Below are positions 1 to 64,000 of a DNA stretch of 64,000 nt, piece by piece. Positions within the stretch are counted from its first letter, which is position 1, and each line of letters opens with the position of its first letter. The notes beneath the pieces were generated by a model. That model saw nothing but the letters and a program-made list of their open reading frames with translations, ran no database searches and was not told where the DNA came from. The translations under genes were made by a program, and so were the position numbers. Source of the stretch: a virus; the IMG/VR virus record IMGVR_UViG_3300022918_000011, positions 18,689 through 82,688 of that record. One strand, written 5' to 3'.

Positions 1-2
1 GT

Positions 3-188
3 CACGGGTTCTACCCAGAGCAGACGCTGCATGAGTGCGTTGCCAGCGGGTTCAGCATGTGCATCGCTGAGCCGGCTATCAAGCGTATCTGGGCAGCGTG
101 GGATGCAGAGTACCGAGCGACGTGTGAACAGCACGGCGGTCCCTGCGAGGTGCAGGGTTTCGTTTCTCAGTTCAGAACCGACGGGTGA
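3..188 (+). CDS. C-terminal part of a hypothetical protein (5' end outside window)
   Basis: The reading frame is open from the first bases to a TGA at 186-188 and gives 61 residues rich in Cys and aromatic residues (HGFYPEQTLHECV near the start). The next gene starts 4 bases later, as expected in a packed phage operon. The start codon is off the left edge. No family recognised. Confidence 0.55.
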   Translation, partial: HGFYPEQTLHECVASGFSMCIAEPAIKRIWAAWDAEYRATCEQHGGPCEVQGFVSQFRTDG

Positions 189-192
189 GCTG

Positions 193-432
193 ATGAATCC
201 ATTTGATCCTAAACCGTTTCCAGACGTTGTCGACTCTCTGGATCATGACGCCTTCTACCTGATCCACGGGTCCACCGTGGAAGAAGACACCGAATGCTGG
301 CGTACAGCTTGGTGGGACAACGACGATAACTTGTTCTTCGACGCCAGTGGTAACGAGGTCGTCGAGGAAAACCTGCTGGTGGTGTTGTTCGTACTGCCGA
401 GGATTGACACGGATGAAGAAGCTCCAAGTTAA
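193..432 (+). CDS. hypothetical small acidic protein
   Basis: A 79-residue acidic protein starting MNPFDPKPFPDVVDSL, with a hydrophobic patch LLVVLFVLP near the C-terminus. I chose the ATG at 193, just after the stop of the upstream gene; the frame is open further upstream but that part overlaps the upstream gene. It overlaps the next gene by 20 bases. No recognised domain. Confidence 0.6.
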   Translation: MNPFDPKPFPDVVDSLDHDAFYLIHGSTVEEDTECWRTAWWDNDDNLFFDASGNEVVEENLLVVLFVLPRIDTDEEAPS

Positions 433-622
433 AGCCGGCGACACATGGGCCTGGGTGTTCTGCCGGTTCGCCGGACCAGAACGTCACGGCGAACTGATCA
501 CCACCGAGGACAAGTCCAAGGCGCTGCCCAGCGCCTCAGTCTGGGCAGACGATGACTTGGCCTGGGCCAAGAAGACGTGGCCGGAGCGAGAGTTCCGGCT
601 GGGGCAAATGCTGGACAACTAA
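413..622 (+). CDS. hypothetical small protein
   Basis: A 69-residue Trp-rich protein (DTWAWVFCRF, SVWADDDLAWAKKTW). The ATG at 413 overlaps the end of the previous gene, consistent with translational coupling; earlier starts would lie fully inside that gene. No recognised family. Confidence 0.55.
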   Translation: MKKLQVKAGDTWAWVFCRFAGPERHGELITTEDKSKALPSASVWADDDLAWAKKTWPEREFRLGQMLDN

Positions 623-653
623 ACGATAACCTTTCTCATATGGGAATTTGAAG

Positions 654-1532
654 ATGCGAAAAATTTTACTTGCGGTTTCCCTGGCGATGTTCGCCTCTGC
701 AGCGTTCGCCGTGCCGGACTTGCGCTTCTGTACAGGAGGCGAGGGTGGGTTCTACGAAGGGTTGGGTACCAGCATCGGTAACGCCATCGTCAAGCAAGAC
801 GGCGGCGTCCTGAAGGTCCTGAACACCGGCGGCAGCGTTGAGAACGCCGAGCGCCTGAAGGACGGCACCTGTGACATCGCGGTCATCCAGAACGACGCGG
901 TCATCAGCCTGCCCATGCCTGCGGACCTGAAGGTCAGCGACGCTCATGTCGAGGTCGTCTACTGGCTGCACGGCAAGGCCGGGGTCGATGACTTCGGCAA
1001 GATGGAAAAGGACAGCGTCGCTGCCAAGTATGCTTTCGCAGCGGTGTCCGGCTCCGGCGCACTGGTGACGGTGCGTAACTGGATCAAGACCGACAAGGAC
1101 TATGAAGGTGCCCGCATCGTCGAGTTCGATGATTGGTACAGCGCTGCCGAAGCGGTTGCCCAAGGCTATGTCAGTAAAGCAGGTGTGCGGATTGAAATCG
1201 CCGGCATGCTTTACATCGGCCGAGCCGGAAAAATCCCGTCTGACATCACCGCTGACTTCGGTAAGCAGATCCTGATAGGCGAAGTGAATGATGACTCATT
1301 CGAGAACGCCAAAGACGCCAACAACAACCCGCTGTACACCCACTGCGAGGTGGACAAAGAAAGCCGCAGCGGCCTGGACACATCGACCACCGGCAAGCCG
1401 GACACCTACTGCTTGCGAGCCCAGATCGTATTCAACAATGAATACCTGAAGGGCCTCGCACCTGGTGATGTGAAGAAAGTTCGCCAGTCGGTGGACAAAG
1501 GCATCAACAGCATCGTGAAAGTCGTTCGCTAA
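654..1532 (+). CDS. TAXI-family (TRAP-type) periplasmic solute-binding protein
   Basis: A 292-residue secreted protein. Residues 1-19 (MRKILLAVSLAMFASAAFA) are a textbook Sec signal peptide with an AFA cleavage site, so the product should go to the periplasm. The mature N-terminus carries the TAXI-family signature: TGGEGGFYEGLGTSIGNAI, then LNTGGSVENAERLKDGTCDIAVIQNDA. In bacteria such proteins capture a ligand for a TRAP transporter; no TRAP membrane subunits are in this window. The ATG at 654 is preferred over a TTG two codons earlier because GGGA lies 8 bases upstream of it. The gene is followed by a long palindrome (1549-1572). Ligand and role in infection are unknown; decoy, inhibitor or moron are possibilities. 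Confidence 0.8.
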   Translation: MRKILLAVSLAMFASAAFAVPDLRFCTGGEGGFYEGLGTSIGNAIVKQDGGVLKVLNTGGSVENAERLKDGTCDIAVIQNDAVISLPMPADLKVSDAHVEVVYWLHGKAGVDDFGKMEKDSVAAKYAFAAVSGSGALVTVRNWIKTDKDYEGARIVEFDDWYSAAEAVAQGYVSKAGVRIEIAGMLYIGRAGKIPSDITADFGKQILIGEVNDDSFENAKDANNNPLYTHCEVDKESRSGLDTSTTGKPDTYCLRAQIVFNNEYLKGLAPGDVKKVRQSVDKGINSIVKVVR

Positions 1533-1548
1533 CACAGCGCACTGAACG

Positions 1549-1572
1549 CTGCCGTCTGGATCCAGACGGCAG
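1549..1572. repeat. perfect 24-bp palindrome, possible terminator or operator
   Basis: The two 12-base halves (CTGCCGTCTGGA and its complement) abut exactly, and ACTGA/TCAGT arms at 1541-1545 and 1573-1577 can extend the stem past a 3-base bulge. It sits 17 bases after the stop of the solute-binding protein gene. There is no T-tract, so a factor-independent terminator is not certain; an operator or RNA-processing hairpin is possible. Confidence 0.6.
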
Positions 1573-1624
1573 TCAGTTGAGTCCGTTGACAACCACAGAG
1601 CTTAGCGCTCACAGGAGAAACGAT

Positions 1625-2224
1625 ATGGGAACCCCGCACCGCGTTGAACAGGTTGAGATCTTCCACTTCGATCAGCTTTCGGATGGAGCCAAGGAGAAAG
1701 CCCGGGAGTGGTGGCGCAGGCTTGAGCAAAGCGACATGGCATGGGCAGCGGAGCGCCGCGACACGATGGACGCCTTCGCCAAGGAGTTCAACGTCACGTT
1801 CCCCAGGTGGGAGTATGACCAGTGGACATCGAGTGTCGAGACCAGTTGTAGCCGGGTGGATGACGCCATCCGGGATCTGGAGGGGCCGCGTCTCATGGCG
1901 TACCTCTGGAACAACCACAAGGGCATCTTGTACACCCCGAAGGTGTACGAGGTAGACAAGAAGAAGCGCCGTAGCCGCGTGATCCTTGAAGAAACCAGCT
2001 GCCCGTTCACCGGTTACTGCATGGACGATGACATCCTGCAGCCGATCCGGGACTTCATGAAGAAACCGGTCGGGTTCAAGTTCGACACGCTGATGGATGC
2101 CTGCGGTGACGCTTGGGGCAAGTCAGCGCAAGAAGACTTGGCCTGGATCATGGCCGATGAGCAGGTGGACGAGACAATCATGGCCAACGAGTACGAATTC
2201 ACAGTGGAAGGGGAGCGTGTATGA
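1625..2224 (+). CDS. conserved phage-type hypothetical protein
   Basis: A 199-residue soluble protein. The N-terminal segment FHFDQLSDGAKEKAREWWRR resembles a helix found at the start of several phage hypothetical proteins, sometimes labelled antitoxin-like without proof. The start ATG at 1625 has AGGAGA 6 bases upstream; an earlier in-frame start at 1577 lacks a site. It follows a palindromic intergenic segment, so it probably begins a new translational group. It overlaps the next gene by ATGA. Confidence 0.7.
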   Translation: MGTPHRVEQVEIFHFDQLSDGAKEKAREWWRRLEQSDMAWAAERRDTMDAFAKEFNVTFPRWEYDQWTSSVETSCSRVDDAIRDLEGPRLMAYLWNNHKGILYTPKVYEVDKKKRRSRVILEETSCPFTGYCMDDDILQPIRDFMKKPVGFKFDTLMDACGDAWGKSAQEDLAWIMADEQVDETIMANEYEFTVEGERV

Positions 2225-2688
2225 ACGAAGTCACCCTCTCCGTCGTCCTGCGCTACTCCAGCGCCGCGGCGTTCGCACCGGCCATTGATCGGGTCCAGCA
2301 GATCCTGGACGCTGCCATCGCAACCGAGCTGCTAAACTTTCCTGATTACCAGAACGAGTGTCAGGGTGCCAAGGTGTACGGCGCCCCGCTGTATCTGTGC
2401 TACCTGCCGGACATCATCACCGTCAAGGGTGATTACATCACCCGGCACGGTAACAAGGTCAGCATCGACACCATCAAGCCGCCCGGTACCAACACCGGTA
2501 CCGAGTACAGGGCCGTAGGCCGCGTCTGGCGGCTTTTCCGGGGCAAGATGCGCCCACGCATGCCCAACATGTGGCATGTCAGCGGACGCTGCGACGGCTC
2601 ACGAGAGAGCGGCAAGGACATCGTCGGGCCGTGGCCTGGTGATGACGTGATGGCCCCGCCGAAAGACGGGGCAAAGTGGTTACCATGA
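2221..2688 (+). CDS. hypothetical protein
   Basis: A 155-residue basic protein coupled to the previous gene by an ATGA overlap. The C-terminal half is rich in Arg, Pro and Gly (VWRLFRGKMRPRMP). No recognised domain. It is the last gene before a 153-base gap that contains an 18-bp palindrome. Confidence 0.65.
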   Translation: MNEVTLSVVLRYSSAAAFAPAIDRVQQILDAAIATELLNFPDYQNECQGAKVYGAPLYLCYLPDIITVKGDYITRHGNKVSIDTIKPPGTNTGTEYRAVGRVWRLFRGKMRPRMPNMWHVSGRCDGSRESGKDIVGPWPGDDVMAPPKDGAKWLP

Positions 2689-2787
2689 GTTAGTCGAAAC
2701 TTCCCGGCGACGGTCGGGTTGTCTGCAGGGCTCGGCCTACCTGCACTGAGGTGACAGGCCAACCACACGCTGGACCAAGCAGTGAGG

Positions 2788-2805
2788 CGTTAATCTAGAT
2801 TAACG
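2788..2805. promoter_or_regulatory. perfect 18-bp AT-rich palindrome, operator-like
   Basis: CGTTAATCTAGATTAACG is an exact inverted repeat 36 bases before the ATG of the gene at 2842. No loop separates the halves and no T-tract follows, which fits a dimeric protein-binding site better than a terminator. No good -35/-10 pair was found around it. The rest of the 2689-2841 gap shows no other feature. Confidence 0.45.
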
Positions 2806-2841
2806 GCAGCAAAGCAGTAGCCGAAGCAGAGGCTATTAAAA

Positions 2842-3441
2842 ATGAAGCAGTTAGACTTGGCAGTTATATTAACCGACATCGAGAATGCCAGTGGCAAGGT
2901 CGAAGATGTAGCAACCGGGATCATCCAGTTCATCAGGGAGAACGACGTCAAGGACATCGACCACCTCAACGAGGTGTTGGCCGATGCTTTTGCCAAGAAG
3001 AACTGGAGTCAACGGCAAGGCCGGCCACCTGCAGGATCGACCGAGGTCGCCGCGCCGCGCGCCGTGAAGCTGTATGTCTCCACGCTGCGCACCGGGTACC
3101 GTTATGGGTTCGATGTGCAGTCGTTCGAGACCATGCGGGCACTGCGGGATGCAGTGGCCACTGAAACAGAAGCGCGTCGACCTTCACCGGCGTCTCAGGT
3201 TCGCCTGGCTGCGCTGAAGGGTGTAAAGCTGACCTCAGAGTCAGAATTTAACGGAGCAGTTTGGCACGATGGCCCGTTGTTGTTCATCCGGCTGCCGGAT
3301 GAGCGCAAGGAAGCGCTGGAAACAGCCATCCAGAAGGTCATCAACAAGTTCATGAAAGAACTTCCGAAGGTTGAGGATGAGCCGGAGGAGGAGCAGTATC
3401 AGGAAGAAGGCGAGGGGGAGGAAATGCAAGAAGCCTCCTAA
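2842..3441 (+). CDS. hypothetical protein with acidic C-terminal tail
   Basis: A 199-residue protein. The N-terminal 55 residues look helical, a Pro/Arg-rich linker follows (RQGRPPAGS), then a mixed central domain, and the last 25 residues are almost all Glu, Gln and Asp (DEPEEEQYQEEGEGEE). Acidic tails of this kind occur in DNA-mimic and ssDNA-binding proteins, but no family is recognised. AGAGG lies 12 bases before the ATG. It sits between two palindromic regions and is probably transcribed on its own. Confidence 0.7.
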   Translation: MKQLDLAVILTDIENASGKVEDVATGIIQFIRENDVKDIDHLNEVLADAFAKKNWSQRQGRPPAGSTEVAAPRAVKLYVSTLRTGYRYGFDVQSFETMRALRDAVATETEARRPSPASQVRLAALKGVKLTSESEFNGAVWHDGPLLFIRLPDERKEALETAIQKVINKFMKELPKVEDEPEEEQYQEEGEGEEMQEAS

Positions 3442-3443
3442 AG

Positions 3444-3484
3444 TATTATCCGGATAATAGTTACGCCCTGCGGGGCGTAACTAT
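3444..3484 (+). terminator. compound palindrome and 12-bp hairpin, probable terminator
   Basis: A perfect 16-bp palindrome (TATTATCC plus its complement, 3444-3459) overlaps a hairpin with a 12-bp stem (3457-3468 / 3473-3484) and a TGCG loop. The hairpin lies directly after the stop codon of the 2842 gene. There is no U-tract, so it may need Rho or may act as an RNA processing or protection element. Confidence 0.5.
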
Positions 3485-3497
3485 CTGAGAGGCTGGG

Positions 3498-3899
3498 ATG
3501 AAAGCAGTAACCCTGTTGTTTGCCGTGCTGCTGTGCGCTGGATGTGTCGAGAAACGCCCGACCCCGCCGCCAGAAATATTCAAGCTTGGGTTGAACGGGT
3601 TCTACTGCCCAACCCAACATCTGATCTTCGCCCAGGCGTACATGTTCGCCATCCTCCATCGACCCCAGATCATGGAAGGCTGCACCACTGAAGGTGCGGG
3701 CAACTTTGTCACGCTGATCTCCGAGCGCCGCGACGGCGTGGCAGCTGAGGTTGAGCTGAACGGACGCCGCGTCTGGGTGCTGGACGTGCAGCTGGAGACC
3801 ACCGTAACCCCGCCGCCATCCGCCGCAGTGGTACCGCTCAAGGTACCGACTCTGCTGGTGCCTAAAGACGGGCTGCCACAGCATAAGGAGTACCTATGA
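3498..3899 (+). CDS. hypothetical secreted protein, possible lipoprotein
   Basis: A 133-residue protein with a short hydrophobic N-terminus (MKAVTLLFAVLLCAGC) ending in AGC. This resembles a lipoprotein signal, although the -3 position is Cys rather than Leu, so the lipobox is imperfect. After Cys16 comes a basic, Pro-rich linker (EKRPTPPPE), as in outer-membrane lipoproteins. The C-terminal part is Pro/Val-rich. ATGA overlap with the next gene. It could act at the cell envelope, for example in superinfection exclusion; that role is a guess. Confidence 0.65.
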   Translation: MKAVTLLFAVLLCAGCVEKRPTPPPEIFKLGLNGFYCPTQHLIFAQAYMFAILHRPQIMEGCTTEGAGNFVTLISERRDGVAAEVELNGRRVWVLDVQLETTVTPPPSAAVVPLKVPTLLVPKDGLPQHKEYL

Positions 3900-4081
3900 A
3901 CGAGCGGGCTGAGCTGGAGAGGTTCAAGCAGGCGTTTGTTCATGCGGACTTGACGCTGGCAGATACACTGATCCCGGTCGCGACCTTCAAACACCTGACG
4001 ACCCAGCTGTTGTGGCTGGGCTGGCAGGCAGCGCTGACCTTCCGGGAAGGCCGCCTGGACGACGACGGCATCCCGCTCTAA
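3896..4081 (+). CDS. hypothetical small protein
   Basis: A 61-residue, mostly helical protein (ERFKQAFVHADLTLADTLIP, then LLWLGWQAALTF) coupled by ATGA to the upstream putative lipoprotein gene. Its layout is like the small phage proteins that pair a helix with a WLGWQAA motif. No function assigned. Confidence 0.6.
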   Translation: MNERAELERFKQAFVHADLTLADTLIPVATFKHLTTQLLWLGWQAALTFREGRLDDDGIPL

Positions 4082-4152
4082 ACGCAACACATTCCCATCC
4101 ACCAAAACCAAAATCCGAAAAATTTCTTTTCGGGTTCTCAGGAGTCACGCCT

Positions 4153-4329
4153 ATGCGATTCTTCGTCGATGACGAACGCCGCCTGGTACGCACCCATGAC
4201 AGTGTCGGCGGTTACCCCTTCAGCTCTTACAACTGGCGAGAGGTCACGCCGGAAGAGTACGACGCCTTCAGAAAAGTGACGGCGTCGATGAAGCCCAAAG
4301 AACTGCGCAAGTTGCGGGGGTTCGCATGA
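4153..4329 (+). CDS. hypothetical small protein
   Basis: A 58-residue basic protein (MRFFVDDERRLVRTHDSVGG). I chose the ATG at 4153, where AGGAGT lies 8 bases upstream; the frame is open further upstream but the earlier starts overlap the previous gene. ATGA overlap with the next gene. No recognised domain. Confidence 0.6.
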   Translation: MRFFVDDERRLVRTHDSVGGYPFSSYNWREVTPEEYDAFRKVTASMKPKELRKLRGFA

Positions 4330-4511
4330 CCGACACCCCTCGCTCCACCGGCCGGATCAAACGCTTGGCCCGTCGGTACCGTAAAGAACATCCCGAGGCG
4401 AGTTGGACAGAATGTCTGAACGCCGTGTCCCAGCAGTTCGGCTGGGCTGACTACAAGGCAGCGTTCAAAACGCTGCCAGAGAAAGACCCGGAGGTCAGCG
4501 ATGGAAATTAA
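4326..4511 (+). CDS. hypothetical small basic protein
   Basis: A 61-residue protein with a basic N-terminus (GRIKRLARRYRKEHPEASW) and a helix ending FGWADYKAAFKTLP. The pattern could suit nucleic-acid binding, but this is not established. Coupled by ATGA upstream and overlapping the next gene by 11 bases. Confidence 0.6.
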   Translation: MTDTPRSTGRIKRLARRYRKEHPEASWTECLNAVSQQFGWADYKAAFKTLPEKDPEVSDGN

Positions 4512-4902
4512 CATCACCAAATTCTTCAACACGGCAGCTGTCCGGGAGTTCTCCGGGTCGATAGCCGAGCGTGGCGAGAACGCCGGCAAGGAAACGTGGG
4601 CCAACGCCTGCGAGGAGGCAGCGGACGAACCGCTGCTCACCACGCCGGAGCAGCTGCAAGCCATGCGTGACCACGTCAAAGGCTTCGGTTCCTGGAGCGA
4701 CGAGGAGATCGCAGGGTGGACCGACGTTGAGGTCAATGCACTGTTCATCCAGATGATCGCTGGCGACATCCGTGAGGTGCCGGACATGACCCCGCAGACT
4801 TGGGACTGGGACCTGTACGAGGAGATGTCGCAGGAAGGCATCATCGGCAGTGAGGTGTTCAAGGGTGACGACGGCGAAATTTATTACCACTTAGGAAACT
4901 GA
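4501..4902 (+). CDS. hypothetical acidic protein
   Basis: A 133-residue acidic protein (MEINITKFFNTAAVREFSGS) with many Trp and Glu residues and no signal peptide or membrane segment. Its start lies within the end of the previous gene; the next gene begins 2 bases after its stop. No family recognised. Confidence 0.65.
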   Translation: MEINITKFFNTAAVREFSGSIAERGENAGKETWANACEEAADEPLLTTPEQLQAMRDHVKGFGSWSDEEIAGWTDVEVNALFIQMIAGDIREVPDMTPQTWDWDLYEEMSQEGIIGSEVFKGDDGEIYYHLGN

Positions 4903-4904
4903 CC

Positions 4905-5096
4905 ATGGCTGAGAAAATCACCATCGTCATCGAGACCGGCAACGCTGCGTTCGATGACAGTCCGGCTACTGAAGTAGGCCGGATCCTCAAGGACTTGGCA
5001 GACAAGTTCCAATACAGCGGTGTGGTGATAGGCACGCTGCGTGATATCAACGGTAACCGGGTTGGTACCGTGAACATTGAGCAGGTGCCCGAATGA
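4905..5096 (+). CDS. hypothetical small protein
   Basis: A 63-residue protein of beta-helix-beta character (EKITIVIETGNAAF, RILKDLADKFQY, VNIEQVPE). Coupled to the next gene by ATGA. No family recognised. Confidence 0.6.
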   Translation: MAEKITIVIETGNAAFDDSPATEVGRILKDLADKFQYSGVVIGTLRDINGNRVGTVNIEQVPE

Positions 5097-5560
5097 AACT
5101 CGTCCAACGCATCACCTTTGAAACAACCTTCGAAGTCCCGGACAACGTGGACTACAAGCAGCTGGTCAAGAACCGCATGGCTGCGCTCGATGACTTCGAG
5201 ACTGAGCTGGGAGACAACAAGGCCCTGCGCCCTGCTGGCTCCGTCGGCGCCGACGTCACCATGAGCGTGAACCTCAAGACGGACGTCGAACTGCTGACCA
5301 TGCCGGCGCTGAGCACGGCGCACATCAGCTACGAGGCTGACAGCTGGTTGGGCGAGTGGGGCAGCTCATGCCACGCTCTGGTAATGGCCGACGGAGACGC
5401 CGGTTACTTCGTCCGGGTTCTCACAGACCACGCTGATATAGAGTTGGTACCGCAGTCCATCCGCGAGGTCGCTGCCTGGGCCAACAACTGCGGCCACCAC
5501 TGGTTCCGGCTGGACCGAGACGCCCCGCGCGTTGACGGCCTAACCGCTTACGACTGGTGA
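5093..5560 (+). CDS. hypothetical protein
   Basis: A 155-residue soluble protein starting MKLVQRITFETTFEVPDNVD. The opening strand pattern is like that of the short proteins on either side (4905 and 5565), which also start with an amphipathic beta strand, so these may be diverged relatives. No catalytic motif visible. Confidence 0.6.
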   Translation: MKLVQRITFETTFEVPDNVDYKQLVKNRMAALDDFETELGDNKALRPAGSVGADVTMSVNLKTDVELLTMPALSTAHISYEADSWLGEWGSSCHALVMADGDAGYFVRVLTDHADIELVPQSIREVAAWANNCGHHWFRLDRDAPRVDGLTAYDW

Positions 5561-5564
5561 TCCC

Positions 5565-5894
5565 ATGATGAAGCGAATGACGGTCACCTTCTCGACGGTG
5601 ATCGAGGCTGAGAACTGGTCAGGGCATGACCGGCGAGAGTTCAACGTTGAGTTCGACAGCACCAAGACCCTCACGGGTGTGGACCTGATGAGGCTCAACG
5701 ACCTGATGGAGTACGCCCACTCCATCAACAAACTCCAAGGCTTCGACATCGCCTACACGGTAGGCAAGATGATCGAACAGGATCTGTCCCGCCCAGCTGA
5801 AACCTTCACAGCCTGTCAACAGGATCTGGATGACCTCGACCTGCTGTCGTGGAAGCTGGAAGTGAAGGTCCGTTACGCGAGGCTACCAACGTGA
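5565..5894 (+). CDS. hypothetical protein
   Basis: A 109-residue protein (MMKRMTVTFSTVIEAENW) with an opening strand followed by helices. It ends with a GTGA overlap, which fixes the start of the next gene. No family recognised. Confidence 0.6.
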   Translation: MMKRMTVTFSTVIEAENWSGHDRREFNVEFDSTKTLTGVDLMRLNDLMEYAHSINKLQGFDIAYTVGKMIEQDLSRPAETFTACQQDLDDLDLLSWKLEVKVRYARLPT

Positions 5895-6511
5895 AGATCA
5901 AAGTCACCGAGTACCACATCAGGGAGTTCACTATCGAGCTCCCTGATTGCTTCACCACCTACGACAAGGTGGACAAGCACACCGAGCGCCAGCGTCTCAA
6001 GTACGACGGCCCGGTGCAGGAATCAGTAAGCCAGATCGAATGGAGTCATGTTCTGGAGACCAACCGGGACGTGGCCAAGACCTTGGCTCTGTTCAAGCCG
6101 ACGTTCCAGCACATCCCGTTCAACTTCAGCGGGTACGAGCGGGAGTGTTGGCTGCTGTACATCACTGACTGCCTCCCGGCGGGCGGCGCCTGGCTGAACT
6201 ACCGGACCTGGCTCAACACCGGAGCGTTCGAGCATCACCCTGACCGGGTGGCAGAATGCTTCGAAGACGGTGACAGTGAGCGTATCTACGTTCACTTCCG
6301 GGTTGCCCCGGAGGGCGATGTGGTTGCGCTGTGGGGTGAACCTGACCGCAGGGGGCTCATCAGCAGCTATCAGCACGTCGGCCAGCACGGTGACGCATCG
6401 CCTGAACTGGTCGCTGACTGGCGGGTGGCTACGGCAGCCGAGAAGGCTGACCTGTTCAAAGAATTGGAAGGTCGCGGTTACGTGATCGTGGATAAGGAAC
6501 CGAAAGCATGA
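5891..6511 (+). CDS. hypothetical protein (GTG start)
   Basis: A 206-residue protein. I chose the GTG at 5891 because it overlaps the upstream stop as GTGA; the earlier ATG at 5849 would bury 42 bases inside the previous gene. It has many aromatic residues (ERECWLLYITDC, GGAWLNYRTWLNTG). No membrane segment and no recognised domain. Confidence 0.6.
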   Translation: MKIKVTEYHIREFTIELPDCFTTYDKVDKHTERQRLKYDGPVQESVSQIEWSHVLETNRDVAKTLALFKPTFQHIPFNFSGYERECWLLYITDCLPAGGAWLNYRTWLNTGAFEHHPDRVAECFEDGDSERIYVHFRVAPEGDVVALWGEPDRRGLISSYQHVGQHGDASPELVADWRVATAAEKADLFKELEGRGYVIVDKEPKA

Positions 6512-6831
6512 TTTTCGACACCGGAAACACCAGCGACAAAGCCGACGTAGGCATGCTGATTTTCAGCATCACCACTTACCTGCGGGATAACCATGGTGTC
6601 GGCTGCCAGATCGTCGACACCATGCGGGTTGCCGAGGAGGCAGCGTACTGGTTGCACGAGCTGGTTCTGGTAGATGACAGCTGGGACGGCGTCGTCTGGT
6701 ACGAATATCTGGAAAGCGCCAGCAAAGGATCTCTTGCACAAACGCTTTCCGGCTGTGTAGATTGCGAGGCTATCCCTGTACCTGCTGCGGTACGGCTCTG
6801 GCTTAAAATCAACGAGATCCAAATGAAATGA
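6508..6831 (+). CDS. hypothetical protein
   Basis: A 107-residue acidic protein (MIFDTGNTSDKADVGMLIF) coupled by ATGA at both ends. Mixed helical content. No family recognised. Confidence 0.6.
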   Translation: MIFDTGNTSDKADVGMLIFSITTYLRDNHGVGCQIVDTMRVAEEAAYWLHELVLVDDSWDGVVWYEYLESASKGSLAQTLSGCVDCEAIPVPAAVRLWLKINEIQMK

Positions 6832-7073
6832 TTCACGTTATCTGTCGCAACGGGCAGCTTGAAATTCTCAAGCGTGAGGCGGTAAGCAGGCGTCGACGGT
6901 GGGACATCAGGGTTACATACGACACACCACTCGGTGAGCAGGTGATCCACATCAAGCCTGACAACAAATGCCGACTGCCTCAGTTAGCCAAGATAGTGTC
7001 AGACGCCATCCACGAAGACATACGCCTTACCGGCACCGTAAATAACATTGCCTGGGAAGCCAAGGGCAGATAA
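6828..7073 (+). CDS. hypothetical small basic protein
   Basis: An 81-residue basic protein with a REAVSRRRRWDIRV stretch. ATGA overlap upstream; the methyltransferase gene starts 11 bases downstream with its own strong ribosome site (AAGGAG). No family recognised. Confidence 0.6.
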   Translation: MIHVICRNGQLEILKREAVSRRRRWDIRVTYDTPLGEQVIHIKPDNKCRLPQLAKIVSDAIHEDIRLTGTVNNIAWEAKGR

Positions 7074-7083
7074 GGAGTTGCAC

Positions 7084-9042
7084 ATGCAGCAGTCGTCTCC
7101 GTACCACTATCCAGAACCCGCCAACTACCGCTGGAAAGGCGGCTTGATCATCGACAACTTCGCAGGCGGTGGCGGTGCCAGCACCGGCATCTCTCAGGCC
7201 ATCGGCCGCAGCCCCGACATCGCGGTCAATCACAACGTTGAAGCGTTGATGATGCACGAAGAGAACCACCCTACCACCCGCCATTACAACGAGTCTGTGT
7301 GGGACATCGACATCCGCAAGGCTACCGGCGGTGCGCCGGTGTTGATGGGTTGGTTCAGCCCAGATTGCACCCACTTCTCCGTCGCCAAAGGCGGCAAGCC
7401 GGTGAAGAAGGCCATCCGTGGCTTGGCCTGGATCGTCAAGAAGTGGTACGGGCAGAGCGACATGGCCATCCTGAAGATGGAAAACGTCGTCGAGTTCATG
7501 ACGTGGGGTCCACTGATTGCCAAGCGCTGCAAGGTGACCAAGCGCGTCATCAAGCTGGTGCCGGACGGCAAGGACAAGAAGGGCGAGGACAAATTCAAAG
7601 AGGTGGTCTGCGAGCCAGGCGAGTACGTTGCCTACCGCGATCAGGCTCTGGTACCGGACAAGAAGCGCGCCGGCAAAACCTTCCGCCAGTTCGTCAAACA
7701 GATGCGCGAAGCCGGTTACGCAGTCGAGTGGACTGTCAAAGGTATGGTAGCCAGCGACTTCGGCGATCCAACCACCCGCAAACGCTTCTTCCTGATGGCC
7801 CGTAAGGACGGGCTGCCAATCACCTGGCCTGCAGCTACCCATGGCAGCCCGAGGCTGGTGGCTGCCAACCCGGGCAAGTTGCAGCCGTGGAAGACGGCCG
7901 GCGACAACCTGGACTGGTCCATCCCATGCCCATCGATCTTCAATCGCAAGAAGCCGTTGGCTGACAACACGCTGCGCCGCATCTTCAAGGGCATCGAGAA
8001 GTTCGTCATCGGCGCCGGCGACAACGCCTTCCTCGTGAAGACGAACCACGGTGGCAACGAGTTCCGTGGCCAGTCAGCTGACGAGCCGCTGCAAACCATC
8101 ACCAGCAAGTTGGGTACCGGGGTGGCAGCTGTGTCGCTCACCAAGTTCAACGAGAACAGCATCGGCCAAGCCGCTGACCAGCCGCTGGACACTGTGATGG
8201 CGGGTGCTACACGGTTCGGCGCCGTACAGGCTGAGCTGCAGGTCGTGAAGGATCTGGATCAAGCCATGCATGCAGGCTTCATCGCCACCATCGATCACAC
8301 CTCCAACAAAAACCCGGCCACCGGCATGGACGAGCCGATTCCAACGGTGACATCCAAGGCGCGGCACATCCACGTTGCAGCGCTGCTCAAGCATTACACC
8401 GGTGTCGTGGGCCAGACTCTGGACAAGCCGCTGCCAACCATCACGGCAACCGATCACAATTCTGTGCTTGAGGTGACGGCGATGCATGTTCAGCGTGACT
8501 TCGGCGCCAGCATCGGCAGCCGGTTGTGCGAACCGCTCGGCGCTATCACGGCGGGTGGCGGTGGCCATGCAGCCATCATCGCTTCGTCTCTGGTGAAGCT
8601 GAAGGGCAGCTGCAACCACGGCCAGGCGTTGGACCGGCCGATCGATACCATCGCTGCCCAAGGCAACCACTACGCAGCGGTGCAGACCTTCCTTGAGGAA
8701 CAGTCGTTCCTTGTGAAGTTCTACGGCACCGGCGGCGCGGTGACTTGCGAGGCCCCACTGGACACAATCACCTCGAAGGGGCGGTTCGGTCTGGTCACCA
8801 TCCAAGGCATTGATTATCAGATCGTCGACATCGGCATGCGAATGCTGGAGCCGCACGAGCTGTTCAGCTGCCAAGGGTTCCCGGCCGACTACCGCCACGA
8901 GGTGGTGATGGGCAAGAAACTTCCGAAGCATGCACAGGTTCGCATGGTTGGCAACTCGGTACCTCCGGGGCTGGCCAGGGCGTTGGTGCAGGCGAACATC
9001 CCCAAGTGGGCACTCGAACGTAAACAGGCAGCAGTAGCATGA
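7084..9042 (+). CDS. DNA (cytosine-5) methyltransferase with repeat-containing middle region
   Basis: A 652-residue enzyme expected to transfer methyl from SAM to C5 of cytosine in phage DNA, which would protect against host restriction. Visible motifs in order: motif I NFAGGGGASTG (about 25-35), motif IV SPDCTHFS with catalytic Cys95, motif VI MENVVEF (about 131-137), motif VIII DPTTRKRFFLMARKDG, and C-terminal motifs IX/X GMRMLEPHELFSCQGFP and RMVGNSVPPGLARAL. Between about 312 and 572, where the target-recognition domain should lie, there are seven diverged copies of a unit centred on D-x-P-L-x-T-I-T. The start at 7084 follows AAGGAG; an in-frame upstream ATG at 7048 overlaps the previous gene. 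No partner endonuclease is nearby. Target sequence cannot be read from the protein. Confidence 0.9.
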   Translation: MQQSSPYHYPEPANYRWKGGLIIDNFAGGGGASTGISQAIGRSPDIAVNHNVEALMMHEENHPTTRHYNESVWDIDIRKATGGAPVLMGWFSPDCTHFSVAKGGKPVKKAIRGLAWIVKKWYGQSDMAILKMENVVEFMTWGPLIAKRCKVTKRVIKLVPDGKDKKGEDKFKEVVCEPGEYVAYRDQALVPDKKRAGKTFRQFVKQMREAGYAVEWTVKGMVASDFGDPTTRKRFFLMARKDGLPITWPAATHGSPRLVAANPGKLQPWKTAGDNLDWSIPCPSIFNRKKPLADNTLRRIFKGIEKFVIGAGDNAFLVKTNHGGNEFRGQSADEPLQTITSKLGTGVAAVSLTKFNENSIGQAADQPLDTVMAGATRFGAVQAELQVVKDLDQAMHAGFIATIDHTSNKNPATGMDEPIPTVTSKARHIHVAALLKHYTGVVGQTLDKPLPTITATDHNSVLEVTAMHVQRDFGASIGSRLCEPLGAITAGGGGHAAIIASSLVKLKGSCNHGQALDRPIDTIAAQGNHYAAVQTFLEEQSFLVKFYGTGGAVTCEAPLDTITSKGRFGLVTIQGIDYQIVDIGMRMLEPHELFSCQGFPADYRHEVVMGKKLPKHAQVRMVGNSVPPGLARALVQANIPKWALERKQAAVA

Positions 9043-9410
9043 CCAAGCCTATGAGCAAACTCCCGTCCATGCCCTTGATCAACCCCAAGGGCAAGAACAA
9101 GCCTCGCAAACCCCGCGTACCAAAGCCTGTGTGGACCGTCACCGCCGACTACTGTGACGGTGCCCTGACCGGCTACAACATGGCCTTTGAATCCGAGCGC
9201 ACCGCGCGCATCACCGCTGACTGGCTGCACTCCTCCAGCGGTACGATGAACGTCAAGATCGAAGGCCCAGGCTACAAGGGTCAGATCCACGACGCTACCG
9301 AGGCTGACCGCGAGGTTGGCTACGCGCTGGCAGAAATCCTTGAGCACCGCGCTGTAGGCCCGGTTGCGAAGTACCTCATCAACGAATGGATGGACAGCAA
9401 GGCGTGGTAA
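9039..9410 (+). CDS. hypothetical protein with basic N-terminus
   Basis: A 123-residue protein coupled by ATGA to the methyltransferase gene. Residues 1-32 are rich in Lys, Pro and Arg (NPKGKNKPRKPRVPKP), like a flexible DNA-binding tail; the rest looks like a small alpha-beta domain. Possible accessory to the methyltransferase by position only. Confidence 0.6.
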   Translation: MTKPMSKLPSMPLINPKGKNKPRKPRVPKPVWTVTADYCDGALTGYNMAFESERTARITADWLHSSSGTMNVKIEGPGYKGQIHDATEADREVGYALAEILEHRAVGPVAKYLINEWMDSKAW

Positions 9411-9426
9411 CGCGCCGGGAGCTCAC

Positions 9427-9960
9427 ATGATCCTGTCAGAAAAATCGCTGCGCCCCTGGGCTTTGCCGGAAGGCTCCAAGTGTTGCGTGTGTGGTGCCGA
9501 GAACGACTCTCGGTTCTACTACGACCCGCCGGCGCGAAAGTTCTACTGCAGCAGCCACACGTTGCTGGAAGATCTGGACCCGCTGAACAAGCGCAACGCC
9601 AGCATGTTGTTCGGCTGCCCGGTCAGCCGACTGACCGTGTTCCCCGAGCTGGAGAACATCCGCGACCTGCTGGTGCCGATCACGGCGCCCAAGCGGGGCG
9701 AGCCGAACTTCTACTGCCGCAGCGATATGTTCCCCAACCTGCGGGTCATGCCGACGCCGGCGTTGACAGCCTGGGTGTACAACAACATGTTGTATCCCCG
9801 GCTGACGCCGGACAAATACTTCTTCGACCTGCACATCCGTGAGTACGGCGGTGTGGATCTGGCGTGGTTGTCCCTCCGGTACCAAGAAATTCTCGGCACT
9901 CGCTACCTCGCGGTGGTGACCCGAGCCAACGTTGAAAAGATCTTTGGAGCAGTAAAATGA
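9427..9960 (+). CDS. hypothetical protein with zinc-finger-like cysteines
   Basis: A 177-residue protein. Near the N-terminus, GSKCCVCGAEND followed by FYCSSH gives a C-x2-C ... C-x2-H arrangement typical of a small zinc site. The ATG at 9427 has GGGAG 7 bases upstream; the open frame extends back to 9364 but would overlap the previous gene. ATGA overlap with the next gene. No known family. Confidence 0.6.
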   Translation: MILSEKSLRPWALPEGSKCCVCGAENDSRFYYDPPARKFYCSSHTLLEDLDPLNKRNASMLFGCPVSRLTVFPELENIRDLLVPITAPKRGEPNFYCRSDMFPNLRVMPTPALTAWVYNNMLYPRLTPDKYFFDLHIREYGGVDLAWLSLRYQEILGTRYLAVVTRANVEKIFGAVK

Positions 9961-10388
9961 CAGACGTAGTTCAGGTCCGCACGAAGGACGGTATCAAAGA
10001 AATCCCTTGCCTGGGTCGCTGGAAGAAGACCATTGACGGCGAAGAGTTTGAGTTCGCTCTGCATGTCGCGCCGACCAAACTCGTCGGGCAGCGCCCGCTG
10101 TTGTTCAGCGAAGTGTCCACCGGGCACAGCGCCCAGATCGCGGTACGTCACCCGTCAATCCACTCGCTGCTGACCGAAGCCCACCTGCGCCAAGGTCATG
10201 AGCACTACTGCACCGCGCGAAAAGTGAACCGCGCGGCAGCAGCTGCGCTGCACAACGGCATCAAGTCTATGGACGGCGAGTCGTTCCGCGCAGCTGTGGG
10301 TGTTGCGCTGATGGCCATCGCCAACAAGGAACGCGCTAATGTCCTTGAGAACGGTGCCAAGCCCGCAGTTGTAGAGGAGAAGGTCTGA
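9957..10388 (+). CDS. hypothetical protein
   Basis: A 143-residue protein (MTDVVQVRTKDGIKEIPCLG) with an N-terminal beta-rich part and a helical, Ala-rich C-terminal part. The stop overlaps the next start (TGATG). No family recognised. Confidence 0.6.
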   Translation: MTDVVQVRTKDGIKEIPCLGRWKKTIDGEEFEFALHVAPTKLVGQRPLLFSEVSTGHSAQIAVRHPSIHSLLTEAHLRQGHEHYCTARKVNRAAAAALHNGIKSMDGESFRAAVGVALMAIANKERANVLENGAKPAVVEEKV

Positions 10389-10699
10389 TGCAGGTCATCT
10401 TCAACGGTCAGATCCTGAGCCAGGCACACCTCGACCTGCTGGTCCCGCTGCTCAACGAAGGCATGAGCGAGAAGAAACTTCGCAAGTGCATGGGGGAGGT
10501 CTTCGAAGCTGCGGGCATCCCGGTGCCGCAGCTGAAGATCGGCGACCTGGTGCATTGGCAGGGACTGGAGGAGCGCATGGACAAGGGCGTGATCCTCGGC
10601 ATCGAGAGCCGCGGCGACAAGCTGCGTGTTCAATCCAAACAGCGTGGCCGTGCGGTCACAATCGGTCAGCGCGATGCGCGGGTGGTGGCAGATGCCTAA
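10388..10699 (+). CDS. hypothetical protein
   Basis: A 103-residue protein. The C-terminal half (KIGDLVHWQGLEERMDKGVI) looks like a small beta-barrel that often binds nucleic acid, but this is only a structural impression. It overlaps the next gene by 8 bases. Confidence 0.6.
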   Translation: MQVIFNGQILSQAHLDLLVPLLNEGMSEKKLRKCMGEVFEAAGIPVPQLKIGDLVHWQGLEERMDKGVILGIESRGDKLRVQSKQRGRAVTIGQRDARVVADA

Positions 10700-11021
10700 G
10701 TCGGTTATTACCAGCATCACCTTCTCCTCGGCACCGGCGCGGCGCAAGCCGCAAGCCGGCGACCTGAAGACCCTGAAGAGGGACGGCAAGACCTACATCC
10801 GGCAGCAACAACGCTGCTACCACGGCCCAGGCCGCGGCGCCATGGTGGTCAGCAACGGCCGCCCGGTATGGGAGTGGGTTGAACAGGGCAGCTCGCAAGA
10901 CCGTGTCGCTGTTTACGCGAAGCAGCTGGCCTGCCCACACGAAACGTGGCTGGGTCACAGCGGTACCGGCCGGATCTTCTGTGCAGCCTGCAACAAGGAG
11001 CGCACCGATGCTGAAGCTTGA
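10692..11021 (+). CDS. hypothetical basic protein with paired cysteines
   Basis: A 109-residue protein starting MPKSVITSITFSSAPARRKP. A C-terminal CPHETWLGHSGTGRIFCAAC pattern could bind zinc. The ATG at 10692 was chosen because earlier in-frame starts lie deep inside the previous gene. Overlaps the next gene by 14 bases. Confidence 0.55.
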   Translation: MPKSVITSITFSSAPARRKPQAGDLKTLKRDGKTYIRQQQRCYHGPGRGAMVVSNGRPVWEWVEQGSSQDRVAVYAKQLACPHETWLGHSGTGRIFCAACNKERTDAEA

Positions 11022-11412
11022 GCAAGTAAAAGCCCTCGTCGCCGAGGGCGTCGGGGTCTTCCGGATCCTTAGCACCTATCCGGTGCGGGAGCAGGACGGG
11101 GTTCTCCGCTGGGGCCACCTCGACGACAAGGTGTTGACCGATGTCGACACCAAGTATTTCCGAGAGGCGGATTACGAGGTGGCAGCCGCTACCAATAACC
11201 CCCCTGCACTCTTCCGCAGCGTAGGCGACCCCCGCATGTTCGCTAACGGTTGCTACGTGGTGAAGTTCGGAGGCAAAGGCATCTGGACTACCTACGTCAT
11301 CGTTCGCTACGCCCATCCCATCGACGCAGGTCAAGCCACTGAGATGGCCATCGATCACCTGGTTCAGGCCGGGTGGACCGAAGTCGAAGCCCAACCACTG
11401 CTCGTTATCTGA
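11008..11412 (+). CDS. hypothetical protein
   Basis: A 134-residue protein (MLKLEQVKALVAEGVGVFRI). The start ATG at 11008 has AAGGAG 7 bases upstream, which decides it over the in-frame ATG at 10879 inside the previous gene. No family recognised. Confidence 0.6.
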   Translation: MLKLEQVKALVAEGVGVFRILSTYPVREQDGVLRWGHLDDKVLTDVDTKYFREADYEVAAATNNPPALFRSVGDPRMFANGCYVVKFGGKGIWTTYVIVRYAHPIDAGQATEMAIDHLVQAGWTEVEAQPLLVI

Positions 11413-11420
11413 GGTGAATC

Positions 11421-11807
11421 ATGACCACGCTTTCCAGCCTCATCGGCATCATCGGCAACGACAAGATCAAATTCCAGACGCTGGACGCCAGCATCTCTGG
11501 GTTCAATAACCCCAGGAGCGGCGGCTCGCGCATCACTTTTGATACTGAAAGCCCCTGCGGTGTGGGACCTGGCATGACGCCCCGCACCGAAAGTATGGGC
11601 CTGATCCTCTGGCTGGACCGGGAGGAGGTGGCGAGGATCAACGCGCTGCCTCGTGGAGACGAGCTCGGGGCGCACGTCGACGAGCTGCGAACCCTGCGCG
11701 CTGCCTTACAGGACTGTATCAAGGCCGGTGCATCGATCCCGCTGCTCAGCGTTAGCCAGATGCAAGACCATCTGGATAGCCTGGACGTGTTCTTCGAGGA
11801 CGAATGA
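11421..11807 (+). CDS. hypothetical protein
   Basis: A 128-residue acidic protein (MTTLSSLIGIIGNDKIKFQT) with a GGAGG-like region upstream only in part (GAGGTG 6 bases before the ATG). It overlaps the next start. No recognised domain. Confidence 0.6.
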   Translation: MTTLSSLIGIIGNDKIKFQTLDASISGFNNPRSGGSRITFDTESPCGVGPGMTPRTESMGLILWLDREEVARINALPRGDELGAHVDELRTLRAALQDCIKAGASIPLLSVSQMQDHLDSLDVFFEDE

Positions 11808-11989
11808 TGGCGACAGTCAAGAAGCTGCGCCGTATGGACGGCGGATGGCGGGTGCATTGGCTGACAGCAACGGGCTGGGTGTTGGGCAAAAAGCTCGCCA
11901 CCCGGCAGCTGGCCACTGATTACGCCAAGACGTACATGCGCCGAAGCGCTGAGTTCGAGGACTTCAAGGTCCTCCCCGCAGAAAGGTAG
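11804..11989 (+). CDS. hypothetical small basic protein
   Basis: A 61-residue basic protein (KKLRRMDGGWRVHWLTATGW). Two adjacent ATGs at 11804 and 11807 are both possible; the first overlaps the upstream stop. No family recognised. Confidence 0.55.
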   Translation: MMATVKKLRRMDGGWRVHWLTATGWVLGKKLATRQLATDYAKTYMRRSAEFEDFKVLPAER

Positions 11990-11994
11990 TTGCC

Positions 11995-12393
11995 GTGGAC
12001 ATCACAGCGTTGATACAGGCTGCACACCCGGAGATGTCCGGGCCGCTGGACGACCTGCTGGACAGGAAACAGAGGCTCGCGATGGACAAGGTCAAGGTTC
12101 AGTTCGCAGCAGACCAGATGGTAACGCTGCAGCAACTGATCCGCCTGGCAAAGCAGGACGACCTGCCCTCGTTGAAACTGAGCGAGGCAGCGTTGGCTAT
12201 GCTGATGGAGAAGTTGACCATCCGCTGCCGCGCTGACGCCATCGAGCAGATCAGCCGGAACATGGGCCGTCCGCTGAGTCTGGTACCGCACTTCGTATGG
12301 GCGGTTGACCTGCACTTCTACCCCAAGCGGGTAGCGGTGCCGAGGTCGCCGAAAGCAATCACCAACATTCGAAAGGACATTCAAAGTGCCTGA
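11995..12393 (+). CDS. hypothetical helical protein (GTG start)
   Basis: A 132-residue mainly helical protein (MDITALIQAAHPEMSGPLDD). It starts with GTG and overlaps the polymerase-fragment gene by 8 bases, so the two are probably translated together. No family recognised; by position it could be a partner of that fragment. Confidence 0.6.
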   Translation: MDITALIQAAHPEMSGPLDDLLDRKQRLAMDKVKVQFAADQMVTLQQLIRLAKQDDLPSLKLSEAALAMLMEKLTIRCRADAIEQISRNMGRPLSLVPHFVWAVDLHFYPKRVAVPRSPKAITNIRKDIQSA

Positions 12394-12826
12394 TGATAAA
12401 GACAACAAGACGCCAACCGGTCGCATTACCGATCCGCGCGCTGCGTTCGCTCTGCCGTATGGCAAGAGCCTGAACGGCATCGGCAAGGTCTATGTAAACG
12501 CGGACTTCTCCGCGATTGAGGAGCGTATCGCGGAGGGACTGATGGGTGCAGCCGCTGGCAGCAACCTGCTGGACCCCTACAAGATCATCGCAGCGGTGAC
12601 CCACATCGTCATGTACAGCGAGGTGACCAAAGAGCAGCGTCAGTGGGCCAAGAGTTACTTCTACCTGAACTTGTACTCCACGGAAGGCTTCAGCCTGCCG
12701 CCGCGCGTCCAACTGTTCGCCATCTACACGACCGAGGAGATCGTGCAGATTCAAATCGATACGAAGTGGCCAGGCACCCTGGACCTCTACGATCACATCG
12801 CCAACTTTTACAAGCCGAAGGTATAA
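12386..12826 (+). CDS. stand-alone family A DNA polymerase palm/fingers fragment
   Basis: A 146-residue protein that matches only the middle of a Pol I-type polymerase. In order: TPTGRI (TGR motif, about 9-14), motif A VNADFSAIEERI with Asp40 and Glu45, a D-P-Y-K segment, then VTKEQRQWAKSYFYLNLYS, which lines up with the O helix (Arg85, Lys89, Tyr93, Tyr97), then KWPGTLDLYDHI matching the Y-P-G region after O2. The spacing from D63 to K89 equals that of E. coli Pol I. Tyr93 occupies the Phe762 position, as Tyr526 does in T7. Missing are the 5' nuclease, 3'-5' exonuclease, thumb and motif C with the second catalytic Asp, so DNA synthesis alone is unlikely. The frame is intact and packed between neighbours (8-base overlap upstream, 2-base gap downstream), so it is not obviously decaying. 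A full-length polymerase lies at 23976-27662. Confidence 0.75.
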   Translation: MPDDKDNKTPTGRITDPRAAFALPYGKSLNGIGKVYVNADFSAIEERIAEGLMGAAAGSNLLDPYKIIAAVTHIVMYSEVTKEQRQWAKSYFYLNLYSTEGFSLPPRVQLFAIYTTEEIVQIQIDTKWPGTLDLYDHIANFYKPKV

Positions 12827-12828
12827 CC

Positions 12829-13605
12829 ATGCAGTTGAACAAGAAGCTCAAAGAAGAAATCATCCTCAAGCTGGTCGGCAAGGCCACCAAGAAGCACGCT
12901 CAGGCCATGAGTAAGGCAGCGGCATCGCTGAACCTGCTGTGGCGCCAGGCGGTGATCAAGCACGCCCAGCAAGCCATCCCGGAGCTGCCGCAGGAACGGT
13001 GGGCAGACTTGATCCAGTCGCAGACCTTCAAGGGTTTCGGCAGCCTGTCTGTGAGCACGGTAGCGCCCGCGCCACTGAAGGGTCAGGACAACCGCACGGT
13101 CACCAACGACATTGGCGACGCTGGTCGGCGCATCCAGTGGGAGCGGGCCGCCACTGAGAAGTATCAGTCGATCAAGGTCACGATGGCTGACAACGGTTGG
13201 AGCGGGTTCTTCAGCGTGTGCGGCGTTATGTGCCGGGACCATTTCCTGAACGTCGGCTGGCCGCTGCCCTTCCATGACCTGCCTGCGTTTAGCTGGATGT
13301 CGGTAGTCGACCTCACCGGCAAGTCTACAGGTCCGGCAGCGGCCTGGTCTCTGGACACCGCACCGCTGGCAGAACAGGCAAACGCCCTGACCGCCAAGTT
13401 CCAGAAGGTGCTGGTGGAAGCCGCCGAGTTCTACGACTCCCTGCAGATCATCATGGCGTCGATCAACACCGATACCCAGTTGATCGATCAGTTCCCCGAG
13501 GCTGCCAAGTTCCTGCCGGAGCAAGCGCCGAAACGCAATCAGCTAGCACCTACTGAACTGATTGCCAAAGCCCGCCAGATGCTTGAGACAGGCATCCCTA
13601 ACTGA
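12829..13605 (+). CDS. hypothetical protein, possibly Nmad5-like
   Basis: A 258-residue protein (MQLNKKLKEEIILKLVGKAT). The basic helical start and the C-terminal stretch ASINTDTQLIDQFPEAAKFLPE recall the phage family named nucleotide-modification-associated domain 5 (Nmad5), from memory and without a search. If right, it would act on DNA base modification. The ATG at 12829 follows the polymerase-fragment stop by 2 bases; the frame is open further upstream to 12643, over the previous gene. Confidence 0.55.
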   Translation: MQLNKKLKEEIILKLVGKATKKHAQAMSKAAASLNLLWRQAVIKHAQQAIPELPQERWADLIQSQTFKGFGSLSVSTVAPAPLKGQDNRTVTNDIGDAGRRIQWERAATEKYQSIKVTMADNGWSGFFSVCGVMCRDHFLNVGWPLPFHDLPAFSWMSVVDLTGKSTGPAAAWSLDTAPLAEQANALTAKFQKVLVEAAEFYDSLQIIMASINTDTQLIDQFPEAAKFLPEQAPKRNQLAPTELIAKARQMLETGIPN

Positions 13606-13615
13606 GTAGTACCCA

Positions 13616-13933
13616 ATGCAAAAGCTACGAGCCCAACTGCGACTCATCTCCACCGAAAGGGGTGACTACGGTACACCCGAGGATCGAGGGCTGTTCATCG
13701 ACAACTTCGTTGACGCCCTCGAAGAACTGCTCACGCCAAGAGCCATCGCCACGTTCACTGCGGACGAGATCCGCCATGTGCTGCTGGCCTACGCTCAGGA
13801 GAACCTGAACTCACCCACCCCGATCACCATCGAACAGAGCATCATGTCCCGGTTCGCTGTCTTGTTCTTCAACAGCCCGCGTCGCGAGGTTGTCCTGCCG
13901 TTGCCACCGAGCAACGTTGTAAGCCTGCATTAA
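13616..13933 (+). CDS. hypothetical protein
   Basis: A 105-residue protein (MQKLRAQLRLISTERGDYGT), mainly helical with a hydrophobic VVLPLPPSNVVSLH tail. It is the last gene before a hairpin, so it closes the 7-14 kb transcription group. Confidence 0.65.
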   Translation: MQKLRAQLRLISTERGDYGTPEDRGLFIDNFVDALEELLTPRAIATFTADEIRHVLLAYAQENLNSPTPITIEQSIMSRFAVLFFNSPRREVVLPLPPSNVVSLH

Positions 13934-13952
13934 CACTTCCGCTTGACCGCAT

Positions 13953-13978
13953 GGCGGCCACCCCATAGGATGGCCGCC
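13953..13978 (+). terminator. GC-rich hairpin after the 13616 gene
   Basis: GGCGGCCA (13953-13960) pairs with TGGCCGCC (13971-13978) across a 10-base loop. No T-tract follows, so termination strength is uncertain. The following 13978-13994 holds a direct repeat of CTGTATAA ahead of the helicase gene. Confidence 0.45.
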
Positions 13979-14011
13979 TGTATAAACTGTATAACATTAT
14001 AAGGTGACCAC

Positions 14012-15349
14012 ATGGGACTCAATGTTGGTCAACAGGCAGCTGTTGACGAAACTCTGCATGAGATCTTTGAAGGTGAGTACAGCCCGAACCAAGGGCATAC
14101 GATCATCGGCGAAGGCGGTACTGGCAAGACGTTTTGTGTGACAGAGATCGCTCGTGTGGTGATCGAGGCAGGGCACAGCGTGCTGTTCGCAGCGCCCACC
14201 CACAAAGCCCTCAAGCAAATTCAGCGGTCGTGCCGTGAGAACGGTTTGATCAGCAACAACATCGGCTTCGCCACCATCTACAGCGCCCTGGGCCTGGGGA
14301 TGATGCCGGCGGATGAAGACAAGTTCATCACCCCGTTCAAGGAAAGCATCATCGGGAACTACGACGTTCTGGTCGTGGACGAGATCTCGATGATGCCCAA
14401 GCTGCTAGTCGAACGTTACCTGCTGCCAGAGCTGGAGCAAACCGGCACCTACCCGCTGTTCATGGGTGACGACATGCAGCTGCCGCCGGTCAAGGAAGCA
14501 AAGGCTGTGGCCTTTGACCTGTTCAAGACCTCGGAGCTGACAGAGAACCAGCGGCAGCTGACCAACGAGGACGGCACGCCGAACGGCATCCTGCAGCTGG
14601 CCCGCGCCATCCGCCCTTGCATCAAGGAGAAGCGCGTCTTCCGGTTCGACTTCACCGTCGAGAACAACGTGACGTGCGTGAAGGACAAGGACTTCCTGTC
14701 CACCATCCTCGACCACTTCACCCTCGACACCGATCTGGAACAGACCCGGGTACTTGCCTGGCGCAACTTCCGGGTCGATGACCTGAACCGCGCGATCCGC
14801 AAGAAGGTGTACGGCCCCGACGCCGCTCGCTTTGAGATCGGCGAGCGGGTCATCACCGGCGGCTCGATCAAGGACGCGAACGACGAGGTCGTGTTGACCA
14901 GTGCCGAAGAGTGCATCGTCATGGCCGAGCGTGAAAGCCAGCTGGTCTACCGCGCCACGAACGAGCCGTGGAAGACCCGCCTGCTGACGCTGCGCCCGTG
15001 CTACGCCGGACAGAAGCAAGTCTTCGCCCATGTGCTGCACGAGGACGAAAAGGAACGCTACAACAACGTGATGGGCAAGCTGAAGAAGAAAGCGCTGGAT
15101 GCCGTGGGCAATGAGCGCGGCCTTTACTGGCGCCGGTTCCACGAGTTCCGCGATGCGTTCGCTGACATCCGCTACTGTTTCTGCATGACCACTCACCTCG
15201 CGCAGGGCAGCACTTACGACACGGTGTTCGTCGATGTGAAGGACATTCTCGAGAACCCGCAGCCGATGGAGCGGCGCAAGCTGATCTACGTTGGCTTCAG
15301 CCGGCCTCGCAAGGAGCTGGTTATCAACAAAACTAGCTTCATCGCTTGA
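14012..15349 (+). CDS. SF1 DNA helicase (RecD/Dda-like)
   Basis: A 445-residue ATP-driven helicase that should unwind DNA at the phage fork or during recombination. Motifs: Walker A GEGGTGKT (33-40), motif Ia FAAPTHKALKQ, Walker B LVVDEISMM (about 118-126), motif III MGDDMQLPPV, and motif VI LIYVGFSRPRKELVI near the C-terminus, preceded by MTTHLAQGSTYDTV. This order is that of the SF1B Dda/RecD2 group, and the length is like T4 Dda (439). It starts a new group after a hairpin. It is followed by an 83-base gap and then a small gene ahead of the primase. Confidence 0.88.
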   Translation: MGLNVGQQAAVDETLHEIFEGEYSPNQGHTIIGEGGTGKTFCVTEIARVVIEAGHSVLFAAPTHKALKQIQRSCRENGLISNNIGFATIYSALGLGMMPADEDKFITPFKESIIGNYDVLVVDEISMMPKLLVERYLLPELEQTGTYPLFMGDDMQLPPVKEAKAVAFDLFKTSELTENQRQLTNEDGTPNGILQLARAIRPCIKEKRVFRFDFTVENNVTCVKDKDFLSTILDHFTLDTDLEQTRVLAWRNFRVDDLNRAIRKKVYGPDAARFEIGERVITGGSIKDANDEVVLTSAEECIVMAERESQLVYRATNEPWKTRLLTLRPCYAGQKQVFAHVLHEDEKERYNNVMGKLKKKALDAVGNERGLYWRRFHEFRDAFADIRYCFCMTTHLAQGSTYDTVFVDVKDILENPQPMERRKLIYVGFSRPRKELVINKTSFIA

Positions 15350-15386
15350 TCGTTGTATGCTGTGATCATTCTCACTGACTTTACAC

Positions 15387-15403
15387 AGGCGCCTCTGGCG
15401 CCT
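15387..15403 (+). terminator. short hairpin between helicase and next gene
   Basis: AGGCGCC and GGCGCCT form a 7-bp stem with a TCT loop, 37 bases after the helicase stop. No T-tract follows. It could be a weak terminator or processing site. Confidence 0.35.
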
Positions 15404-15432
15404 CAAAAGTCGTGCCAAGCCAGGAGTAACAA

Positions 15433-15678
15433 ATGGAACTCGCCAAGCCAGAAGACACGCCGTCTCCTATGCAGATTGACTACGCGCTGATCGCTCGTAA
15501 ATACAACACTGCGGAGCAAGGCGGCTCGGTAAAGATGAAGAAGGTGTACAACATCACCTTGTTCAAGAAGGCCCTATCGCGCCGGGGAGTCCGAGAGAGC
15601 ATCGACTTTCAGGCATTCAACCAAGACGGTTTCACCTACGTCAAACGGATCTCCGCGCTGCGCATGACTGAGGTGTAG
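15433..15678 (+). CDS. hypothetical small basic protein
   Basis: An 81-residue Lys/Arg-rich protein (SVKMKKVYNITLFKKALSRR) directly before the primase gene, 2 bases apart. AGGAGT lies 7 bases before the ATG. Its position suggests a replication accessory; no domain recognised. Confidence 0.6.
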   Translation: MELAKPEDTPSPMQIDYALIARKYNTAEQGGSVKMKKVYNITLFKKALSRRGVRESIDFQAFNQDGFTYVKRISALRMTEV

Positions 15679-15680
15679 GT

Positions 15681-18542
15681 ATGATTTCTTACCTTCAGTT
15701 TAAGCCCGACAAGTCGGACAGGTGGAAGCCCTACACCGATGAGCAGCTGGCTAACAACAAGCTGCCATCGGCCCCGACCTTCCAAACCGTGCTGACGCTG
15801 GACCAGGACCCTGAAGCGCTGGCTGAGCAGGGCATCGACCCGGCCCAGACGGTCAAGTACCTGGGTCCAATGTATCTGGACTTCGACGATGCTAACGACA
15901 TCGACCGAGTGCTGGATGAAGTGCGCGCTGTACTGGATTTTCTGATCCACAAGCTGGACATCCCGGAACACTACATCAACTGCTGGTTGTCCGGCGGCAA
16001 GGGTGTGCATATCACCATTGCTCAGGAACTGTTTGGCGTTAAGTCAGCCACAAAGTTCCTCCCGCTGATCTACCGCGAGATCATGCTGACCATTCAGGAA
16101 GGCGCTGGCCTGCCGCGTGACAGCTCTATCGACGACAGCGTGTACAGCCTCGGCCGTGGCCGGATGTGGCGCTGCGAAGGCATACCTCGGCCAGGCAAGG
16201 GCACCTACAAGGTGGCCACCAGCCCGGACGAGCTGGCCCACATGGACGGCGAGCAGTACCAGATCTTGGTAGCTGCTGCCCGCCCAAACCTGCAGGTCAA
16301 GACACCAGGCAAAGAGATGGTGTCGATGAAGGCCGCGGAGCTGTTCAAGAAGGCCAAGGTCACCGCTGCCAAGCGTGTGCGGGCCATGTCCGAAGCCGTC
16401 ACCATCCCCAAAGAAGCACTGCGTCTCTGGGAAGGCGTGCCTGGCTGCATCGAACTGCTGATCACCGAGGGTGATCAGGCTGGGTCCAACTGGAATCAGG
16501 CAGCCATGCAGCTGGCCTCCTACATCGCTGCTCGTTACGAGCGGTCTGAGGAAGCCGAGTACACAACTGACCTGATCGATCCCTTCGTCAAGAATGTCCA
16601 GAGCAGCAGCCGCAGCAGTGAGGCCGAGCGCCGCAAGCACGTCAAGGAACAGCTGAACCGGACCTTCCGGGGCAACTTCAAGCTGTCACCTGGTGCAATC
16701 ATCGCGGTCATCGGCGGCAAGTGTGGCAACTGCCCCATCTGCCGCGCTGACATTGCCAGTGGCGACACGGAGCAGAGCGAAGACGGCGACGGGAAGTTTC
16801 ACCACGCCACCAAGATCGCCTGGGATGCAGACGGTTACTGGAAAGTGGGTGAGACAGGCCGCCGACAGCTGACAGCGTTCACCTTCTGGGCCACCTGCGA
16901 AGTCTTCCAGGCTACCGAGGGCAACCGCGAAGGGCCGCGTCTTGAGCTGCAGGGCTTCATCATCGACGACGCTGGACACAAGTTCGAAGAGAACATCAGC
17001 GAGAACGCCTGGGGTTCCAAGAAGGAGTTTCTGGCAGCGTTCAAGGGGCTGGGCGAGGCGCAGACATACTGCGGTGACGCGGATCTGCAGTACCTGCTCA
17101 AGGCAATCATGTACTTCTCTCGGCATGCAGCCGAGGACAAGGAGTTAGATAAAATGACCCGCAGCACTACCTGTGGGGTCGTTCTGGACCAGAAGGGTGG
17201 CAAGATCGTCCCTCACTACATCGAGGCAGACGGTGCTATTACCAACGTCGGGCGCAGCCATTACAAGTTCGACGGCCAGCCTGACCAGTCTCCTGACCTG
17301 CTCAGTATCCAGACCCCTGTTGCAAACGACACCGAGCTGGAAGTGGCGATCACATCGCTCTGCCAGATCAACGAGCCGGTCGCCGTGGCGCTGACCATGG
17401 GTTGGATGGTGGCCTGCCACTATCGCCAGCACATTCAGTTCGAGGAGCCGCAGTTTCCGCTGCTCAACCTCAACGGTAACGCTGGCAGCGGCAAGACCTC
17501 GATGGCCGTGCTGATGTGCATGCTCAACGGGATTGATTACGGCAAGGTGCCGTACATGAACGTCGAGGTGGGCACCATGTGGCCACTGATCCGCTACATC
17601 ACCTCGACCACCACCATCCCCCGGCTGGTGGAAGAGGTCAACCCGCTGACCTGCGGCAACAACTACGCCCGTGTCGTCGGCTTGTTCAAGGCTTCATGGA
17701 ACAAGGCGCCGGTGTCCCGCGGCATGCTACGAGACCGAGAGATGTCGGTCAACGATGACCGGGTCCAGGCCCCCATCGTCTTCACCAGCGAGCAAACGTC
17801 GACCAGCCCAGCCATCCGTGACCGGACAGTTGAAGTGACGCTCAAGGGTAAGACCCGCACCAACCCCAAGTACAAAGAGCATTACCAGAAGGCCATGGCC
17901 AGACGGCAGTCTCTGCTCGGGTTGGCCAAGGCGCTGCTGACGGTGTCGATGCACACTCACCCGAAGAAGCTGATGGAGATCTTCCGCAGCAAGGACAAGC
18001 TGATCAAGGAACAGATCGCCGATCGGCCCCGCTGGAGCTACCAGACCTGCCTGACAGGGCTGCACATGCTGGCCCACACCATGCGGGAGTTCAAGATCAA
18101 GGGTGTCGAGGAAGTCGAGAAGCTGGAAGCGGCACTGGTCGCCTACCTGGGCGGCGTTGTTGTCGACGAGAGCCGCAGCAAGTCAGCGTCTGAAGTCGGC
18201 AAGGTGTTGGAAGTGCTCAACACGCTGGCTGATGACACCGCTGAGCCTCGCGATGCGTTGGTGGCTGGCAAGCATTACTGGCTGCAGGGTGACAGCCTGT
18301 ACCTGGTAGCGCAGTCCTGCCATCCAAACTACCTGCGGTATATGCGCAGCATCGGTGAGCCGGCGGTCATTCGCCAGCTGGACCAGCTGACGAGGCTGCT
18401 CAGTGGTGAGGTCTACCATGTCCGCACCGAGCCGCACCCAGCCAAGAAGGCCGAAGTATTCGTTATCAGCCTGGAAAAGGCTGCCGAGTACGGGGCCTAC
18501 CTCAACAACTTTAAAGAAAGCGATTTCGACGGGAGAGAGTGA
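15681..18542 (+). CDS. AEP-type primase fused to a P-loop ATPase
   Basis: A 953-residue replication protein. The N-terminal part has the archaeo-eukaryotic primase motifs: MYLDFDDAND with Asp67/Asp69, SGGKGVH (104-110), and SIDDSVYSLGRGRMWRCEG with the third acidic site. A zinc-binding knuckle CGNCPIC follows near 345-353. The C-terminal half has a Walker A GNAGSGKTSM (about 599-608), suggesting a helicase-type ATPase as in other phage primase-helicases. It should lay RNA or DNA primers and help open the fork, replacing DnaG/DnaB-type enzymes. It overlaps the next gene by one base. Confidence 0.85.
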   Translation: MISYLQFKPDKSDRWKPYTDEQLANNKLPSAPTFQTVLTLDQDPEALAEQGIDPAQTVKYLGPMYLDFDDANDIDRVLDEVRAVLDFLIHKLDIPEHYINCWLSGGKGVHITIAQELFGVKSATKFLPLIYREIMLTIQEGAGLPRDSSIDDSVYSLGRGRMWRCEGIPRPGKGTYKVATSPDELAHMDGEQYQILVAAARPNLQVKTPGKEMVSMKAAELFKKAKVTAAKRVRAMSEAVTIPKEALRLWEGVPGCIELLITEGDQAGSNWNQAAMQLASYIAARYERSEEAEYTTDLIDPFVKNVQSSSRSSEAERRKHVKEQLNRTFRGNFKLSPGAIIAVIGGKCGNCPICRADIASGDTEQSEDGDGKFHHATKIAWDADGYWKVGETGRRQLTAFTFWATCEVFQATEGNREGPRLELQGFIIDDAGHKFEENISENAWGSKKEFLAAFKGLGEAQTYCGDADLQYLLKAIMYFSRHAAEDKELDKMTRSTTCGVVLDQKGGKIVPHYIEADGAITNVGRSHYKFDGQPDQSPDLLSIQTPVANDTELEVAITSLCQINEPVAVALTMGWMVACHYRQHIQFEEPQFPLLNLNGNAGSGKTSMAVLMCMLNGIDYGKVPYMNVEVGTMWPLIRYITSTTTIPRLVEEVNPLTCGNNYARVVGLFKASWNKAPVSRGMLRDREMSVNDDRVQAPIVFTSEQTSTSPAIRDRTVEVTLKGKTRTNPKYKEHYQKAMARRQSLLGLAKALLTVSMHTHPKKLMEIFRSKDKLIKEQIADRPRWSYQTCLTGLHMLAHTMREFKIKGVEEVEKLEAALVAYLGGVVVDESRSKSASEVGKVLEVLNTLADDTAEPRDALVAGKHYWLQGDSLYLVAQSCHPNYLRYMRSIGEPAVIRQLDQLTRLLSGEVYHVRTEPHPAKKAEVFVISLEKAAEYGAYLNNFKESDFDGRE

Positions 18543-18781
18543 TGCAAGTTGACATGACAGAGGTGTGCGCTGACCCCGTGGACCGAGCCAGCCTGGAGGA
18601 GCAGCGCAACCTGCAGCTCAACATCCAGGCAGCGTTGGCCAAGACGGTCAAGGCCCTGCCCTACATCGGGCAGTGCTACAACTGTGACGAACTCCTCCCG
18701 CCAGGCAACCGGTTCTGCGATGCAGACTGCCGGGACGATCACCAGAAGCGTGAACGCAGCCGATCAGTGCGAGGGGTGTAG
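18542..18781 (+). CDS. small zinc-finger protein
   Basis: A 79-residue protein with a C-terminal finger: CYNCDELLPPGNRFCDADCRDDH, a C-x2-C ... C-x3-C set, followed by basic residues. The ATG at 18542 is preferred over the adjacent GTG because GGGAGAG sits about 6 bases upstream. Such fingers are common in small phage proteins beside helicase genes; role unknown, nucleic-acid binding likely. Confidence 0.65.
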   Translation: MQVDMTEVCADPVDRASLEEQRNLQLNIQAALAKTVKALPYIGQCYNCDELLPPGNRFCDADCRDDHQKRERSRSVRGV

Positions 18782-18783
18782 TC

Positions 18784-20463
18784 ATGGCTACGGCCAAACT
18801 GAGTGACCTAATGCTGTCGGTCGGGGTGCTTGATGCACCCGAGTGGTTCGACCAGATCGGGCTGCCTTTCTGGCCGATGCCACACCAGCTGGACATGGTG
18901 AAGACCTACCCCCGCAACATGCGCTTCCTCGATGCCGGCGAACCCGGCATCGGCAAGACGTTTCCAGCGCAGATCCACGCCATCTTGATGGCAGCGTTGG
19001 GAAACAAGGTGGTGTTCACCATGCCGCCCAAGCTGATCCTTCAGTTTTACCGGGAGTTCTTCGCGTTCTTCGAGGGCATCGGGTCGAAGCTGAAGATCTG
19101 CCATATGGATGTGGGGGCCAAGGGCAAGCAGGACTTGATGGCTGACTGGGAAGCCAATGGCTGGCCAGACATCCTGATCGTCAGCTACGGCACCTTCAGG
19201 CTGCTGAACGACCTGCACAGCGGGAAGAACATCGGCATGAACATGTGGAAGCTGCGCAAGAAGGACAGCATCGGCGCTCCGGACGAGTTCTCGACGCCGT
19301 ACTTCGACGCAGATGGCAACCCTGTCTCTCCCAAGTCGCAGCCCTACACCAAGGACGGACGCCGGATCGGCAAGGACGGCAAGGCGCCCAACCCGTACAA
19401 GCTGCTGCTGATGCGGCGCGGTTACCATGTGATGTTCTTCGACGAGGCTCACGCCCTGTGCGGGATGGATTCCATCCTGTCCAAGTCGGTGGCTGACATG
19501 TCCGAGGACCTGGGTGATGAGGTGGCCATCTACCTCATGACCGGAACGCCCATCCCGACCCACCTGCATGACGTCTACGGCATCATCAGGCTGATCAACC
19601 CTAAAGCGTACCAAGGCAAGGCGTCGTTCCTGCGCCAGCACTGCATCACCACGGAGTTCAACGTTCAGACGAATACGCCAGGCAAGACGCGGCGGATCAG
19701 CAGCATCGTCGACTACGTGGACACGGACAAGATCTACAACTCGCTCTGGCTCAACGCAAGTCGAGTGCAGAAGCGCGACGTGATCACCATCCCTGACCCG
19801 GTCATCAGCGAGGTGCCGGTGAAACTGACCGGGCCACACCGCAAGTTGTATCGGGACATCATCAAGAATCGGTTCGCCATTCTGGGTGACAGTGTTTTGG
19901 CGCCGGATAACCAGTCGCAGCTGCGGCACATGGCGCTGCAGCTGATCAGCTGCCCAGAGCACTACGGCTTTGTCGGGGTGAACGAGGTGGCTGTTGCAGC
20001 GGGTGAGTTGGTGGACAGCATTCGGCCCGCGCCGGATCGCAAGCTGATCATCTTCGCCTACTACAAGTCAGCCATGGAATCGCTGCAGAAACAGTTCGCC
20101 AGCTACAAACCGGCGGTGGTGTATGGCGCCACCAACGACAGCCAGGCAGAGATCGACAGGTTCAGCCAGGACCCGAACAGCTGCGTGCTGATCATCAACT
20201 GGATTTCTGGTGGCGCGGGCCTAAACTTGCAGATGGCCAACTACATCATGTTTTACGAATGCCCAACGTCTCCCAAGGACGCCAAGCAGGCCATCGCCCG
20301 GGCCGACAGGAAGGGCCAGCAGAAGATCGTCAACGTGTACTTCCTCCGGGTTCTGGACACGCTGTCGGATAAGAATTTCAAGGCTCTGCTCAAGAACGAG
20401 GCGAGCAATAACCGCGCGATCCGAGACAAACATGACCTGCTGCACGAGCTCATGATTGCCTGA
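18784..20463 (+). CDS. SNF2-type SF2 helicase/ATPase
   Basis: A 559-residue DNA-dependent ATPase. Motifs: Walker A GEPGIGKT (52-59), Walker B DEAH (220-223, in MFFDEAHALCG), motif III LMTGTPIPT, motif V INWISGGAGLNLQ and motif VI QAIARADRKGQQKIV. This is the SNF2 layout, which usually moves along duplex DNA without strand separation. The length fits a minimal core. It probably remodels DNA-protein complexes during replication or recombination. It is the last gene before a promoter at 20479. Confidence 0.85.
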   Translation: MATAKLSDLMLSVGVLDAPEWFDQIGLPFWPMPHQLDMVKTYPRNMRFLDAGEPGIGKTFPAQIHAILMAALGNKVVFTMPPKLILQFYREFFAFFEGIGSKLKICHMDVGAKGKQDLMADWEANGWPDILIVSYGTFRLLNDLHSGKNIGMNMWKLRKKDSIGAPDEFSTPYFDADGNPVSPKSQPYTKDGRRIGKDGKAPNPYKLLLMRRGYHVMFFDEAHALCGMDSILSKSVADMSEDLGDEVAIYLMTGTPIPTHLHDVYGIIRLINPKAYQGKASFLRQHCITTEFNVQTNTPGKTRRISSIVDYVDTDKIYNSLWLNASRVQKRDVITIPDPVISEVPVKLTGPHRKLYRDIIKNRFAILGDSVLAPDNQSQLRHMALQLISCPEHYGFVGVNEVAVAAGELVDSIRPAPDRKLIIFAYYKSAMESLQKQFASYKPAVVYGATNDSQAEIDRFSQDPNSCVLIINWISGGAGLNLQMANYIMFYECPTSPKDAKQAIARADRKGQQKIVNVYFLRVLDTLSDKNFKALLKNEASNNRAIRDKHDLLHELMIA

Positions 20464-20478
20464 CGGTGTTTCATGTTG

Positions 20479-20507
20479 TTGACAGTGTGTTAAGTCGTAG
20501 ATACAGT
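20479..20507 (+). promoter_or_regulatory. sigma70-type promoter for the acidic-protein gene
   Basis: A consensus -35 TTGACA (20479-20484) is followed after 17 bases by TACAGT (20502-20507, 4 of 6 to TATAAT). A start near 20514 would give a leader of about 87 bases to the ATG at 20601. With a terminator at 21565 this makes a single-gene unit read by host RNA polymerase. Confidence 0.65.
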
Positions 20508-20600
20508 TGCTCCAGTTCCAAACCTGCACCCCGGATAACACGGTGGGTGCCGATGAATCCCCAAAATTATTTCCAACCCAATCTGAATGAGATAACTATC

Positions 20601-21545
20601 ATGGCACTTCGCAAACCTTCAGTTACAGACGCAGTAAAAACCTCCACCGCAGCTGTGGTTGAGAAAGAGCCAGTGGTCAAGGCAGTGGAAACCAAGGCAG
20701 TTGAAACTGCAAAGGTCGACACCGCTGAAGTGAAAGACGATGCGCCGCTGGAAGGCGAGCTGGTCAATGACGCAGCCGACGCCGCCGCTGATGATGCAGC
20801 TGAGCCGGAAGTTGAAACCCCGGAAGTAGAAACCGAAGTTGTTGACGCTGAAGCCCAACCGGAAGCGGTCGCTGAAGCACTGGTTGAGTCTGCTGAATCG
20901 GGCAAGGCTGTTGCGGTGAAGCAGGAAAATACTGCGGTAGTCGCAAGCCCCAACGCGGTTCGCGGTGCGCTGGCACAGTTCAGCGAAGACCTGGCCAGCC
21001 AGGGCTATGAAGGCATGCAGCTAACCGGTATGTCGTTCGACCGTGTGAAGCTGCACGAGAATGACTTCAAGCTGGGCAGCGATGAGATCAGCCTGGGTCA
21101 GACTCTGGATGTTCAGATCATGTCGACCCGCCCTCTGTACATCGTGCGTCAGCACGACGGCAGCGGCGCTGAGATCTTCTACAGCTACGACAAGAACGGT
21201 CTACTGAACACCGATGGCTCCAGCGCCCAGGAAACTCTGGACAACTGGAAAGAAGACGGCTACGGCGTTGAAGGTTCCCCGCTGAACATCAAGGAATACA
21301 GCGAGGCCATGGCGCAAATCGTCGGTCGAGACGACGAGCACGAGGGCCTGATGGTCATGCTGTCGATCCCGCCAGCTTCCCGTAACCGCCTGGCTGGTGC
21401 GTTCGCTGTTGGTAGACAGCGTCTGAAGGTTGACCCGTCGAACCTGATCGTCCGCTGCAAGGTGGGCAACAAGATCGGCTCCGGCGAAGAAGCCTTCCGC
21501 CCTTGGGTGTTCACTGCCCACCGTGTCGCGGAAGCCGCTGAGTAA
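20601..21545 (+). CDS. acidic Ala/Val/Glu-rich protein with own promoter and terminator
   Basis: A 314-residue protein. Residues 1 to about 110 are low-complexity, rich in Ala, Val, Glu and Asp with repeated VET/VEK pairs. The rest is a folded domain beginning GALAQFSEDLASQGYEGMQL. The ATG at 20601 was chosen; an in-frame ATG at 20553 could also be used, and neither has a strong ribosome site. High expression is likely because it alone has a near-consensus promoter and a strong terminator. Placement among replication genes fits a ssDNA-binding or recombination-associated protein, but no family is recognised, so this is inference. Confidence 0.65.
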   Translation: MALRKPSVTDAVKTSTAAVVEKEPVVKAVETKAVETAKVDTAEVKDDAPLEGELVNDAADAAADDAAEPEVETPEVETEVVDAEAQPEAVAEALVESAESGKAVAVKQENTAVVASPNAVRGALAQFSEDLASQGYEGMQLTGMSFDRVKLHENDFKLGSDEISLGQTLDVQIMSTRPLYIVRQHDGSGAEIFYSYDKNGLLNTDGSSAQETLDNWKEDGYGVEGSPLNIKEYSEAMAQIVGRDDEHEGLMVMLSIPPASRNRLAGAFAVGRQRLKVDPSNLIVRCKVGNKIGSGEEAFRPWVFTAHRVAEAAE

Positions 21546-21564
21546 TCAGCTGCTCTGAAGTGCG

Positions 21565-21593
21565 AACCCCGACTAGAAATAGTCGGGGTTTTT
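21565..21593 (+). terminator. Rho-independent terminator after the acidic-protein gene
   Basis: An 11-bp stem (AACCCCGACTA with its complement) around a GAAA loop is followed directly by a run of T. This is the clearest classical terminator on the + strand. Confidence 0.88.
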
Positions 21594-21622
21594 AATACCT
21601 AAAATTCCTTGGAAATCAAAGC

Positions 21623-22192
21623 ATGACCACTAAATTGACCGCTGAGCAGCTGCAGAAAATCACTGAAACCCCGTTCGACGTTATGGTCGACACGCTCGCC
21701 AAACCCGGCCAAGCGATCAAGGATACCCTGTCGTTCATCAAGTTCCTGAACCTGCTGCAGATCTGCACCAAGGTGATTGACAAGGGCAACGAGCTGGACA
21801 CCATCAAGAAGGCCGTCATCTACAACAAGGACGCCACGGCACTGCCGCAGTTCTTCCTGCCGAGCAGCCAGAAGCTGGCCGAAGCACACGACAGCCTGAC
21901 ACCTGAGCAGCTGCATCTGCTGCACATGGCGGTTGGCCTGGCCGGTGAAGCTGGCGAGATGCTGGAGCAGGTAGTGCGCCACATCCTCGGCGAGGCGCTG
22001 GACGAAGAGAACGTTGTGGAAGAAGCCGGCGATGCCACCTTCTACGTCGTGGGCCTGCTTAACGGCGTGAAGAAGTCCCTGGGTGAAGCGCTGCAGGCCA
22101 ACAAGTTGAAGCTGCTCGGCAAGCGTTACGCCTCCGGTGCATACAGCGACCAGCAAGCACAGGACCGGGCTGACAAACCCGCCGGCCAATGA
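21623..22192 (+). CDS. MazG-like nucleoside triphosphate pyrophosphohydrolase
   Basis: A 189-residue all-alpha NTPase candidate. The segment HMAVGLAGEAGEMLEQVVRH has the E-x2-E metal site and VVEEAGDATFYVVGLL supplies the E-x2-D pair typical of MazG-type folds; the C-terminal KLLGKRYASGAYSDQQA is also typical. Phage MazG proteins hydrolyse (d)NTPs or alarmones to favour phage DNA synthesis or keep out odd nucleotides. It precedes thyX, which fits nucleotide metabolism. ATGA overlap with the next gene. Confidence 0.75.
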   Translation: MTTKLTAEQLQKITETPFDVMVDTLAKPGQAIKDTLSFIKFLNLLQICTKVIDKGNELDTIKKAVIYNKDATALPQFFLPSSQKLAEAHDSLTPEQLHLLHMAVGLAGEAGEMLEQVVRHILGEALDEENVVEEAGDATFYVVGLLNGVKKSLGEALQANKLKLLGKRYASGAYSDQQAQDRADKPAGQ

Positions 22193-22452
22193 ACGAGTTC
22201 AACAGGCGCAAGGATGATCACCACGGGATCAAGAAGTTATTGCTCCTGGTCGTCTGCTTGTTGATCGGCAGCATCCTGGCTGCCGCCCTGATCGTCTGGG
22301 TTTACACAGAAGTCGATCGGGCACGGTGCGAGGCCAACGGTGACGAGACCGGCCGCGACACCCGTTACACCTTCCTCGTCGGCTGCATGGTCAAGCTTCC
22401 AGCTGGGAAATGGTTTCCACGGGAAGAAGTCCGGCAGATTCAGCGCAACTAA
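22189..22452 (+). CDS. small inner-membrane protein
   Basis: An 87-residue protein with one strong membrane helix (LLLLVVCLLIGSILAAALIV) after a basic, His-containing N-terminus. This predicts N-in topology and a short periplasmic tail with two Cys. Coupled to the MazG-like gene by ATGA and followed by a terminator. No family recognised. Confidence 0.65.
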   Translation: MNEFNRRKDDHHGIKKLLLLVVCLLIGSILAAALIVWVYTEVDRARCEANGDETGRDTRYTFLVGCMVKLPAGKWFPREEVRQIQRN

Positions 22453-22458
22453 ATTTAT

Positions 22459-22482
22459 GACCCGGCTTCGGCCGGGTCTTTT
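22459..22482 (+). terminator. Rho-independent terminator
   Basis: GACCCGGC (22459-22466), a TTCG tetraloop, and GCCGGGTC (22471-22478) form a stable 8-bp hairpin followed by TTTT. It lies 6 bases after the membrane protein gene and before thyX. Confidence 0.85.
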
Positions 22483-22498
22483 GTTCTAAGGAATTGGC

Positions 22499-23134
22499 AT
22501 GAAAGCAGAACTCGTAGATTTTATGGGCACCGACCTGACAGTGGTTAACGCTGCCCGGGTGTCAATGGCCAAGCATAAAGACGTTCTCGACGCTGGCGAT
22601 GAGAAGCTGATCAGCTACCTGGCCTCGCATGGTCACTGGACCCCAGCGTCCCACCCGATGATCCAGATGCGCGAAACGGTACCGATCTTTGTGGCGCGGC
22701 AGCGGTTCAAGCACATGGTCGGGTTCACCTACAACGAAGTGTCCAGGCGCTATGTTGACGACACCCCTGAGTTCTACGTTCCCGACGTGTGGCGCAGCCG
22801 CCCGGACGGTAGCATCAAGCAAGGCAGCGCTGGAGCCCACCCCCGCAGTCACATGTGGTCAGCGGCTTACGACCTGTTCATCGACCAGTGTGTTGAGCTG
22901 TACGAGGGCATGATCGCTGACGGCGTGGCGCCAGAGCAGGCCCGCATGGTCTTGCCTCAGTCGATGCTGACCAGCTACTACGTCACAGGCAGCCTGTTTG
23001 CATGGGCTCGTGCGTACAAGCAGCGGGTCGATGCTCACGCCCAGCACGAGATTCAAGTGCTCGGGCACCAGTGGGGCGAGATCCTGAAACCGTTGTTCCC
23101 TGTCAGCTGGGCAGCGTTTGCGGAGGCAGCATGA
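22499..23134 (+). CDS. thyX: flavin-dependent thymidylate synthase-like protein (ThyX)
   Basis: A 211-residue protein of ThyX length, expected to make dTMP from dUMP with FAD and methylenetetrahydrofolate. The core reads RQRFKHMVGFTYNEVSRRY. The NEVSRRY half of the ThyX signature is exact, but the RHR part of the usual RHR-x7-S is replaced by KHM, as in a phage-associated branch I recall with KHQ. DDTPEFYVPDVWR follows, as in that branch. The gene sits between MazG-like and exonuclease genes. A changed chemistry, such as making a modified pyrimidine, cannot be ruled out. ATGA overlap with the next gene. Confidence 0.82.
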   Translation: MKAELVDFMGTDLTVVNAARVSMAKHKDVLDAGDEKLISYLASHGHWTPASHPMIQMRETVPIFVARQRFKHMVGFTYNEVSRRYVDDTPEFYVPDVWRSRPDGSIKQGSAGAHPRSHMWSAAYDLFIDQCVELYEGMIADGVAPEQARMVLPQSMLTSYYVTGSLFAWARAYKQRVDAHAQHEIQVLGHQWGEILKPLFPVSWAAFAEAA

Positions 23135-23694
23135 TCAAGCACGGCATCTCAATCGATCTCGAAACCCTTGGCCTGCACAACGACGCGCCGATCTTTGCCA
23201 TTGGCGCCTGCCGGTTCAACTATGACGGCAGCGATTGGGGAATTGGCCAAGGCCAGTATTTCTCCATGGAAGTGAACCCGGAGGGCCAAGGCCACCCGCA
23301 GGTCAGCAACCTGTTCTTCTGGCTGCAGAACGACACCCGACAGCTGTTCGCCAGCCAGTATGCTGACCCACTGGACGGCGTACTTCTGAAGCTGAACGAG
23401 TGGTTCGCTGACTTCGAAGGCAACATCTGGATCCGCGGCAATAAGGATTCGGTATGGCTGGAGTCGGCGTATGCCAGGCACCCAGGCATCAAACCACCGT
23501 TCCGCTACAACCAGTTCCGTGAGGTCCGCACGCTGATCGACTTCGCTCAGCAGGTGGTGCCGCATGACGAGCGGCTGAACCGAGGGTTCACGCTGCCCGA
23601 ACGCTGGGAGCAGGAACACGAGGCTCTGGACGACGCGCGGTACCAAGCCCGCTGCATCCAGGCTGTGTACAAAGCCTTCCCGATCAAGGAGTAA
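23131..23694 (+). CDS. DnaQ-like 3'-5' exonuclease (Rv2179c/ExoVIII-like)
   Basis: A 187-residue nuclease. SIDLETLGLHNDAPIFAIGACRF contains the first D-x-E metal site, NKDSVWLESAY gives the middle acidic site, and EHEALDDARYQA supplies the His and final Asp of a DEDDh active site. The wording DLETLG..APIFAIGA matches the group related to exonuclease VIII and Rv2179c. The ATG at 23131 overlaps the thyX stop (ATGA); upstream starts lie inside thyX. It may trim DNA ends in recombination or degrade host DNA or RNA. Confidence 0.8.
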   Translation: MIKHGISIDLETLGLHNDAPIFAIGACRFNYDGSDWGIGQGQYFSMEVNPEGQGHPQVSNLFFWLQNDTRQLFASQYADPLDGVLLKLNEWFADFEGNIWIRGNKDSVWLESAYARHPGIKPPFRYNQFREVRTLIDFAQQVVPHDERLNRGFTLPERWEQEHEALDDARYQARCIQAVYKAFPIKE

Positions 23695-23698
23695 CTAC

Positions 23699-23971
23699 AT
23701 GCGTCCATTGAAATTCACCCTCGACGGCGGACTGAACACGCTGACCTTGAAAGGTCGTTTGCACGGCCGTGGCCACCTCGCGTTCCAGCGTCGCAAACTG
23801 ACTTACTGGTCCACCGTGGTGGAGCGCGAGGAAGAGAGCACCTACATTCTCTTTGTCGCTGCAACCGGCGAAGAACTACCGGCTGGCTACAACGTTGAGT
23901 ACCTGGGTACCGCGATGAGCACTGCCGAAGACATCGTGCTCCACCTGTACCGTCTGGACCCAAAGGAGTAA
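23699..23971 (+). CDS. hypothetical small protein
   Basis: A 90-residue, beta-rich protein (MRPLKFTLDGGLNTLTLKGR) between the exonuclease and polymerase genes. GGAGT lies upstream. No family recognised. Confidence 0.6.
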   Translation: MRPLKFTLDGGLNTLTLKGRLHGRGHLAFQRRKLTYWSTVVEREEESTYILFVAATGEELPAGYNVEYLGTAMSTAEDIVLHLYRLDPKE

Positions 23972-23975
23972 CCCC

Positions 23976-26900
23976 ATGCATTACCACATCCTCGACTTCA
24001 AAGCGGTCGCCAAGCACTCGTACTACGGTGCCAGCGACCCTGAAGCAATCCATTGTGAAGTGAAGGACCGCCGCTTTGCCCATTGGCAGGTCGGCGCCGC
24101 TGGGCTGCTCAGCCGTTACTTCCAGGCCGTACTGGATGCCGGGGATAGCCCTCGACAGCTGCTGGTTGCCCACGACATGGGCCAAGAGTTCCGCCAAGGC
24201 ATCTTCCCAGACTACAAGGGGCAGAAGTCCAAGAAGACCGAGAACAAAAGCCCGGTCGAGATGGAACAGATCGAGGGCCTGTACAACTGGTCGAAGCAGT
24301 TCTTCACCGCCGTCGGCGCCACGCAGATCGGCGTCAAGGGCGTCGAAGCGGATGACGTGATTGCCTGGGTTGCCCAGAAAGTTACGGCAGCGGGCGGTAC
24401 GCTAACCATCTACACCGTCGACTTCGACTTGGCAGCGTTGGCCTCAGACGCTGTCAGCATTGTCACCCCCAAGGGCGTATTCCACGGCGACGACGGTGTC
24501 TTCGATCTGGAAAGCGACAACGACCTGAACGGGTTCCCGTACCACCTGGCCAGCTTCTGCAAATCCATCCTCGGTGATGCCTCCGACAACTACGGCGGCG
24601 TGAAGGGGATGGGCAAGGTTGCCCTGCGCAACATGCAGAAGGCTTTCGGCGATGACGGCCTGCTGGAACTGCAGAAGGTCGTGGACACCGGCAACACCGA
24701 CATCCTCAACGAGGTGATCGCTGACACTGGCAGCAAGGAACTGAAGAAGCTGCTGGAAAACTTCACCGACTGGAAGCTGGGCTGGCGCCTGGCACAGCTG
24801 CGGCCTGAGTTGTGCTGGAAACCCCGCAAGAACAAGCTGGTCAAGCCCATCGTCTACAAGCGCGTGCCGAACCCAGGCAAGCTGCTTGAGCTGCTGACCG
24901 AGATCGACCACCAAGACCGCTGGGACGACACGTTCGCTGAACTGATGCCCAACCCGTTCGCTGTTGATGCAGCGAACTGGGGCGAGATGCGTGAAGCAAT
25001 CCTCAGCGAGCTCACCGCCGGTGACCTGATGGCCTTCGACTATGAGTCCTCTGACAAAGAGCCAATCCGGGAATTCCGGATGGCTTCTGGTGCCGGTGAG
25101 GACTTTGTCGATACGCTCAGCCAGGAGCTGGCTGGTGCATCGTTCCAGTTCGGCAAGCATCTGGAGAACGTCATCTACATCCCGCTGGATCACCGCGACG
25201 CGATGAACCTGAACCGGGAAGTGGTGCTGGAGATCCTGAAGCACGCCAAGGCCAAGGGCATCCGCCGGGTGGCACACAACGCCTTCTTCGAGGGTGTGGT
25301 GACCTACACCAACCTCGGCGAGTGGCTGACCGACGTGGAAGATACCCGGATCATGCAGCGGTTCTTTGACGAGAACAGCAGCGCTGGTCTGAAGTCCATG
25401 TCAGCTGACTATCTGGGCTTCGATCAGGTCTCGTTCAAGGAGACGTTGGCGAAGGGCTCCATCCGGGAGGGTGGCGCCACGATGATGTGCGAGCTGACCC
25501 TGGACGAGGTGTTCACCTACGGTACCGACGACAGCTTGGTAACCGGCCATCTGGCTGACCTGATGCAGCTGCAACTGATCCTTGATGGGCAGTGGCTGTT
25601 CTATCAGGAATACGCGGTGAAGCCGACTGAGGTCCTGCAGCGTGCCTACGTTGAAGGCGTGAAGATGAACTGGGCTCTGCAGAAACGTCTGCACCAGCGA
25701 GATCTGAAGGCCATTGAGGAAGGCATGATCGAACTGCGGGCCATCCTGAAGAAGAACGTCACCGGCAACCAGACGGCAGGCGCTGCCTCGCTCATCGCTG
25801 CCGAGAAGGACTACGTCTACAAGTCAGCGCTGAAAAAGTACGACGACAAGGAAATGGCGTCAACCAAGCTCCACGAATGGAAGCGCGCGGTCGAAGCAGC
25901 TTGCCAGTACACACCGTACCGCGAAGAACTGGTCATGCCGGCCTTCGCTTTCACGGCCAAGCAGGTATCGGCGGCTGCCAAGGCCGTTGGGCTGCCAGAG
26001 CTGGAGAAGTTGAACTACAAAGCCTGGGCTGACTACATGGTGCAGGTCGGCGCCGAGGGTTTCGAGGAAGACTGGGGGCTCACAGAGCCGCAGCTGGAAC
26101 TCGTCAAGACGGTGGCCAAGGCCATGGAGTTGGGCTGCATCAGCATCTCCAACATGCGCAAGCTGGTGGAAGCTGAGCAGGAACAAGGGCAGGAGGCTGC
26201 CGACGGCGGCCCTACCGAGAAGGCTCAACGGCTTGAAGCTGCTGAAGCCTACTGGGATGTGCTGGGCGAGGCTATCCAACGCATGGCGGGTGTCGAGGCT
26301 CGGACAGTTGCCTTCGGTGACCCACTGAACGTTGGCAGCCCGGTGCAGATGCAGCGTCTGCTGTACTGCAAGATCGGGGTGCCGGTGCGGTTGTTCGGGA
26401 AGATCAGCAAAGGGCGTCTGCAACTGGGCATCCGGGTCGCTGGTCCATCCACGGATGAGAAAGCAGTCGAGACGGCACTGGCCAACGACATCACAGCGGA
26501 TGGCTGGGAGCGCGAAGCTCTGGCCGTGCTGCTCAAGGTCAAGTCAGCGACGACCCGATGCAGCCTGTACCACGACAAGTGGCCACTGTGGCTGCACCGC
26601 GATGGCAAGGTCCACCCTTACGTCACCGATTACGGTACCGACACCGGCCGGCCAACAGCCAGCTCGATGAACGTGCTGCAGGTGTCGAAGAAGGACAAGA
26701 TCATGCGGTCCTGCTTCATCCCGCCGAGTCAGGACTACGTTTGTGTGGCCATCGACTTCAACGGCCAAGAGATCCGGTTGATGGCGAACCTTGCCAACGA
26801 CCCGGTGCTGCTGTCGGTGTACGAGCCAGGCAACGAGAAGGATCTGCACAGCATGACCGGTGCGGGTATCGCGAAGCTCTCCTACGATCAGTTCACACTG

Positions 26901-27662
26901 ATCCGGGAAGATGTGAAGCACCCCGACAACAAGAAGATCAAAAACATCCGGGACAAGAAGGCCAAGCCTTTGAACTTCGGTATGGCCTACGGCGCTGGTC
27001 CAGGCACGCTGGCTCGCAACATGGTTGCCCCGGTCGAGGAAGCGAAGCAGCTCCTCGAAGACACCATGAACCTCTACTACCGGATTCGTCCGTGGCAGGA
27101 AGAGAGTGCTGCGTTCATGGACAAGCATGGCTACACGCTGACGGCCTACGGCAACAAGCGTCACGCCAGCAACGACCTGTTCTCCACTGACAAGGGCAAG
27201 GTGTCCCGTCAGCATCGTCAGGGTACCAACTTCGAGATCCAGGGCTCGGCAGCTGACATGCTGCGGATCGCACTGACCAACGTGTCGAAGTCCGGGATGA
27301 TGGATCGGCTGCGGTTTGTTTTCTTCGCACCGATCTATGACGAAGTGGTTTCGTGGGTCCACAAGGACGACGTCTACGACTACTGCCTGGAGATGGGCGC
27401 AATCCTTGAAGCCACCACACCTCCTGGCCACATTGTTCGGCAGGTGCCGGAGTATTCAATCGGTTGCGACTGGGGTAACGTACATGAACTGGGCCGCGAC
27501 ATCAGCCCAGAGAACGTGGCCAAGTACGTCAAGCTCTCGCTGGAAGACAGCAAGCCAATCTGGGCAGAGGATGTGCTTGAGCCTTTCGATCCTATCCTGA
27601 AACGTGTTCTGGTCGAGTTGGCCGAGGACGAGGAGGCTGAAGTTGAAGTCATGCCTTACTGA
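23976..27662 (+). CDS. DNA polymerase I with 5' nuclease and 3'-5' exonuclease domains
   Basis: A 1228-residue replicative polymerase. The N-terminal 5' nuclease shows HDMGQEFRQGIFPDYKGQ, GVEADDVIAWVA, TVDFDLAAL and the H3TH segment LGDASDNYGGVKGMG (to about residue 300). The 3'-5' exonuclease has exo I FDYESSD, exo II HNAFFEGVV (Glu where Asp is usual) and exo III YGTDDSLV. The polymerase has motif A IDFNGQEIRL, motif B RDKKAKPLNFGMAYG and motif C IYDEVVSWV (Tyr in place of the usual His; catalytic Asp kept). It is about 300 residues longer than E. coli Pol I; roughly 200 extra lie between exonuclease and palm, near 585-785, with a Glu/Gln-rich stretch. Its stop overlaps the next start by one base. 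Confidence 0.92.
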   Translation: MHYHILDFKAVAKHSYYGASDPEAIHCEVKDRRFAHWQVGAAGLLSRYFQAVLDAGDSPRQLLVAHDMGQEFRQGIFPDYKGQKSKKTENKSPVEMEQIEGLYNWSKQFFTAVGATQIGVKGVEADDVIAWVAQKVTAAGGTLTIYTVDFDLAALASDAVSIVTPKGVFHGDDGVFDLESDNDLNGFPYHLASFCKSILGDASDNYGGVKGMGKVALRNMQKAFGDDGLLELQKVVDTGNTDILNEVIADTGSKELKKLLENFTDWKLGWRLAQLRPELCWKPRKNKLVKPIVYKRVPNPGKLLELLTEIDHQDRWDDTFAELMPNPFAVDAANWGEMREAILSELTAGDLMAFDYESSDKEPIREFRMASGAGEDFVDTLSQELAGASFQFGKHLENVIYIPLDHRDAMNLNREVVLEILKHAKAKGIRRVAHNAFFEGVVTYTNLGEWLTDVEDTRIMQRFFDENSSAGLKSMSADYLGFDQVSFKETLAKGSIREGGATMMCELTLDEVFTYGTDDSLVTGHLADLMQLQLILDGQWLFYQEYAVKPTEVLQRAYVEGVKMNWALQKRLHQRDLKAIEEGMIELRAILKKNVTGNQTAGAASLIAAEKDYVYKSALKKYDDKEMASTKLHEWKRAVEAACQYTPYREELVMPAFAFTAKQVSAAAKAVGLPELEKLNYKAWADYMVQVGAEGFEEDWGLTEPQLELVKTVAKAMELGCISISNMRKLVEAEQEQGQEAADGGPTEKAQRLEAAEAYWDVLGEAIQRMAGVEARTVAFGDPLNVGSPVQMQRLLYCKIGVPVRLFGKISKGRLQLGIRVAGPSTDEKAVETALANDITADGWEREALAVLLKVKSATTRCSLYHDKWPLWLHRDGKVHPYVTDYGTDTGRPTASSMNVLQVSKKDKIMRSCFIPPSQDYVCVAIDFNGQEIRLMANLANDPVLLSVYEPGNEKDLHSMTGAGIAKLSYDQFTLIREDVKHPDNKKIKNIRDKKAKPLNFGMAYGAGPGTLARNMVAPVEEAKQLLEDTMNLYYRIRPWQEESAAFMDKHGYTLTAYGNKRHASNDLFSTDKGKVSRQHRQGTNFEIQGSAADMLRIALTNVSKSGMMDRLRFVFFAPIYDEVVSWVHKDDVYDYCLEMGAILEATTPPGHIVRQVPEYSIGCDWGNVHELGRDISPENVAKYVKLSLEDSKPIWAEDVLEPFDPILKRVLVELAEDEEAEVEVMPY

Positions 27663-28030
27663 TGTTTGATTGGATGGGCGTCAAGTTCCCGATCAGCGAG
27701 AAGGACAGGAAGCAGATGATGGAAGACGGTGGGCCGGCAGACGCCGACCTGCCAAGCTTTCCTCCTCCTTACCAGAATCGTGGTGAGGAGGAGATCTCAA
27801 CGCTGACCAAGGAACTGAACGTCACAGCTGCCAGTCTGGAGAAGGCGCTGGAAATGGTCCGGGAACTGGAGACTCATCTGGTCCGGATCAGAACCCAGCG
27901 CAACCTGTACAAACGCGGCGTCGAGCAGCTGCATATGGACTGGCCAGCGATCTACAAGCGGTACTTCACCGAACAAGGCGAGCAAGACCAACTCAATGGG
28001 GTGCCAACCAAGGCGCCCCGCAGGAAATAA
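27662..28030 (+). CDS. hypothetical coiled-coil protein
   Basis: A 122-residue protein coupled to the polymerase gene by a one-base stop/start overlap. Residues about 40-95 form a predicted coiled coil (EEEISTLTKELNVTAASLEK, then KALEMVRELETHLVRIR). It may be a polymerase accessory, by position only. Confidence 0.6.
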   Translation: MFDWMGVKFPISEKDRKQMMEDGGPADADLPSFPPPYQNRGEEEISTLTKELNVTAASLEKALEMVRELETHLVRIRTQRNLYKRGVEQLHMDWPAIYKRYFTEQGEQDQLNGVPTKAPRRK

Positions 28031-28041
28031 GGAAGCAGTCG

Positions 28042-28800
28042 ATGTTTAACGCTAAGAGCATTACGGTATTCGCCCACGACTACGAGACAACTGGGGTTCA
28101 AACCCAGACCCTCGGTGTTGTGCAGGCAGCGCTGTGTTTTGCAACGGTACATCAGGACGGCACGTATGTGATCGTCGAGAAGGACGTGCAGAACTTGAAC
28201 CCGGGCATGCCGATCGAGCCTGGTGCGATGGCCATCCACGGCCTGTCAGACTTCGACGTCGCGGACTGCCCACCTTGGCAGCCGTACCTTGAAGAACAGA
28301 TGGCCACGGTCAACGAGTTCGGCGCCGACGCTGTCCTGTCGTTCAACGGCAACCGCTTCGACAACAAGATCGCCATGCGTTGCGGCTGGGTGCCAACCCC
28401 GTCCATCGACCTGTTCAAGTTTGCTTCGATCCAGAAGAAAAACAAACTCTGGGAGAAGGCGAACCTCGGTTACAGCCACGAGATGGTCACCGGCCGCAAG
28501 CTGGAGAAGGCTCACAACGCCTTCGCTGACATCGTCGGCACCCTCGATATGCTGGAAGGCATGATCAAGCTGTCCGGCGTTGCCAACCTTGATGAGTTCA
28601 TGGCCCTGATCCAGGGTGATGACGGCACCCCTGAGATGAAGATCAACTGGGGGAAACATGCCGGCAAGAAGCTCAAGCACCTGCCCATCTCTTACCTAGA
28701 ATGGCTGCTGAGCCCAGGCTGTGAGATCTCTCACAGCGTTGAGTTCCAGGGGGCGATTACCGCAGCGCTGGGTATGCCAGTCGCACCCGGTGCCCGATGA
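28042..28800 (+). CDS. DnaQ-like exonuclease with C-terminal DUF3820-like domain
   Basis: A 252-residue protein. HDYETTGVQTQTLGVVQAAL carries the D-x-E site of a DEDD exonuclease, FNGNRFDNKIAM the second site, and HNAFADIVGTLDML the His-Asp pair of the DEDDh type. The C-terminal MKINWGKHAGKKLKHLPISYLEWLL is the short conserved motif of DUF3820. This fusion is seen in phages and bacteria. It probably proofreads or trims DNA. ATGA overlap with the kinase gene. Confidence 0.82.
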   Translation: MFNAKSITVFAHDYETTGVQTQTLGVVQAALCFATVHQDGTYVIVEKDVQNLNPGMPIEPGAMAIHGLSDFDVADCPPWQPYLEEQMATVNEFGADAVLSFNGNRFDNKIAMRCGWVPTPSIDLFKFASIQKKNKLWEKANLGYSHEMVTGRKLEKAHNAFADIVGTLDMLEGMIKLSGVANLDEFMALIQGDDGTPEMKINWGKHAGKKLKHLPISYLEWLLSPGCEISHSVEFQGAITAALGMPVAPGAR

Positions 28801-29399
28801 TCCTGCTGGGCATTGCGGGTCTGGCCCGCAGCGGTAAGGACACGGCCGCAAACCATTTGGCTGAAGTCCTGCGCCTTGAGCGTTACGCCTTCGCCGAGCC
28901 ACTGAAGACCATGCTCAAGTCGGTGTTCGGCGATCACTTCCATGTCGGCGACCGCAGCGGTATCTGCCCAGAGGCTGGGATCAGCTATCGACTGCTGATG
29001 CAGACGCTGGGTACCGAGTGGGGCCGCGAGCAGGTCAACCCACAGCTGTGGGTGAATCTGGTGGATCGTCACTGGAACGAGGTGCAATATCAAGCCAAGT
29101 TCGCTGACACTTACCGCCGTGCGTTCGAGACAGACCCACCGAATGGCATGATCCTCAGCGACGTGCGCTTCGACTCCGAAGCCAAGTGGATCAAGGACAA
29201 CGGTGGGTTCATCATCCACATTTCCCGCCCCGAAACCGAACGATCCGGCGCACCGCGAGAAGGTTCGCATGCCAGCGAGGACGGTATCACCCTGTCCTAC
29301 GCTGACGTCTGCTTGATCAACGATGGAGACATCGAGGATCTGAAGATCCAGCTGACGGCAGCGTACTCGATCATGCGGAACCGCAAACATGGCAGCTGA
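28797..29399 (+). CDS. deoxynucleoside monophosphate kinase
   Basis: A 200-residue kinase with P-loop GLARSGKDT (8-16), followed by ERYAFAEPLKTML and an LLMQTLGTEWGREQVNPQLW segment typical of phage dNMP kinases of the T4 gp1 type. It phosphorylates dNMPs to dNDPs, working after ThyX and supplying precursors to the polymerase. Coupled by ATGA to the exonuclease gene and overlapping the resolvase gene by 11 bases. Confidence 0.85.
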   Translation: MILLGIAGLARSGKDTAANHLAEVLRLERYAFAEPLKTMLKSVFGDHFHVGDRSGICPEAGISYRLLMQTLGTEWGREQVNPQLWVNLVDRHWNEVQYQAKFADTYRRAFETDPPNGMILSDVRFDSEAKWIKDNGGFIIHISRPETERSGAPREGSHASEDGITLSYADVCLINDGDIEDLKIQLTAAYSIMRNRKHGS

Positions 29400-29913
29400 C
29401 ATCGGCAAGGTATTTGAGAAGGAAATCCGAAAGGTCTTCGTCATCCTCAAAGACCAACGCCATGTTGCCTGGCACCGGCTGCTGGATACCGGTGCCGCTG
29501 GCAACACCGTCGGCGAGCAGCCCAGCGATTTCCTGCTGGGCCTGCCACCAGGCTGCACCAACCTGCTCGACAACCAGCGGCTCATGCTGCTGGAGGTCAA
29601 GGCCAGCGAGAAGCACCACACACTTGGCAAGGCGATGATGACGCCGAGTCAGCGTGGTGCAATCGCCCGGTACCGGCAGATGCTCAACATCCCCTACGTC
29701 ATCCTGTTCTGGGACACGCAGGACGGGGTGATCCAGATGTGGGATGGCGCTGCCATCCTCGGCGAGAAGAACATCAACAAGCGAGACATGCTCGCACAGT
29801 GGTCCGATTGCGGTGTCATATCAAAACTGCGTCACGAAGTTGTGGCTAAGTATCTGATTGAATACTTCCAAATCCCTGCAGGTGCAGCTACATTGGCTGC
29901 CGCTCTGCGATAA
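29389..29913 (+). CDS. PDDEXK-type nuclease, probable Holliday junction resolvase
   Basis: A 174-residue protein. GKVFEKEIRKV is the N-terminal Glu helix, QPSDFLLG supplies the active-site Asp, and MLLEVKASEKHH the E-x-K pair. This order matches RecU-like resolvases and related phage nucleases. It would cut branched DNA before packaging. The start lies within the end of the kinase gene. Confidence 0.7.
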   Translation: MAADIGKVFEKEIRKVFVILKDQRHVAWHRLLDTGAAGNTVGEQPSDFLLGLPPGCTNLLDNQRLMLLEVKASEKHHTLGKAMMTPSQRGAIARYRQMLNIPYVILFWDTQDGVIQMWDGAAILGEKNINKRDMLAQWSDCGVISKLRHEVVAKYLIEYFQIPAGAATLAAALR

Positions 29914-29928
29914 ATCGAGATGTAGTAT

Positions 29929-31089
29929 ATGAAAATTCTCTTTTCCACCACGCTCTACAAGAACCACTCCGGCAAAGTCGGCTACTGGGCTGTCGAAGCC
30001 CTGGCTGAAGACCGCGAGCCGTCAGCTGACAATCCCGCACCGGCAACCGCTGCCCTGCGTATGTCCTACGCCAAGACACTCGGCGGTAAAGAAGCCATGT
30101 CGATGGACCCGGTCAAAGGCAAGAACATCGGCCGAGCCAACCAGACGTCGCCGAGCGAGCAGGCGATTGCCGAGGCCAAGGCCCGTGCAGCCAAGCAGAT
30201 CCTCAAGGGCTACGTCGAAACCATCGAGGACGCAGCGGTGAAGTCGACCAACGCCCTCGGCAAGAAGAAGCCGATGCTCGCTGTCGACATCGACAAGATC
30301 AAGCCTGAAGTTCTGGAAGCTGCTATCGAGGCTGGTCGAGCATTCGTGCAGCCCAAACTTGATGGCCACCGCTGCATGAACGACCAAGGCATCTACAGCC
30401 GGGGTGGCAAGGACCACAACGTGGCCCACGTCACCGAAGCGCTTCACGCCACTGGCCTGATCGATCTGCCGCTCGACGGTGAGCTGTATGTTCACGGCCT
30501 GACCTTGCAGAAGATCGGCAGCCTGATCACCAAGCACCAGGAAGACTCGCTGAAGCTGGTCTACTGCGTGTACGACCTCGTGACTGAAGACCCGTTCCTG
30601 GAGCGTTACAAAGCGCTGTCCAACGCGGTGCTGAACAACCCACACCCTGCCATTCAGCTGGTACCGCTGGTCAAGGTGACCAGCATGAAGCAGGCGCTTG
30701 AGCAGACAGCGCACTGGGTAGCGTTGGGCTACGAAGGCGGCATCTTCCGCATCAGCGAGGCTGGCTACGAGGACGATGCACGGTCCAAACAGCTGGGCAA
30801 ACTGAAAGACTTCACGGATCTAGAAGTGACCGTTACTGGCTACAGCCTGGGCACCCCGAAGATGCACAACGGTGAACAGCTGGAGCAGCCGATCCTTGAA
30901 TACAAGACTGACGACGGCAAGGTCGGCAAGGTCACCGTGATGGGTGACATGCACGAGAAGCACGCCGAGTACCTGGAACTGGCAGCGGGCAAGAACATCG
31001 GCCGCCGCCTGACCATCGAGCACTTCGGCCTCACCAACAAGGGCGTCCCGAACATCGCGACCGCCAAGTGCTGGCACAACCCGCTATGA
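29929..31089 (+). CDS. ATP-dependent DNA ligase
   Basis: A 386-residue ligase. The adenylation motif KLDGHR has the nucleotidyl-accepting Lys143; other nucleotidyltransferase motifs are LDGELYV (III), YEGGIFR (IV) and KLKDF (V), followed by an OB-fold region (DLEVTVTGYSLGTPK). The first about 120 residues are an added N-terminal domain. It should seal nicks in replication and recombination. ATGA overlap with a small membrane gene. Confidence 0.9.
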   Translation: MKILFSTTLYKNHSGKVGYWAVEALAEDREPSADNPAPATAALRMSYAKTLGGKEAMSMDPVKGKNIGRANQTSPSEQAIAEAKARAAKQILKGYVETIEDAAVKSTNALGKKKPMLAVDIDKIKPEVLEAAIEAGRAFVQPKLDGHRCMNDQGIYSRGGKDHNVAHVTEALHATGLIDLPLDGELYVHGLTLQKIGSLITKHQEDSLKLVYCVYDLVTEDPFLERYKALSNAVLNNPHPAIQLVPLVKVTSMKQALEQTAHWVALGYEGGIFRISEAGYEDDARSKQLGKLKDFTDLEVTVTGYSLGTPKMHNGEQLEQPILEYKTDDGKVGKVTVMGDMHEKHAEYLELAAGKNIGRRLTIEHFGLTNKGVPNIATAKCWHNPL

Positions 31090-31283
31090 GCTATCTCAAC
31101 TGGCTGAAGATGCTGCCAAAGGGCAGCAGCGCGCTGGCATACCTCAAGGTGCTGGCCCGACTGCTGATAATCGATCTGGTCAAGACTGTAGACCGGGTGT
31201 GGGCAGCGATGGGCTGGGGCTTCGGCCTGGCCTTCGGTGCCACCCTGTTCTGGTCCCTGCTGAACCACCTCTCTCCTACGTAG
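31086..31283 (+). CDS. small membrane protein
   Basis: A 65-residue protein (MSYLNWLKMLPKGSSALAYL) with hydrophobic helices including WGFGLAFGATLFWSLLNHL. The ATG at 31086 overlaps the ligase stop (ATGA) and is preferred over the in-frame ATG at 31068 inside the ligase gene. No family recognised. Confidence 0.55.
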   Translation: MSYLNWLKMLPKGSSALAYLKVLARLLIIDLVKTVDRVWAAMGWGFGLAFGATLFWSLLNHLSPT

Positions 31284-31297
31284 GCGGCAAAGCCGCC
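31283..31297 (+). repeat. short hairpin GGCGGC-AAA-GCCGCC
   Basis: A 6-bp stem with a 3-base loop at the end of the membrane protein gene and just before the next ribosome site. No T-tract. Probably a processing or weak termination element, if anything. Confidence 0.3.
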
Positions 31298-31308
31298 AAG
31301 GATAACCA

Positions 31309-31425
31309 ATGAAACACGCATCCAAGGCGGCGTGGACCGCGCTGGCAGTGTTCCTACTCGCTGCCAGCGCCTGCCCTATCGTCATCGCCCTGTTCCTGTC
31401 TATCAAGAAGGCTCTCACCGCATGA
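31309..31425 (+). CDS. very small membrane protein (38 aa)
   Basis: A 38-residue protein, MKHASKAAWTALAVFLLAAS and on, with a membrane helix spanning most of its length and a basic C-terminal KKALTA. It has AAGGA 7 bases before its ATG and overlaps the SbcD-like gene by ATGA, both signs of a real gene. Confidence 0.55.
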   Translation: MKHASKAAWTALAVFLLAASACPIVIALFLSIKKALTA

Positions 31426-32495
31426 AAAACCTGACTATCTTCACCGACCCGCACCTCGGGACCAAGCGCGCAGCTCACACCACCCGTGAATCGTCTGCAC
31501 GTCTGCAAGAGCAGCTGTACTTCCAAGCCCAGGCCATCGTCGAGACGGCAACCAACCCGGTCCTGTGCAACGGCGACCTGTTCGACAAAGCTTTCAACCC
31601 GGAATCTGTCCTCGTTCAAGGCTACAACGTGGCGTCCAAGTGCTGGATGACAGTCGCTGGCAACCACGACATGACCAACCGTGAAGGCACGGTGACTTCG
31701 CTGGATGCGCTGAAAGAGATGGGCGTGCCGGTGTGTGCAGCGCCGAACCTGACCGACCCGTACTGGGACAATCACGAGTCTATCTACATCGTCCCGCACC
31801 ATGCCTCACAGGCCGTGTTTGAAACAGCTATGCACGATGCGGCGCGGCATGCGACGGAGACCCGCGATGGGTTGGCGTCCTATATCTTCCTGCACTGTAA
31901 CTACCAGTTCGGGTTTGCCTGCGAAGACAACACGCTGAACCTCAGCCCTGAAATGACTGACATGTTGTGCGAAGCGTTCGACTATGTGTTCATCGGCCAC
32001 GAGCACAACCCGAACACTTACATGGACGGCAAGGTGGTGATCCTCGGCAACACCCACCCGACTTCCTTCAGCGACATCAGCGACAAGTTCATCTACCACC
32101 TGGAGCTGGACACCGCGGTCCTCACCGCCGAATGCGTATGGGCCAAGGGCGACCACTACCTGGAGCTCAAGCTTGGCCAGGCCATTCCGGATCTCTCCGG
32201 CATCCACTTCATCGACGTCAAGGGTGTCGAGGCGGTCAGCGAGGCGTCGGTAGTCAGCCAGTACATTCAGGAAGTGTGGAAGGCCGCCGAATATGTTTCG
32301 GCCGTGTCTGAAACTGAAAAGTATTGCGACCTACTCGCCGTGCGCAACAGCGTGCAGCTCAAGGATGCTCTGGCCGGCATCGACGATGAAGTCTCGGTCA
32401 AGGTCGAGGATCTGCGCAGCCGTATCGCTGCCGACCTGACAGGCAGCGACCTGGAGCCGCTGTATCGGGAGTTGCTTGCGGAGGTGGAAGCATGA
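31422..32495 (+). CDS. SbcD/gp47-like metallophosphoesterase, recombination nuclease subunit
   Basis: A 357-residue enzyme with the metallophosphoesterase motifs FTDPHLG, NGDLFD, AGNHD and GHEHNP in order. With the ATPase at 33348 it should form an Mre11-Rad50-type complex that opens hairpins and processes DNA ends. The ATG at 31422 overlaps the small gene upstream; an earlier in-frame ATG at 31332 would lie inside that gene. ATGA overlap with the next gene. Confidence 0.88.
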   Translation: MKNLTIFTDPHLGTKRAAHTTRESSARLQEQLYFQAQAIVETATNPVLCNGDLFDKAFNPESVLVQGYNVASKCWMTVAGNHDMTNREGTVTSLDALKEMGVPVCAAPNLTDPYWDNHESIYIVPHHASQAVFETAMHDAARHATETRDGLASYIFLHCNYQFGFACEDNTLNLSPEMTDMLCEAFDYVFIGHEHNPNTYMDGKVVILGNTHPTSFSDISDKFIYHLELDTAVLTAECVWAKGDHYLELKLGQAIPDLSGIHFIDVKGVEAVSEASVVSQYIQEVWKAAEYVSAVSETEKYCDLLAVRNSVQLKDALAGIDDEVSVKVEDLRSRIAADLTGSDLEPLYRELLAEVEA

Positions 32496-32821
32496 AACAG
32501 AATATCTCGATCGGTCAGAAAGTCCTGATCACTACCCACAACTGGTTCATCGCGCCCAACGGTAACCAGTACATGGCGGCCTACGGCACGGTGAAAGCAG
32601 TGCTAGATTCTCAACAGACCCTGGGGGTGAAAACCAACGCTCGCTCCACCAACTGGTACGTCGAGGTGGGCAACATGACCATCGCGGGCTGCCAGATCTT
32701 TTACGCGGTGCAGGCCAGCGACTGCAATCTGGGGGACGTGGAGTCCTTTGAAGTGAAGGACGGTCAGGTGCTGAAGTTCAAGGTTCCATCGAAGATCTAC
32801 AACGCTGATGGGGTGTACTGA
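32492..32821 (+). CDS. hypothetical protein between SbcD and SbcC genes
   Basis: A 109-residue beta-rich protein (MKQNISIGQKVLITTHNWFI) coupled by ATGA to the SbcD-like gene. The repeated short strands suggest a small barrel. No family recognised. Confidence 0.6.
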   Translation: MKQNISIGQKVLITTHNWFIAPNGNQYMAAYGTVKAVLDSQQTLGVKTNARSTNWYVEVGNMTIAGCQIFYAVQASDCNLGDVESFEVKDGQVLKFKVPSKIYNADGVY

Positions 32822-33054
32822 TGACCGGCCCAATGACTCTTGAGTCCTGGCAAATGGTAGCCCGCCTGCTAGTGCAGCGACTGGGTGGCGACGTGGTAAT
32901 CAGCCACGAAGAAATACGCCAGCTGGTGGAAGCCGGCAAAGACCAACGCGCCATCATCGTGGTAACCAACGAGCCAGAAGGTCTTCAGTGCAAACTGATC
33001 ACCACCGAGGCGGCCATGAAGATAATCAAGAAGGCAGGAGGGTCGCTACATTGA
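32821..33054 (+). CDS. hypothetical small protein
   Basis: A 77-residue alpha-beta protein (MTGPMTLESWQMVARLLVQR) that overlaps the previous stop by one base (TGATG). The segment DQRAIIVVTNEPEGLQCKLI looks like a strand-turn-strand. No family recognised. Confidence 0.6.
   Translation: MTGPMTLESWQMVARLLVQRLGGDVVISHEEIRQLVEAGKDQRAIIVVTNEPEGLQCKLITTEAAMKIIKKAGGSLH
33036..33041 (+). promoter_or_regulatory. ribosome site that sets a TTG start
   Basis: AGGAGG lies 9 bases before the TTG at 33051, inside the end of the previous gene. It supports the TTG start of the following gene. Confidence 0.6.
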
Positions 33055-33338
33055 GAATAGAACCCTCCCGCGAACGGTTATTCGACATCGTAGATCGCCG
33101 TATCTTCAAGAACCGGTCAGTTGGTCTGTCAACCACGGTCAATCATGGCTCATCGATGGGCAAGAGCGAGGCGATCTTCAACGCCTTCGCTTCCTGCGGC
33201 AAGACAGAAACCAACATGCTCTGGTTGCACGAACGCCTGGCCGAGTGGGACTGGGACCCCAACTGGGTACCGACCACGTCCCGCCTCGCAAACTCCATCC
33301 GCTGGGCCAATCGCTCCCACCTGCGGAACCAAATTTAA
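33051..33338 (+). CDS. hypothetical protein (TTG start)
   Basis: A 95-residue basic protein starting at TTG within a TTGA overlap, supported by the AGGAGG at 33036. The sequence (RIEPSRERLFDIVDRRIFKN, then WLHERLAEWDWDPNWVPTTS) shows no recognised domain. Placed directly before the SbcC-like gene. Confidence 0.6.
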   Translation: MRIEPSRERLFDIVDRRIFKNRSVGLSTTVNHGSSMGKSEAIFNAFASCGKTETNMLWLHERLAEWDWDPNWVPTTSRLANSIRWANRSHLRNQI

Positions 33339-33347
33339 GGAATCACC

Positions 33348-35594
33348 ATGCGCCTACTCAGCATCTCCACCGAGAACTTCAAGCGTCTCGGCACGTTCAA
33401 GTGCAACTTCACCACCGGCCTGAACATCATCGCCGGCGAGAATGCCCGTGGCAAATCATCGCTCTTGCAAGCCATTCAGGCGGCGTTCTTCGGTGCCAGC
33501 ACCATCGCCGGCAAGGTCGAGAACGTTCCCACCTGGGGCCAGAAGGACTTTCTGATCGAGCTGGACTTCGCGGCCAAGGGTGACACCTACATGGTGTCCC
33601 GCAAGAAGGCCACGGCCAAACTGTGGCGCATCAAGGCTGAAGGCAACGAGTTGGTGGCCAACGGCAACACCCCGGTCACCGCAGCCATCGAGGAGATGTT
33701 CGGCCTGGCAGCGAAGGATTACAGCTTGTTCTGGCAGTCCAAGCAGGGCGAGTCAGCTGGCATCCTGACCTTCGGTGCCGCCGCGTTGAACCGCAAGGTG
33801 GAGGAGTTCGCCGGCGTGGATCTGATCGACAAGGTTCAGGCCAAAGCCCAGACCAAATCCACTCAGCTGACCGCTTCGGCCGACGCCAAGGCCGTTGCTG
33901 AGGAAGTCATGACTGCTGCTGAGCAGGCCCGTGACGAAGCCAGTGCAGCGATGGACGTTGCCCAGGCAGCGATGGACGCAGCGACCACCGCGGTTGAAGC
34001 GCTGAAGCCGTTCAACTGGCCAATACTGGTTGATTCCGAGAAGCTGCGCGATGCCCAGCGTGAAGCTGAGCGTCTGTGGAACAAGGTAGAGGCCGCTGAC
34101 AAGGCGCTGGTGGCCGCTCAGGCAGCGTTGGCCGCTGCCCAGAAGAACGCTGAGGGTCTGGCGAAGCAGGACGGTGAAGCGCTTCAGGCTTCGCTGGACA
34201 AGGCCAAGGCCACTGGTACCCAGCTGGCTGCGGATCTCGAAGCGCTGCGTGACCAAAAGGTTAGCCATCAGCGCGCCGCCGATGACCTGGCCCGCGCCAC
34301 AACTGCTGTCGAGCACGCTGCTGAAAGCTTGGAGAAGGTCTCGGCCGGCTTCGATTACGCTACCGTCACAGCGATGGAGGCCACGCTGGAGGAAGTTGTC
34401 GTCGTCGCTGACAACGCCAAGGCCGCCGCCCTCGCCGCTGGCGTCAAGCTGATCGGCCTCAAGGAACTGGCTGCCGGTGCAGAGTGCCCAACCTGTGGTC
34501 ACGTCAAAGCGGACCACGACCCAGCCAAACTGGCCGCCGAAGTAGAGGCTGCTCAGGCAGACCACATCCGGCTGAAGGAGGCTCAGGCCGCCGCAGAAGC
34601 GAGCGTTAAGTCTGCTCGCACCGGGCTGGTGTCTGTTCAGGGTCGGGTAGCTGACATCGAGATGGCGAAGAAACAACTCGCTGTTGTCGAGCTGACCCGT
34701 GACAACGCGGCAATCGTGCTCAAGGGTACTGCAGCGGTCGACGACAGCGCGGTCAATGATCTCAACACCTCAGTTGAGGCCGCGCGCAACGAGTACGCTG
34801 AAATCAACTCCAAGCTCAAAGGCGTGGTCGAGAACAATCAGCGGTGGCAGCGTGCGATCGACGCAGTGCGCAGCGCTGAACCTGCTGTGGTCTCGGCGCA
34901 GGCGTTGGTCGTTGAGCTCAACGCTCAGTGGGAAGAACTGCCAGAGCCGCCTACCGATGAGGAAGTGGCCCAGGCTACAGCCGCCGAGCGCGCCAAGGTC
35001 TCTGCCCATGCCGCATGGCAGGCGCAGCGTACCGAGTTGACCACCGCTGTCACCACCGCGAATCAGTCCTGTGTCTACGCCGAGCAGCATCTGGCTCGCA
35101 CCTCGGACCACGTTCGGGATCTGTTCCTGCGCAACGAGCAGGCTCAGGGGGACGCTGACAAGGCTCAGAAGTACAGCCGCCTGGTGCGGTTCCTGCGTGA
35201 CAAGCGTCAAGCGTACCTGCAGGACGTCTGGACCACGGTGTTGGCCATGGCCAGCAAACTGGTCAACGAGGCCACTGCCGGTGAGATCACCCGCGTCACC
35301 AATGACGACGGTGAGTTCATGTTCGAGGAGGCCGGTGTGCTGGCTCCGGTGTCTGGCAGCGCCTCTGGTGCGCAGAAGGCAGCCATCGGCGTCTCGCTGC
35401 GTATTGCCCTGGCACGCTGCCTGTACGGCAGTGAGAGCCCGCTGATCTTCGACGAGCCGACCGCTGAGTGCAGCGAACGCAACGCCAGTGGTCTGGCTGC
35501 TACGCTGGCCACCTGTGCAGCGCAGGTTCTGCTGATCACACACCGTGAGAACGATCAGGGTCTCGCTGAACACATCATCAACGTAGGGGAATGA
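33348..35594 (+). CDS. SbcC/gp46-like ATPase, recombination nuclease subunit
   Basis: A 748-residue SMC-like protein. The ATPase head is split: Walker A GENARGKSS (30-38) at the start, and SGSASGAQKAAIGVSLRIAL (signature) with LIFDEPTAE (Walker B) at the end. Between are long coiled coils rich in Ala, Glu and Lys, joined by a zinc hook CPTC (Cys380 and Cys383). It is shorter than E. coli SbcC (1048), like T4 gp46. It works with the SbcD-like nuclease at 31422. Confidence 0.9.
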   Translation: MRLLSISTENFKRLGTFKCNFTTGLNIIAGENARGKSSLLQAIQAAFFGASTIAGKVENVPTWGQKDFLIELDFAAKGDTYMVSRKKATAKLWRIKAEGNELVANGNTPVTAAIEEMFGLAAKDYSLFWQSKQGESAGILTFGAAALNRKVEEFAGVDLIDKVQAKAQTKSTQLTASADAKAVAEEVMTAAEQARDEASAAMDVAQAAMDAATTAVEALKPFNWPILVDSEKLRDAQREAERLWNKVEAADKALVAAQAALAAAQKNAEGLAKQDGEALQASLDKAKATGTQLAADLEALRDQKVSHQRAADDLARATTAVEHAAESLEKVSAGFDYATVTAMEATLEEVVVVADNAKAAALAAGVKLIGLKELAAGAECPTCGHVKADHDPAKLAAEVEAAQADHIRLKEAQAAAEASVKSARTGLVSVQGRVADIEMAKKQLAVVELTRDNAAIVLKGTAAVDDSAVNDLNTSVEAARNEYAEINSKLKGVVENNQRWQRAIDAVRSAEPAVVSAQALVVELNAQWEELPEPPTDEEVAQATAAERAKVSAHAAWQAQRTELTTAVTTANQSCVYAEQHLARTSDHVRDLFLRNEQAQGDADKAQKYSRLVRFLRDKRQAYLQDVWTTVLAMASKLVNEATAGEITRVTNDDGEFMFEEAGVLAPVSGSASGAQKAAIGVSLRIALARCLYGSESPLIFDEPTAECSERNASGLAATLATCAAQVLLITHRENDQGLAEHIINVGE

Positions 35595-35595
35595 T

Positions 35596-35769
35596 ATGAC
35601 CGTTGACCAATACCGCAGCCATTACGCCACACACAGCAAAGAAGAACTGGTTGAGGCAGTGGTTAGGCTTCACGTTATTAACGAAGCCCAGGCTAAAAGG
35701 CTGCAATCATCTACCGGAACTGAAGACACTACGCCTCGCAACCTACAGCGTCCCACGGGAGAGTCATGA
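35596..35769 (+). CDS. hypothetical small protein (57 aa)
   Basis: A 57-residue hydrophilic helical protein (MTVDQYRSHYATHSKEELVE) starting 1 base after the SbcC stop, with GGGGAA just upstream. No family recognised. Confidence 0.5.
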   Translation: MTVDQYRSHYATHSKEELVEAVVRLHVINEAQAKRLQSSTGTEDTTPRNLQRPTGES

Positions 35770-35770
35770 G

Positions 35771-36004
35771 ATGCGAATCCGTCACGTCTTCCGGCAGGTG
35801 AAGCTCAGCGCCACCAAGTGCGGGGCCTGTTCGGTCTGCGGGAAGTCCGCTACCCGCAGCCATACCGAGTTCGAGACGCTGAACCCGTTCAACACCAACC
35901 CTGACGGCAGCGTGAAGGACGCCAACGACATCCGTGAATCGCTCCAGCCCAAGCTCGCTGCCTGGAAGCTGCTGCCACTGACGCATGCTCGATGCGAGTC
36001 CTGA
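35771..36004 (+). CDS. small zinc-ribbon-like protein
   Basis: A 77-residue protein. TKCGACSVCGKSATRSH has a cluster of three Cys plus a His that could bind one zinc, and the rest is hydrophilic. The ATG at 35771 starts just after the previous stop; the frame is open upstream but that part lies inside the previous gene. Overlaps the next (frameshifted) gene by 13 bases. Confidence 0.6.
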   Translation: MRIRHVFRQVKLSATKCGACSVCGKSATRSHTEFETLNPFNTNPDGSVKDANDIRESLQPKLAAWKLLPLTHARCES

Positions 36005-36284
36005 ATCGACACAGCCACGGCGTCCCTACCGGCGCCGTGTACGTCGGTCGGCCAGGCATCTGGGGCAACCCGTTCGAGATCGGCAAGGGCGGCGTGAAGA
36101 ACAGGACCAGGCCATCGCGATGCACAGGGAGTGGCTGCTCGGGCAGCCACACCTTATGGCCAAACTTGTTCAGCTCCGCGGCAAAGATCTGGTCTGCTCC
36201 TGCGCACCACTGGCCTGCCACGCTGATACCCTGATGGAACTGGCCAACCCCGGCTACGATAAATCAACCCACATACCGTTTTGA
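35992..36284 (+). pseudogene. DUF4326-like gene split by a -1 frameshift
   Basis: The first part, read from the ATG at 35992, gives HSHGVPTGAVYVGRPGIWGN then PFEIGKGG, the conserved start of DUF4326. The second part lies in the -1 frame and gives REEQDQAIAMHREWLLGQP then LRGKDLVCSCAPLACHADTL, the conserved end of the same domain. The switch falls near 36090-36094; re-reading one base there would join the halves as GG-REEQ. No classic slippery heptamer is visible, so a true indel, a decayed gene or a base-call error are all more likely than programmed shifting. DUF4326 function is not established. Confidence 0.7.
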
Positions 36285-36294
36285 GGTAGTACCC

Positions 36295-36558
36295 ATGGAA
36301 ATCACAATCAGTTCCCAACTCGGCACACAAATCAGCACGCTGCAAAATCTTCAGCAGCGTGCCAGCGACCTCAACGAGCTGTCAGAGTCGCTGAAAAGAG
36401 ACGCGGCTCCGAAGTTTCTCGGCCGCGACATGCTCAATGTAGGTGTTGATCCTGCTGAGCTCCGCGAGCTGGCCGAGAAGACGCTGCAGCGTGAACTGGC
36501 AGCGTTCAAGACCCAGCTGAACGACATGGGTATCAACCACGACCTGGAGATCGGCTGA
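36295..36558 (+). CDS. hypothetical 87-aa protein, first of a tandem pair
   Basis: A helical protein (MEITISSQLGTQISTLQNLQ). Its C-terminal half, LRELAEKTLQRELAAFKTQL, resembles that of the next gene, which has exactly the same length, suggesting an old tandem duplication. One-base stop/start overlap downstream. No family recognised. Confidence 0.6.
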   Translation: MEITISSQLGTQISTLQNLQQRASDLNELSESLKRDAAPKFLGRDMLNVGVDPAELRELAEKTLQRELAAFKTQLNDMGINHDLEIG

Positions 36559-36821
36559 TGCCTACCGACATCAAGGACTTCAGCGTCAACGCGCGGATCG
36601 TTCAGCTGCAGGACGTGGCTGAGCGGGTTTTAAGGCTGCGGGCTCTCAAAGAGGCAATGGGAAGCGACGGTTGTGTCGGTGACATCATGTACGCGCTGGG
36701 TCAGCTGCAGATGTGTGACGCGGATGTAGACGCGCTGGCCCGCGCCACTCTGGACCGCTGCCTGGCCAGCCTAAACCAAGACCTGGCAGCGTTGGGTGTG
36801 ACGTGTGAGGTGACGGGATGA
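36558..36821 (+). CDS. hypothetical 87-aa protein, second of a tandem pair
   Basis: A helical protein (MPTDIKDFSVNARIVQLQDV) of the same length as its upstream neighbour; VDALARATLDRCLASLNQDL aligns with the neighbour's LRELAEKTLQRELAAFKTQL and both end in a short strand. ATGA overlap downstream. Function unknown. Confidence 0.6.
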   Translation: MPTDIKDFSVNARIVQLQDVAERVLRLRALKEAMGSDGCVGDIMYALGQLQMCDADVDALARATLDRCLASLNQDLAALGVTCEVTG

Positions 36822-37084
36822 ACTCTCAAGCCTATGAGTGGATCACCCTGGAGCGGCAGCTGCCGCCGACGGAGTGTCCGCTGGTGATCTTGGTGCCGGC
36901 GGGCACAGAGTACCCTTGGCTGCCTGGTTTAACCGCCACATCTGAGGTCGATCAGGTCCTTACCGTGCAGCGTAAGGACCACGTCGACAACAAGGAAAGC
37001 GACATCACCTACTGGCTGTTGGACGACAAGCGTCGGCTTACAGAGATGAATGTGGTAGGCCGCATGCCTTGGTCGTACCCCTAG
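36818..37084 (+). CDS. hypothetical protein, last + strand gene of the early region
   Basis: An 88-residue protein (MNSQAYEWITLERQLPPTEC) with conserved-looking Trp and Pro residues (WLLDDKRRLTEMNVVGRMPW). The pattern recalls the DUF551-type small phage domain with a W-I/T-x-x-x-x-x-P opening, but this is uncertain. It ends just before the convergent terminator. Confidence 0.6.
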   Translation: MNSQAYEWITLERQLPPTECPLVILVPAGTEYPWLPGLTATSEVDQVLTVQRKDHVDNKESDITYWLLDDKRRLTEMNVVGRMPWSYP

Positions 37085-37088
37085 AAAG

Positions 37089-37114
37089 TAAAACGGCGCC
37101 CTACTGGGCGCCGT
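37089..37114 (-). terminator. convergent terminator between the + and - strand gene blocks
   Basis: A 9-bp stem (37093-37101 / 37106-37114) with a TACT loop. Read on the - strand it is followed by TTTTAC, so it best terminates the late lysis operon. The TAG stop of the holin gene (37101-37103) is inside the hairpin. On the + strand there is no T-tract, but the hairpin may still slow transcripts from the left. Confidence 0.75.
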
Positions 37115-37460
37115 CATCCGGCGGTGGCGCCGGAGGCTGCTGTTGCAACGCAGTCCTGAGCAAGTTCGGCAGCGCCGACTTGGCCCAAGTCGTTACAATT
37201 TCAAAGCCCTTCAATCCTGTTGCTCCGACCAAGAGCAGCACGGCATCTCGGTTCCCCCAGTCTGTCGGGATGAACCCACCGAATAAAACCCCCAAGTAAA
37301 ACCCAATCACCACCGTAGCGAAGATCATGAACACGGTCACCTTGTTACCCGGGTGCCTGGCTACCTGGTACAGGTAACCCACCAGAGCTGCGAAAGCCCC
37401 CAGTGTCCCGGAGTATGCGTAGGCTTGGAGCTTATCCAGCAGCTCAGTCGGAAGATTCAC
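37101..37460 (-). CDS. putative holin (LydA-like)
   Basis: A 119-residue inner-membrane protein with about three helices: LGAFAALVGYLYQVA, VFMIFATVVIGFYLGVLFGG and DAVLLLVGATGLKGFEIVT, and a Pro/Gln-rich C-terminal tail. The layout matches LydA-type phage holins, which form membrane lesions to release endolysin. It is the last gene of the lysis operon, overlapping the upstream membrane gene by 17 bases. Confidence 0.7.
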   Translation of the reverse strand: MNLPTELLDKLQAYAYSGTLGAFAALVGYLYQVARHPGNKVTVFMIFATVVIGFYLGVLFGGFIPTDWGNRDAVLLLVGATGLKGFEIVTTWAKSALPNLLRTALQQQPPAPPPDDGAQ

Positions 37461-37788
37461 TTAGCTTTCCTTGCGCAGGCACCGAGTCCTTGGCAATGAT
37501 GTCGATCATCATCCAGTACACAATGCAGTTCCCGACGATAAACAGCTGGAACATGCGCAGGGAGAGGTACGTCTTGCCGTACACAACCAAAGCATAGACA
37601 TTCGAGGCGAGGAACATGCCGATGACAACCGCAGCGATCAACAACACCGCTGCCAGTTTGTTGCGTCTGTCCTCTGACGCCTCGACCTGTATCAGCTTCC
37701 AGCTGCGGTACAGTTTGATCAGCACAGCTAGATAGATTGCGAACGGCGCCATGTCAACTATGAAGTCAATGATCTTTGGGGTAATCAT
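37444..37788 (-). CDS. membrane protein of the lysis cassette
   Basis: A 114-residue protein with three predicted membrane helices: FAIYLAVLIKLY, LAAVLLIAAVVIGMFLASNV and LFIVGNCIVYWMMIDIIA. It lies beside the holin gene and overlaps it, so it may be a second holin or antiholin. No exact family recognised. Confidence 0.65.
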   Translation of the reverse strand: MITPKIIDFIVDMAPFAIYLAVLIKLYRSWKLIQVEASEDRRNKLAAVLLIAAVVIGMFLASNVYALVVYGKTYLSLRMFQLFIVGNCIVYWMMIDIIAKDSVPAQGKLSESSD

Positions 37789-37790
37789 GT

Positions 37791-37895
37791 TCAGTTACCT
37801 GGCCCACTGATCAGCGAGCTATAGATGGTCGAGGAGGGCGTGCCCTCATGTTGACCTACTAATGCCAATTTCAGTTCGCGCTGCGATGCATCCAT
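37791..37895 (-). CDS. possible 34-aa small protein in the lysis cassette
   Basis: An open frame, MDASQRELKLALVGQHEGTP and on, ends with TGA 2 bases before the ATG of the next lysis gene. The tight spacing supports translation, but no good ribosome site is visible before its ATG. The rest of the 37896-37922 gap holds nothing clear. Confidence 0.35.
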   Translation of the reverse strand: MDASQRELKLALVGQHEGTPSSTIYSSLISGPGN

Positions 37896-37922
37896 GTGAC
37901 AGGTATCTCGATTACTTACCAT

Positions 37923-38240
37923 CTATTTGGCACCAGAAGGTTTTGTCGCCCAAACACGCCAGGCATCGTCGCGAGTCTTGAGCGTTCTCAGAATGATTTT
38001 TAACTGATCCACGCCAGCCTTGTCCAGCGCCACGGCGCCGTTAGGGTCGTTGGTCAGCATGAACTTTGGGAGGTCCAGCGGGGCGTACTTACGCATCAGC
38101 TCAGCCGGTGGCTTTCGCTCGATGTAGACCGGGACTTTCGTCTCGTAGGGAATTCGCAGTGGCGCGGCCGGCGCTGGGCAGACGACGGGTTTAACCGCGC
38201 AGCCAGTGAGTAGCAACATCACGAGTAGGGATGCTTTCAT
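37923..38240 (-). CDS. o-spanin-like outer-membrane lipoprotein (Rz1-like)
   Basis: A 105-residue lipoprotein: the signal MKASLLVMLLLTGC has a clean lipobox (LTGC), followed by a Pro-rich stretch (CPAPAAPLRIP). This matches Rz1-type o-spanins, which join the i-spanin to fuse the inner and outer membranes. It overlaps the i-spanin gene by 4 bases rather than being embedded in it. Confidence 0.75.
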   Translation of the reverse strand: MKASLLVMLLLTGCAVKPVVCPAPAAPLRIPYETKVPVYIERKPPAELMRKYAPLDLPKFMLTNDPNGAVALDKAGVDQLKIILRTLKTRDDAWRVWATKPSGAK

Positions 38241-38671
38241 TGGAATAGGTTCTGCAGCCAGGCGTTGGTCAGTGCCGGGGTAGCTGCCAGCTCCCTGTCG
38301 GCAGCGATCAGGCGAGGCAGCGTGGCCATGGCCTGTTCCGCTTTCTCGTTGCGGTCTACGTCTCGCTTCAGCTGCTCAAGGGCATGGTCAGCTATGCCCT
38401 GATTCAGTTGCTGGATCTGCCCGAGGCAGCCAGAGACCTCGATGTCCCTGGCCTGGATCTTGCTCTCCTTCTCCTCGATGGTCTTGTCCTTCATTTTCAG
38501 CGTGGACTCTGCATTGCGCAGGTTGGACTGAGCCAGGTCGCGCTCTCCCATCGTCACACTCAGCAGGATACCCATCGAGAACGTGATCAGTAGTAGCATG
38601 ATCATCACCCAGCGGCTCACGCCGGCTAGCGAGACGCCGGTCTTGAAGAAACCAAAAATGGTCTTGAACAT
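38237..38671 (-). CDS. i-spanin-like protein (Rz-like)
   Basis: A 144-residue protein with one N-terminal membrane helix (WVMIMLLLITFSMGILLSVT) and a periplasmic coiled coil (ERDLAQSNLRNAESTLKMKD and on). This is the i-spanin plan, and the gene comes right before the lipoprotein partner. It should complete lysis after endolysin action. Confidence 0.75.
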   Translation of the reverse strand: MFKTIFGFFKTGVSLAGVSRWVMIMLLLITFSMGILLSVTMGERDLAQSNLRNAESTLKMKDKTIEEKESKIQARDIEVSGCLGQIQQLNQGIADHALEQLKRDVDRNEKAEQAMATLPRLIAADRELAATPALTNAWLQNLFQ

Positions 38672-38674
38672 AGC

Positions 38675-38698
38675 AAAATCCCCGCGTGATTGCGGGGA
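38675..38698 (-). terminator. Rho-independent terminator after the endolysin gene
   Basis: On the - strand, TCCCCGC and GCGGGGA form a 7-bp stem (38692-38698 with 38679-38685) followed by TTTT (38678-38675). It lies between the endolysin and i-spanin genes and may limit lysis-gene expression downstream. Confidence 0.75.
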
Positions 38699-38747
38699 GT
38701 ATATGCTGCGATGCGGCAGCGGGCCATCACTTATAACCGGCTGTTCG

Positions 38748-39395
38748 TCAGCTGGTGAGAACCTTCAACGCTTTGGCATACAGCGCGGCACGTTCCTCTG
38801 CATGTAGAGGGATCTTGTCCTCGTCGCCGGTGTTGATCTTGCCGCCGATCTGGGTGATCTTCCCGGCGTCTGCCAGCGCGTTCAGCTTGTTGGTTTTCCA
38901 GTACCAGGCCGACGACATCAGCCCAGGTCCAGGCTGCTCCAGCTGCTCAGGGTGGTTCACCAGATCGTAGCCCAGCGCCTTGCCGGCAGCCTCGTAGTTG
39001 GCGCGGCCGGTGATGCCGATAGGCCCGCGCGCGATGAAGCGGATACCGTCATTCGGCTCGGTGTTGCCCAGCTTCTTTTTGCCCCAGGCCCCGCCGTACA
39101 GCAGGTTGCCGATGTCAGCCTGCAGGGCAGGGCGCACTGCGGTTCTGCCTACCCGCTCGGCATCGATCTTCGAGATCCGATCTCGCTTGAACGTGGCCAG
39201 CAGCCCTTCGACGCTGTAGTTCATGCTCTCTTTCATCTTGGTAAACTGGCCTGACTCATGCCCGGTCTGCGCGAGGAACGCTGCCATACGCGCTGGCGTG
39301 TTGATCTCGGCCCACTTCATCGCCTCGTTCAACGGGTTCAGATAGAGCAGCGGTGCCTTGGGCAGGATCAGTGTCAGCTGGCGTACTGTGAGCAT
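38748..39395 (-). CDS. endolysin, glycoside hydrolase family 19 type
   Basis: A 215-residue muralytic enzyme. RMAAFLAQTGHESGQF carries the likely catalytic Glu47, and FIARGPIGITGRANYEAAGKAL matches the conserved R-G-x-I-x-(L/I)-T-G-R-x-N-Y of family 19 chitinase-like lysozymes. No signal peptide, so it needs a holin. It should cut peptidoglycan sugar chains at lysis. Confidence 0.88.
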   Translation of the reverse strand: MLTVRQLTLILPKAPLLYLNPLNEAMKWAEINTPARMAAFLAQTGHESGQFTKMKESMNYSVEGLLATFKRDRISKIDAERVGRTAVRPALQADIGNLLYGGAWGKKKLGNTEPNDGIRFIARGPIGITGRANYEAAGKALGYDLVNHPEQLEQPGPGLMSSAWYWKTNKLNALADAGKITQIGGKINTGDEDKIPLHAEERAALYAKALKVLTS

Positions 39396-39405
39396 GGGTG
39401 TGACC

Positions 39406-39864
39406 TCAAACTAATTCAGGAGGGACGATCGGCTGGTAGCCAAGCATGTACTGGCACTGTACAGACAACGTACCAGGTGAATAGATCGATGGGTTCGGCA
39501 GTCCCAGGGCACTGGCGCACCATTCACTGCAGAACTGGGAGTGCTCGTCGACCCGGCCACGGTTGAACAGCTGGCTGCCGATCATGGAGAACCAGCCGTA
39601 GGTGTTGGCGTCCGTCATCTCGAAGTACGCGCGGATGCGATCAGGGTTTGCCTGCGGCAGATCGATCACGTCCCAGTTGTCTGGATCCAGATCGATCTCC
39701 TCCGGCACCCGCTTGGACCTGACGCCCTTGTCCATGATCGAGGACGAGTACGCCAGGCCGTCGACGACCAGCTCGCAGTGACTGTAGATGGACCCGCTCC
39801 AGAGGCAGATGAAACGGCTGCCAATGCGGCTATCGTTCTTGCGTAGAGCGAGTCTCACAGTCAT
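39406..39864 (-). CDS. permuted papain-like (NlpC/P60-related) protein
   Basis: A 152-residue protein. YSHCELVVDGL carries the His first and SQFCSEWCASALGL carries the Cys later, the order of circularly permuted NlpC/P60 (YiiX/YaeF-like) folds. Such proteins cut peptidoglycan or lipid/amide bonds. It sits between fibre genes and the endolysin, so it may be virion-bound and aid entry, or help lysis. ATGA-type overlap with the upstream gene. Confidence 0.6.
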   Translation of the reverse strand: MTVRLALRKNDSRIGSRFICLWSGSIYSHCELVVDGLAYSSSIMDKGVRSKRVPEEIDLDPDNWDVIDLPQANPDRIRAYFEMTDANTYGWFSMIGSQLFNRGRVDEHSQFCSEWCASALGLPNPSIYSPGTLSVQCQYMLGYQPIVPPELV

Positions 39865-40166
39865 AGGGGAATTTCCACCGGGTCAATTGGAGCGTCGATG
39901 ATCTCAGCTGCCCGACCTTCTGCCAACAGGCCCGAGGCTTCAAGGGCCTCCAGGTTTGTGCGCAGCTTCTCAGTTCCGAGATCGATGAACGTGGCAGCAT
40001 CTACCAGGTTGAGGTAGCGCCGTACTGTGGCAGCTGGTTTGGTGGCACCGATGCTGGCGATGTCGATGTTGATGGCTTCCTCGTCGGTGAACCGGGAGAG
40101 GAACGCCAGCTTGGTGATGCGCGTGCCAGGCTGGGCGACGGGTTGATCTACTTCGACGATGGGCAT
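39861..40166 (-). CDS. hypothetical protein following tail fibre genes
   Basis: A 101-residue protein (MPIVEVDQPVAQPGTRITKL) with a helical C-terminal part. Genes in this position are often fibre chaperones or fibre-associated proteins. Overlaps both neighbours by 1-4 bases. No domain recognised. Confidence 0.6.
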   Translation of the reverse strand: MPIVEVDQPVAQPGTRITKLAFLSRFTDEEAINIDIASIGATKPAATVRRYLNLVDAATFIDLGTEKLRTNLEALEASGLLAEGRAAEIIDAPIDPVEIPL

Positions 40167-41281
40167 TATTTGATCCTCATGTACTTGATAGCCATATTGG
40201 AGCCGCCCAGGTATTCACCTGCTGGCAACCCAATTGAGTGGGTTGAGATGTAGATGGCACCCGTGGTACCGCCGCTGCTACCTTTTAGGGAGAGCAGTGC
40301 TTTGTTAGAGAACAAAAACATCAGGCCACCCGGTGCTATTTGCGAACCCGGTGTAGCCACCCAGTTAAGCCCGTCTTTTGACACCCCCACTGTAGTGCCG
40401 GTACTGCTATATACAAAGTAGCCGTCACCAAAACTAACAGACAATAGCTCAAACGAAGTTTTTGATGCACCTACAGTCCATACCAAGCCGTCAGGCGAGG
40501 TGTAAATTATACCGCCTGCCCCCACAGCAACAAACAGACCTAACCCATACACCACTGAGTTTAACGTACCTAGTGTGGGATGGGTCGCACGTAGCGTCCA
40601 TGCAATGCCGTCTGGCGAAGAATAGACAACGCCGGCCGATGCTACAGCGACAAACATACCCGCACCATAGGCCAAGCTCTTTGGCGCCGCGGTGGCGAAC
40701 GACACACTGGCACTAAGAGTCCAGGTTATACCGTCAGTAGACGTCATGGATCGGCTACCGTCAGCGACTGCTACAAACTTACCACTAGCGTAAACTAAGC
40801 CTATCCAGATGGTACTGAGTACGGACGTCCTCATTGTCCACGTTATGCCGTCAGGAGAAGTGGCAATGGTTCCGGCGGTACCCACCGCCACAAACAACCC
40901 TGCCCCATAGGCTAGGCCGTTGATGTTGTTGCCACCAAACAGCGCGCTTATGTCAATTGTGGTGAAAGTTAAGCCGTCGGTCGACCTCGAAATTCTACCG
41001 GTCGCGTGCCCGATAAGCAGGATGCCGTTCGCGTACACGGCACAGTTAGCGGAGTACATGTTGGGCGTGACCTTAGGGCCGGCCCAATAGTCCAAAAACA
41101 CGTCGAACTTGGAGAACGCCTCCGGGTAATTGGCTTGCTCATCCGTCATAAGAGAGCCAGACCGTAAGTAATATCGACCTTCAGTCTCTATAAGACTTGG
41201 TCCAGCTGTTGGAAACCAAGCGGTAGCGCCAATGGGTTTACCGCCGCCCCCGCCAAGCATGGACTTCAGATCACTAGCCAT
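40166..41281 (-). CDS. beta-propeller tail protein, possible receptor-binding protein (copy 2)
   Basis: A 371-residue protein. After a Gly-rich start (LGGGGGKPIG) it repeats S-x-DG-(I/L)-x-W units (SPDGITWTM, STDGITWTL, SPDGIAWTL, SPDGLVWTV, SKDGLNWVA), the Asp-box pattern of a beta-propeller, spaced by AYGAGLFVAVG-like strands. It ends KYMRIK. Its N-terminus and C-terminus resemble those of the gene upstream (41281-42405), so the two are paralogues. By eye the DNA is more AT-rich than its neighbours, suggesting transfer. Role in host recognition is inferred. Confidence 0.75.
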   Translation of the reverse strand: MASDLKSMLGGGGGKPIGATAWFPTAGPSLIETEGRYYLRSGSLMTDEQANYPEAFSKFDVFLDYWAGPKVTPNMYSANCAVYANGILLIGHATGRISRSTDGLTFTTIDISALFGGNNINGLAYGAGLFVAVGTAGTIATSPDGITWTMRTSVLSTIWIGLVYASGKFVAVADGSRSMTSTDGITWTLSASVSFATAAPKSLAYGAGMFVAVASAGVVYSSPDGIAWTLRATHPTLGTLNSVVYGLGLFVAVGAGGIIYTSPDGLVWTVGASKTSFELLSVSFGDGYFVYSSTGTTVGVSKDGLNWVATPGSQIAPGGLMFLFSNKALLSLKGSSGGTTGAIYISTHSIGLPAGEYLGGSNMAIKYMRIK

Positions 41282-42405
41282 TACTTGACCCTCATGTAAA
41301 GTTGAGAAGTGGCGACTGGCAGACCGACGTAACGGTCGTAGGTCATCGTCAGGACAGCGGCTAACCCCGATGGGCCTGTAACCAACAGCCTTGTCCCATC
41401 AGTGCAGATGCTGGTTATCGAGCCGGTTAATCCGGCAAGGGTCAGCTTGGTGTAATTTATGAAGTCATTAGAGGCCAGTATCACGCCCTGGTCACCAGCC
41501 ACAATGGCAAGACCCTCGTACAAGAAGCCGGTTCTTAGAAGTTCGTTAGCGGCCAGCGCGGGGGTTATCGTGCGCGCTGTTGCGGTAGTGCTATCATTAC
41601 CCGCTGATAAAACCCCGACGTTTGTGTTACCGATAAAGGTAAACGATGGATTACTGGTGTAGAGAATAGTGTTTATCACCGTGCCAGCGGAGAATGATCC
41701 CAGCGAGGTCCAGCTCGCGCCGTCGGTACTGTAAAGGTTGTTGGCCTGGCTGCTGTAGTAGCTGTAGGAAACGATACCAGCGTAGGCGTTAAGCGCGGAT
41801 ACGTTAGCCACACCAGTTTGCACTTGTTGCCAAGTAAGACCGGCGTCGAAGCTTCTGTAAACAATTGTTGCAGTAGCGATCATGAACACAGACCACAACG
41901 GAACAAACGTAACCCGCGTGGCGGCAATCGTAGCTGACGTGATTGCAGTCCACGTAATACCGTCCGCGCTGCGGTAGACGTTGATGCCGTTCACGGCAAC
42001 AAAGACACTCATAGCGAAAGTGATATCGAACCCCATCCCGCTATTACCAATGCTGGTGCGCTTAACCCACGTCAAGCCGTCCGCTGACGTGTAAGAAAAC
42101 CCGTCATTGCCAAGCCCTACAAAGGTACCGTTACCGTAGGCGCATTTAACCAGGGAGACAGTGCCTAGTCCGTTCTGAGCGCCGGTTAACTTTGTCCAAG
42201 CAATGTTATCGGCCCTGCGCACCCCCTTTACCATGTATTTTGCGTACACGTCGGGGTAGTTGGCTTCCTCGTTCTTTAGCTGGAAACCTGACTTAAGGAA
42301 CGTCATACCATCCATTTCGATCAGCGACTCTCGCTGATTACCCATATAGATACACTCACCCAGCTCAACCCCACCACCCCCCAACTGCGAAGAAAGACTG
42401 AACAT
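41281..42405 (-). CDS. beta-propeller tail protein, possible receptor-binding protein (copy 1)
   Basis: A 374-residue protein with the same plan as its downstream neighbour: LGGGGVELG start, a shared segment SLIEMDGMTFLKSGFQL and EANYPDVYAKY, then S-x-DG-x-x-W repeats (SADGLTWVK, SADGITWTA, STDGASWTS) and a final LYMRVK. The repeat loops differ between copies, as expected if each binds a different receptor. One-base overlaps on both sides. Confidence 0.75.
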   Translation of the reverse strand: MFSLSSQLGGGGVELGECIYMGNQRESLIEMDGMTFLKSGFQLKNEEANYPDVYAKYMVKGVRRADNIAWTKLTGAQNGLGTVSLVKCAYGNGTFVGLGNDGFSYTSADGLTWVKRTSIGNSGMGFDITFAMSVFVAVNGINVYRSADGITWTAITSATIAATRVTFVPLWSVFMIATATIVYRSFDAGLTWQQVQTGVANVSALNAYAGIVSYSYYSSQANNLYSTDGASWTSLGSFSAGTVINTILYTSNPSFTFIGNTNVGVLSAGNDSTTATARTITPALAANELLRTGFLYEGLAIVAGDQGVILASNDFINYTKLTLAGLTGSITSICTDGTRLLVTGPSGLAAVLTMTYDRYVGLPVATSQLYMRVK

Positions 42406-43107
42406 TTAGACCTCCCAGTCCGTGCCGTTGAAGATGAATGTGATGTTGGCGTCAAGGTTGTAGCTGACCGAGGTGTCGCTTTTCTTCGGACCCTTGATCA
42501 GCGCGCCATCTGTGGTCTGGATGATCGGTGTGACCAGCAGCGACTTGGAGAACTCAACCGTGGCACCGACGGCCAAGCCCGCCTTCAGTGGCAGCGATAC
42601 CGTGGTCACCGTGGTACCCAGCCAGTACGAATGCCCGACGATAGCTCTGAACGCGCCCGTCTGGGTTGCGTCCATTGTGACGATGGTTCCCCACTCGACG
42701 GCAGTACCGGCAGCGTTCACCACCAGAGGGCGGCCCGCCTTACCTACCAGGCTAGGCAGTCCAGCAGCGCTACCGATGGCGGCTGCCACTGCTTCAGCTG
42801 CCTCCTTGTACGCTTTGGCAGCGTCCCGGTAGCCCTGCGTGGTCGTCACGGCCTGCGCGGCTGCGTCTGCCGATGCCAACGCTGCCGTTGCTGCCTGGCC
42901 TGCGGTCAGCGCGTACGCAGCGCACACAGCGATCGCTGCAATGATCCAGGTCACCGCCTGGTTGATCTGCACGCCCAACGGCGGCAGCGCTGCGAGGAAC
43001 GGGTCAGCCAACAGGTTGAACGCTGTCTTGCCGTCTTTACGCTGGGGTGCTGGCGGTACTACCGACACCACCGGCGTTGTGGGAAGCACTGGGATCGTAA
43101 CCGCCAT
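42406..43107 (-). CDS. tail-associated protein with Ala-rich helical segment
   Basis: A 233-residue protein. After a Pro/Val-rich start (MAVTIPVLPTTPVVSVVPPA) there is a hydrophobic stretch (VTWIIAAIAVCAAYALTAGQ), then an Ala-rich coiled coil and a beta-rich C-terminus ending FIFNGTDWEV, a form common in fibre-like proteins. The ATG at 43107 has AAGGAG upstream and follows the previous stop directly; the frame is open to 43149. Probably tail tip or fibre attachment. Confidence 0.6.
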   Translation of the reverse strand: MAVTIPVLPTTPVVSVVPPAPQRKDGKTAFNLLADPFLAALPPLGVQINQAVTWIIAAIAVCAAYALTAGQAATAALASADAAAQAVTTTQGYRDAAKAYKEAAEAVAAAIGSAAGLPSLVGKAGRPLVVNAAGTAVEWGTIVTMDATQTGAFRAIVGHSYWLGTTVTTVSLPLKAGLAVGATVEFSKSLLVTPIIQTTDGALIKGPKKSDTSVSYNLDANITFIFNGTDWEV

Positions 43108-43108
43108 A

Positions 43109-44023
43109 TCAAACCACTCCTTCAATTCTGAGGTTATATGACGACTCAATAGGTCCGTCGATAGTTACCGTGAAGTCCTTATAGTAACCGTAAATGATTG
43201 TGGATTCGTAGCCATCATAGCCAATCCACACGCATGTGATCGCACGCAGCTTGGCGAGCTTCTTCTGGACCCGGCTGATGTCAGCTGTATCCAGGTCACA
43301 ATCGAAGTCACCGAACTTGGAGAACCCTCGCTCTACCATGCTGGTGACGCCGAACTCGTCGGTGTCCTTCTTGGTGTAATCGAGGATGCCGATGGAAGAC
43401 CCGTAGCACGCGACGCCGATGTCCTCGATGTCACCAAGCGAGACAGAGCCGACCTCAGCGTTCGCCCCAACCCCAGCCGTTACCACGATCCGGATGTTCG
43501 CGCCCGGGTACGGAGGCAGGTTGCTGATGATGAAGTCGGACTTGTTCGCGAACGGCGCGAAGAAGTAGCTGTACCAGTCGAAGACCTCATCGTTGGGGTC
43601 AGACATGGTCTCGATGTGTGTGTAGACGATGCCGTCCGTGGGGTCTTCTACTGTGACCTTCACAGTGGTGGCAGCCACGTTGAACATGGCCACCGACGTC
43701 ACCGCGGTGCCTGGCGTCAACAGGACTTCAATCGAGGTTGGGTTCGACGTGATGGTCTGCACCATGTCGTCGAACATCCGCCACCGGTTAGTTGCCCCGA
43801 TAAGCAGCCACTTGGTTGCCGCCGACACGCCCGTCTCCGGGTTCACGTCGGTGGTCGCCGTCATGGCCAGCATCGCCTTGTAGACCTTGTGGTTGTAGAT
43901 CACCTGGTCGCCGATGGCGCGGATGGCCGGCACCGTCCACACAGGGAAGTCGGTTTCAGCCACGTTGCTGGAGACGAGCATCCCGTAGGTATACTCGACT
44001 GGTTCAATAACCTGCATTGCCAT
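43109..44023 (-). CDS. tail tip protein, probable
   Basis: A 304-residue protein directly after the tape measure gene, sharing one base (TAATG), which sets the start at 44023. The N-terminal part has AIGDQVIYNHKVYKAMLAMT, like the small carbohydrate-binding modules used in tail proteins. The rest is beta-rich. By order it should be the distal tail or tip; no family recognised. Confidence 0.6.
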   Translation of the reverse strand: MAMQVIEPVEYTYGMLVSSNVAETDFPVWTVPAIRAIGDQVIYNHKVYKAMLAMTATTDVNPETGVSAATKWLLIGATNRWRMFDDMVQTITSNPTSIEVLLTPGTAVTSVAMFNVAATTVKVTVEDPTDGIVYTHIETMSDPNDEVFDWYSYFFAPFANKSDFIISNLPPYPGANIRIVVTAGVGANAEVGSVSLGDIEDIGVACYGSSIGILDYTKKDTDEFGVTSMVERGFSKFGDFDCDLDTADISRVQKKLAKLRAITCVWIGYDGYESTIIYGYYKDFTVTIDGPIESSYNLRIEGVV

Positions 44024-47000
44024 TATAACGATTCCTCTGGAATGCCGGTCTGATCCCACCGTGGCAGGGTGTCAGTGTTGGTCGCGGTACGCGAAGTCCA
44101 TTTGGCGATAGATTTCAGAGCTTGTTTGATCTCCGCGATGTCACCTTCCATCGTGTCGACTCGGCCGCTACCGCTGCCCCCGCCGGAGATAGAAGCCCGC
44201 ACGCCCAGCACACCGCCGATGTTGGTCAGCGGCATGATCGCTTCCGGACCAGACTCGGCCATCAGCGATTCGTCGAAGTGCGTAGGAGTGCGGACTACAC
44301 CGCTGCCCATGAACGCGCCACCGGTTGCGTACTTCTTGCCGCCGGCTTCCACACTGCCAGCGATGGCAGCTGCCACCTGGGCTGCGCTCATGGCACCCGA
44401 AGCGATCTGGCCAGTCCAGAAGGCCAAGCCCGCAGCATCTGCACCTCGGCCGAGCGACGCCTGGTAGGCAGCCTCCACCGAGCTGTTCAGGTAGTTGGAG
44501 CCTGCCGAGCCGTCGGTGCCGCCGTTACCACTTGCCGAGCCGGCGATTGCACCGGGTAGCTTGTCGTAAGCCAGCCCGTTGTTCAGGGCGTCTGTCCACG
44601 CTGCCTGGCCTGCCGCGTCTGCGTCCCGGCCGAGCACCGCTTGATAGACGCTGTTCACCAGTGTGGCGTTGTTCAGTGAAGTGTTGGCAGCCGCCGAGTT
44701 CGAAGATGCCAGGATCGCCGCGACGACCGCTTGGTTCATGCGGTCAACAGCGTCCTTGACCGTCAGGACCGTGGTGTCCACGCCGTTCAGCGCGTCCATC
44801 TGGGCCTGCGCGTAATCGATCTGCGCGTCGAAGGCTTTCATCTGCAGGTCGTAGGTGTCTTCAGCTGCTTTGAGCTGATCCTTCAACGACTGCAGGGTCT
44901 TCTCGGCGGTGGTCAGCTGCGCGCCGTTGGTAAGGCTAAGCTCCTCGACGACGTTTGCTGTGGTGCCTTGGGCAAACAGGAAGTCGACCAGCGAGCTATA
45001 CGTGTCAGTGGTGTTGGCAGCGACCGCGTCGAGAGCGTCTTCCAGACCTTTGAAGTCTGCCAGGCTGCCGCCGGAGCGAGATGTCTTCAGCGCAGACTGC
45101 AGAACATCCTGCGCCTGGCCATAAGTGACCCGCCCGGTGACGTCCATCGAGTTGCGCAGCGTCTTCAGCGCGTTGGCCAGTGAGTTCGAGACGCTGGTCA
45201 AGTCAGAGATCGAGGTGCCGATCGTGTCGACCATGTCGTTAACCGACGTGGTCATCGCGGTGTAGGCTTCGGTCACCGAGTTGCGCTGTGCTTCAACCGC
45301 GCGGCCAACAGCGGCCTGCGCAGCCTGGGCTTTCGCTACGGCTCCGTCTTTGGCCGAATCCAGAATGTCATACACGCCATCAGCGGCGCTGGACATCGCC
45401 ATCATCGCTTCGTACAACGCTTTGCCGGACACGGTGGAGCGGTCGATACCCTCGACCATTTTCCGGAAGCCGTCACGGCTGTTCGGCAGAGCCACACCGA
45501 TCACCGCGAACTGCGCAGCCACCAGTGCCAGGGTGTCAGCCGTCTTCTCACCGTCGCTGTAGAACGCTTCGTAGTAGGCAGCTTGGTTCTCTTGAGCCTG
45601 GTTCGCTGCCTGCTCCATGATGGTGTAGGCAGAAGCAGCATCGGTGGCGTGCTTGGTCAGGGCCAGGAAACCTTCCTGGCCTTTCTCTGTGGTGATGTCC
45701 ATCGACTCGACGAGGTTGCGGAAACCAGCGCGAGTAGTTGGCAACGTGTAGCCGAGCTCTTTGAACTCTTTGTTGACAGCCAAGAGGGTGTCAGCGGCCT
45801 TCTCTTGGTCTGTGAAGAAGTTGTTGTAGTAATCGTTCAGCTGGGTGGCCAGGGTGTCGATGCCACCGGCAGCCGCCGTCAGGGACTCAGCGAGGTGGCC
45901 CCCGGCGATGTCCATCTTGTACAGGCCAACGTTCAGGTTGGTCAGCAGCGCATCAACGCTGATCAGGTTCTGCACGAACGCGGTCAGCTCGACGAAGTCG
46001 TAGCCGTCCAGCTCGCCTTTGGTATCGAGGTTGGCGTTCATGGCCAAGACGATGCTGTCAGCGATGCTGGCGAAGTATTTGTTGATCGCTTCCGTGATCT
46101 GCTCGTCGGTCAGATCGCGTGTGTCGATCTGCACGGCGGCGAAGTTCAGGCCCTGAATGATGTTGTCGTTGACCTTGAAGCCGAGTTTCGTATAGAGGTC
46201 GGTGACGGTGTCGCCAGTGGCCTGGAAGGCGTCGTCCAGCTGGGTAGCCTGTGCTTCCTCAAGCTCGTAGTAGTTCGTGCGCTTCTTGTTGCTGCCGAAC
46301 ATCCCGCCTTTTTTCTTCTGGTACTCGAAGTTCTTGGCGTCCAGTTCGCCATCGACCACGCCCATTTGCAGGCCAGAGCCTTTGGTTTCCCAGGCGCCGG
46401 CGAAGATCTTGGAACCGAAGGCAGCGCCGAGCGCGGCACCGATGATGGTACCGATGCCTGGCAGGATGGAGCCGAGGGCAGCGCCCATGGCTGTACCGCT
46501 GAGGGCCGCCGCTGCCGCTGTACCCAACACGGTACCTGCAACGCCGCCGCCGTAAGCCAACGCGCCGGATACGACCGCACCCTTCACGCCGTTCTCTTGG
46601 TAGCCCTGAATCGCGCCGCCGATACCGCCGATGATGGCGCCGCCACCAGTTGCCGCGCCGCCCCATGTGGAACCGGCAGCACCTGCGCCGACGTTGGAGG
46701 CTGTCGAGGTGTAGACGACGTTGCCTGCGTTGTCGAGCATGACGCCCGCGCCGCCAGAGGCGCTGTTGGCGCTGCCGCCGAGCCAGCTACCCGCCGCCGA
46801 ACTCGCAGCGTTTGTGCCGGTGGAGGCGGTACCGGACTTGAACAGGCTGCTGACATAATCAGAGCCGTTGCTGAACGCACCCTTCACGCCGCCAAAGAAG
46901 CCTTCGCCGGTGTTGAAGCCAGAGGTGACGGCTTTACCGAACCCGCTGGTAGAGACGCTGTAAAGCTGCTTAGCGCCTGACAGCAGTTGTTCAGCCGTCT

Positions 47001-50000
47001 GCGCCGTGGTCGGGCCTGTACCAGCCACTGGAGTTTTCTCGCCGCTGAACAGGTTGCTCAGCAGACCGCCAGCGCCCGAGCTGCCGCCGGTGATCCCGCC
47101 AGTAACGCCGTCACCGCCGGTGATCTTGCTCCAGACCTCGCCGAACCCGCCGGACTTGTTGGTGCCCAGTACCGAGTTGGCGAAGCTGATGACGATAGGT
47201 TTGGTGATGGCCTCGTGAGCCAGCTCAGCGAGTAGCTGCTTGAACCCATCCTTCAGGCTCGATGCGAAGCTGTCGAACCCGCCGTCGATGTTCTTCCAGG
47301 CATCAGCGAACGAGGCGTCTACACGCTCGATAGCCTTGTCTGTCAGCTGGCCCCAGGCCGTCAGTGCTGATTGGTTCTCGTCGTAGGTCTGGCCCAGTTT
47401 GGCCAGGTAGAACGCACCCTTCTCAGCGGTGATAGCGCCGGACGCGATGGCAGCGTTAAGAGCCTCGACGTCCTTGGTGTATTCGCGGGCGAGGGGGATC
47501 GCCTTGTCGTACTCGTCGACCAGCGCCATACCGCGCTGGGCTTTAGCCAGAGCATCAGCTGCCAGCTGGCGGGCGTTGGCCTGGGCGGTTACCTGCGCGG
47601 TCTCGGCGGCGATGACCTCGGCAGACTTGCCGGCCAGCACCTGGTTGATTTGCTTCTGGACGTTGAACGCCTTGAGCGCGGCTTCGCCGGCGTAGACGGC
47701 GAGCGTCTGGTCCTTGTTTTCTTCGGTCTCTTTGCGGATGGAGAACAGGGCTTTCTCCACGTCCTCCATCTGCTTGGCGTTGTTCGCGTCGACGACAGCC
47801 TTGGTCAGCTGACGTTGGGACTCGGCGCTGACATCCAGACCCTTCGAAGTGAACTTCAGGATCTCGTTGGCAACTTCCTGATCGATTGCGAACTGCTGCA
47901 CCGCGTCGGAACCAGCCTTGTAGGCGGCGGCCGAGGCGAGGGAAGCTGTGGTCGAGTTCTGCTGTTTGCCGATGTAGGCATCCAGCTGCTCGACCATGGT
48001 TTGTTCGGGGGTCTTCTTGGCCGCCGACTTGGCAGCTGACCGCGCGGCGGTGTCGATGGACTTCTGCGCGGTGTACTGGGCCTGCTTGGCAGCGGTGAGC
48101 CGGTTGGTAATGTCCAGCTCTTTTTCTTGCGCACGGCCGTTGGAAAGCGTGCCTGCCTCGCGCTGAGCGTTGACCGCGTTCAGTTCTTCCTGCAGACGGG
48201 TGACGTTGTTGGTCAGGTCGGAGATCTTGTCCTTCGGCGGCTGGCCCGCAACCGCCAAGGCGCGTTGGGCTTCTTCCAGCTTCGCGGAGGTCTCGTTCAT
48301 CTTGACGAGAGCCTTGCTGCGAGCAACCTCGGCAGCCACCAGCACCTTGCCTTCACGCTCTACCAGATCCGCGCCGGACTTGTTGTTCTTCATCTGCTCC
48401 AGTTTGGCGAGCGATGCGGTGACGTCGTTCAGTGCCTTGTCGTATTGCTCTGCAGCTGTGCCTTCCTTGACGAACACCGCGTCGCCGGCCTGGCGGGCCG
48501 CACTCATGATGCCGTTGAACGTCGCTTCGATCTGGATGGCGTTCTGAGCAACCGCGTTAAGTGCCTTGGCCTGCTCCTTGATCTGCTCGACCATCGCTTC
48601 CAGCACCAGGCGTTCAGCGATGTAGGCTGACTGCTTGGCGTCGTGGGATTCCGACCAGTCGGACATCGCGTCTTTGCGAGCGTTCTCGGTCCTCAGCTCT
48701 TGCGCTGCCAGGTCCTTGCCCGACACGCTGGCGGCGTCCGCCGCGTTCATCATTTCTTTTGCGGTGCTGCCTATCCCGTCGATCTGCTCTTGGAACGCAG
48801 CGATCTGCTTCTGAGTATCGGCGAGTTTCTTCTTGTTGATGGTCAGCTCGACCTCAACAACCTTCGGCACGTCAAGGCCGCTGGACTTGTAGATTTCCGC
48901 GGTGTCCTGCAGCGTCTTGATCCGAGCCTCAAGCGTGCCGGTAAGCTCTTTCTCGTACTTGATCTGCTCCTGCAGCGCGGTCTTTTCCTTGGCCTTACCG
49001 AACCTGTCCAGCTCGCCTACCAGGTTGGCGTATTCGACCTTCAGGCGGTTGATGCTCTCGGCCTGCGCCACGATGGCAGCGTCGTTGTCCTTGCTGAAGG
49101 CGTTGTAGATCGCGTAGCCGATGCTGCCGATGGCAGCGACCCAGCCCAGCGCACCCATCAGGAACGAGCCAGCGATGGCCAGTCCGTTGATGGCGCGGGC
49201 AGCGACCGAGGCAGCTGTGGTCATGCCGGCGAACCCACGGCTGGCCAACGCTGCCGCGCCGTAGGCACCGGACATCGCCACGTTCGACTGCGAGGTGATG
49301 ACGGCCGTAGCCCCCATCGCCTTGGCGGTTACGTTCGCGCGGGCGCCCAGCTCTGCCAGGCGTGGGGTCAGCTTGCCGATGTCGGTGCTGAGGTTCGTGA
49401 AGCCGGTGCGCAGCGCGCCCAGACCTTTGGATGCCACCAGGCCGCCGATTATGTACATCGCCGCCTCGCCGAACGTCTTGAACTTCTCGATCAGGACATC
49501 CAGCTGGGTGACGACGGTCAGCGAGCTCTGCGACAGCTGATCCATCGAAGCGACGAGCTCGTCTGCACCGACCTTCTGGCCGGTCATAGCGTTCAGGGCT
49601 TCTACCTGGCCGCTGGCGTTGGTGCTGGTTTTGTACGAACCCGGCTTGTTGGTGTTGGCCAAGTCGACAAGACCTTGGGTATCAACAGCCGAGGCGTCGG
49701 TGTTCAGCAGAACCTTGACCGGCTGGGTCAGGTCCAGCAGGGTCTTGGTGATCTTCGCCGAGGTCAGGCGCAGCGTGGCTTCGAACTTGTCGTAGACCTG
49801 AAGCTGCAGCTCCTCGTAGGCCGACATGGTGGTCTTCCAATCCACCTGCAGCGTGTCGGACATCTTGTTGCGCATGCGCTCAGCGGCGCCGGCGACGTTG
49901 TGTTCCAGGGTGAACAGAGCCGCTTCGAGGTTGCTGGCGTTGGCCACCAGCGCCGCGACCGGCGAGGTAGCGTACAGGCCGACCAAGTTCTGGATGTCGG

Positions 50001-52326
50001 AGAGGCGTTTGCCCTCGCTAACCCCAGCTGTGTTCAGCGCTGTGTTCAGATCCTTGACGATGTCTACCAGGCCACGCGTGCTGCCGTCGGCGTTCTGGGT
50101 AGCAATCGAGTATTCGTCCAGTACCGCCGCACCCTTTTTGGTTGGGTTCAGCAGGCTGGTGAAAAGTTTACGCAGCGCGGTACCGGCGCGCGAACCCTTG
50201 ATACCCGCGTTGGACAGGGTCTCAATGGCAGCGGTGGTTTCCTCAAGCGAGATCCCGGCAGCATGCGCCGCTGGGCCTGCGTAGGTCAGGGCGTTGGCCA
50301 GCTCCAGCACGTTGGTGTTGGAGTCGACGGCAGCCGTGGCCATGATGTCAACGATGTTGGTGAGGTCCGTGGCAGTTTTGCCAAAGGTCATCATCACGTT
50401 GGTGGCCATGTCCGCAGACTGCGACATGCTGACGTTGCCGATCTGTGCCAGATCCAGAGCAGGGCGCAGAGCGAGGATCGCTTCGCTCGAAGACAGCCCT
50501 GCTTGGCCAAGGTCAATCAGGCCCTTCGCAACTTCGGATGCGGTGAAGACGGTGGTCTGGCCGAGGGCGCGGACCTGGGTCTCCATCGCGTCGATGCTGC
50601 CAGACATCCACCACGGGTTGTTCGAGTTCATCACCGCGTTGGCCTGGGCCATCGAAGCGGTGAAGTCTGCACCCAGCGACACGGTGGACCGCATCGCGTT
50701 GAAAAGGGCGTAGGTGGACGAGGCGGCGACGATAGTGCCGCTGGTGTACATGCCGATGTTGGCGTTCAGGCCGGACAGGGCAGCGCGCAGCGAGGCAGCT
50801 GATTGGCTTCCTACGTTCATCGCGGCGCTGTGGCGTTCGTGAGCACCGGTCAGCCCCAGAAGTTGGGCCGTGCTCATCGTGGAGAGTTTGTTCAGCTGCT
50901 CTTGAGCAGTGATCTGTGCCCGGACCTGCGCCAGGTTCCGGCCGTAGGCAGAACTCAGGCCATCACGTTGGGCTACCAGCTTGGCCAAGGTCGCTTGTTC
51001 GCGCTCTTGGACGGTGTTCAGTTCTTTCTGTGCGGCGGAAAGCCCGTGTACAGCGCGGGCTGCTTCGATCAGTTTGGCGTTGCGCTGGGTGGTGTCGGCT
51101 GTGATCTTCTCAGCCAGCGCAATCTGCTTGGCATCAGCTTCGGTCAGCGCGTTCTGTGCCCGGGCAGCGGCCAGCGTTGCGGTGTTCTTCGCGTTCATCG
51201 TCGCGGAGCGAGCTTCGTCCTGAGCCTGGATGCGCGCTTGCACCATCGACAGCTGCTGGATCGAAGCGGTGTAGCGTTCCTCGGCAGCGATCGCTGCGGT
51301 GCGCGCCTTGACCTGCTCGTTCAGACGGACGATCGATTCCTGCTGGCCGCCGTTGAGCGATGCCAGGCTGGCGCGCATCGAGTCCATCTGCGCAATCTGG
51401 CGGGCAAGCAGTGTTACTTCCTGCGTGCGCGCCTGATTCTGCGTCTTCAGGATAGCGATCTGTTCAGCGGTGCCGCCGTTCAGCGACGCCTGGGCACGCT
51501 GAAGTTCCGAGAGCTGGTTGATCTCGCGGCTGCGGAATGTGGCCGCTTGTGTCAGCCCGTTGTTCATCTGCTGCTGGGCAGCGATCTGCTGCTGGATGCC
51601 GCCGTTCAGGGACTCGTAGGCACGGCGCAGCTCACCCAGTTTGGCGGTGAGCTTGATGTCTTCCTGTTGTTCGCGAGCAAGCACCGCGATGCGGGCCTGC
51701 TGTTCCGAGTTGGCGCGGCCGGTAGAGGTGGCCAGCAGGTCCAACTGGTTTTGCAATTCTTTGGCGTTCTGGATCTGCTTGGTGTTGGAGGCAGCCATCC
51801 GGGACTCGGACGCCATACGTTCCTTCAGCTGTACAGCCAGCTTGCCTTCGGTAGTGCTCAGCGCCTCGATGGACGCCTTCATCAACACGTTGTTCGCGGT
51901 CAGCTGGGCCTGCAGCGTGGCCTGGCGTTCCATCGACTTGACGTAGATGTTGTTTTGCGCAGTGTTGATGAGGACCTTCTGGACCTCCATCAACTCGCCT
52001 TTATAGGCAGCCGCAGCCAGGTTGGCCTTGACGTTGGCCTGGGCTACGGACTCGAAAGTTTTGGATGCGGACTGGCGGATCTTGACGAAGGCAGCGTCAA
52101 TCCCCTCGGCCGACTTCTTGGTGTCGGAGTTGAGGGCGGTGAACTGGGTCTGGAGCTTGCCGTAGTACGAGTTCATGTCCGAGAGCAACCGCTGCGCGGC
52201 TGTCCCGGACTTGCCCATCGTGGTGTTCAGACTGTCGAGGTGCTTACCAAGATTGGTCGACCCTAACTGGAACGCTGCCAGTTGACGCAGCGCCTCTTGA
52301 AAGTCGATCTCAAACTTAGCCGCCAT
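44023..52326 (-). CDS. tape measure protein (2767 aa) with TP901-type core and C-terminal DUF4214-like repeats
   Basis: An extremely long protein that sets tail length and is released during DNA entry. Residues about 1-530 are coiled coil with repeated LNGG-Q-Q units. About 575-735 is the TP901-type core (GLIDLGQAGLSSSEAILALR, ETLSNAGIKGSRAGTALRKL). A Gly/Ala-rich, membrane-like region lies at about 1880-1975. Near 2560-2645 are two copies of a DUF4214-like unit (VYQAVLGRDADAAGQAAW and AYQASLGRGADAAGLAFW). At about 0.15 nm per residue it predicts a tail near 400 nm. The ATG at 52326 is preferred over a TTG two codons upstream. Long open frames on the + strand opposite it are shadows. Confidence 0.92.
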   Translation of the reverse strand: MAAKFEIDFQEALRQLAAFQLGSTNLGKHLDSLNTTMGKSGTAAQRLLSDMNSYYGKLQTQFTALNSDTKKSAEGIDAAFVKIRQSASKTFESVAQANVKANLAAAAYKGELMEVQKVLINTAQNNIYVKSMERQATLQAQLTANNVLMKASIEALSTTEGKLAVQLKERMASESRMAASNTKQIQNAKELQNQLDLLATSTGRANSEQQARIAVLAREQQEDIKLTAKLGELRRAYESLNGGIQQQIAAQQQMNNGLTQAATFRSREINQLSELQRAQASLNGGTAEQIAILKTQNQARTQEVTLLARQIAQMDSMRASLASLNGGQQESIVRLNEQVKARTAAIAAEERYTASIQQLSMVQARIQAQDEARSATMNAKNTATLAAARAQNALTEADAKQIALAEKITADTTQRNAKLIEAARAVHGLSAAQKELNTVQEREQATLAKLVAQRDGLSSAYGRNLAQVRAQITAQEQLNKLSTMSTAQLLGLTGAHERHSAAMNVGSQSAASLRAALSGLNANIGMYTSGTIVAASSTYALFNAMRSTVSLGADFTASMAQANAVMNSNNPWWMSGSIDAMETQVRALGQTTVFTASEVAKGLIDLGQAGLSSSEAILALRPALDLAQIGNVSMSQSADMATNVMMTFGKTATDLTNIVDIMATAAVDSNTNVLELANALTYAGPAAHAAGISLEETTAAIETLSNAGIKGSRAGTALRKLFTSLLNPTKKGAAVLDEYSIATQNADGSTRGLVDIVKDLNTALNTAGVSEGKRLSDIQNLVGLYATSPVAALVANASNLEAALFTLEHNVAGAAERMRNKMSDTLQVDWKTTMSAYEELQLQVYDKFEATLRLTSAKITKTLLDLTQPVKVLLNTDASAVDTQGLVDLANTNKPGSYKTSTNASGQVEALNAMTGQKVGADELVASMDQLSQSSLTVVTQLDVLIEKFKTFGEAAMYIIGGLVASKGLGALRTGFTNLSTDIGKLTPRLAELGARANVTAKAMGATAVITSQSNVAMSGAYGAAALASRGFAGMTTAASVAARAINGLAIAGSFLMGALGWVAAIGSIGYAIYNAFSKDNDAAIVAQAESINRLKVEYANLVGELDRFGKAKEKTALQEQIKYEKELTGTLEARIKTLQDTAEIYKSSGLDVPKVVEVELTINKKKLADTQKQIAAFQEQIDGIGSTAKEMMNAADAASVSGKDLAAQELRTENARKDAMSDWSESHDAKQSAYIAERLVLEAMVEQIKEQAKALNAVAQNAIQIEATFNGIMSAARQAGDAVFVKEGTAAEQYDKALNDVTASLAKLEQMKNNKSGADLVEREGKVLVAAEVARSKALVKMNETSAKLEEAQRALAVAGQPPKDKISDLTNNVTRLQEELNAVNAQREAGTLSNGRAQEKELDITNRLTAAKQAQYTAQKSIDTAARSAAKSAAKKTPEQTMVEQLDAYIGKQQNSTTASLASAAAYKAGSDAVQQFAIDQEVANEILKFTSKGLDVSAESQRQLTKAVVDANNAKQMEDVEKALFSIRKETEENKDQTLAVYAGEAALKAFNVQKQINQVLAGKSAEVIAAETAQVTAQANARQLAADALAKAQRGMALVDEYDKAIPLAREYTKDVEALNAAIASGAITAEKGAFYLAKLGQTYDENQSALTAWGQLTDKAIERVDASFADAWKNIDGGFDSFASSLKDGFKQLLAELAHEAITKPIVISFANSVLGTNKSGGFGEVWSKITGGDGVTGGITGGSSGAGGLLSNLFSGEKTPVAGTGPTTAQTAEQLLSGAKQLYSVSTSGFGKAVTSGFNTGEGFFGGVKGAFSNGSDYVSSLFKSGTASTGTNAASSAAGSWLGGSANSASGGAGVMLDNAGNVVYTSTASNVGAGAAGSTWGGAATGGGAIIGGIGGAIQGYQENGVKGAVVSGALAYGGGVAGTVLGTAAAAALSGTAMGAALGSILPGIGTIIGAALGAAFGSKIFAGAWETKGSGLQMGVVDGELDAKNFEYQKKKGGMFGSNKKRTNYYELEEAQATQLDDAFQATGDTVTDLYTKLGFKVNDNIIQGLNFAAVQIDTRDLTDEQITEAINKYFASIADSIVLAMNANLDTKGELDGYDFVELTAFVQNLISVDALLTNLNVGLYKMDIAGGHLAESLTAAAGGIDTLATQLNDYYNNFFTDQEKAADTLLAVNKEFKELGYTLPTTRAGFRNLVESMDITTEKGQEGFLALTKHATDAASAYTIMEQAANQAQENQAAYYEAFYSDGEKTADTLALVAAQFAVIGVALPNSRDGFRKMVEGIDRSTVSGKALYEAMMAMSSAADGVYDILDSAKDGAVAKAQAAQAAVGRAVEAQRNSVTEAYTAMTTSVNDMVDTIGTSISDLTSVSNSLANALKTLRNSMDVTGRVTYGQAQDVLQSALKTSRSGGSLADFKGLEDALDAVAANTTDTYSSLVDFLFAQGTTANVVEELSLTNGAQLTTAEKTLQSLKDQLKAAEDTYDLQMKAFDAQIDYAQAQMDALNGVDTTVLTVKDAVDRMNQAVVAAILASSNSAAANTSLNNATLVNSVYQAVLGRDADAAGQAAWTDALNNGLAYDKLPGAIAGSASGNGGTDGSAGSNYLNSSVEAAYQASLGRGADAAGLAFWTGQIASGAMSAAQVAAAIAGSVEAGGKKYATGGAFMGSGVVRTPTHFDESLMAESGPEAIMPLTNIGGVLGVRASISGGGSGSGRVDTMEGDIAEIKQALKSIAKWTSRTATNTDTLPRWDQTGIPEESL

Positions 52327-52350
52327 GGTCAAGGTCTCGTAGGTTAATGC

Positions 52351-52692
52351 TTATTTCCGGGGACCCCGGCGAGCAGGTTTTTTGCGAGCTTCCTCTTCCG
52401 CTTTTCTTTGCTTGACGGCTAGTTCGTGCTGATCAAAAAGTACAGCGTTGTCCGTAGCTTCCATGCACCGGAAGAATAGTGGCTCCAATGATCTATCTAA
52501 TCTGATCACATTGCCACAATAAAGTGTGAGTTCTTGATATGTAAGCGGTTGGATCCCGCCCATCTCTGCGTAATGCCGTCTTCTGTGGAGCCGGAAATAG
52601 GCGGTGATGAGCCATCCGAAAACAGCGGGTGGTTCCTCAAACCCTTCAAGCTCGGGGTGGGTCTTCCCAAACCGAGCTTGAAGTTGCTTCAT
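52351..52692 (-). CDS. tail assembly chaperone, gpT-like part
   Basis: A 113-residue protein from the ATG at 52692, in the gpT position before the tape measure. VFGWLITAYFRLHRRRHYAE, then GGIQPLTYQELTLYCG, resemble gpT-type domains. The frame is open upstream to 52749, over the end of the gpG-like gene, so it is probably made as a gpG-gpT fusion by a -1 shift near AAAA at 52743-52740. The fused form would read EIVK then TYCRLLIKHG. Separate translation from 52692 is possible, but its ribosome site is poor. Confidence 0.7.
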   Translation of the reverse strand: MKQLQARFGKTHPELEGFEEPPAVFGWLITAYFRLHRRRHYAEMGGIQPLTYQELTLYCGNVIRLDRSLEPLFFRCMEATDNAVLFDQHELAVKQRKAEEEARKKPARRGPRK

Positions 52693-52721
52693 CGCCTTGA
52701 GACCTTTGGCCCCATGTTTGA

Positions 52722-53147
52722 TCAGGAGACGGCAGTAGGTTTTACGATTTCAGCTACCTGAGCTTCGGTCTTTTCTTTGTAGTTCTCGCGGTTCATCGAA
52801 ACGTTCTGGATGAACTGTTTCAGATCCTTGAAGCGCGGGTCAGCCAGGTACTTCTCGCCGATCTTCGGCGTGTACTTGAGTTCCTTGCCGGCGGCGGTCA
52901 TGTCGGACCAGTCCAGCAGGACGTGCTGGGTCAGTACCTTCAGCTGGATCTCGTCGCTCTTGGCATCGGAAGCTTCGGTGCCGGCCTGCAGAATTTCGAG
53001 GTTCGCCATGGCGAGTTCGTTCTGGAGGGTCTGGGCTTTGTCGTTGTTCGAACGAGCAACGAGGAATTTTGCGCCGGAATACGAAACCCAGGTGCCTTTC
53101 TCAGCTTTAACCGGGTCGATGGCGAGAGATTCAATATCAAGAGACAT
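52722..53147 (-). CDS. tail assembly chaperone, gpG-like
   Basis: A 141-residue protein (MSLDIESLAIDPVKAEKGTW) between the tail tube and tape measure genes, the position of gpG. It should coat the tape measure during tail assembly. The ATG at 53147 has AAAGGA 8 bases upstream; the open frame continues upstream to 53261, over a terminator, so that start is rejected. Confidence 0.75.
   Translation of the reverse strand: MSLDIESLAIDPVKAEKGTWVSYSGAKFLVARSNNDKAQTLQNELAMANLEILQAGTEASDAKSDEIQLKVLTQHVLLDWSDMTAAGKELKYTPKIGEKYLADPRFKDLKQFIQNVSMNRENYKEKTEAQVAEIVKPTAVS
52740..52743 (-). promoter_or_regulatory. candidate -1 frameshift site in the tail chaperone genes
   Basis: On the - strand the gpG-like frame reads GTA AAA CCT; the four A bases let a Lys tRNA slip back by one into the gpT-like frame. 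The gpT frame has a stop at 52752-52750 and the gpG frame ends at 52722, so any shift must fall in this short window. The site is weaker than a classic slippery heptamer. Confidence 0.5.
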
Positions 53148-53221
53148 GGTGTAATCCTTTGCGGAAGGGGATTTGTCAGCAACTGCTGGCGAAGCGGAGT
53201 ATGCCATGCAGTTACACAAAG

Positions 53222-53249
53222 AAAAAGGCCCGACATCTCTGTCGGGCCT
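53222..53249 (-). terminator. Rho-independent terminator after the tail tube gene
   Basis: A 10-bp stem AGGCCCGACA (read on - strand) with a GAGA loop and a run of T. It follows the tail tube gene by about 30 bases and would make that abundant protein's mRNA end here while letting some transcripts pass to the chaperones. Confidence 0.85.
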
Positions 53250-53279
53250 CTCCCTTCCCACCGCTCTGTTACATCACGC

Positions 53280-54320
53280 TTACGGCGTGGTTTTTTCTAC
53301 GTAGACGATTGCGATTGCGCAGGTCACGTTCTCACCGCCGATTACCGCGACGCCTTCTTCGGCAGCCATGGTGATCGAGCTCATGTAGTCCGCGTTCTCG
53401 CCTTGGGCGTTAGCCGTCGGAGCCTGAGCCATCAGGTTTGGCAGGTAGATAGTGAAGGTGCCTTCACGGGTGTCGATGACCAACGAAGCCTTCACACGCT
53501 TGTTGTTCATGTGAACGTCGAGGATGGTCTGGTCGTAGAAGTACATGTCGCCGGACAGCTGCACAGCAACCTTGCCCATGCCGATACCGGAGGCGAACAC
53601 TGCGCCCAGGCCGTTCTGCTCACGCGCGTTGTTCTGCACCTGGATCTGGGCGCTGGCGAAGGTCACTTCCAGCGGCAGGCCAGTGTCGTCGGTGACGATC
53701 AGGCTTTGCAGGTTGTTCGAGCTGTCAGCGATCTCGTAAGCAGGTGGCTCAACCTTGCTGGTGGCCACGCTGCCGCCCAGCTTGTTGGCACCGACCACGC
53801 CTTCAGCGGTGTCAGCGAACACACCGATGAAGTTGGCAGCCAAGGTGATCAGAGCAGCGTCGCCCAGATCGATGGTGCCGTCGTTCATGATGCAGCCGTA
53901 GTAGCGCTCGTGATACTGCTTGGCGGTGATAGCGCCGTCCGGGCGGATGGTCTTCTCGACGAACATGTACTTCTTGATGTCGCCGTCAGCCAGGTACTGG
54001 CCCGCGTCAGCATCGTCGGTATCGACCGGCTTCCAGTTGTTCATCAGCATCAGTTCGAGGAAGTCGAGGGTGAAGTCGACGGCGCCGAACTCGATGGTCG
54101 CTGCGCCGGCTGCCGAACCACGGGTGTTCTTCGAGCCGGAGGTGCGGCGGGTGCCGCGAATGGCGGTGGACAGCACGCCTTCCTTGGACATACTGAAACC
54201 TTCCGTGGTGAACGGAAGATATTCAAGCGCCAGGGGGGTGGCCAGCTCACTTGCCTTGGATGCGTCGCTCAGGGCATACGCCAGAGAGACAGCTGATGTA
54301 TCCGAGAACGAACGAATCAT
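53280..54320 (-). CDS. major tail tube protein
   Basis: A 346-residue protein (MIRSFSDTSAVSLAYALSDA) with mixed beta content and a C-terminal immunoglobulin-like stretch (MAAEEGVAVIGGENVTCAI). Its place before the chaperones and tape measure, and the strong terminator behind it, fit the tail tube subunit. No direct motif proves this. ATGA overlap with the upstream gene. Confidence 0.75.
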   Translation of the reverse strand: MIRSFSDTSAVSLAYALSDASKASELATPLALEYLPFTTEGFSMSKEGVLSTAIRGTRRTSGSKNTRGSAAGAATIEFGAVDFTLDFLELMLMNNWKPVDTDDADAGQYLADGDIKKYMFVEKTIRPDGAITAKQYHERYYGCIMNDGTIDLGDAALITLAANFIGVFADTAEGVVGANKLGGSVATSKVEPPAYEIADSSNNLQSLIVTDDTGLPLEVTFASAQIQVQNNAREQNGLGAVFASGIGMGKVAVQLSGDMYFYDQTILDVHMNNKRVKASLVIDTREGTFTIYLPNLMAQAPTANAQGENADYMSSITMAAEEGVAVIGGENVTCAIAIVYVEKTTP

Positions 54321-54769
54321 ATCGGTAATCCTTTGGGTTGTGTTTCAAAGTCGAAGCTTAACACGCCGCTATAAGCCATAAAGCCCATCACCCGCGCGGT
54401 ACTGAGTGGTAGCCAGGTTCGAAACCGGATGTCCTTCAGCGTCTTCTCCGCAAACCACGCAGATAATACTTCCAAACGCCGCTTTTGGGTTATATCCGAT
54501 TTCGAATTTTTGGTGTGCAGCGTGATCGTCAGCGAGCCCCACGCGCGGCCAGGCGAAACTCGGCTTGGGCCGGCGCGGCGAGTGGTGTCGATCTCTGCTT
54601 CGAACAGAACAAAGTCGAGGTTCTGGTCGAACATGGAATTCTGGACATGGCCGCTGGCATCGCGGCCTGAGTGGTACTCGAATCCGAACAGCAGATCAGC
54701 CGGGGCGTTCTCAAAGACGATGTCCTGGATGCGCGACAGCGACTCAACTGTGTCAATCAGCACTGTCAT
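54317..54769 (-). CDS. tail terminator-like protein (gpU position)
   Basis: A 150-residue protein (MTVLIDTVESLSRIQDIVFE) just upstream of the tail tube gene. Length and position match gpU-type tail terminators, which cap the tail at the head end. ATGA overlap with the upstream gene. Confidence 0.6.
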   Translation of the reverse strand: MTVLIDTVESLSRIQDIVFENAPADLLFGFEYHSGRDASGHVQNSMFDQNLDFVLFEAEIDTTRRAGPSRVSPGRAWGSLTITLHTKNSKSDITQKRRLEVLSAWFAEKTLKDIRFRTWLPLSTARVMGFMAYSGVLSFDFETQPKGLPI

Positions 54770-55287
54770 CTCAGCGGTACCTTCCGTGTGTTCTCAAGGG
54801 CGATCTGCTTCTCGGCTTCTTTGATGACTTCAGCCACCCCAACTTCGCCGGCGTGATCGATGCCAGCCCGCGCGCTGTACGCCTCGACTTCGCCGACGGC
54901 GTTGTAGAGGTAGAACCTGAACTCCGGTCGGCGGCCGGACACCAGCTGGTTGATGACCTCGTTCAGTTCCTTCTGCGACACGAACTTCACCGTGGCAGCT
55001 GCATTCTTTCCTTCGTCGTGGCGGTAGCCTACCGGCGCCATGGGCGCACGGTTCACGCCGCCGCGCAGATACGTCAGCCTGCCGAGCTTTCGTTGCCACG
55101 GGCGACTGCTGCGGCCGTCGGCACCGGCAATCAGCCAGTGAGCGGCAGCCTGCGAGGAGTCGTGCTTCGTGGCCTTGACGGCAGCCTCGATCCCGCGCAG
55201 CAGCGCAGTCCGGATCGCGCGCACGAACAGCTGACCAACATAGTTGCTCATCGCCTCGCACTCGGCACTGCCAGTTCGGTTGGCCAT
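54766..55287 (-). CDS. neck or tail completion protein (HK97 gp10-like position)
   Basis: A 173-residue basic protein (MANRTGSAECEAMSNYVGQL) with an N-terminal helix set. Order between head closure and tail terminator genes suggests gp10/gpZ-like function in joining head and tail. Motifs are not decisive. Confidence 0.6.
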   Translation of the reverse strand: MANRTGSAECEAMSNYVGQLFVRAIRTALLRGIEAAVKATKHDSSQAAAHWLIAGADGRSSRPWQRKLGRLTYLRGGVNRAPMAPVGYRHDEGKNAAATVKFVSQKELNEVINQLVSGRRPEFRFYLYNAVGEVEAYSARAGIDHAGEVGVAEVIKEAEKQIALENTRKVPLR

Positions 55288-56192
55288 CAGTTACACCTCA
55301 GAATCCACTGGCGTGTGCCAGCCTGGGTGCTGACGTGGCGGATGACCCGGCTGCGGCCGTTGTACACCAGGCTCATCACGTTCGGCAGCGGCTCGAACCC
55401 TATGTTCTTCTCCTCGAAGTACACGTCGATGTAGTCCTCGGCCTCGCTGCTCCACAGGGCAAAGCCCTCTTGGCGCACCATGACCCCGGTCACTTCATAC
55501 CGGCGCGGAGAGTCGATCCATTCCTTCAGCGTCCGGTCATAGACCGAGTTGCCCTGCACGTCCAGGTAGAAGTTGATGCGCGTGTCGCGCTCCTCATCCA
55601 CCCGGCCGCTGGTGAAGCCGCTGTCCACGAAGGCGTCTACCAAGCGGTACCGCTTGCCCTTGAGCTCCATGTAATCCCACGCCTTCAGCTCAAGCGTGAG
55701 CGGGGCATAGATCAGGAAGTTCTCGATCTTCAGGTCTTCTGAGTCGTTCTCGTCCGAGCTGTTGCGAAACTCGATGTCCGTGAAAGCCTTGGCCAACTGT
55801 GTGTCCACCAGCCAGCCTGGATCATCAGCTGGGCCGAGCGCCACCTTGCGGGTGTACGTGCCCAGACCCGATGCGCCACCTGGTACGTCGGTGGCCAGCT
55901 GCAGGATGGTCATGTTGACGTAGGCTTTGCCAGCACGGGCGTCCTGCCGGGTGCTGCCAATGATGTAGACGTCCTTGGTGTCCGGGTGCCGAATGGTCAG
56001 GCTATCCGGGAACACTGTCAGGTTGTCGGAGAACAGCATCCGGCGCCTGGTAGGCTTGTTGAAGTTGCTGAGGAACCTGTCCATCAAGTCGATGCGCGCG
56101 CGTAAAGCGTCCGGCACCCAGGTCTCTGTGACCGGGTCCCAGGCTTCGATAGGCTCGTTGGCCCAGTTCAGCGCGATGCGTTTGAGGAACAT
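55287..56192 (-). CDS. head closure or neck protein
   Basis: A 301-residue beta-rich protein (MFLKRIALNWANEPIEAWDP). It lies between the adaptor-like and neck genes. It is larger than standard head closure proteins (about 100 residues), so it may have extra domains. One-base overlaps on both sides. Confidence 0.55.
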   Translation of the reverse strand: MFLKRIALNWANEPIEAWDPVTETWVPDALRARIDLMDRFLSNFNKPTRRRMLFSDNLTVFPDSLTIRHPDTKDVYIIGSTRQDARAGKAYVNMTILQLATDVPGGASGLGTYTRKVALGPADDPGWLVDTQLAKAFTDIEFRNSSDENDSEDLKIENFLIYAPLTLELKAWDYMELKGKRYRLVDAFVDSGFTSGRVDEERDTRINFYLDVQGNSVYDRTLKEWIDSPRRYEVTGVMVRQEGFALWSSEAEDYIDVYFEEKNIGFEPLPNVMSLVYNGRSRVIRHVSTQAGTRQWILRCN

Positions 56193-56662
56193 TAGATGGC
56201 TGCTCTCGGCTCGGTGATTGGGTCACGCTCGGGGATCACCCGGGTCATGAGGCGGAACGGTGCCACTGCTACCGGCGTCAGGTCCAGATCATCGAGGATC
56301 AGGTTGATGTAGCCGTTGGCCTTGTTGAGCAGGGCAGGGGCCATCCAGAGGAAGCCGTCCTTGTCGGAACGCTGACCTTCGTTGGAGCCGTCAGCGATCT
56401 TCTTGAGAATGAATGTCTGCGCCGTCACCGCGAGGGTGGCAGCGCAGAAATACTTGGCGAACAGTTTGATCCGTCGGCCGTTCGGTGAGTCCAGCGGAAT
56501 CTGCGTCCACACCGGGTCAAGCGCTTTCAATGCCAGGTCCAAGGCCGCACCAAGATCATCCTCGATGCCGAAGCCGTCGATGATCTCATCGGGCAGGTCT
56601 GTTTCGCTGACCGTCAGGACAGCGCGGATCTGCGCGGTGGTGGTGAGGCCGAGGTAGTCCAT
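56192..56662 (-). CDS. head-tail adaptor-like protein
   Basis: A 156-residue mainly helical protein (MDYLGLTTTAQIRAVLTVSE). Helical content, length and position after the capsid gene fit the connector adaptor (gp6-like) family. This is by order rather than by motif. Confidence 0.6.
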   Translation of the reverse strand: MDYLGLTTTAQIRAVLTVSETDLPDEIIDGFGIEDDLGAALDLALKALDPVWTQIPLDSPNGRRIKLFAKYFCAATLAVTAQTFILKKIADGSNEGQRSDKDGFLWMAPALLNKANGYINLILDDLDLTPVAVAPFRLMTRVIPERDPITEPRAAI

Positions 56663-56664
56663 GG

Positions 56665-57243
56665 TCAGTCCTTCACTTCAACGAGGATCTTGGCGTTCAG
56701 CTGATTGCGCAGCCAGCCGTCATACTTCAGCTCGCTGGTATCGCCAGAACCGATCCACAGGCCGGTCGAATACTGGCGCTGAGCCTGGCTGCTGACGTTC
56801 TTGACCAGCACCAAGCTGCCCTTCTTGTGGCCTTCTTCCTTCGTCGCTTCAGACGCTTTCAGAGCCGCATCGGCTTTCAGGTCGTCTTCGGCCTTCAAGT
56901 CTGCCAGGCGTTTGATCTCAGCCTGTTCGGCCAGAGCGGCTTCTTCAGCTTCCTTCAGGGCAGCGTCGGAATTTTCTTCCGCGTCGCGCGACAGGGGTGC
57001 TTCCGGTGCCGGTTGAACAGGCAGTTCTTCGACTGGTCTTTCTTCAGCCAGGTTCTCGTCTGCATCAGGCGAGAGAGGGGCAGCTGCCGGAGCAGGCGCC
57101 GAATTATTGTCGCCAGTATTGATGGCGTTGCCTTCACCGTCGACTTCGACGGTCGGCTGTACAGCCAGCTCACCGGTAGGGGCTGGGATGGTGCTTGCTG
57201 CAGGTTCTGCCGTTCTGGCAGTAGTGCGTTTTTGGAGAGCCAT
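56665..57243 (-). CDS. virion-associated hypothetical protein with acidic Ala-rich linker
   Basis: A 192-residue protein. A low-complexity Ala/Pro/Glu/Asp stretch covers most of residues 10-120; a compact C-terminal domain follows (KGSLVLVKNVSSQAQRQYST). The ATG at 57243 has AGAGG upstream and is preferred over an in-frame ATG at 57273 inside a terminator. It could be a head fibre or connector-linked protein. Confidence 0.6.
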   Translation of the reverse strand: MALQKRTTARTAEPAASTIPAPTGELAVQPTVEVDGEGNAINTGDNNSAPAPAAAPLSPDADENLAEERPVEELPVQPAPEAPLSRDAEENSDAALKEAEEAALAEQAEIKRLADLKAEDDLKADAALKASEATKEEGHKKGSLVLVKNVSSQAQRQYSTGLWIGSGDTSELKYDGWLRNQLNAKILVEVKD

Positions 57244-57271
57244 GATAGAAACCTCTGAATCCGCGATGGAC

Positions 57272-57300
57272 AAAATCCGGCCCCTCTCGGGGCCGGATTT
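57272..57300 (-). terminator. Rho-independent terminator after the capsid gene
   Basis: A 12-bp stem (57273-57284 with 57289-57300) and a 4-base loop; on the - strand the 3' arm ends in ATTTTG. It lies 9 bases after the capsid stop, matching the need for abundant capsid mRNA. Confidence 0.85.
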
Positions 57301-57308
57301 CCTGCTGC

Positions 57309-58487
57309 TTAGACTTCCAGGCTGAGAACAGACCAGGCGTCATCGTTCAAGCGAGTAGCCATCTCGCCATAGTCAACGCGGAACGCGGTGGCCTTACGCA
57401 TCACGTACTCTTCGATCGCGTCGTAGGCAGCCGACACGTTGACGAAGCGCTGTACTGCGTAGCGAGTGTCCAGGCCAACGATGATGTTCGCACCGAACAC
57501 GTCGGTGTCGAAAGGCACATAGTCAGGCTGGGTCAGGTTCAAGTTCAGGCCGCCCCATGGGGTAGCGATCTTCGAACCGTTCGGGCCACCGACAGTAGGC
57601 GTCAGCGCTTCATCCAGAACGAACGCGGTGTCGATGTCGCCCAACGCCATGTTCAGGTTGAAGCGGTTGTGCTTGCTGTACAGCCACTTGATGTAAGCCT
57701 TCTTGGTGATCTGGCCATCGGCCGTGATCGTGCTGTCGAAGGACGCTGCGGTGACTTGCGGCAGTGCAGCCAGGTCTTGGTCAACATCACCCAGAACCAT
57801 TGCGCGCAGCTGCTCACCGACACGGGCGATCTTGTCGCCGCGGGCCTGGGCTTCCATCACTACACGAACCAGGTCGATAGTGGTGGCTTCCATGGCTTCG
57901 TCGGAGATCATAAGACCGATCGAGTTGGTAGGGATGCGGTACGATTTCTGACCAGTAGTGATACTGATCATGGTCGCAGGCTCTGCCAACTGAGCGATGC
58001 GGCCGCTGCGGCTACCTTCAGGACCACGAGTGTCGATGATCGGCTGCTCGGCTTTGGTGCCGATGATGTTTCGGCTGACCGAGATCATCTTTTCCCAGAT
58101 GGCCAGAATGTCGCTGCCGTCGTCGGTGTGAGCGTTGGCTTGGAGAGTTTCCAAGATCACCTGTGGGTACAGGAGACGCGCGCCCAGGCTGTTGTCTGAA
58201 CTATCCGGCTTACGGAAACCGTCAGCCAGGGTCATGCCCGACATTTCCTTCATGGTCAGGGCAGGGCCGTGACCTTGACGACCGTCCAGCAGGGCAGCCT
58301 GGGACATCATCTGGTCGATGACATCACCTTGGGAGGCGTCGAAGTCCGGCGCGATACGGCGCATGTACTGACGCAGATCCATCTTGGCGTCGGCAGCGTG
58401 CTTGTACACGTTGACACCAACCTCGATCTCTTTCAGCTCGGACTTACCGGTTGCAGCATTCACTGCGTAATATTTCAACTTGAACAT
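57309..58487 (-). CDS. major capsid protein (HK97-like)
   Basis: A 392-residue protein of capsid length with an N-arm, a central alpha/beta part (SITTGQKSYRIPTNSIGLMI) and a C-terminal domain (VFGANIIVGLDTRYAVQRFV). The order protease-decoration-capsid-connector and the strong terminator support the call. No decisive short motif exists for this family. Confidence 0.85.
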   Translation of the reverse strand: MFKLKYYAVNAATGKSELKEIEVGVNVYKHAADAKMDLRQYMRRIAPDFDASQGDVIDQMMSQAALLDGRQGHGPALTMKEMSGMTLADGFRKPDSSDNSLGARLLYPQVILETLQANAHTDDGSDILAIWEKMISVSRNIIGTKAEQPIIDTRGPEGSRSGRIAQLAEPATMISITTGQKSYRIPTNSIGLMISDEAMEATTIDLVRVVMEAQARGDKIARVGEQLRAMVLGDVDQDLAALPQVTAASFDSTITADGQITKKAYIKWLYSKHNRFNLNMALGDIDTAFVLDEALTPTVGGPNGSKIATPWGGLNLNLTQPDYVPFDTDVFGANIIVGLDTRYAVQRFVNVSAAYDAIEEYVMRKATAFRVDYGEMATRLNDDAWSVLSLEV

Positions 58488-58530
58488 GATTTCAGTCCCT
58501 TAACTGGTGGAGGTCGCTAAGCCGCAGGGC

Positions 58531-58977
58531 TTAGCAGCGCTCGATGAGAACGGTGGTGCCAACAGCGCCAGCGCTGAACAGGCGGATCACCCGGTATTTG
58601 TAGACAGCGCCGACACCGGCCTTGACTACAGGCAGGCTCTTGGTGCCGAGGGCACCCTGAACACCTGCAACAACCTGAGCGCCGACGGTCAGAGCAGTAG
58701 CACCGCCCACCTTGGCTTCGAAACGGCAAGCCGGATCAGGGTGAGCAACACCGCCGAACGAGAAACCACCAGAGGTAGCGTCTTCGATGGAGTCGACGAA
58801 ACCGTCGATGTCATCGCCATCCGCCACAGGAACGTAGTTGCTCACAGGACCCAGTTTCACCACTTTGCCGATGTCGGCCATGGTGAACTTGGCTGCAGCG
58901 GACACGCCGAGCTTCGCGGAAATAACGTTCAGCCGCTCAGGGCTGTGAGTCAGAGTTGTGAATACAAAATCAGCCAT
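58531..58977 (-). CDS. capsid decoration protein
   Basis: A 148-residue beta-rich protein (MADFVFTTLTHSPERLNVIS) with many Gly, Val and Ala residues, placed between scaffold and capsid genes as gpD-type cement proteins are. It should stabilise the expanded head. Confidence 0.7.
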   Translation of the reverse strand: MADFVFTTLTHSPERLNVISAKLGVSAAAKFTMADIGKVVKLGPVSNYVPVADGDDIDGFVDSIEDATSGGFSFGGVAHPDPACRFEAKVGGATALTVGAQVVAGVQGALGTKSLPVVKAGVGAVYKYRVIRLFSAGAVGTTVLIERC

Positions 58978-58989
58978 GACGTAGGCTCC

Positions 58990-59580
58990 TTAGCGGCTAT
59001 GTTTAACAGGGGACTTGGCGCGGAAATCCGTGTTCGCCGAGGATCCCACTGTCGTGGTGTCTGCCAGAGGCGCAGTCTGCGACTTCTGGGAGGTTGGAAA
59101 CCGAACTGCCATCTCGCTATGCAGATCAGTAAACTGGGCCAGCACTTCTGCTGGGGTGCCCTTGGCTTCCAGAGGCTTCTGCAGGGCAACCTGCAGCTTC
59201 TGGACACCGTGCTGGGCAACGGTCATCAGCGCCTGGATGTTGGCTTCGGCGGTGGTGACGCGCGCTTCAGCGGCAACGACGGCAGCCTGGGCTGCTTCAA
59301 GCTGAGCTTCCAGCCGGCCGTTTGCCTTTAGGGCGTCACGGTAGTCTGACGCCAGAGTGCCAGGCACTTCAGGCTCAACGACCGGAGCTGCCGGATCAGC
59401 AGGCTTGTTGGCTTCTGCCAAGGCTGCTGCGGCAATAACTGCAGCTGCATCAGCGTCGTCTTTTTCGACGATAGCGTCAGTCAACTGCTTGGTGTAGTGG
59501 GCAAACTCAGCATCGTTCAGGACCGTTTTTGGATCGGCGCCTGCTACGATCTGAGCCATTTTCTCAGCAGAGATGTTCAT
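58990..59580 (-). CDS. nested scaffold protein, in-frame internal start
   Basis: The last 196 residues of the protease gene can be made alone from an internal ATG (MNISAEKMAQIVAGADPKTV) preceded by GGAGG with a 6-base gap. This matches the lambda C/Nu3 plan, where a scaffold is made from the same frame as the protease. The product is a coiled-coil-rich scaffold without the peptidase domain. Confidence 0.7.
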   Translation of the reverse strand: MNISAEKMAQIVAGADPKTVLNDAEFAHYTKQLTDAIVEKDDADAAAVIAAAALAEANKPADPAAPVVEPEVPGTLASDYRDALKANGRLEAQLEAAQAAVVAAEARVTTAEANIQALMTVAQHGVQKLQVALQKPLEAKGTPAEVLAQFTDLHSEMAVRFPTSQKSQTAPLADTTTVGSSANTDFRAKSPVKHSR

Positions 59581-60459
59581 CTCAAACCTCCGGGAATCGC
59601 TCGGGTTATTTGCGGTCGCGCCGCTTCCAATCAGATCGTCAAGGGTTGTGACCTTGTCGATCAGTCCTACCGACACTGCTTGCGCAGCGAAGAAGGTTTG
59701 CCCCTCAGCCCAGATGCCAACGTCGCTGATCATCAGGTTGCGGTTGACGGATACGTGGTCAAGAAAGAACTTGTTCGTATCGTCGATATTCTTTTGCAGG
59801 TAAGCCTGGTCAGACGCGGTCATCGCCTCGTAAGGGTTCCCGATAGCCTTGAACTTGCCTGCCTTGATGACGGTGAACTTAATGCCCATGGTGGCTTCGG
59901 TGTTGGCGTAGGTGCGGACCACCGCCATCGTGCCGATGCTGCCGACCTCTGCCATCTTGCTGCCAGAGACCTGACGGCAGCTGCACATCAGCCAGTACGC
60001 AGCGGACATCGCCGCCGAGTCGGTGTGGGCATCAACCTTCACGCCAGTGGCGCGAAGTTTTTTGATCGCGGTGGTCACCGTGTCCAGGCCGCGCACCGCG
60101 CCGCCACCGGAGTTGATGTCCAACAGAACCTTCTTGTTGCCGGACTCTGCGATGATCTGCAGCGCGTCCTTGATGGCTTCGTAGCTGGTGGACTCGCCCG
60201 GGAACCACATCTGCCAGCGGCTGTAAGTTGGCGTCAGCGAACCGTGAACCTTGAGGACGACCGTCTCACCAACCTTTTCAAGCAGGTACAGGCCAATGCG
60301 ATCTTCCTTCACGCCGAAGACAGCGTCCGTGCCGACGTACCCATTCTCTGGGTCGAACGGGCTGCGCGAGAACGCCTTCACGTCGAACTTGTATTGCTCC
60401 AAGAACTTGTCGAGGCGCATGTACGAGGCTTCGGAGCCCAACCAAACCGTATCAAACAT
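58990..60459 (-). CDS. S49-type prohead protease fused to scaffold
   Basis: A 489-residue protein. Residues about 1-280 form a ClpP-fold S49 peptidase: VLLDINSGGGAVRGLDTVTT, then DSAAMSAAYWLMCSC with the likely nucleophile Ser, and EVGSIGTMAVV. After about 294 comes a helical, Ala/Glu-rich scaffold (EAQLEAAQAAVVAAEARVTT). The protease would cut the scaffold and possibly itself during head maturation. The ATG at 60459 has AAGGAG upstream; the open frame continues to 60567 over the portal C-terminus. A nested start at 59580 lies inside. Confidence 0.85.
   Translation of the reverse strand: MFDTVWLGSEASYMRLDKFLEQYKFDVKAFSRSPFDPENGYVGTDAVFGVKEDRIGLYLLEKVGETVVLKVHGSLTPTYSRWQMWFPGESTSYEAIKDALQIIAESGNKKVLLDINSGGGAVRGLDTVTTAIKKLRATGVKVDAHTDSAAMSAAYWLMCSCRQVSGSKMAEVGSIGTMAVVRTYANTEATMGIKFTVIKAGKFKAIGNPYEAMTASDQAYLQKNIDDTNKFFLDHVSVNRNLMISDVGIWAEGQTFFAAQAVSVGLIDKVTTLDDLIGSGATANNPSDSRRFEMNISAEKMAQIVAGADPKTVLNDAEFAHYTKQLTDAIVEKDDADAAAVIAAAALAEANKPADPAAPVVEPEVPGTLASDYRDALKANGRLEAQLEAAQAAVVAAEARVTTAEANIQALMTVAQHGVQKLQVALQKPLEAKGTPAEVLAQFTDLHSEMAVRFPTSQKSQTAPLADTTTVGSSANTDFRAKSPVKHSR
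59587..59591 (-). promoter_or_regulatory. internal ribosome site for the nested scaffold
   Basis: GGAGG on the - strand, ending 6 bases before the internal ATG at 59580. It is as strong as any ribosome site in the head gene cluster, although it lies inside a coding region. Confidence 0.7.
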
Positions 60460-60469
60460 TGTGGTCTCC

Positions 60470-61948
60470 TTAGTTATCGTCACCGCCGGACTTGGCCGGG
60501 GTGTCTGGTGAGAGGGCGGCTTCGGCCGAACCGGCGCGGTTGGCTGCTGGATCGTTGGCAGCGGCAACCTTGGTTGCGAACCCGGTACCGGACAGCGGTA
60601 CGGTCATGCCCTGTGGGCGCATGCCGAGTTCGTAGCAGGCGTGTGCGTCGTTGATCACGCCAAGACTCAGCAGCTCCAGGACTCGCTTCTGCTTGGTAGC
60701 GACATACGCTTCCAACTCGGCTTCCGGGCGAAGGTCAATCGGCATGAACTCAAAGCTGACGTAGCCGTCAATGCCGTAGAGGCGACATGCCAGCGTCAGT
60801 GCGCGCGACATTACCTCTTCGACCGGAGGGCGGCAAGCTTGAACGACTTTCAGGTAAATCAGGGTCTCCGCGTTGGACAGTGCCTGGCTTCCGCCTGCAC
60901 GCAACCCGGAGACAGAAGCTGGGGTCTTCAGCGCGGCGCCGAGCAGGTTGCCCAGCGTCGACAACATGCCGGTGTAATCGGACTTGTTGCCGCCGGTGTC
61001 TTCTACCTTGAACGACACGCTGTCGAACGCGATGATCGCGTCTTCAGGTTCCAAGCCAGCGAGCTCAGAGATCATCTCGTCGCGCACGGTGGCGTAGATG
61101 GCAGCCATCTTCTCCGGGCTGGCGCGGGTCTTCTCGTCAGTAGCGGCGAGGACCTTGTCGGCGGCGATGGTCGCGATCAGGCGGCTGTGCCCGGTGCGGT
61201 TCAGCGCACGGTGCGTGTCTTCGAGGAAGCTGTTGAAGTTGATCGTGTGGGACAGGCCCGGGCGAAGCAGCGATACCGCGTAGGCTTCGTCAGGGTTTCG
61301 GTTGTGCTCGGCCATGAACACCGTTGGGATGTTCAGCTCGATCTTACCGGCGTCCTGCGTCGGGTACCGACCGCCTTGACCATCAGCTACCCACGCAATC
61401 GTGGAGTAGCCGATCGGTACCAGACGGTCAGGGCCGAACTGCTGATCCAGCACCAGCTCCTGGCCGCAGCCGCCCGAGGTGACCACGTCCATCTGCATCA
61501 TGGCCAACAGAGTCGACGCGCCTGGCTTGTCGTTGTAGCCCTTGCTGTAATCACTCACCGCGCTGATCTTGTCCATCAGCTGGTAGGCCAGCGTCATGAC
61601 TTCAATCGACATCGTGCCGGTCGCATCGTACCCGCCAATCCGCCAGCCCGCGCCGGTGGACAAAGCCACCATCGAGTTGGCAGCCGAGCTGAAGAGACCA
61701 TCTTCACGGATAAGCGTGCGGATGATGTCAGTGACGTCGGTTTTGGAGGCAACGTTGTTGATGGCGGAAGCGGTGTAGCGGGCCAGCGTATTCGTGATCG
61801 CCGCGCCTTTGTCCAGATCAGAGCCTGGTCGTTGAGCGCGGGCTTTGCCAGCCAGATTCTTCTTCGGCAAGATTACCCCAGAGTCGCCTGCGCCTACCGC
61901 TTTATAGCGGGAGCCGGGTTTATCAGGTTGGGGGGTCTTGGCTGCCAT
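60470..61948 (-). CDS. portal protein
   Basis: A 492-residue protein. LIREDGLFSSAANSMVALST, the segment AMMQMDVVTSGGCGQELVLD and the stem-helix region VSGLRAGGSQALSNAETLIY fit phage portals. Position between terminase and protease genes is standard. A Gly/Ala/Pro-rich tail (NDPAANRAGSAEAALSPDTP) ends the protein. It forms the DNA entry ring. Confidence 0.82.
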   Translation of the reverse strand: MAAKTPQPDKPGSRYKAVGAGDSGVILPKKNLAGKARAQRPGSDLDKGAAITNTLARYTASAINNVASKTDVTDIIRTLIREDGLFSSAANSMVALSTGAGWRIGGYDATGTMSIEVMTLAYQLMDKISAVSDYSKGYNDKPGASTLLAMMQMDVVTSGGCGQELVLDQQFGPDRLVPIGYSTIAWVADGQGGRYPTQDAGKIELNIPTVFMAEHNRNPDEAYAVSLLRPGLSHTINFNSFLEDTHRALNRTGHSRLIATIAADKVLAATDEKTRASPEKMAAIYATVRDEMISELAGLEPEDAIIAFDSVSFKVEDTGGNKSDYTGMLSTLGNLLGAALKTPASVSGLRAGGSQALSNAETLIYLKVVQACRPPVEEVMSRALTLACRLYGIDGYVSFEFMPIDLRPEAELEAYVATKQKRVLELLSLGVINDAHACYELGMRPQGMTVPLSGTGFATKVAAANDPAANRAGSAEAALSPDTPAKSGGDDN

Positions 61949-62085
61949 TCGGCTAAATATCTACTGGGTGGCGAATGCAGCAGATTCTAGGGGTCTAAGG
62001 TACTGATTTGCAAATTATAACTGGATCTTTCCGGGGCACTAGAACACCCTACATTGACATTCCGCTGCACCTACAGAGGTTTCCC

Positions 62086-62559
62086 ATGGAAGACAAAAAT
62101 CAGGCTCAGTCGGCCTTGATCACAGACGACGGTACTAACTGGCCACCTCTGGTGCTGATCGGCATCGTGGCGTGCTTCGTGCTGTCAGCGTTCGCCTACT
62201 GGTTCCACTCCAAGCCCGGATCGGACCACTACCAGGATGAGGTCCGGGAAGCGATCTGGACTACGTATGCCGTCGGCAACCCGTACACCTACGTGCTGCT
62301 GAACATGCGACAGAGTTTGCAGGACCCGCTGGTGGTGTGTGGACGGATCAACTACGAGAAGACCCTGAACGGCGGGTGGACCGGGTTCACGGATTTCTAC
62401 ATGGACAAGGGTGTGGTTTACATCGCGCCTATCGGCGGCCGGTACGAGAAGACGTTCCGGGAATTGTGCATTGCTACACCTGACACCTCGGATAAGCCTG
62501 CAGGACCAGCTGTAATTGAACTGGTCCTGCCGACGAAACCCGAAGTGAAGATCAAGTAG
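62086..62559 (+). CDS. lone + strand membrane protein, moron candidate
   Basis: A 157-residue protein. It has an N-terminal membrane helix (PPLVLIGIVACFVLSAFAYW) and a soluble C-terminal domain (NPYTYVLLNMRQSLQDPLVV and on), predicted to lie in the periplasm. The ATG at 62086 has AGAGG upstream; an earlier in-frame start at 62008 lacks one. It is the only + strand gene in the 37-64 kb late block and lies antisense between terminase and portal, its stop 1 base from the terminase stop. No convincing promoter was found in the 137-base gap before it. Superinfection exclusion is a possible role; unproven. Confidence 0.65.
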   Translation: MEDKNQAQSALITDDGTNWPPLVLIGIVACFVLSAFAYWFHSKPGSDHYQDEVREAIWTTYAVGNPYTYVLLNMRQSLQDPLVVCGRINYEKTLNGGWTGFTDFYMDKGVVYIAPIGGRYEKTFRELCIATPDTSDKPAGPAVIELVLPTKPEVKIK

Positions 62560-62560
62560 C

Positions 62561-64000
62561 CTACCTTCTGCGGCCGCGTGCGGCCGCCGCTCCAACCCCG
62601 AACAAACCCTGAAGCACTCCCGCCTCCTCGGGCTTTGGCCCGATCTCAACGACACCACTCCCCAGTTTCACCGTACCCACACCTGGCATGACACCTACAA
62701 CGGTGGACGGCGCCAGCTCGTCGATGGCCAGCATCGCGATACCTGCATAGTTCGCCGCGTGTACCCAGTGGTCTGCGCCTGGCGTGCGGACGAACCGGTC
62801 CTTCATATCCCCGTCAGCGTTGCGCTCGCGGATCTTCTTGGTCGTCTTGAAATGCTCGAACAACTCGTTGGCCAGCTCAGGCTTGAACGGGTACAGGATG
62901 TCGCCACTGTTGTGCTGGTTGAGCAGCAGGCTCAGCGTCTTGGTCCGGTCGGCGTTGATCTGGTCACCGGCCTTGACCTCAACGATCGGCAGCGAGCCTG
63001 ACACGTTCTGCACGTAGACCACGGAAACGATGTTCTCCCGGGCACGCAGCAGCGTGTTGACCAGGGTGATGTCGGGGCCGGCGTCGATGCACAGCTTTTT
63101 CATGTTGTAGAAGTCGTAGCGGTCCAGCACCTTCGGCGCCGCAGGATCGTCCTTGGTGTTGGAGATCTTCTCCATCCAGATGACGTGGGTCTTGCTGCCG
63201 ACCTTGGCCTTGACCATCAGATGGCAGACCTTGCCGATGTCCATCCCGCCGACGGTTGGCGCGGTCACGATGTACTGGCCGTAGATCCACAGCTGCACGG
63301 TGCAGAGGCGGTCCTTGGTCACCTGATCGGTGAAGAAGCTGTTCTCGGCGCTGGAGAATGGCAGCCCGATTACGAAGTTGATGAAGTCGGACTGCAGCGG
63401 GTAATCGCCGATGGACTTGATCACGGTGTGAGGGGCGTTGTACTTGGGCACATCCCACGGGAACACCTGGTAGCTGTGGTCGTGCGCCGACGGGTGTTTG
63501 GCAACCCACTCGCGTCGTGACGGATCGCACAGGCTGGCCCAGAGGTTCTTGCCGCAGGATGGACACTTGATCCACGCCTCGTCCATCCGGTACCGCGATT
63601 CCATGGAATCGTTCCGGCTGAACTCGATCATCGGCCGGTCGAAGCCAGGCACGATGAAGTCCTGGAAGAAGTCCGGCACTACCTGTTTATTGCAGTGCTC
63701 GCACTTGCACATGTAGTAACGCTGGTCACCCTTTTGGAAGTCGATGTCGACCCCATATCCGTCCACCGTTGGCGTAGAGAACCGGTACCGATACCCGCGA
63801 TTACCAAACTCGTCTGTGGTCTTGGCGTGTCGAATACGTGATTCAAGTTTCCCAAGGATGGTTTCATTGGAGAAGTCCACTTCGTCAGAGATGATGAATT
63901 CGGCCGGTACCGAGATCGCCGCCTTGGCGCCGTGGGTACCGATGACGTAGAGCAGCGATGACCCGAGCTTCTTCTGGCTGGCAGAGTTGCCCCCGGCAGC
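62561..64000 (-). CDS. terminase large subunit, GpA-like (5' part outside window)
   Basis: The frame is open to the right edge, so the N-terminus is missing; 479 residues are seen. At the visible start, VPAEFIISDEVDF is the Walker B end of the ATPase. A zinc knuckle follows (CKCEHC ... CPSC), then the nuclease domain with GGMDIGK and KLCIDAGPD acidic sites and a C-terminal WVHAANYAGIAML. This is the GpA-type layout. It should cut and pump DNA into the head. The gene ends with a Gly/Ala/Arg-rich tail coded by a GCGGCCGC repeat (62570-62587). Confidence 0.85.
   Translation of the reverse strand, partial: AAGGNSASQKKLGSSLLYVIGTHGAKAAISVPAEFIISDEVDFSNETILGKLESRIRHAKTTDEFGNRGYRYRFSTPTVDGYGVDIDFQKGDQRYYMCKCEHCNKQVVPDFFQDFIVPGFDRPMIEFSRNDSMESRYRMDEAWIKCPSCGKNLWASLCDPSRREWVAKHPSAHDHSYQVFPWDVPKYNAPHTVIKSIGDYPLQSDFINFVIGLPFSSAENSFFTDQVTKDRLCTVQLWIYGQYIVTAPTVGGMDIGKVCHLMVKAKVGSKTHVIWMEKISNTKDDPAAPKVLDRYDFYNMKKLCIDAGPDITLVNTLLRARENIVSVVYVQNVSGSLPIVEVKAGDQINADRTKTLSLLLNQHNSGDILYPFKPELANELFEHFKTTKKIRERNADGDMKDRFVRTPGADHWVHAANYAGIAMLAIDELAPSTVVGVMPGVGTVKLGSGVVEIGPKPEEAGVLQGLFGVGAAAARGRRR

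Follow-up and report, generated by a model that had tools for sequence, protein, structure and literature searches.

A stand-alone phage gene apparently derived from the fingers of bacterial-type DNA polymerase I, a candidate non-catalytic binding protein

In DNA polymerase I (Klenow, Bst) the O helix binds the incoming nucleotide, and we take Tyr714 of the Bst enzyme to be the equivalent of Y766. This tyrosine sits opposite the incoming nucleotide (PMC6231770). Among phage proteins, gp12 of phiKMV (phrog_6982, 269 residues) is annotated either as 'DNA polymerase' or as 'putative DNA-binding protein', and the phage group to which it belongs has a separate polymerase of about 800 residues (PAXYB1 ORF28, PMC5638911). 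In the open-access literature searched, we found no account of a polymerase protein that consists of fingers only. Here we analyze such a gene in a stretch of 64,000 nucleotides (the window) that covers positions 18,689 to 82,688 of the IMG/VR virus record IMGVR_UViG_3300022918_000011. We propose that its product is a small non-catalytic finger protein of the bacterial Pol I type carrying a lineage-specific tail, which would act as a binder and most likely as an accessory, host-directed mimic of the Pol I fingers, a reading to which we give about an even chance.

The 146-residue gene and its relation to DNA polymerase I

The gene occupies positions 12386..12826 of the forward strand as an intact frame of 146 residues with a GTG start, which overlaps the stop of the gene before it (11995..12393, same strand). 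An AAAGGA resembling a ribosome-binding site lies at 12372..12377 (+), the relatives showing a similar junction (..gaaagga....aaGTG), and the third-position GC of 0.78 matches the codon-position GC pattern of the adjacent genes; this is a real gene. The initial annotation had described it as a stand-alone piece of a family A DNA polymerase without motif C, and both statements hold. In Pfam, DNA_pol_A matches residues 33-108 at model positions 151-230 (E=2e-4), with a score of 20.9 bits that is under the curated gathering cut-off of 34.3 bits, the full polymerase of the same phage scoring 162. When the 640 reading frames of the window were compared with a profile built from 35 bacterial Pol I sequences, two matches were obtained, this frame (E=4e-6) and the full polymerase. 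DNA_pol_A is also matched by the seven other members of the family described below, no unrelated family being consistently matched across those seven, and a search of the PDB with the family profile listed family A polymerases only, with Klenow at the top (E=8e-6). Residues 33-109 correspond to the region of a family A polymerase that runs from motif A to the O helix.

With hhalign the fragment scored 98% against bacterial Pol I and 22% against the polymerase of its own phage, and a derivation from the latter was rejected on these values; the bacterial set comprised five sequences chosen by a motif common to the fragment, so that unbiased support comes from the PDB profile search and from a scan of Pseudomonadota. 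In that scan the profile matched 237 of 299 genomes. The frames of the listed matches were long, almost without exception of the size of Pol I; no stand-alone copy was found among the matches listed, the shortest listed frame having 270 residues. These comparisons show that about 70 residues of the fragment descend from Pol I of the bacterial type.

Four segments can be distinguished on the forward strand. An N-terminal extension (12386..12481) is found in the window member only, in which 39 residues precede the motif A aspartate, compared with 5-12 in the other seven. It contains the TGR which the initial annotation had listed as a motif; the likeness is marginal only (22 of 1000 shuffles) and absent from the other seven. 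The motif A piece DFSAIEER (12503..12526) follows, with D40, E45 and R47 at the spacing of Pol I D705, E710 and R712, as had been claimed for the two acidic residues. The N/O-helix module LLDPYK...VTKEQRQWAKSYFYLNLYS (12566..12679, residues 61-98) holds the equivalents of D732, K758 and Y766, and its R85, K89, Y93 and Y97 follow, also as claimed, the Pol I spacing of motif B, RxxxKxxx(F/Y)xxxY(G). Lastly, the C-terminal tail (12677..12823, residues 98-146) is conserved in the family and not recognisably polymerase. These roughly 50 residues after the O helix show no likeness to Pol I, nor any clear match beyond the finger family among phage records, and in the seven non-window members their mean pair identity is 61%, compared with 60% for the N/O part. 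The W-P-G segment of the tail, previously taken as a polymerase feature, can be put down to chance, since 373 of 1000 tail shuffles score as well, and it is absent from the other seven members.

Alignment of the eight members with the 35 Pol I sequences indicates which residues were kept and which were lost. The catalytic aspartate of motif A (D705), E710, D732, K758 and Y766 are present in 8/8 members, and R712, H734, N761 and F762 in 7/8, so that of the nucleotide-facing residues of Pol I D705, E710, K758 and Y766 are retained throughout and F762 in all members but one. Q708 is lost and G767, the glycine following motif B, is replaced in all eight, and S707 is lost in seven. A tyrosine stands at 746 in 8/8 and a serine at 747 in 7/8, a pair seen in none of the 35 Pol I sequences. 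Two observations count against a finger mimic: R754 is off the Pol I spacing in 6/8 members, and the window copy itself has changed at three positions, with Tyr in place of H734, Phe in place of N761 and Tyr in place of F762. Motif C, the thumb and a complete palm are absent from the 146-residue frame, and because motif C and the thumb are missing catalysis is excluded; judged from its residues, the product is not an active polymerase.

The AlphaFold models are of moderate confidence (pLDDT 65 and 75). The initial annotation had proposed a superposition on palm and fingers: when the predicted structures were submitted to Foldseek family A polymerases ranked first, but with E values above 0.6, a TM of only about 0.25 and poor superposition. 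Against PDB and BFVD the top matches were likewise nearly all family A, at E values of at least 0.3 save for the PMBT3 homologue itself. The Foldseek comparison thus does not establish the fold of the fragment, and the moderate confidence of the models and the poor superposition count against reading the fragment as a finger mimic.

Neighboring genes and distribution among related phages

The gene that follows (12829..13605, +) matches Pfam Nmad5 (E=6e-10) and belongs to phrog_15487, yet in PHROGs and RefSeq it bears the label 'DNA polymerase', as do its counterparts in KPP25, R18, Lana and PMBT3. Taken at face value, this label would make the fragment one portion of a split polymerase whose remainder would lie in the adjacent gene or be joined by splicing, and such arrangements have parallels, since phages with split family A genes are on record (annotated polAn/polAm/polAc) and HNH genes interrupt the phage polymerase gene (PMC5537680). 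Nevertheless, the downstream gene has no detectable polymerase similarity (hhalign against Pol I 0.2%) and lacks motif C as well, KPP25, R18, Jeremy, UAntarctica and the genome L018 have it but not the fragment, and no other Pol I exon was found in the 640 window frames. The downstream gene was consequently rejected as the missing half, the split-polymerase explanation is largely refuted and highly improbable, and the label is a probable mislabel that has spread. Elsewhere in the window, positions 7048-9042 encode a C5 cytosine methyltransferase of 664 residues whose Pfam match is split into three stretches, a large insert therefore being likely.

A search for the same short gene in related phages, suggested at the outset, found copies in the same operon slot of seven other genomes, namely the Pseudomonas phages Lana (gp58) and PMBT3 (AUM59663) and the IMG/VR genomes L013, L014, L017, L019 and L024. 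With the window member the family comprises eight intact frames of 121-146 residues without internal stops, the relatives being down to 28-36% identical to the window member; a scan of IMG/VR with the fragment as a single sequence gave no match. In 8/8 genomes the short frame has the same tail and conserved neighbors, in the order upstream gene (in the window 11995..12393, similar to Lana gp59 and UAntarctica uan_103), a membrane-protein gene in three genomes, fragment, Nmad5-like gene, small gene and Dda/RecD-like helicase. UAntarctica and L018 are without the fragment, the flanking genes abutting there. L018 and the carrier L019 have polymerases that are 90% identical, and their difference at the slot is exactly the fragment frame.

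The small membrane-protein gene is found in the slot of PMBT3, L013, L018 and L019 and in none of the others read, which marks a variable cassette site; it directly precedes either the Nmad5-like gene or the fragment, and in PMBT3 it is the immediate upstream neighbor of the fragment. Among the eight carriers and two non-carriers no neighbor gene strictly follows the presence and absence of the fragment. A gene for an Rv2179c-like 3'-5' exonuclease (window 23002-23694) is found in 7/8 carriers (not in PMBT3) and 0/2 non-carriers, a difference that is not significant with two non-carriers only.

The dN/dS of the fragment, whose calculation had also been proposed, is 0.28-0.79 and similar to that of the adjacent gene, these being rough values from a counting method. 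A full-length polymerase of about 1,220 residues with motifs A, B and C intact is present in all ten genomes; as the initial annotation had stated, the window phage has one too (23976..27662, +, 1228 residues, with 5'-3' exonuclease, 3'-5' exonuclease and polymerase parts intact). Its claim of a kept, separate, non-catalytic role agrees with these data and with the eight intact homologues in the same slot. One might still regard the fragment, being a piece of a longer enzyme, as the decaying remnant of a polymerase gene that was horizontally acquired or swapped out, polymerase swapping being common in phages (PMC11348598). Against this stand the eight frames that remain intact down to 28-36% identity, the dN/dS below 1, the newly conserved tail and the derived changes at Q708, G767, 746 and 747, which are uniform and therefore argue against decay. 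Likewise, the fragment is not the broken end of a longer polymerase gene, the case that had been named as contrary to a separate role: no longer version was found in any relative, the fragment is nearer to bacterial Pol I, and L018 and L019 differ by the exact frame. Decay is thus largely refuted and retains only a slight probability. Judged by these comparisons, the fragment is under purifying selection and has been gained or lost cleanly as one gene. The finger-only proteins are a real, conserved and unusual family, and the Lana-type family is probably one of several such.

Finger modules in other phages and the putative role of the fragment

Other short proteins were first indicated by a viral-structure search. 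A 60-residue protein of the Pectobacterium phages CX5 and PPWS2 matches DNA_pol_A above the Pfam cut-off (E=6e-12 and 2e-12). In Acinetobacter phages of the genus Saclayvirus a stand-alone frame has 55 residues in TAC1 and 66 in phiAbaA1 (20 Acinetobacter records), in the Friunavirus-type phages that were read it has 59-62 residues (62 in Abp1; 33 Acinetobacter records), and in phiKMV gp12, matched by 94 Pseudomonas phage records, the first 40 residues are the N/O-helix module, all of these record counts including GenBank/RefSeq duplicates. The modules of CX5/PPWS2, Saclayvirus, Friunavirus and phiKMV gp12, stand-alone or fused, lie at L115 3950-4132, L116 1964-2146, L117 2992-3159, L128 3492-3680 and L126 4989-5798 of our record set; in CX5/PPWS2, TAC1, Abp1 and gp12 the N/O module is present and motif C absent. 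The pN/pS of the mini-finger pairs tested, CX5/PPWS2 among them, is 0.18-0.44. D732, K758 and Y766 are kept in all representatives compared except that of Acinetobacter phage Pipo, while among them only the Lana family retains D705, which is Glu in CX5/PPWS2 and lies in a segment that is absent from the Friunavirus and Saclayvirus frames. The Tyr-Ser at 746-747, common to the Lana family and CX5/PPWS2 and found in 0/35 Pol I, bears on the choice between common descent and repeated excision from Pol I, over a stretch whose shortness precludes a tree. These short frames may have independent origins, and their functions may differ.

In Pipo (L133 704-1195) the mini-finger frame is disrupted: its O helix passes into YIYIYIY, and about 110 other residues continue the frame. 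A fusion of the fragment with the Nmad5-like gene was looked for in phiKMV gp12 and not found, and a motif A-like stretch past the O helix of gp12 (residue 78) was set aside as unconserved in divergent homologues. The published gp6-gp12 deletion of PE3 could not be mapped onto phiKMV gp12 (PMC7835345).

According to the mechanism that we propose, the motif A residues and the N and O helices of a bacterial-type Pol I would have been joined to a lineage-specific tail, and the product would act by binding rather than by chemistry. What we infer as ligand or molecular target of the mimic is that the O-helix face may have been kept to bind a nucleotide or a 3' end, or else to resemble the Pol I fingers to a protein; the tail would serve as an interaction surface, and the mimic would compete with or titrate something that meets the Pol I fingers during infection. 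A host-directed mimic seems most likely because unrelated phages carry the N/O module on its own, among their small early or accessory genes, with D705 lost and D732, K758 and Y766 kept.

The location of the Lana-group gene, just upstream of the Dda/RecD-like helicase, a primase-like gene and the polymerase, also fits a role at the replisome, and the nucleotide-facing residues kept in 8/8 members would suit an accessory of phage replication or repair that binds dNTP, the primer end or ssDNA and modulates the phage polymerase or the Dda-type helicase. However, the polymerase and helicase genes are the same in UAntarctica and L018, which are without the fragment, and unrelated phages hold the module far from their polymerase gene, as in PPWS2, where the mini-protein (gp05) is among small genes by the left end and the full polymerase (gp27) about 10 kb off. 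We regard such an accessory as rather unlikely; the on/off accessory distribution together with the recurrence among early or small genes speaks for the host-directed mimic rather than for a core factor of replication.

As a sub-case of mimicry, the fragment might be a decoy for a defense system that senses DNA polymerase. Defenses triggered by phage polymerases have been reported, Borvo among them, as have mutations in a family A polymerase that allow escape from AbiQ (PMC11348598), and the gene content of the slot varies. In addition, the adjoining gene is Nmad5-like, and a point mutation in Nmad5 of a Dhillonvirus leads to escape from Tmn (PMC11846954), although for the role of the fragment this analogy would be a lead only. 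On the other hand, the fragment resembles bacterial Pol I and not the phage polymerase that a sensor would see, and no match to a defense-related family was obtained, which makes a decoy quite unlikely. Returning to the host-directed mimic in its general form, we tentatively suggest that at least four unrelated phage groups may keep the N/O hairpin, stand-alone or fused, to target host Pol I, partners of that enzyme or a defense that senses polymerase, as an unrecognised class of mimics, a proposal that we consider doubtful in its full breadth. Of the stand-alone forms that we found, the window gene would be the largest in such a class.

Comparison with known systems

That the module recurs in unrelated phages suggests a use of the O-helix hairpin apart from DNA synthesis, one that can be put to the test, and several genes named 'DNA polymerase' in RefSeq or PHROGs (phiKMV gp12, PPWS2 gp05) hold only the finger module. 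The Lana family shares with bacterial DNA polymerase I (family A, PF00476) about 70 residues from motif A to the O helix, but in its 121-146 residues it has neither motif C, thumb, the rest of the palm nor the exonucleases, has lost Q708 and G767, and has a tail of its own. With phiKMV gp12 it shares the N/O-helix module, which in gp12 forms the N-terminal 40 residues; there, in contrast, the module is joined to the rest of a larger protein, hydrophobic at its C terminus, and has no motif A ahead of it. The frames of CX5/PPWS2, Friunavirus (phrog_38792) and Saclayvirus resemble the fragment in being stand-alone N/O modules without motif C, but with 55-66 residues they are without the D705 of motif A and their tails are unlike that of the Lana family. 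As with divPolA1 and divPolA2 (PMC11348598), a second, divergent family A sequence stands beside a regular polymerase, but those proteins keep the palm with its catalytic residues (PMC11348598), whereas the fragment is without a complete palm. Finally, noncanonical bacterial PolX proteins are reported to be polymerase homologues likewise kept without polymerase activity, though they belong to another family and act as exonucleases (PMC9226535).
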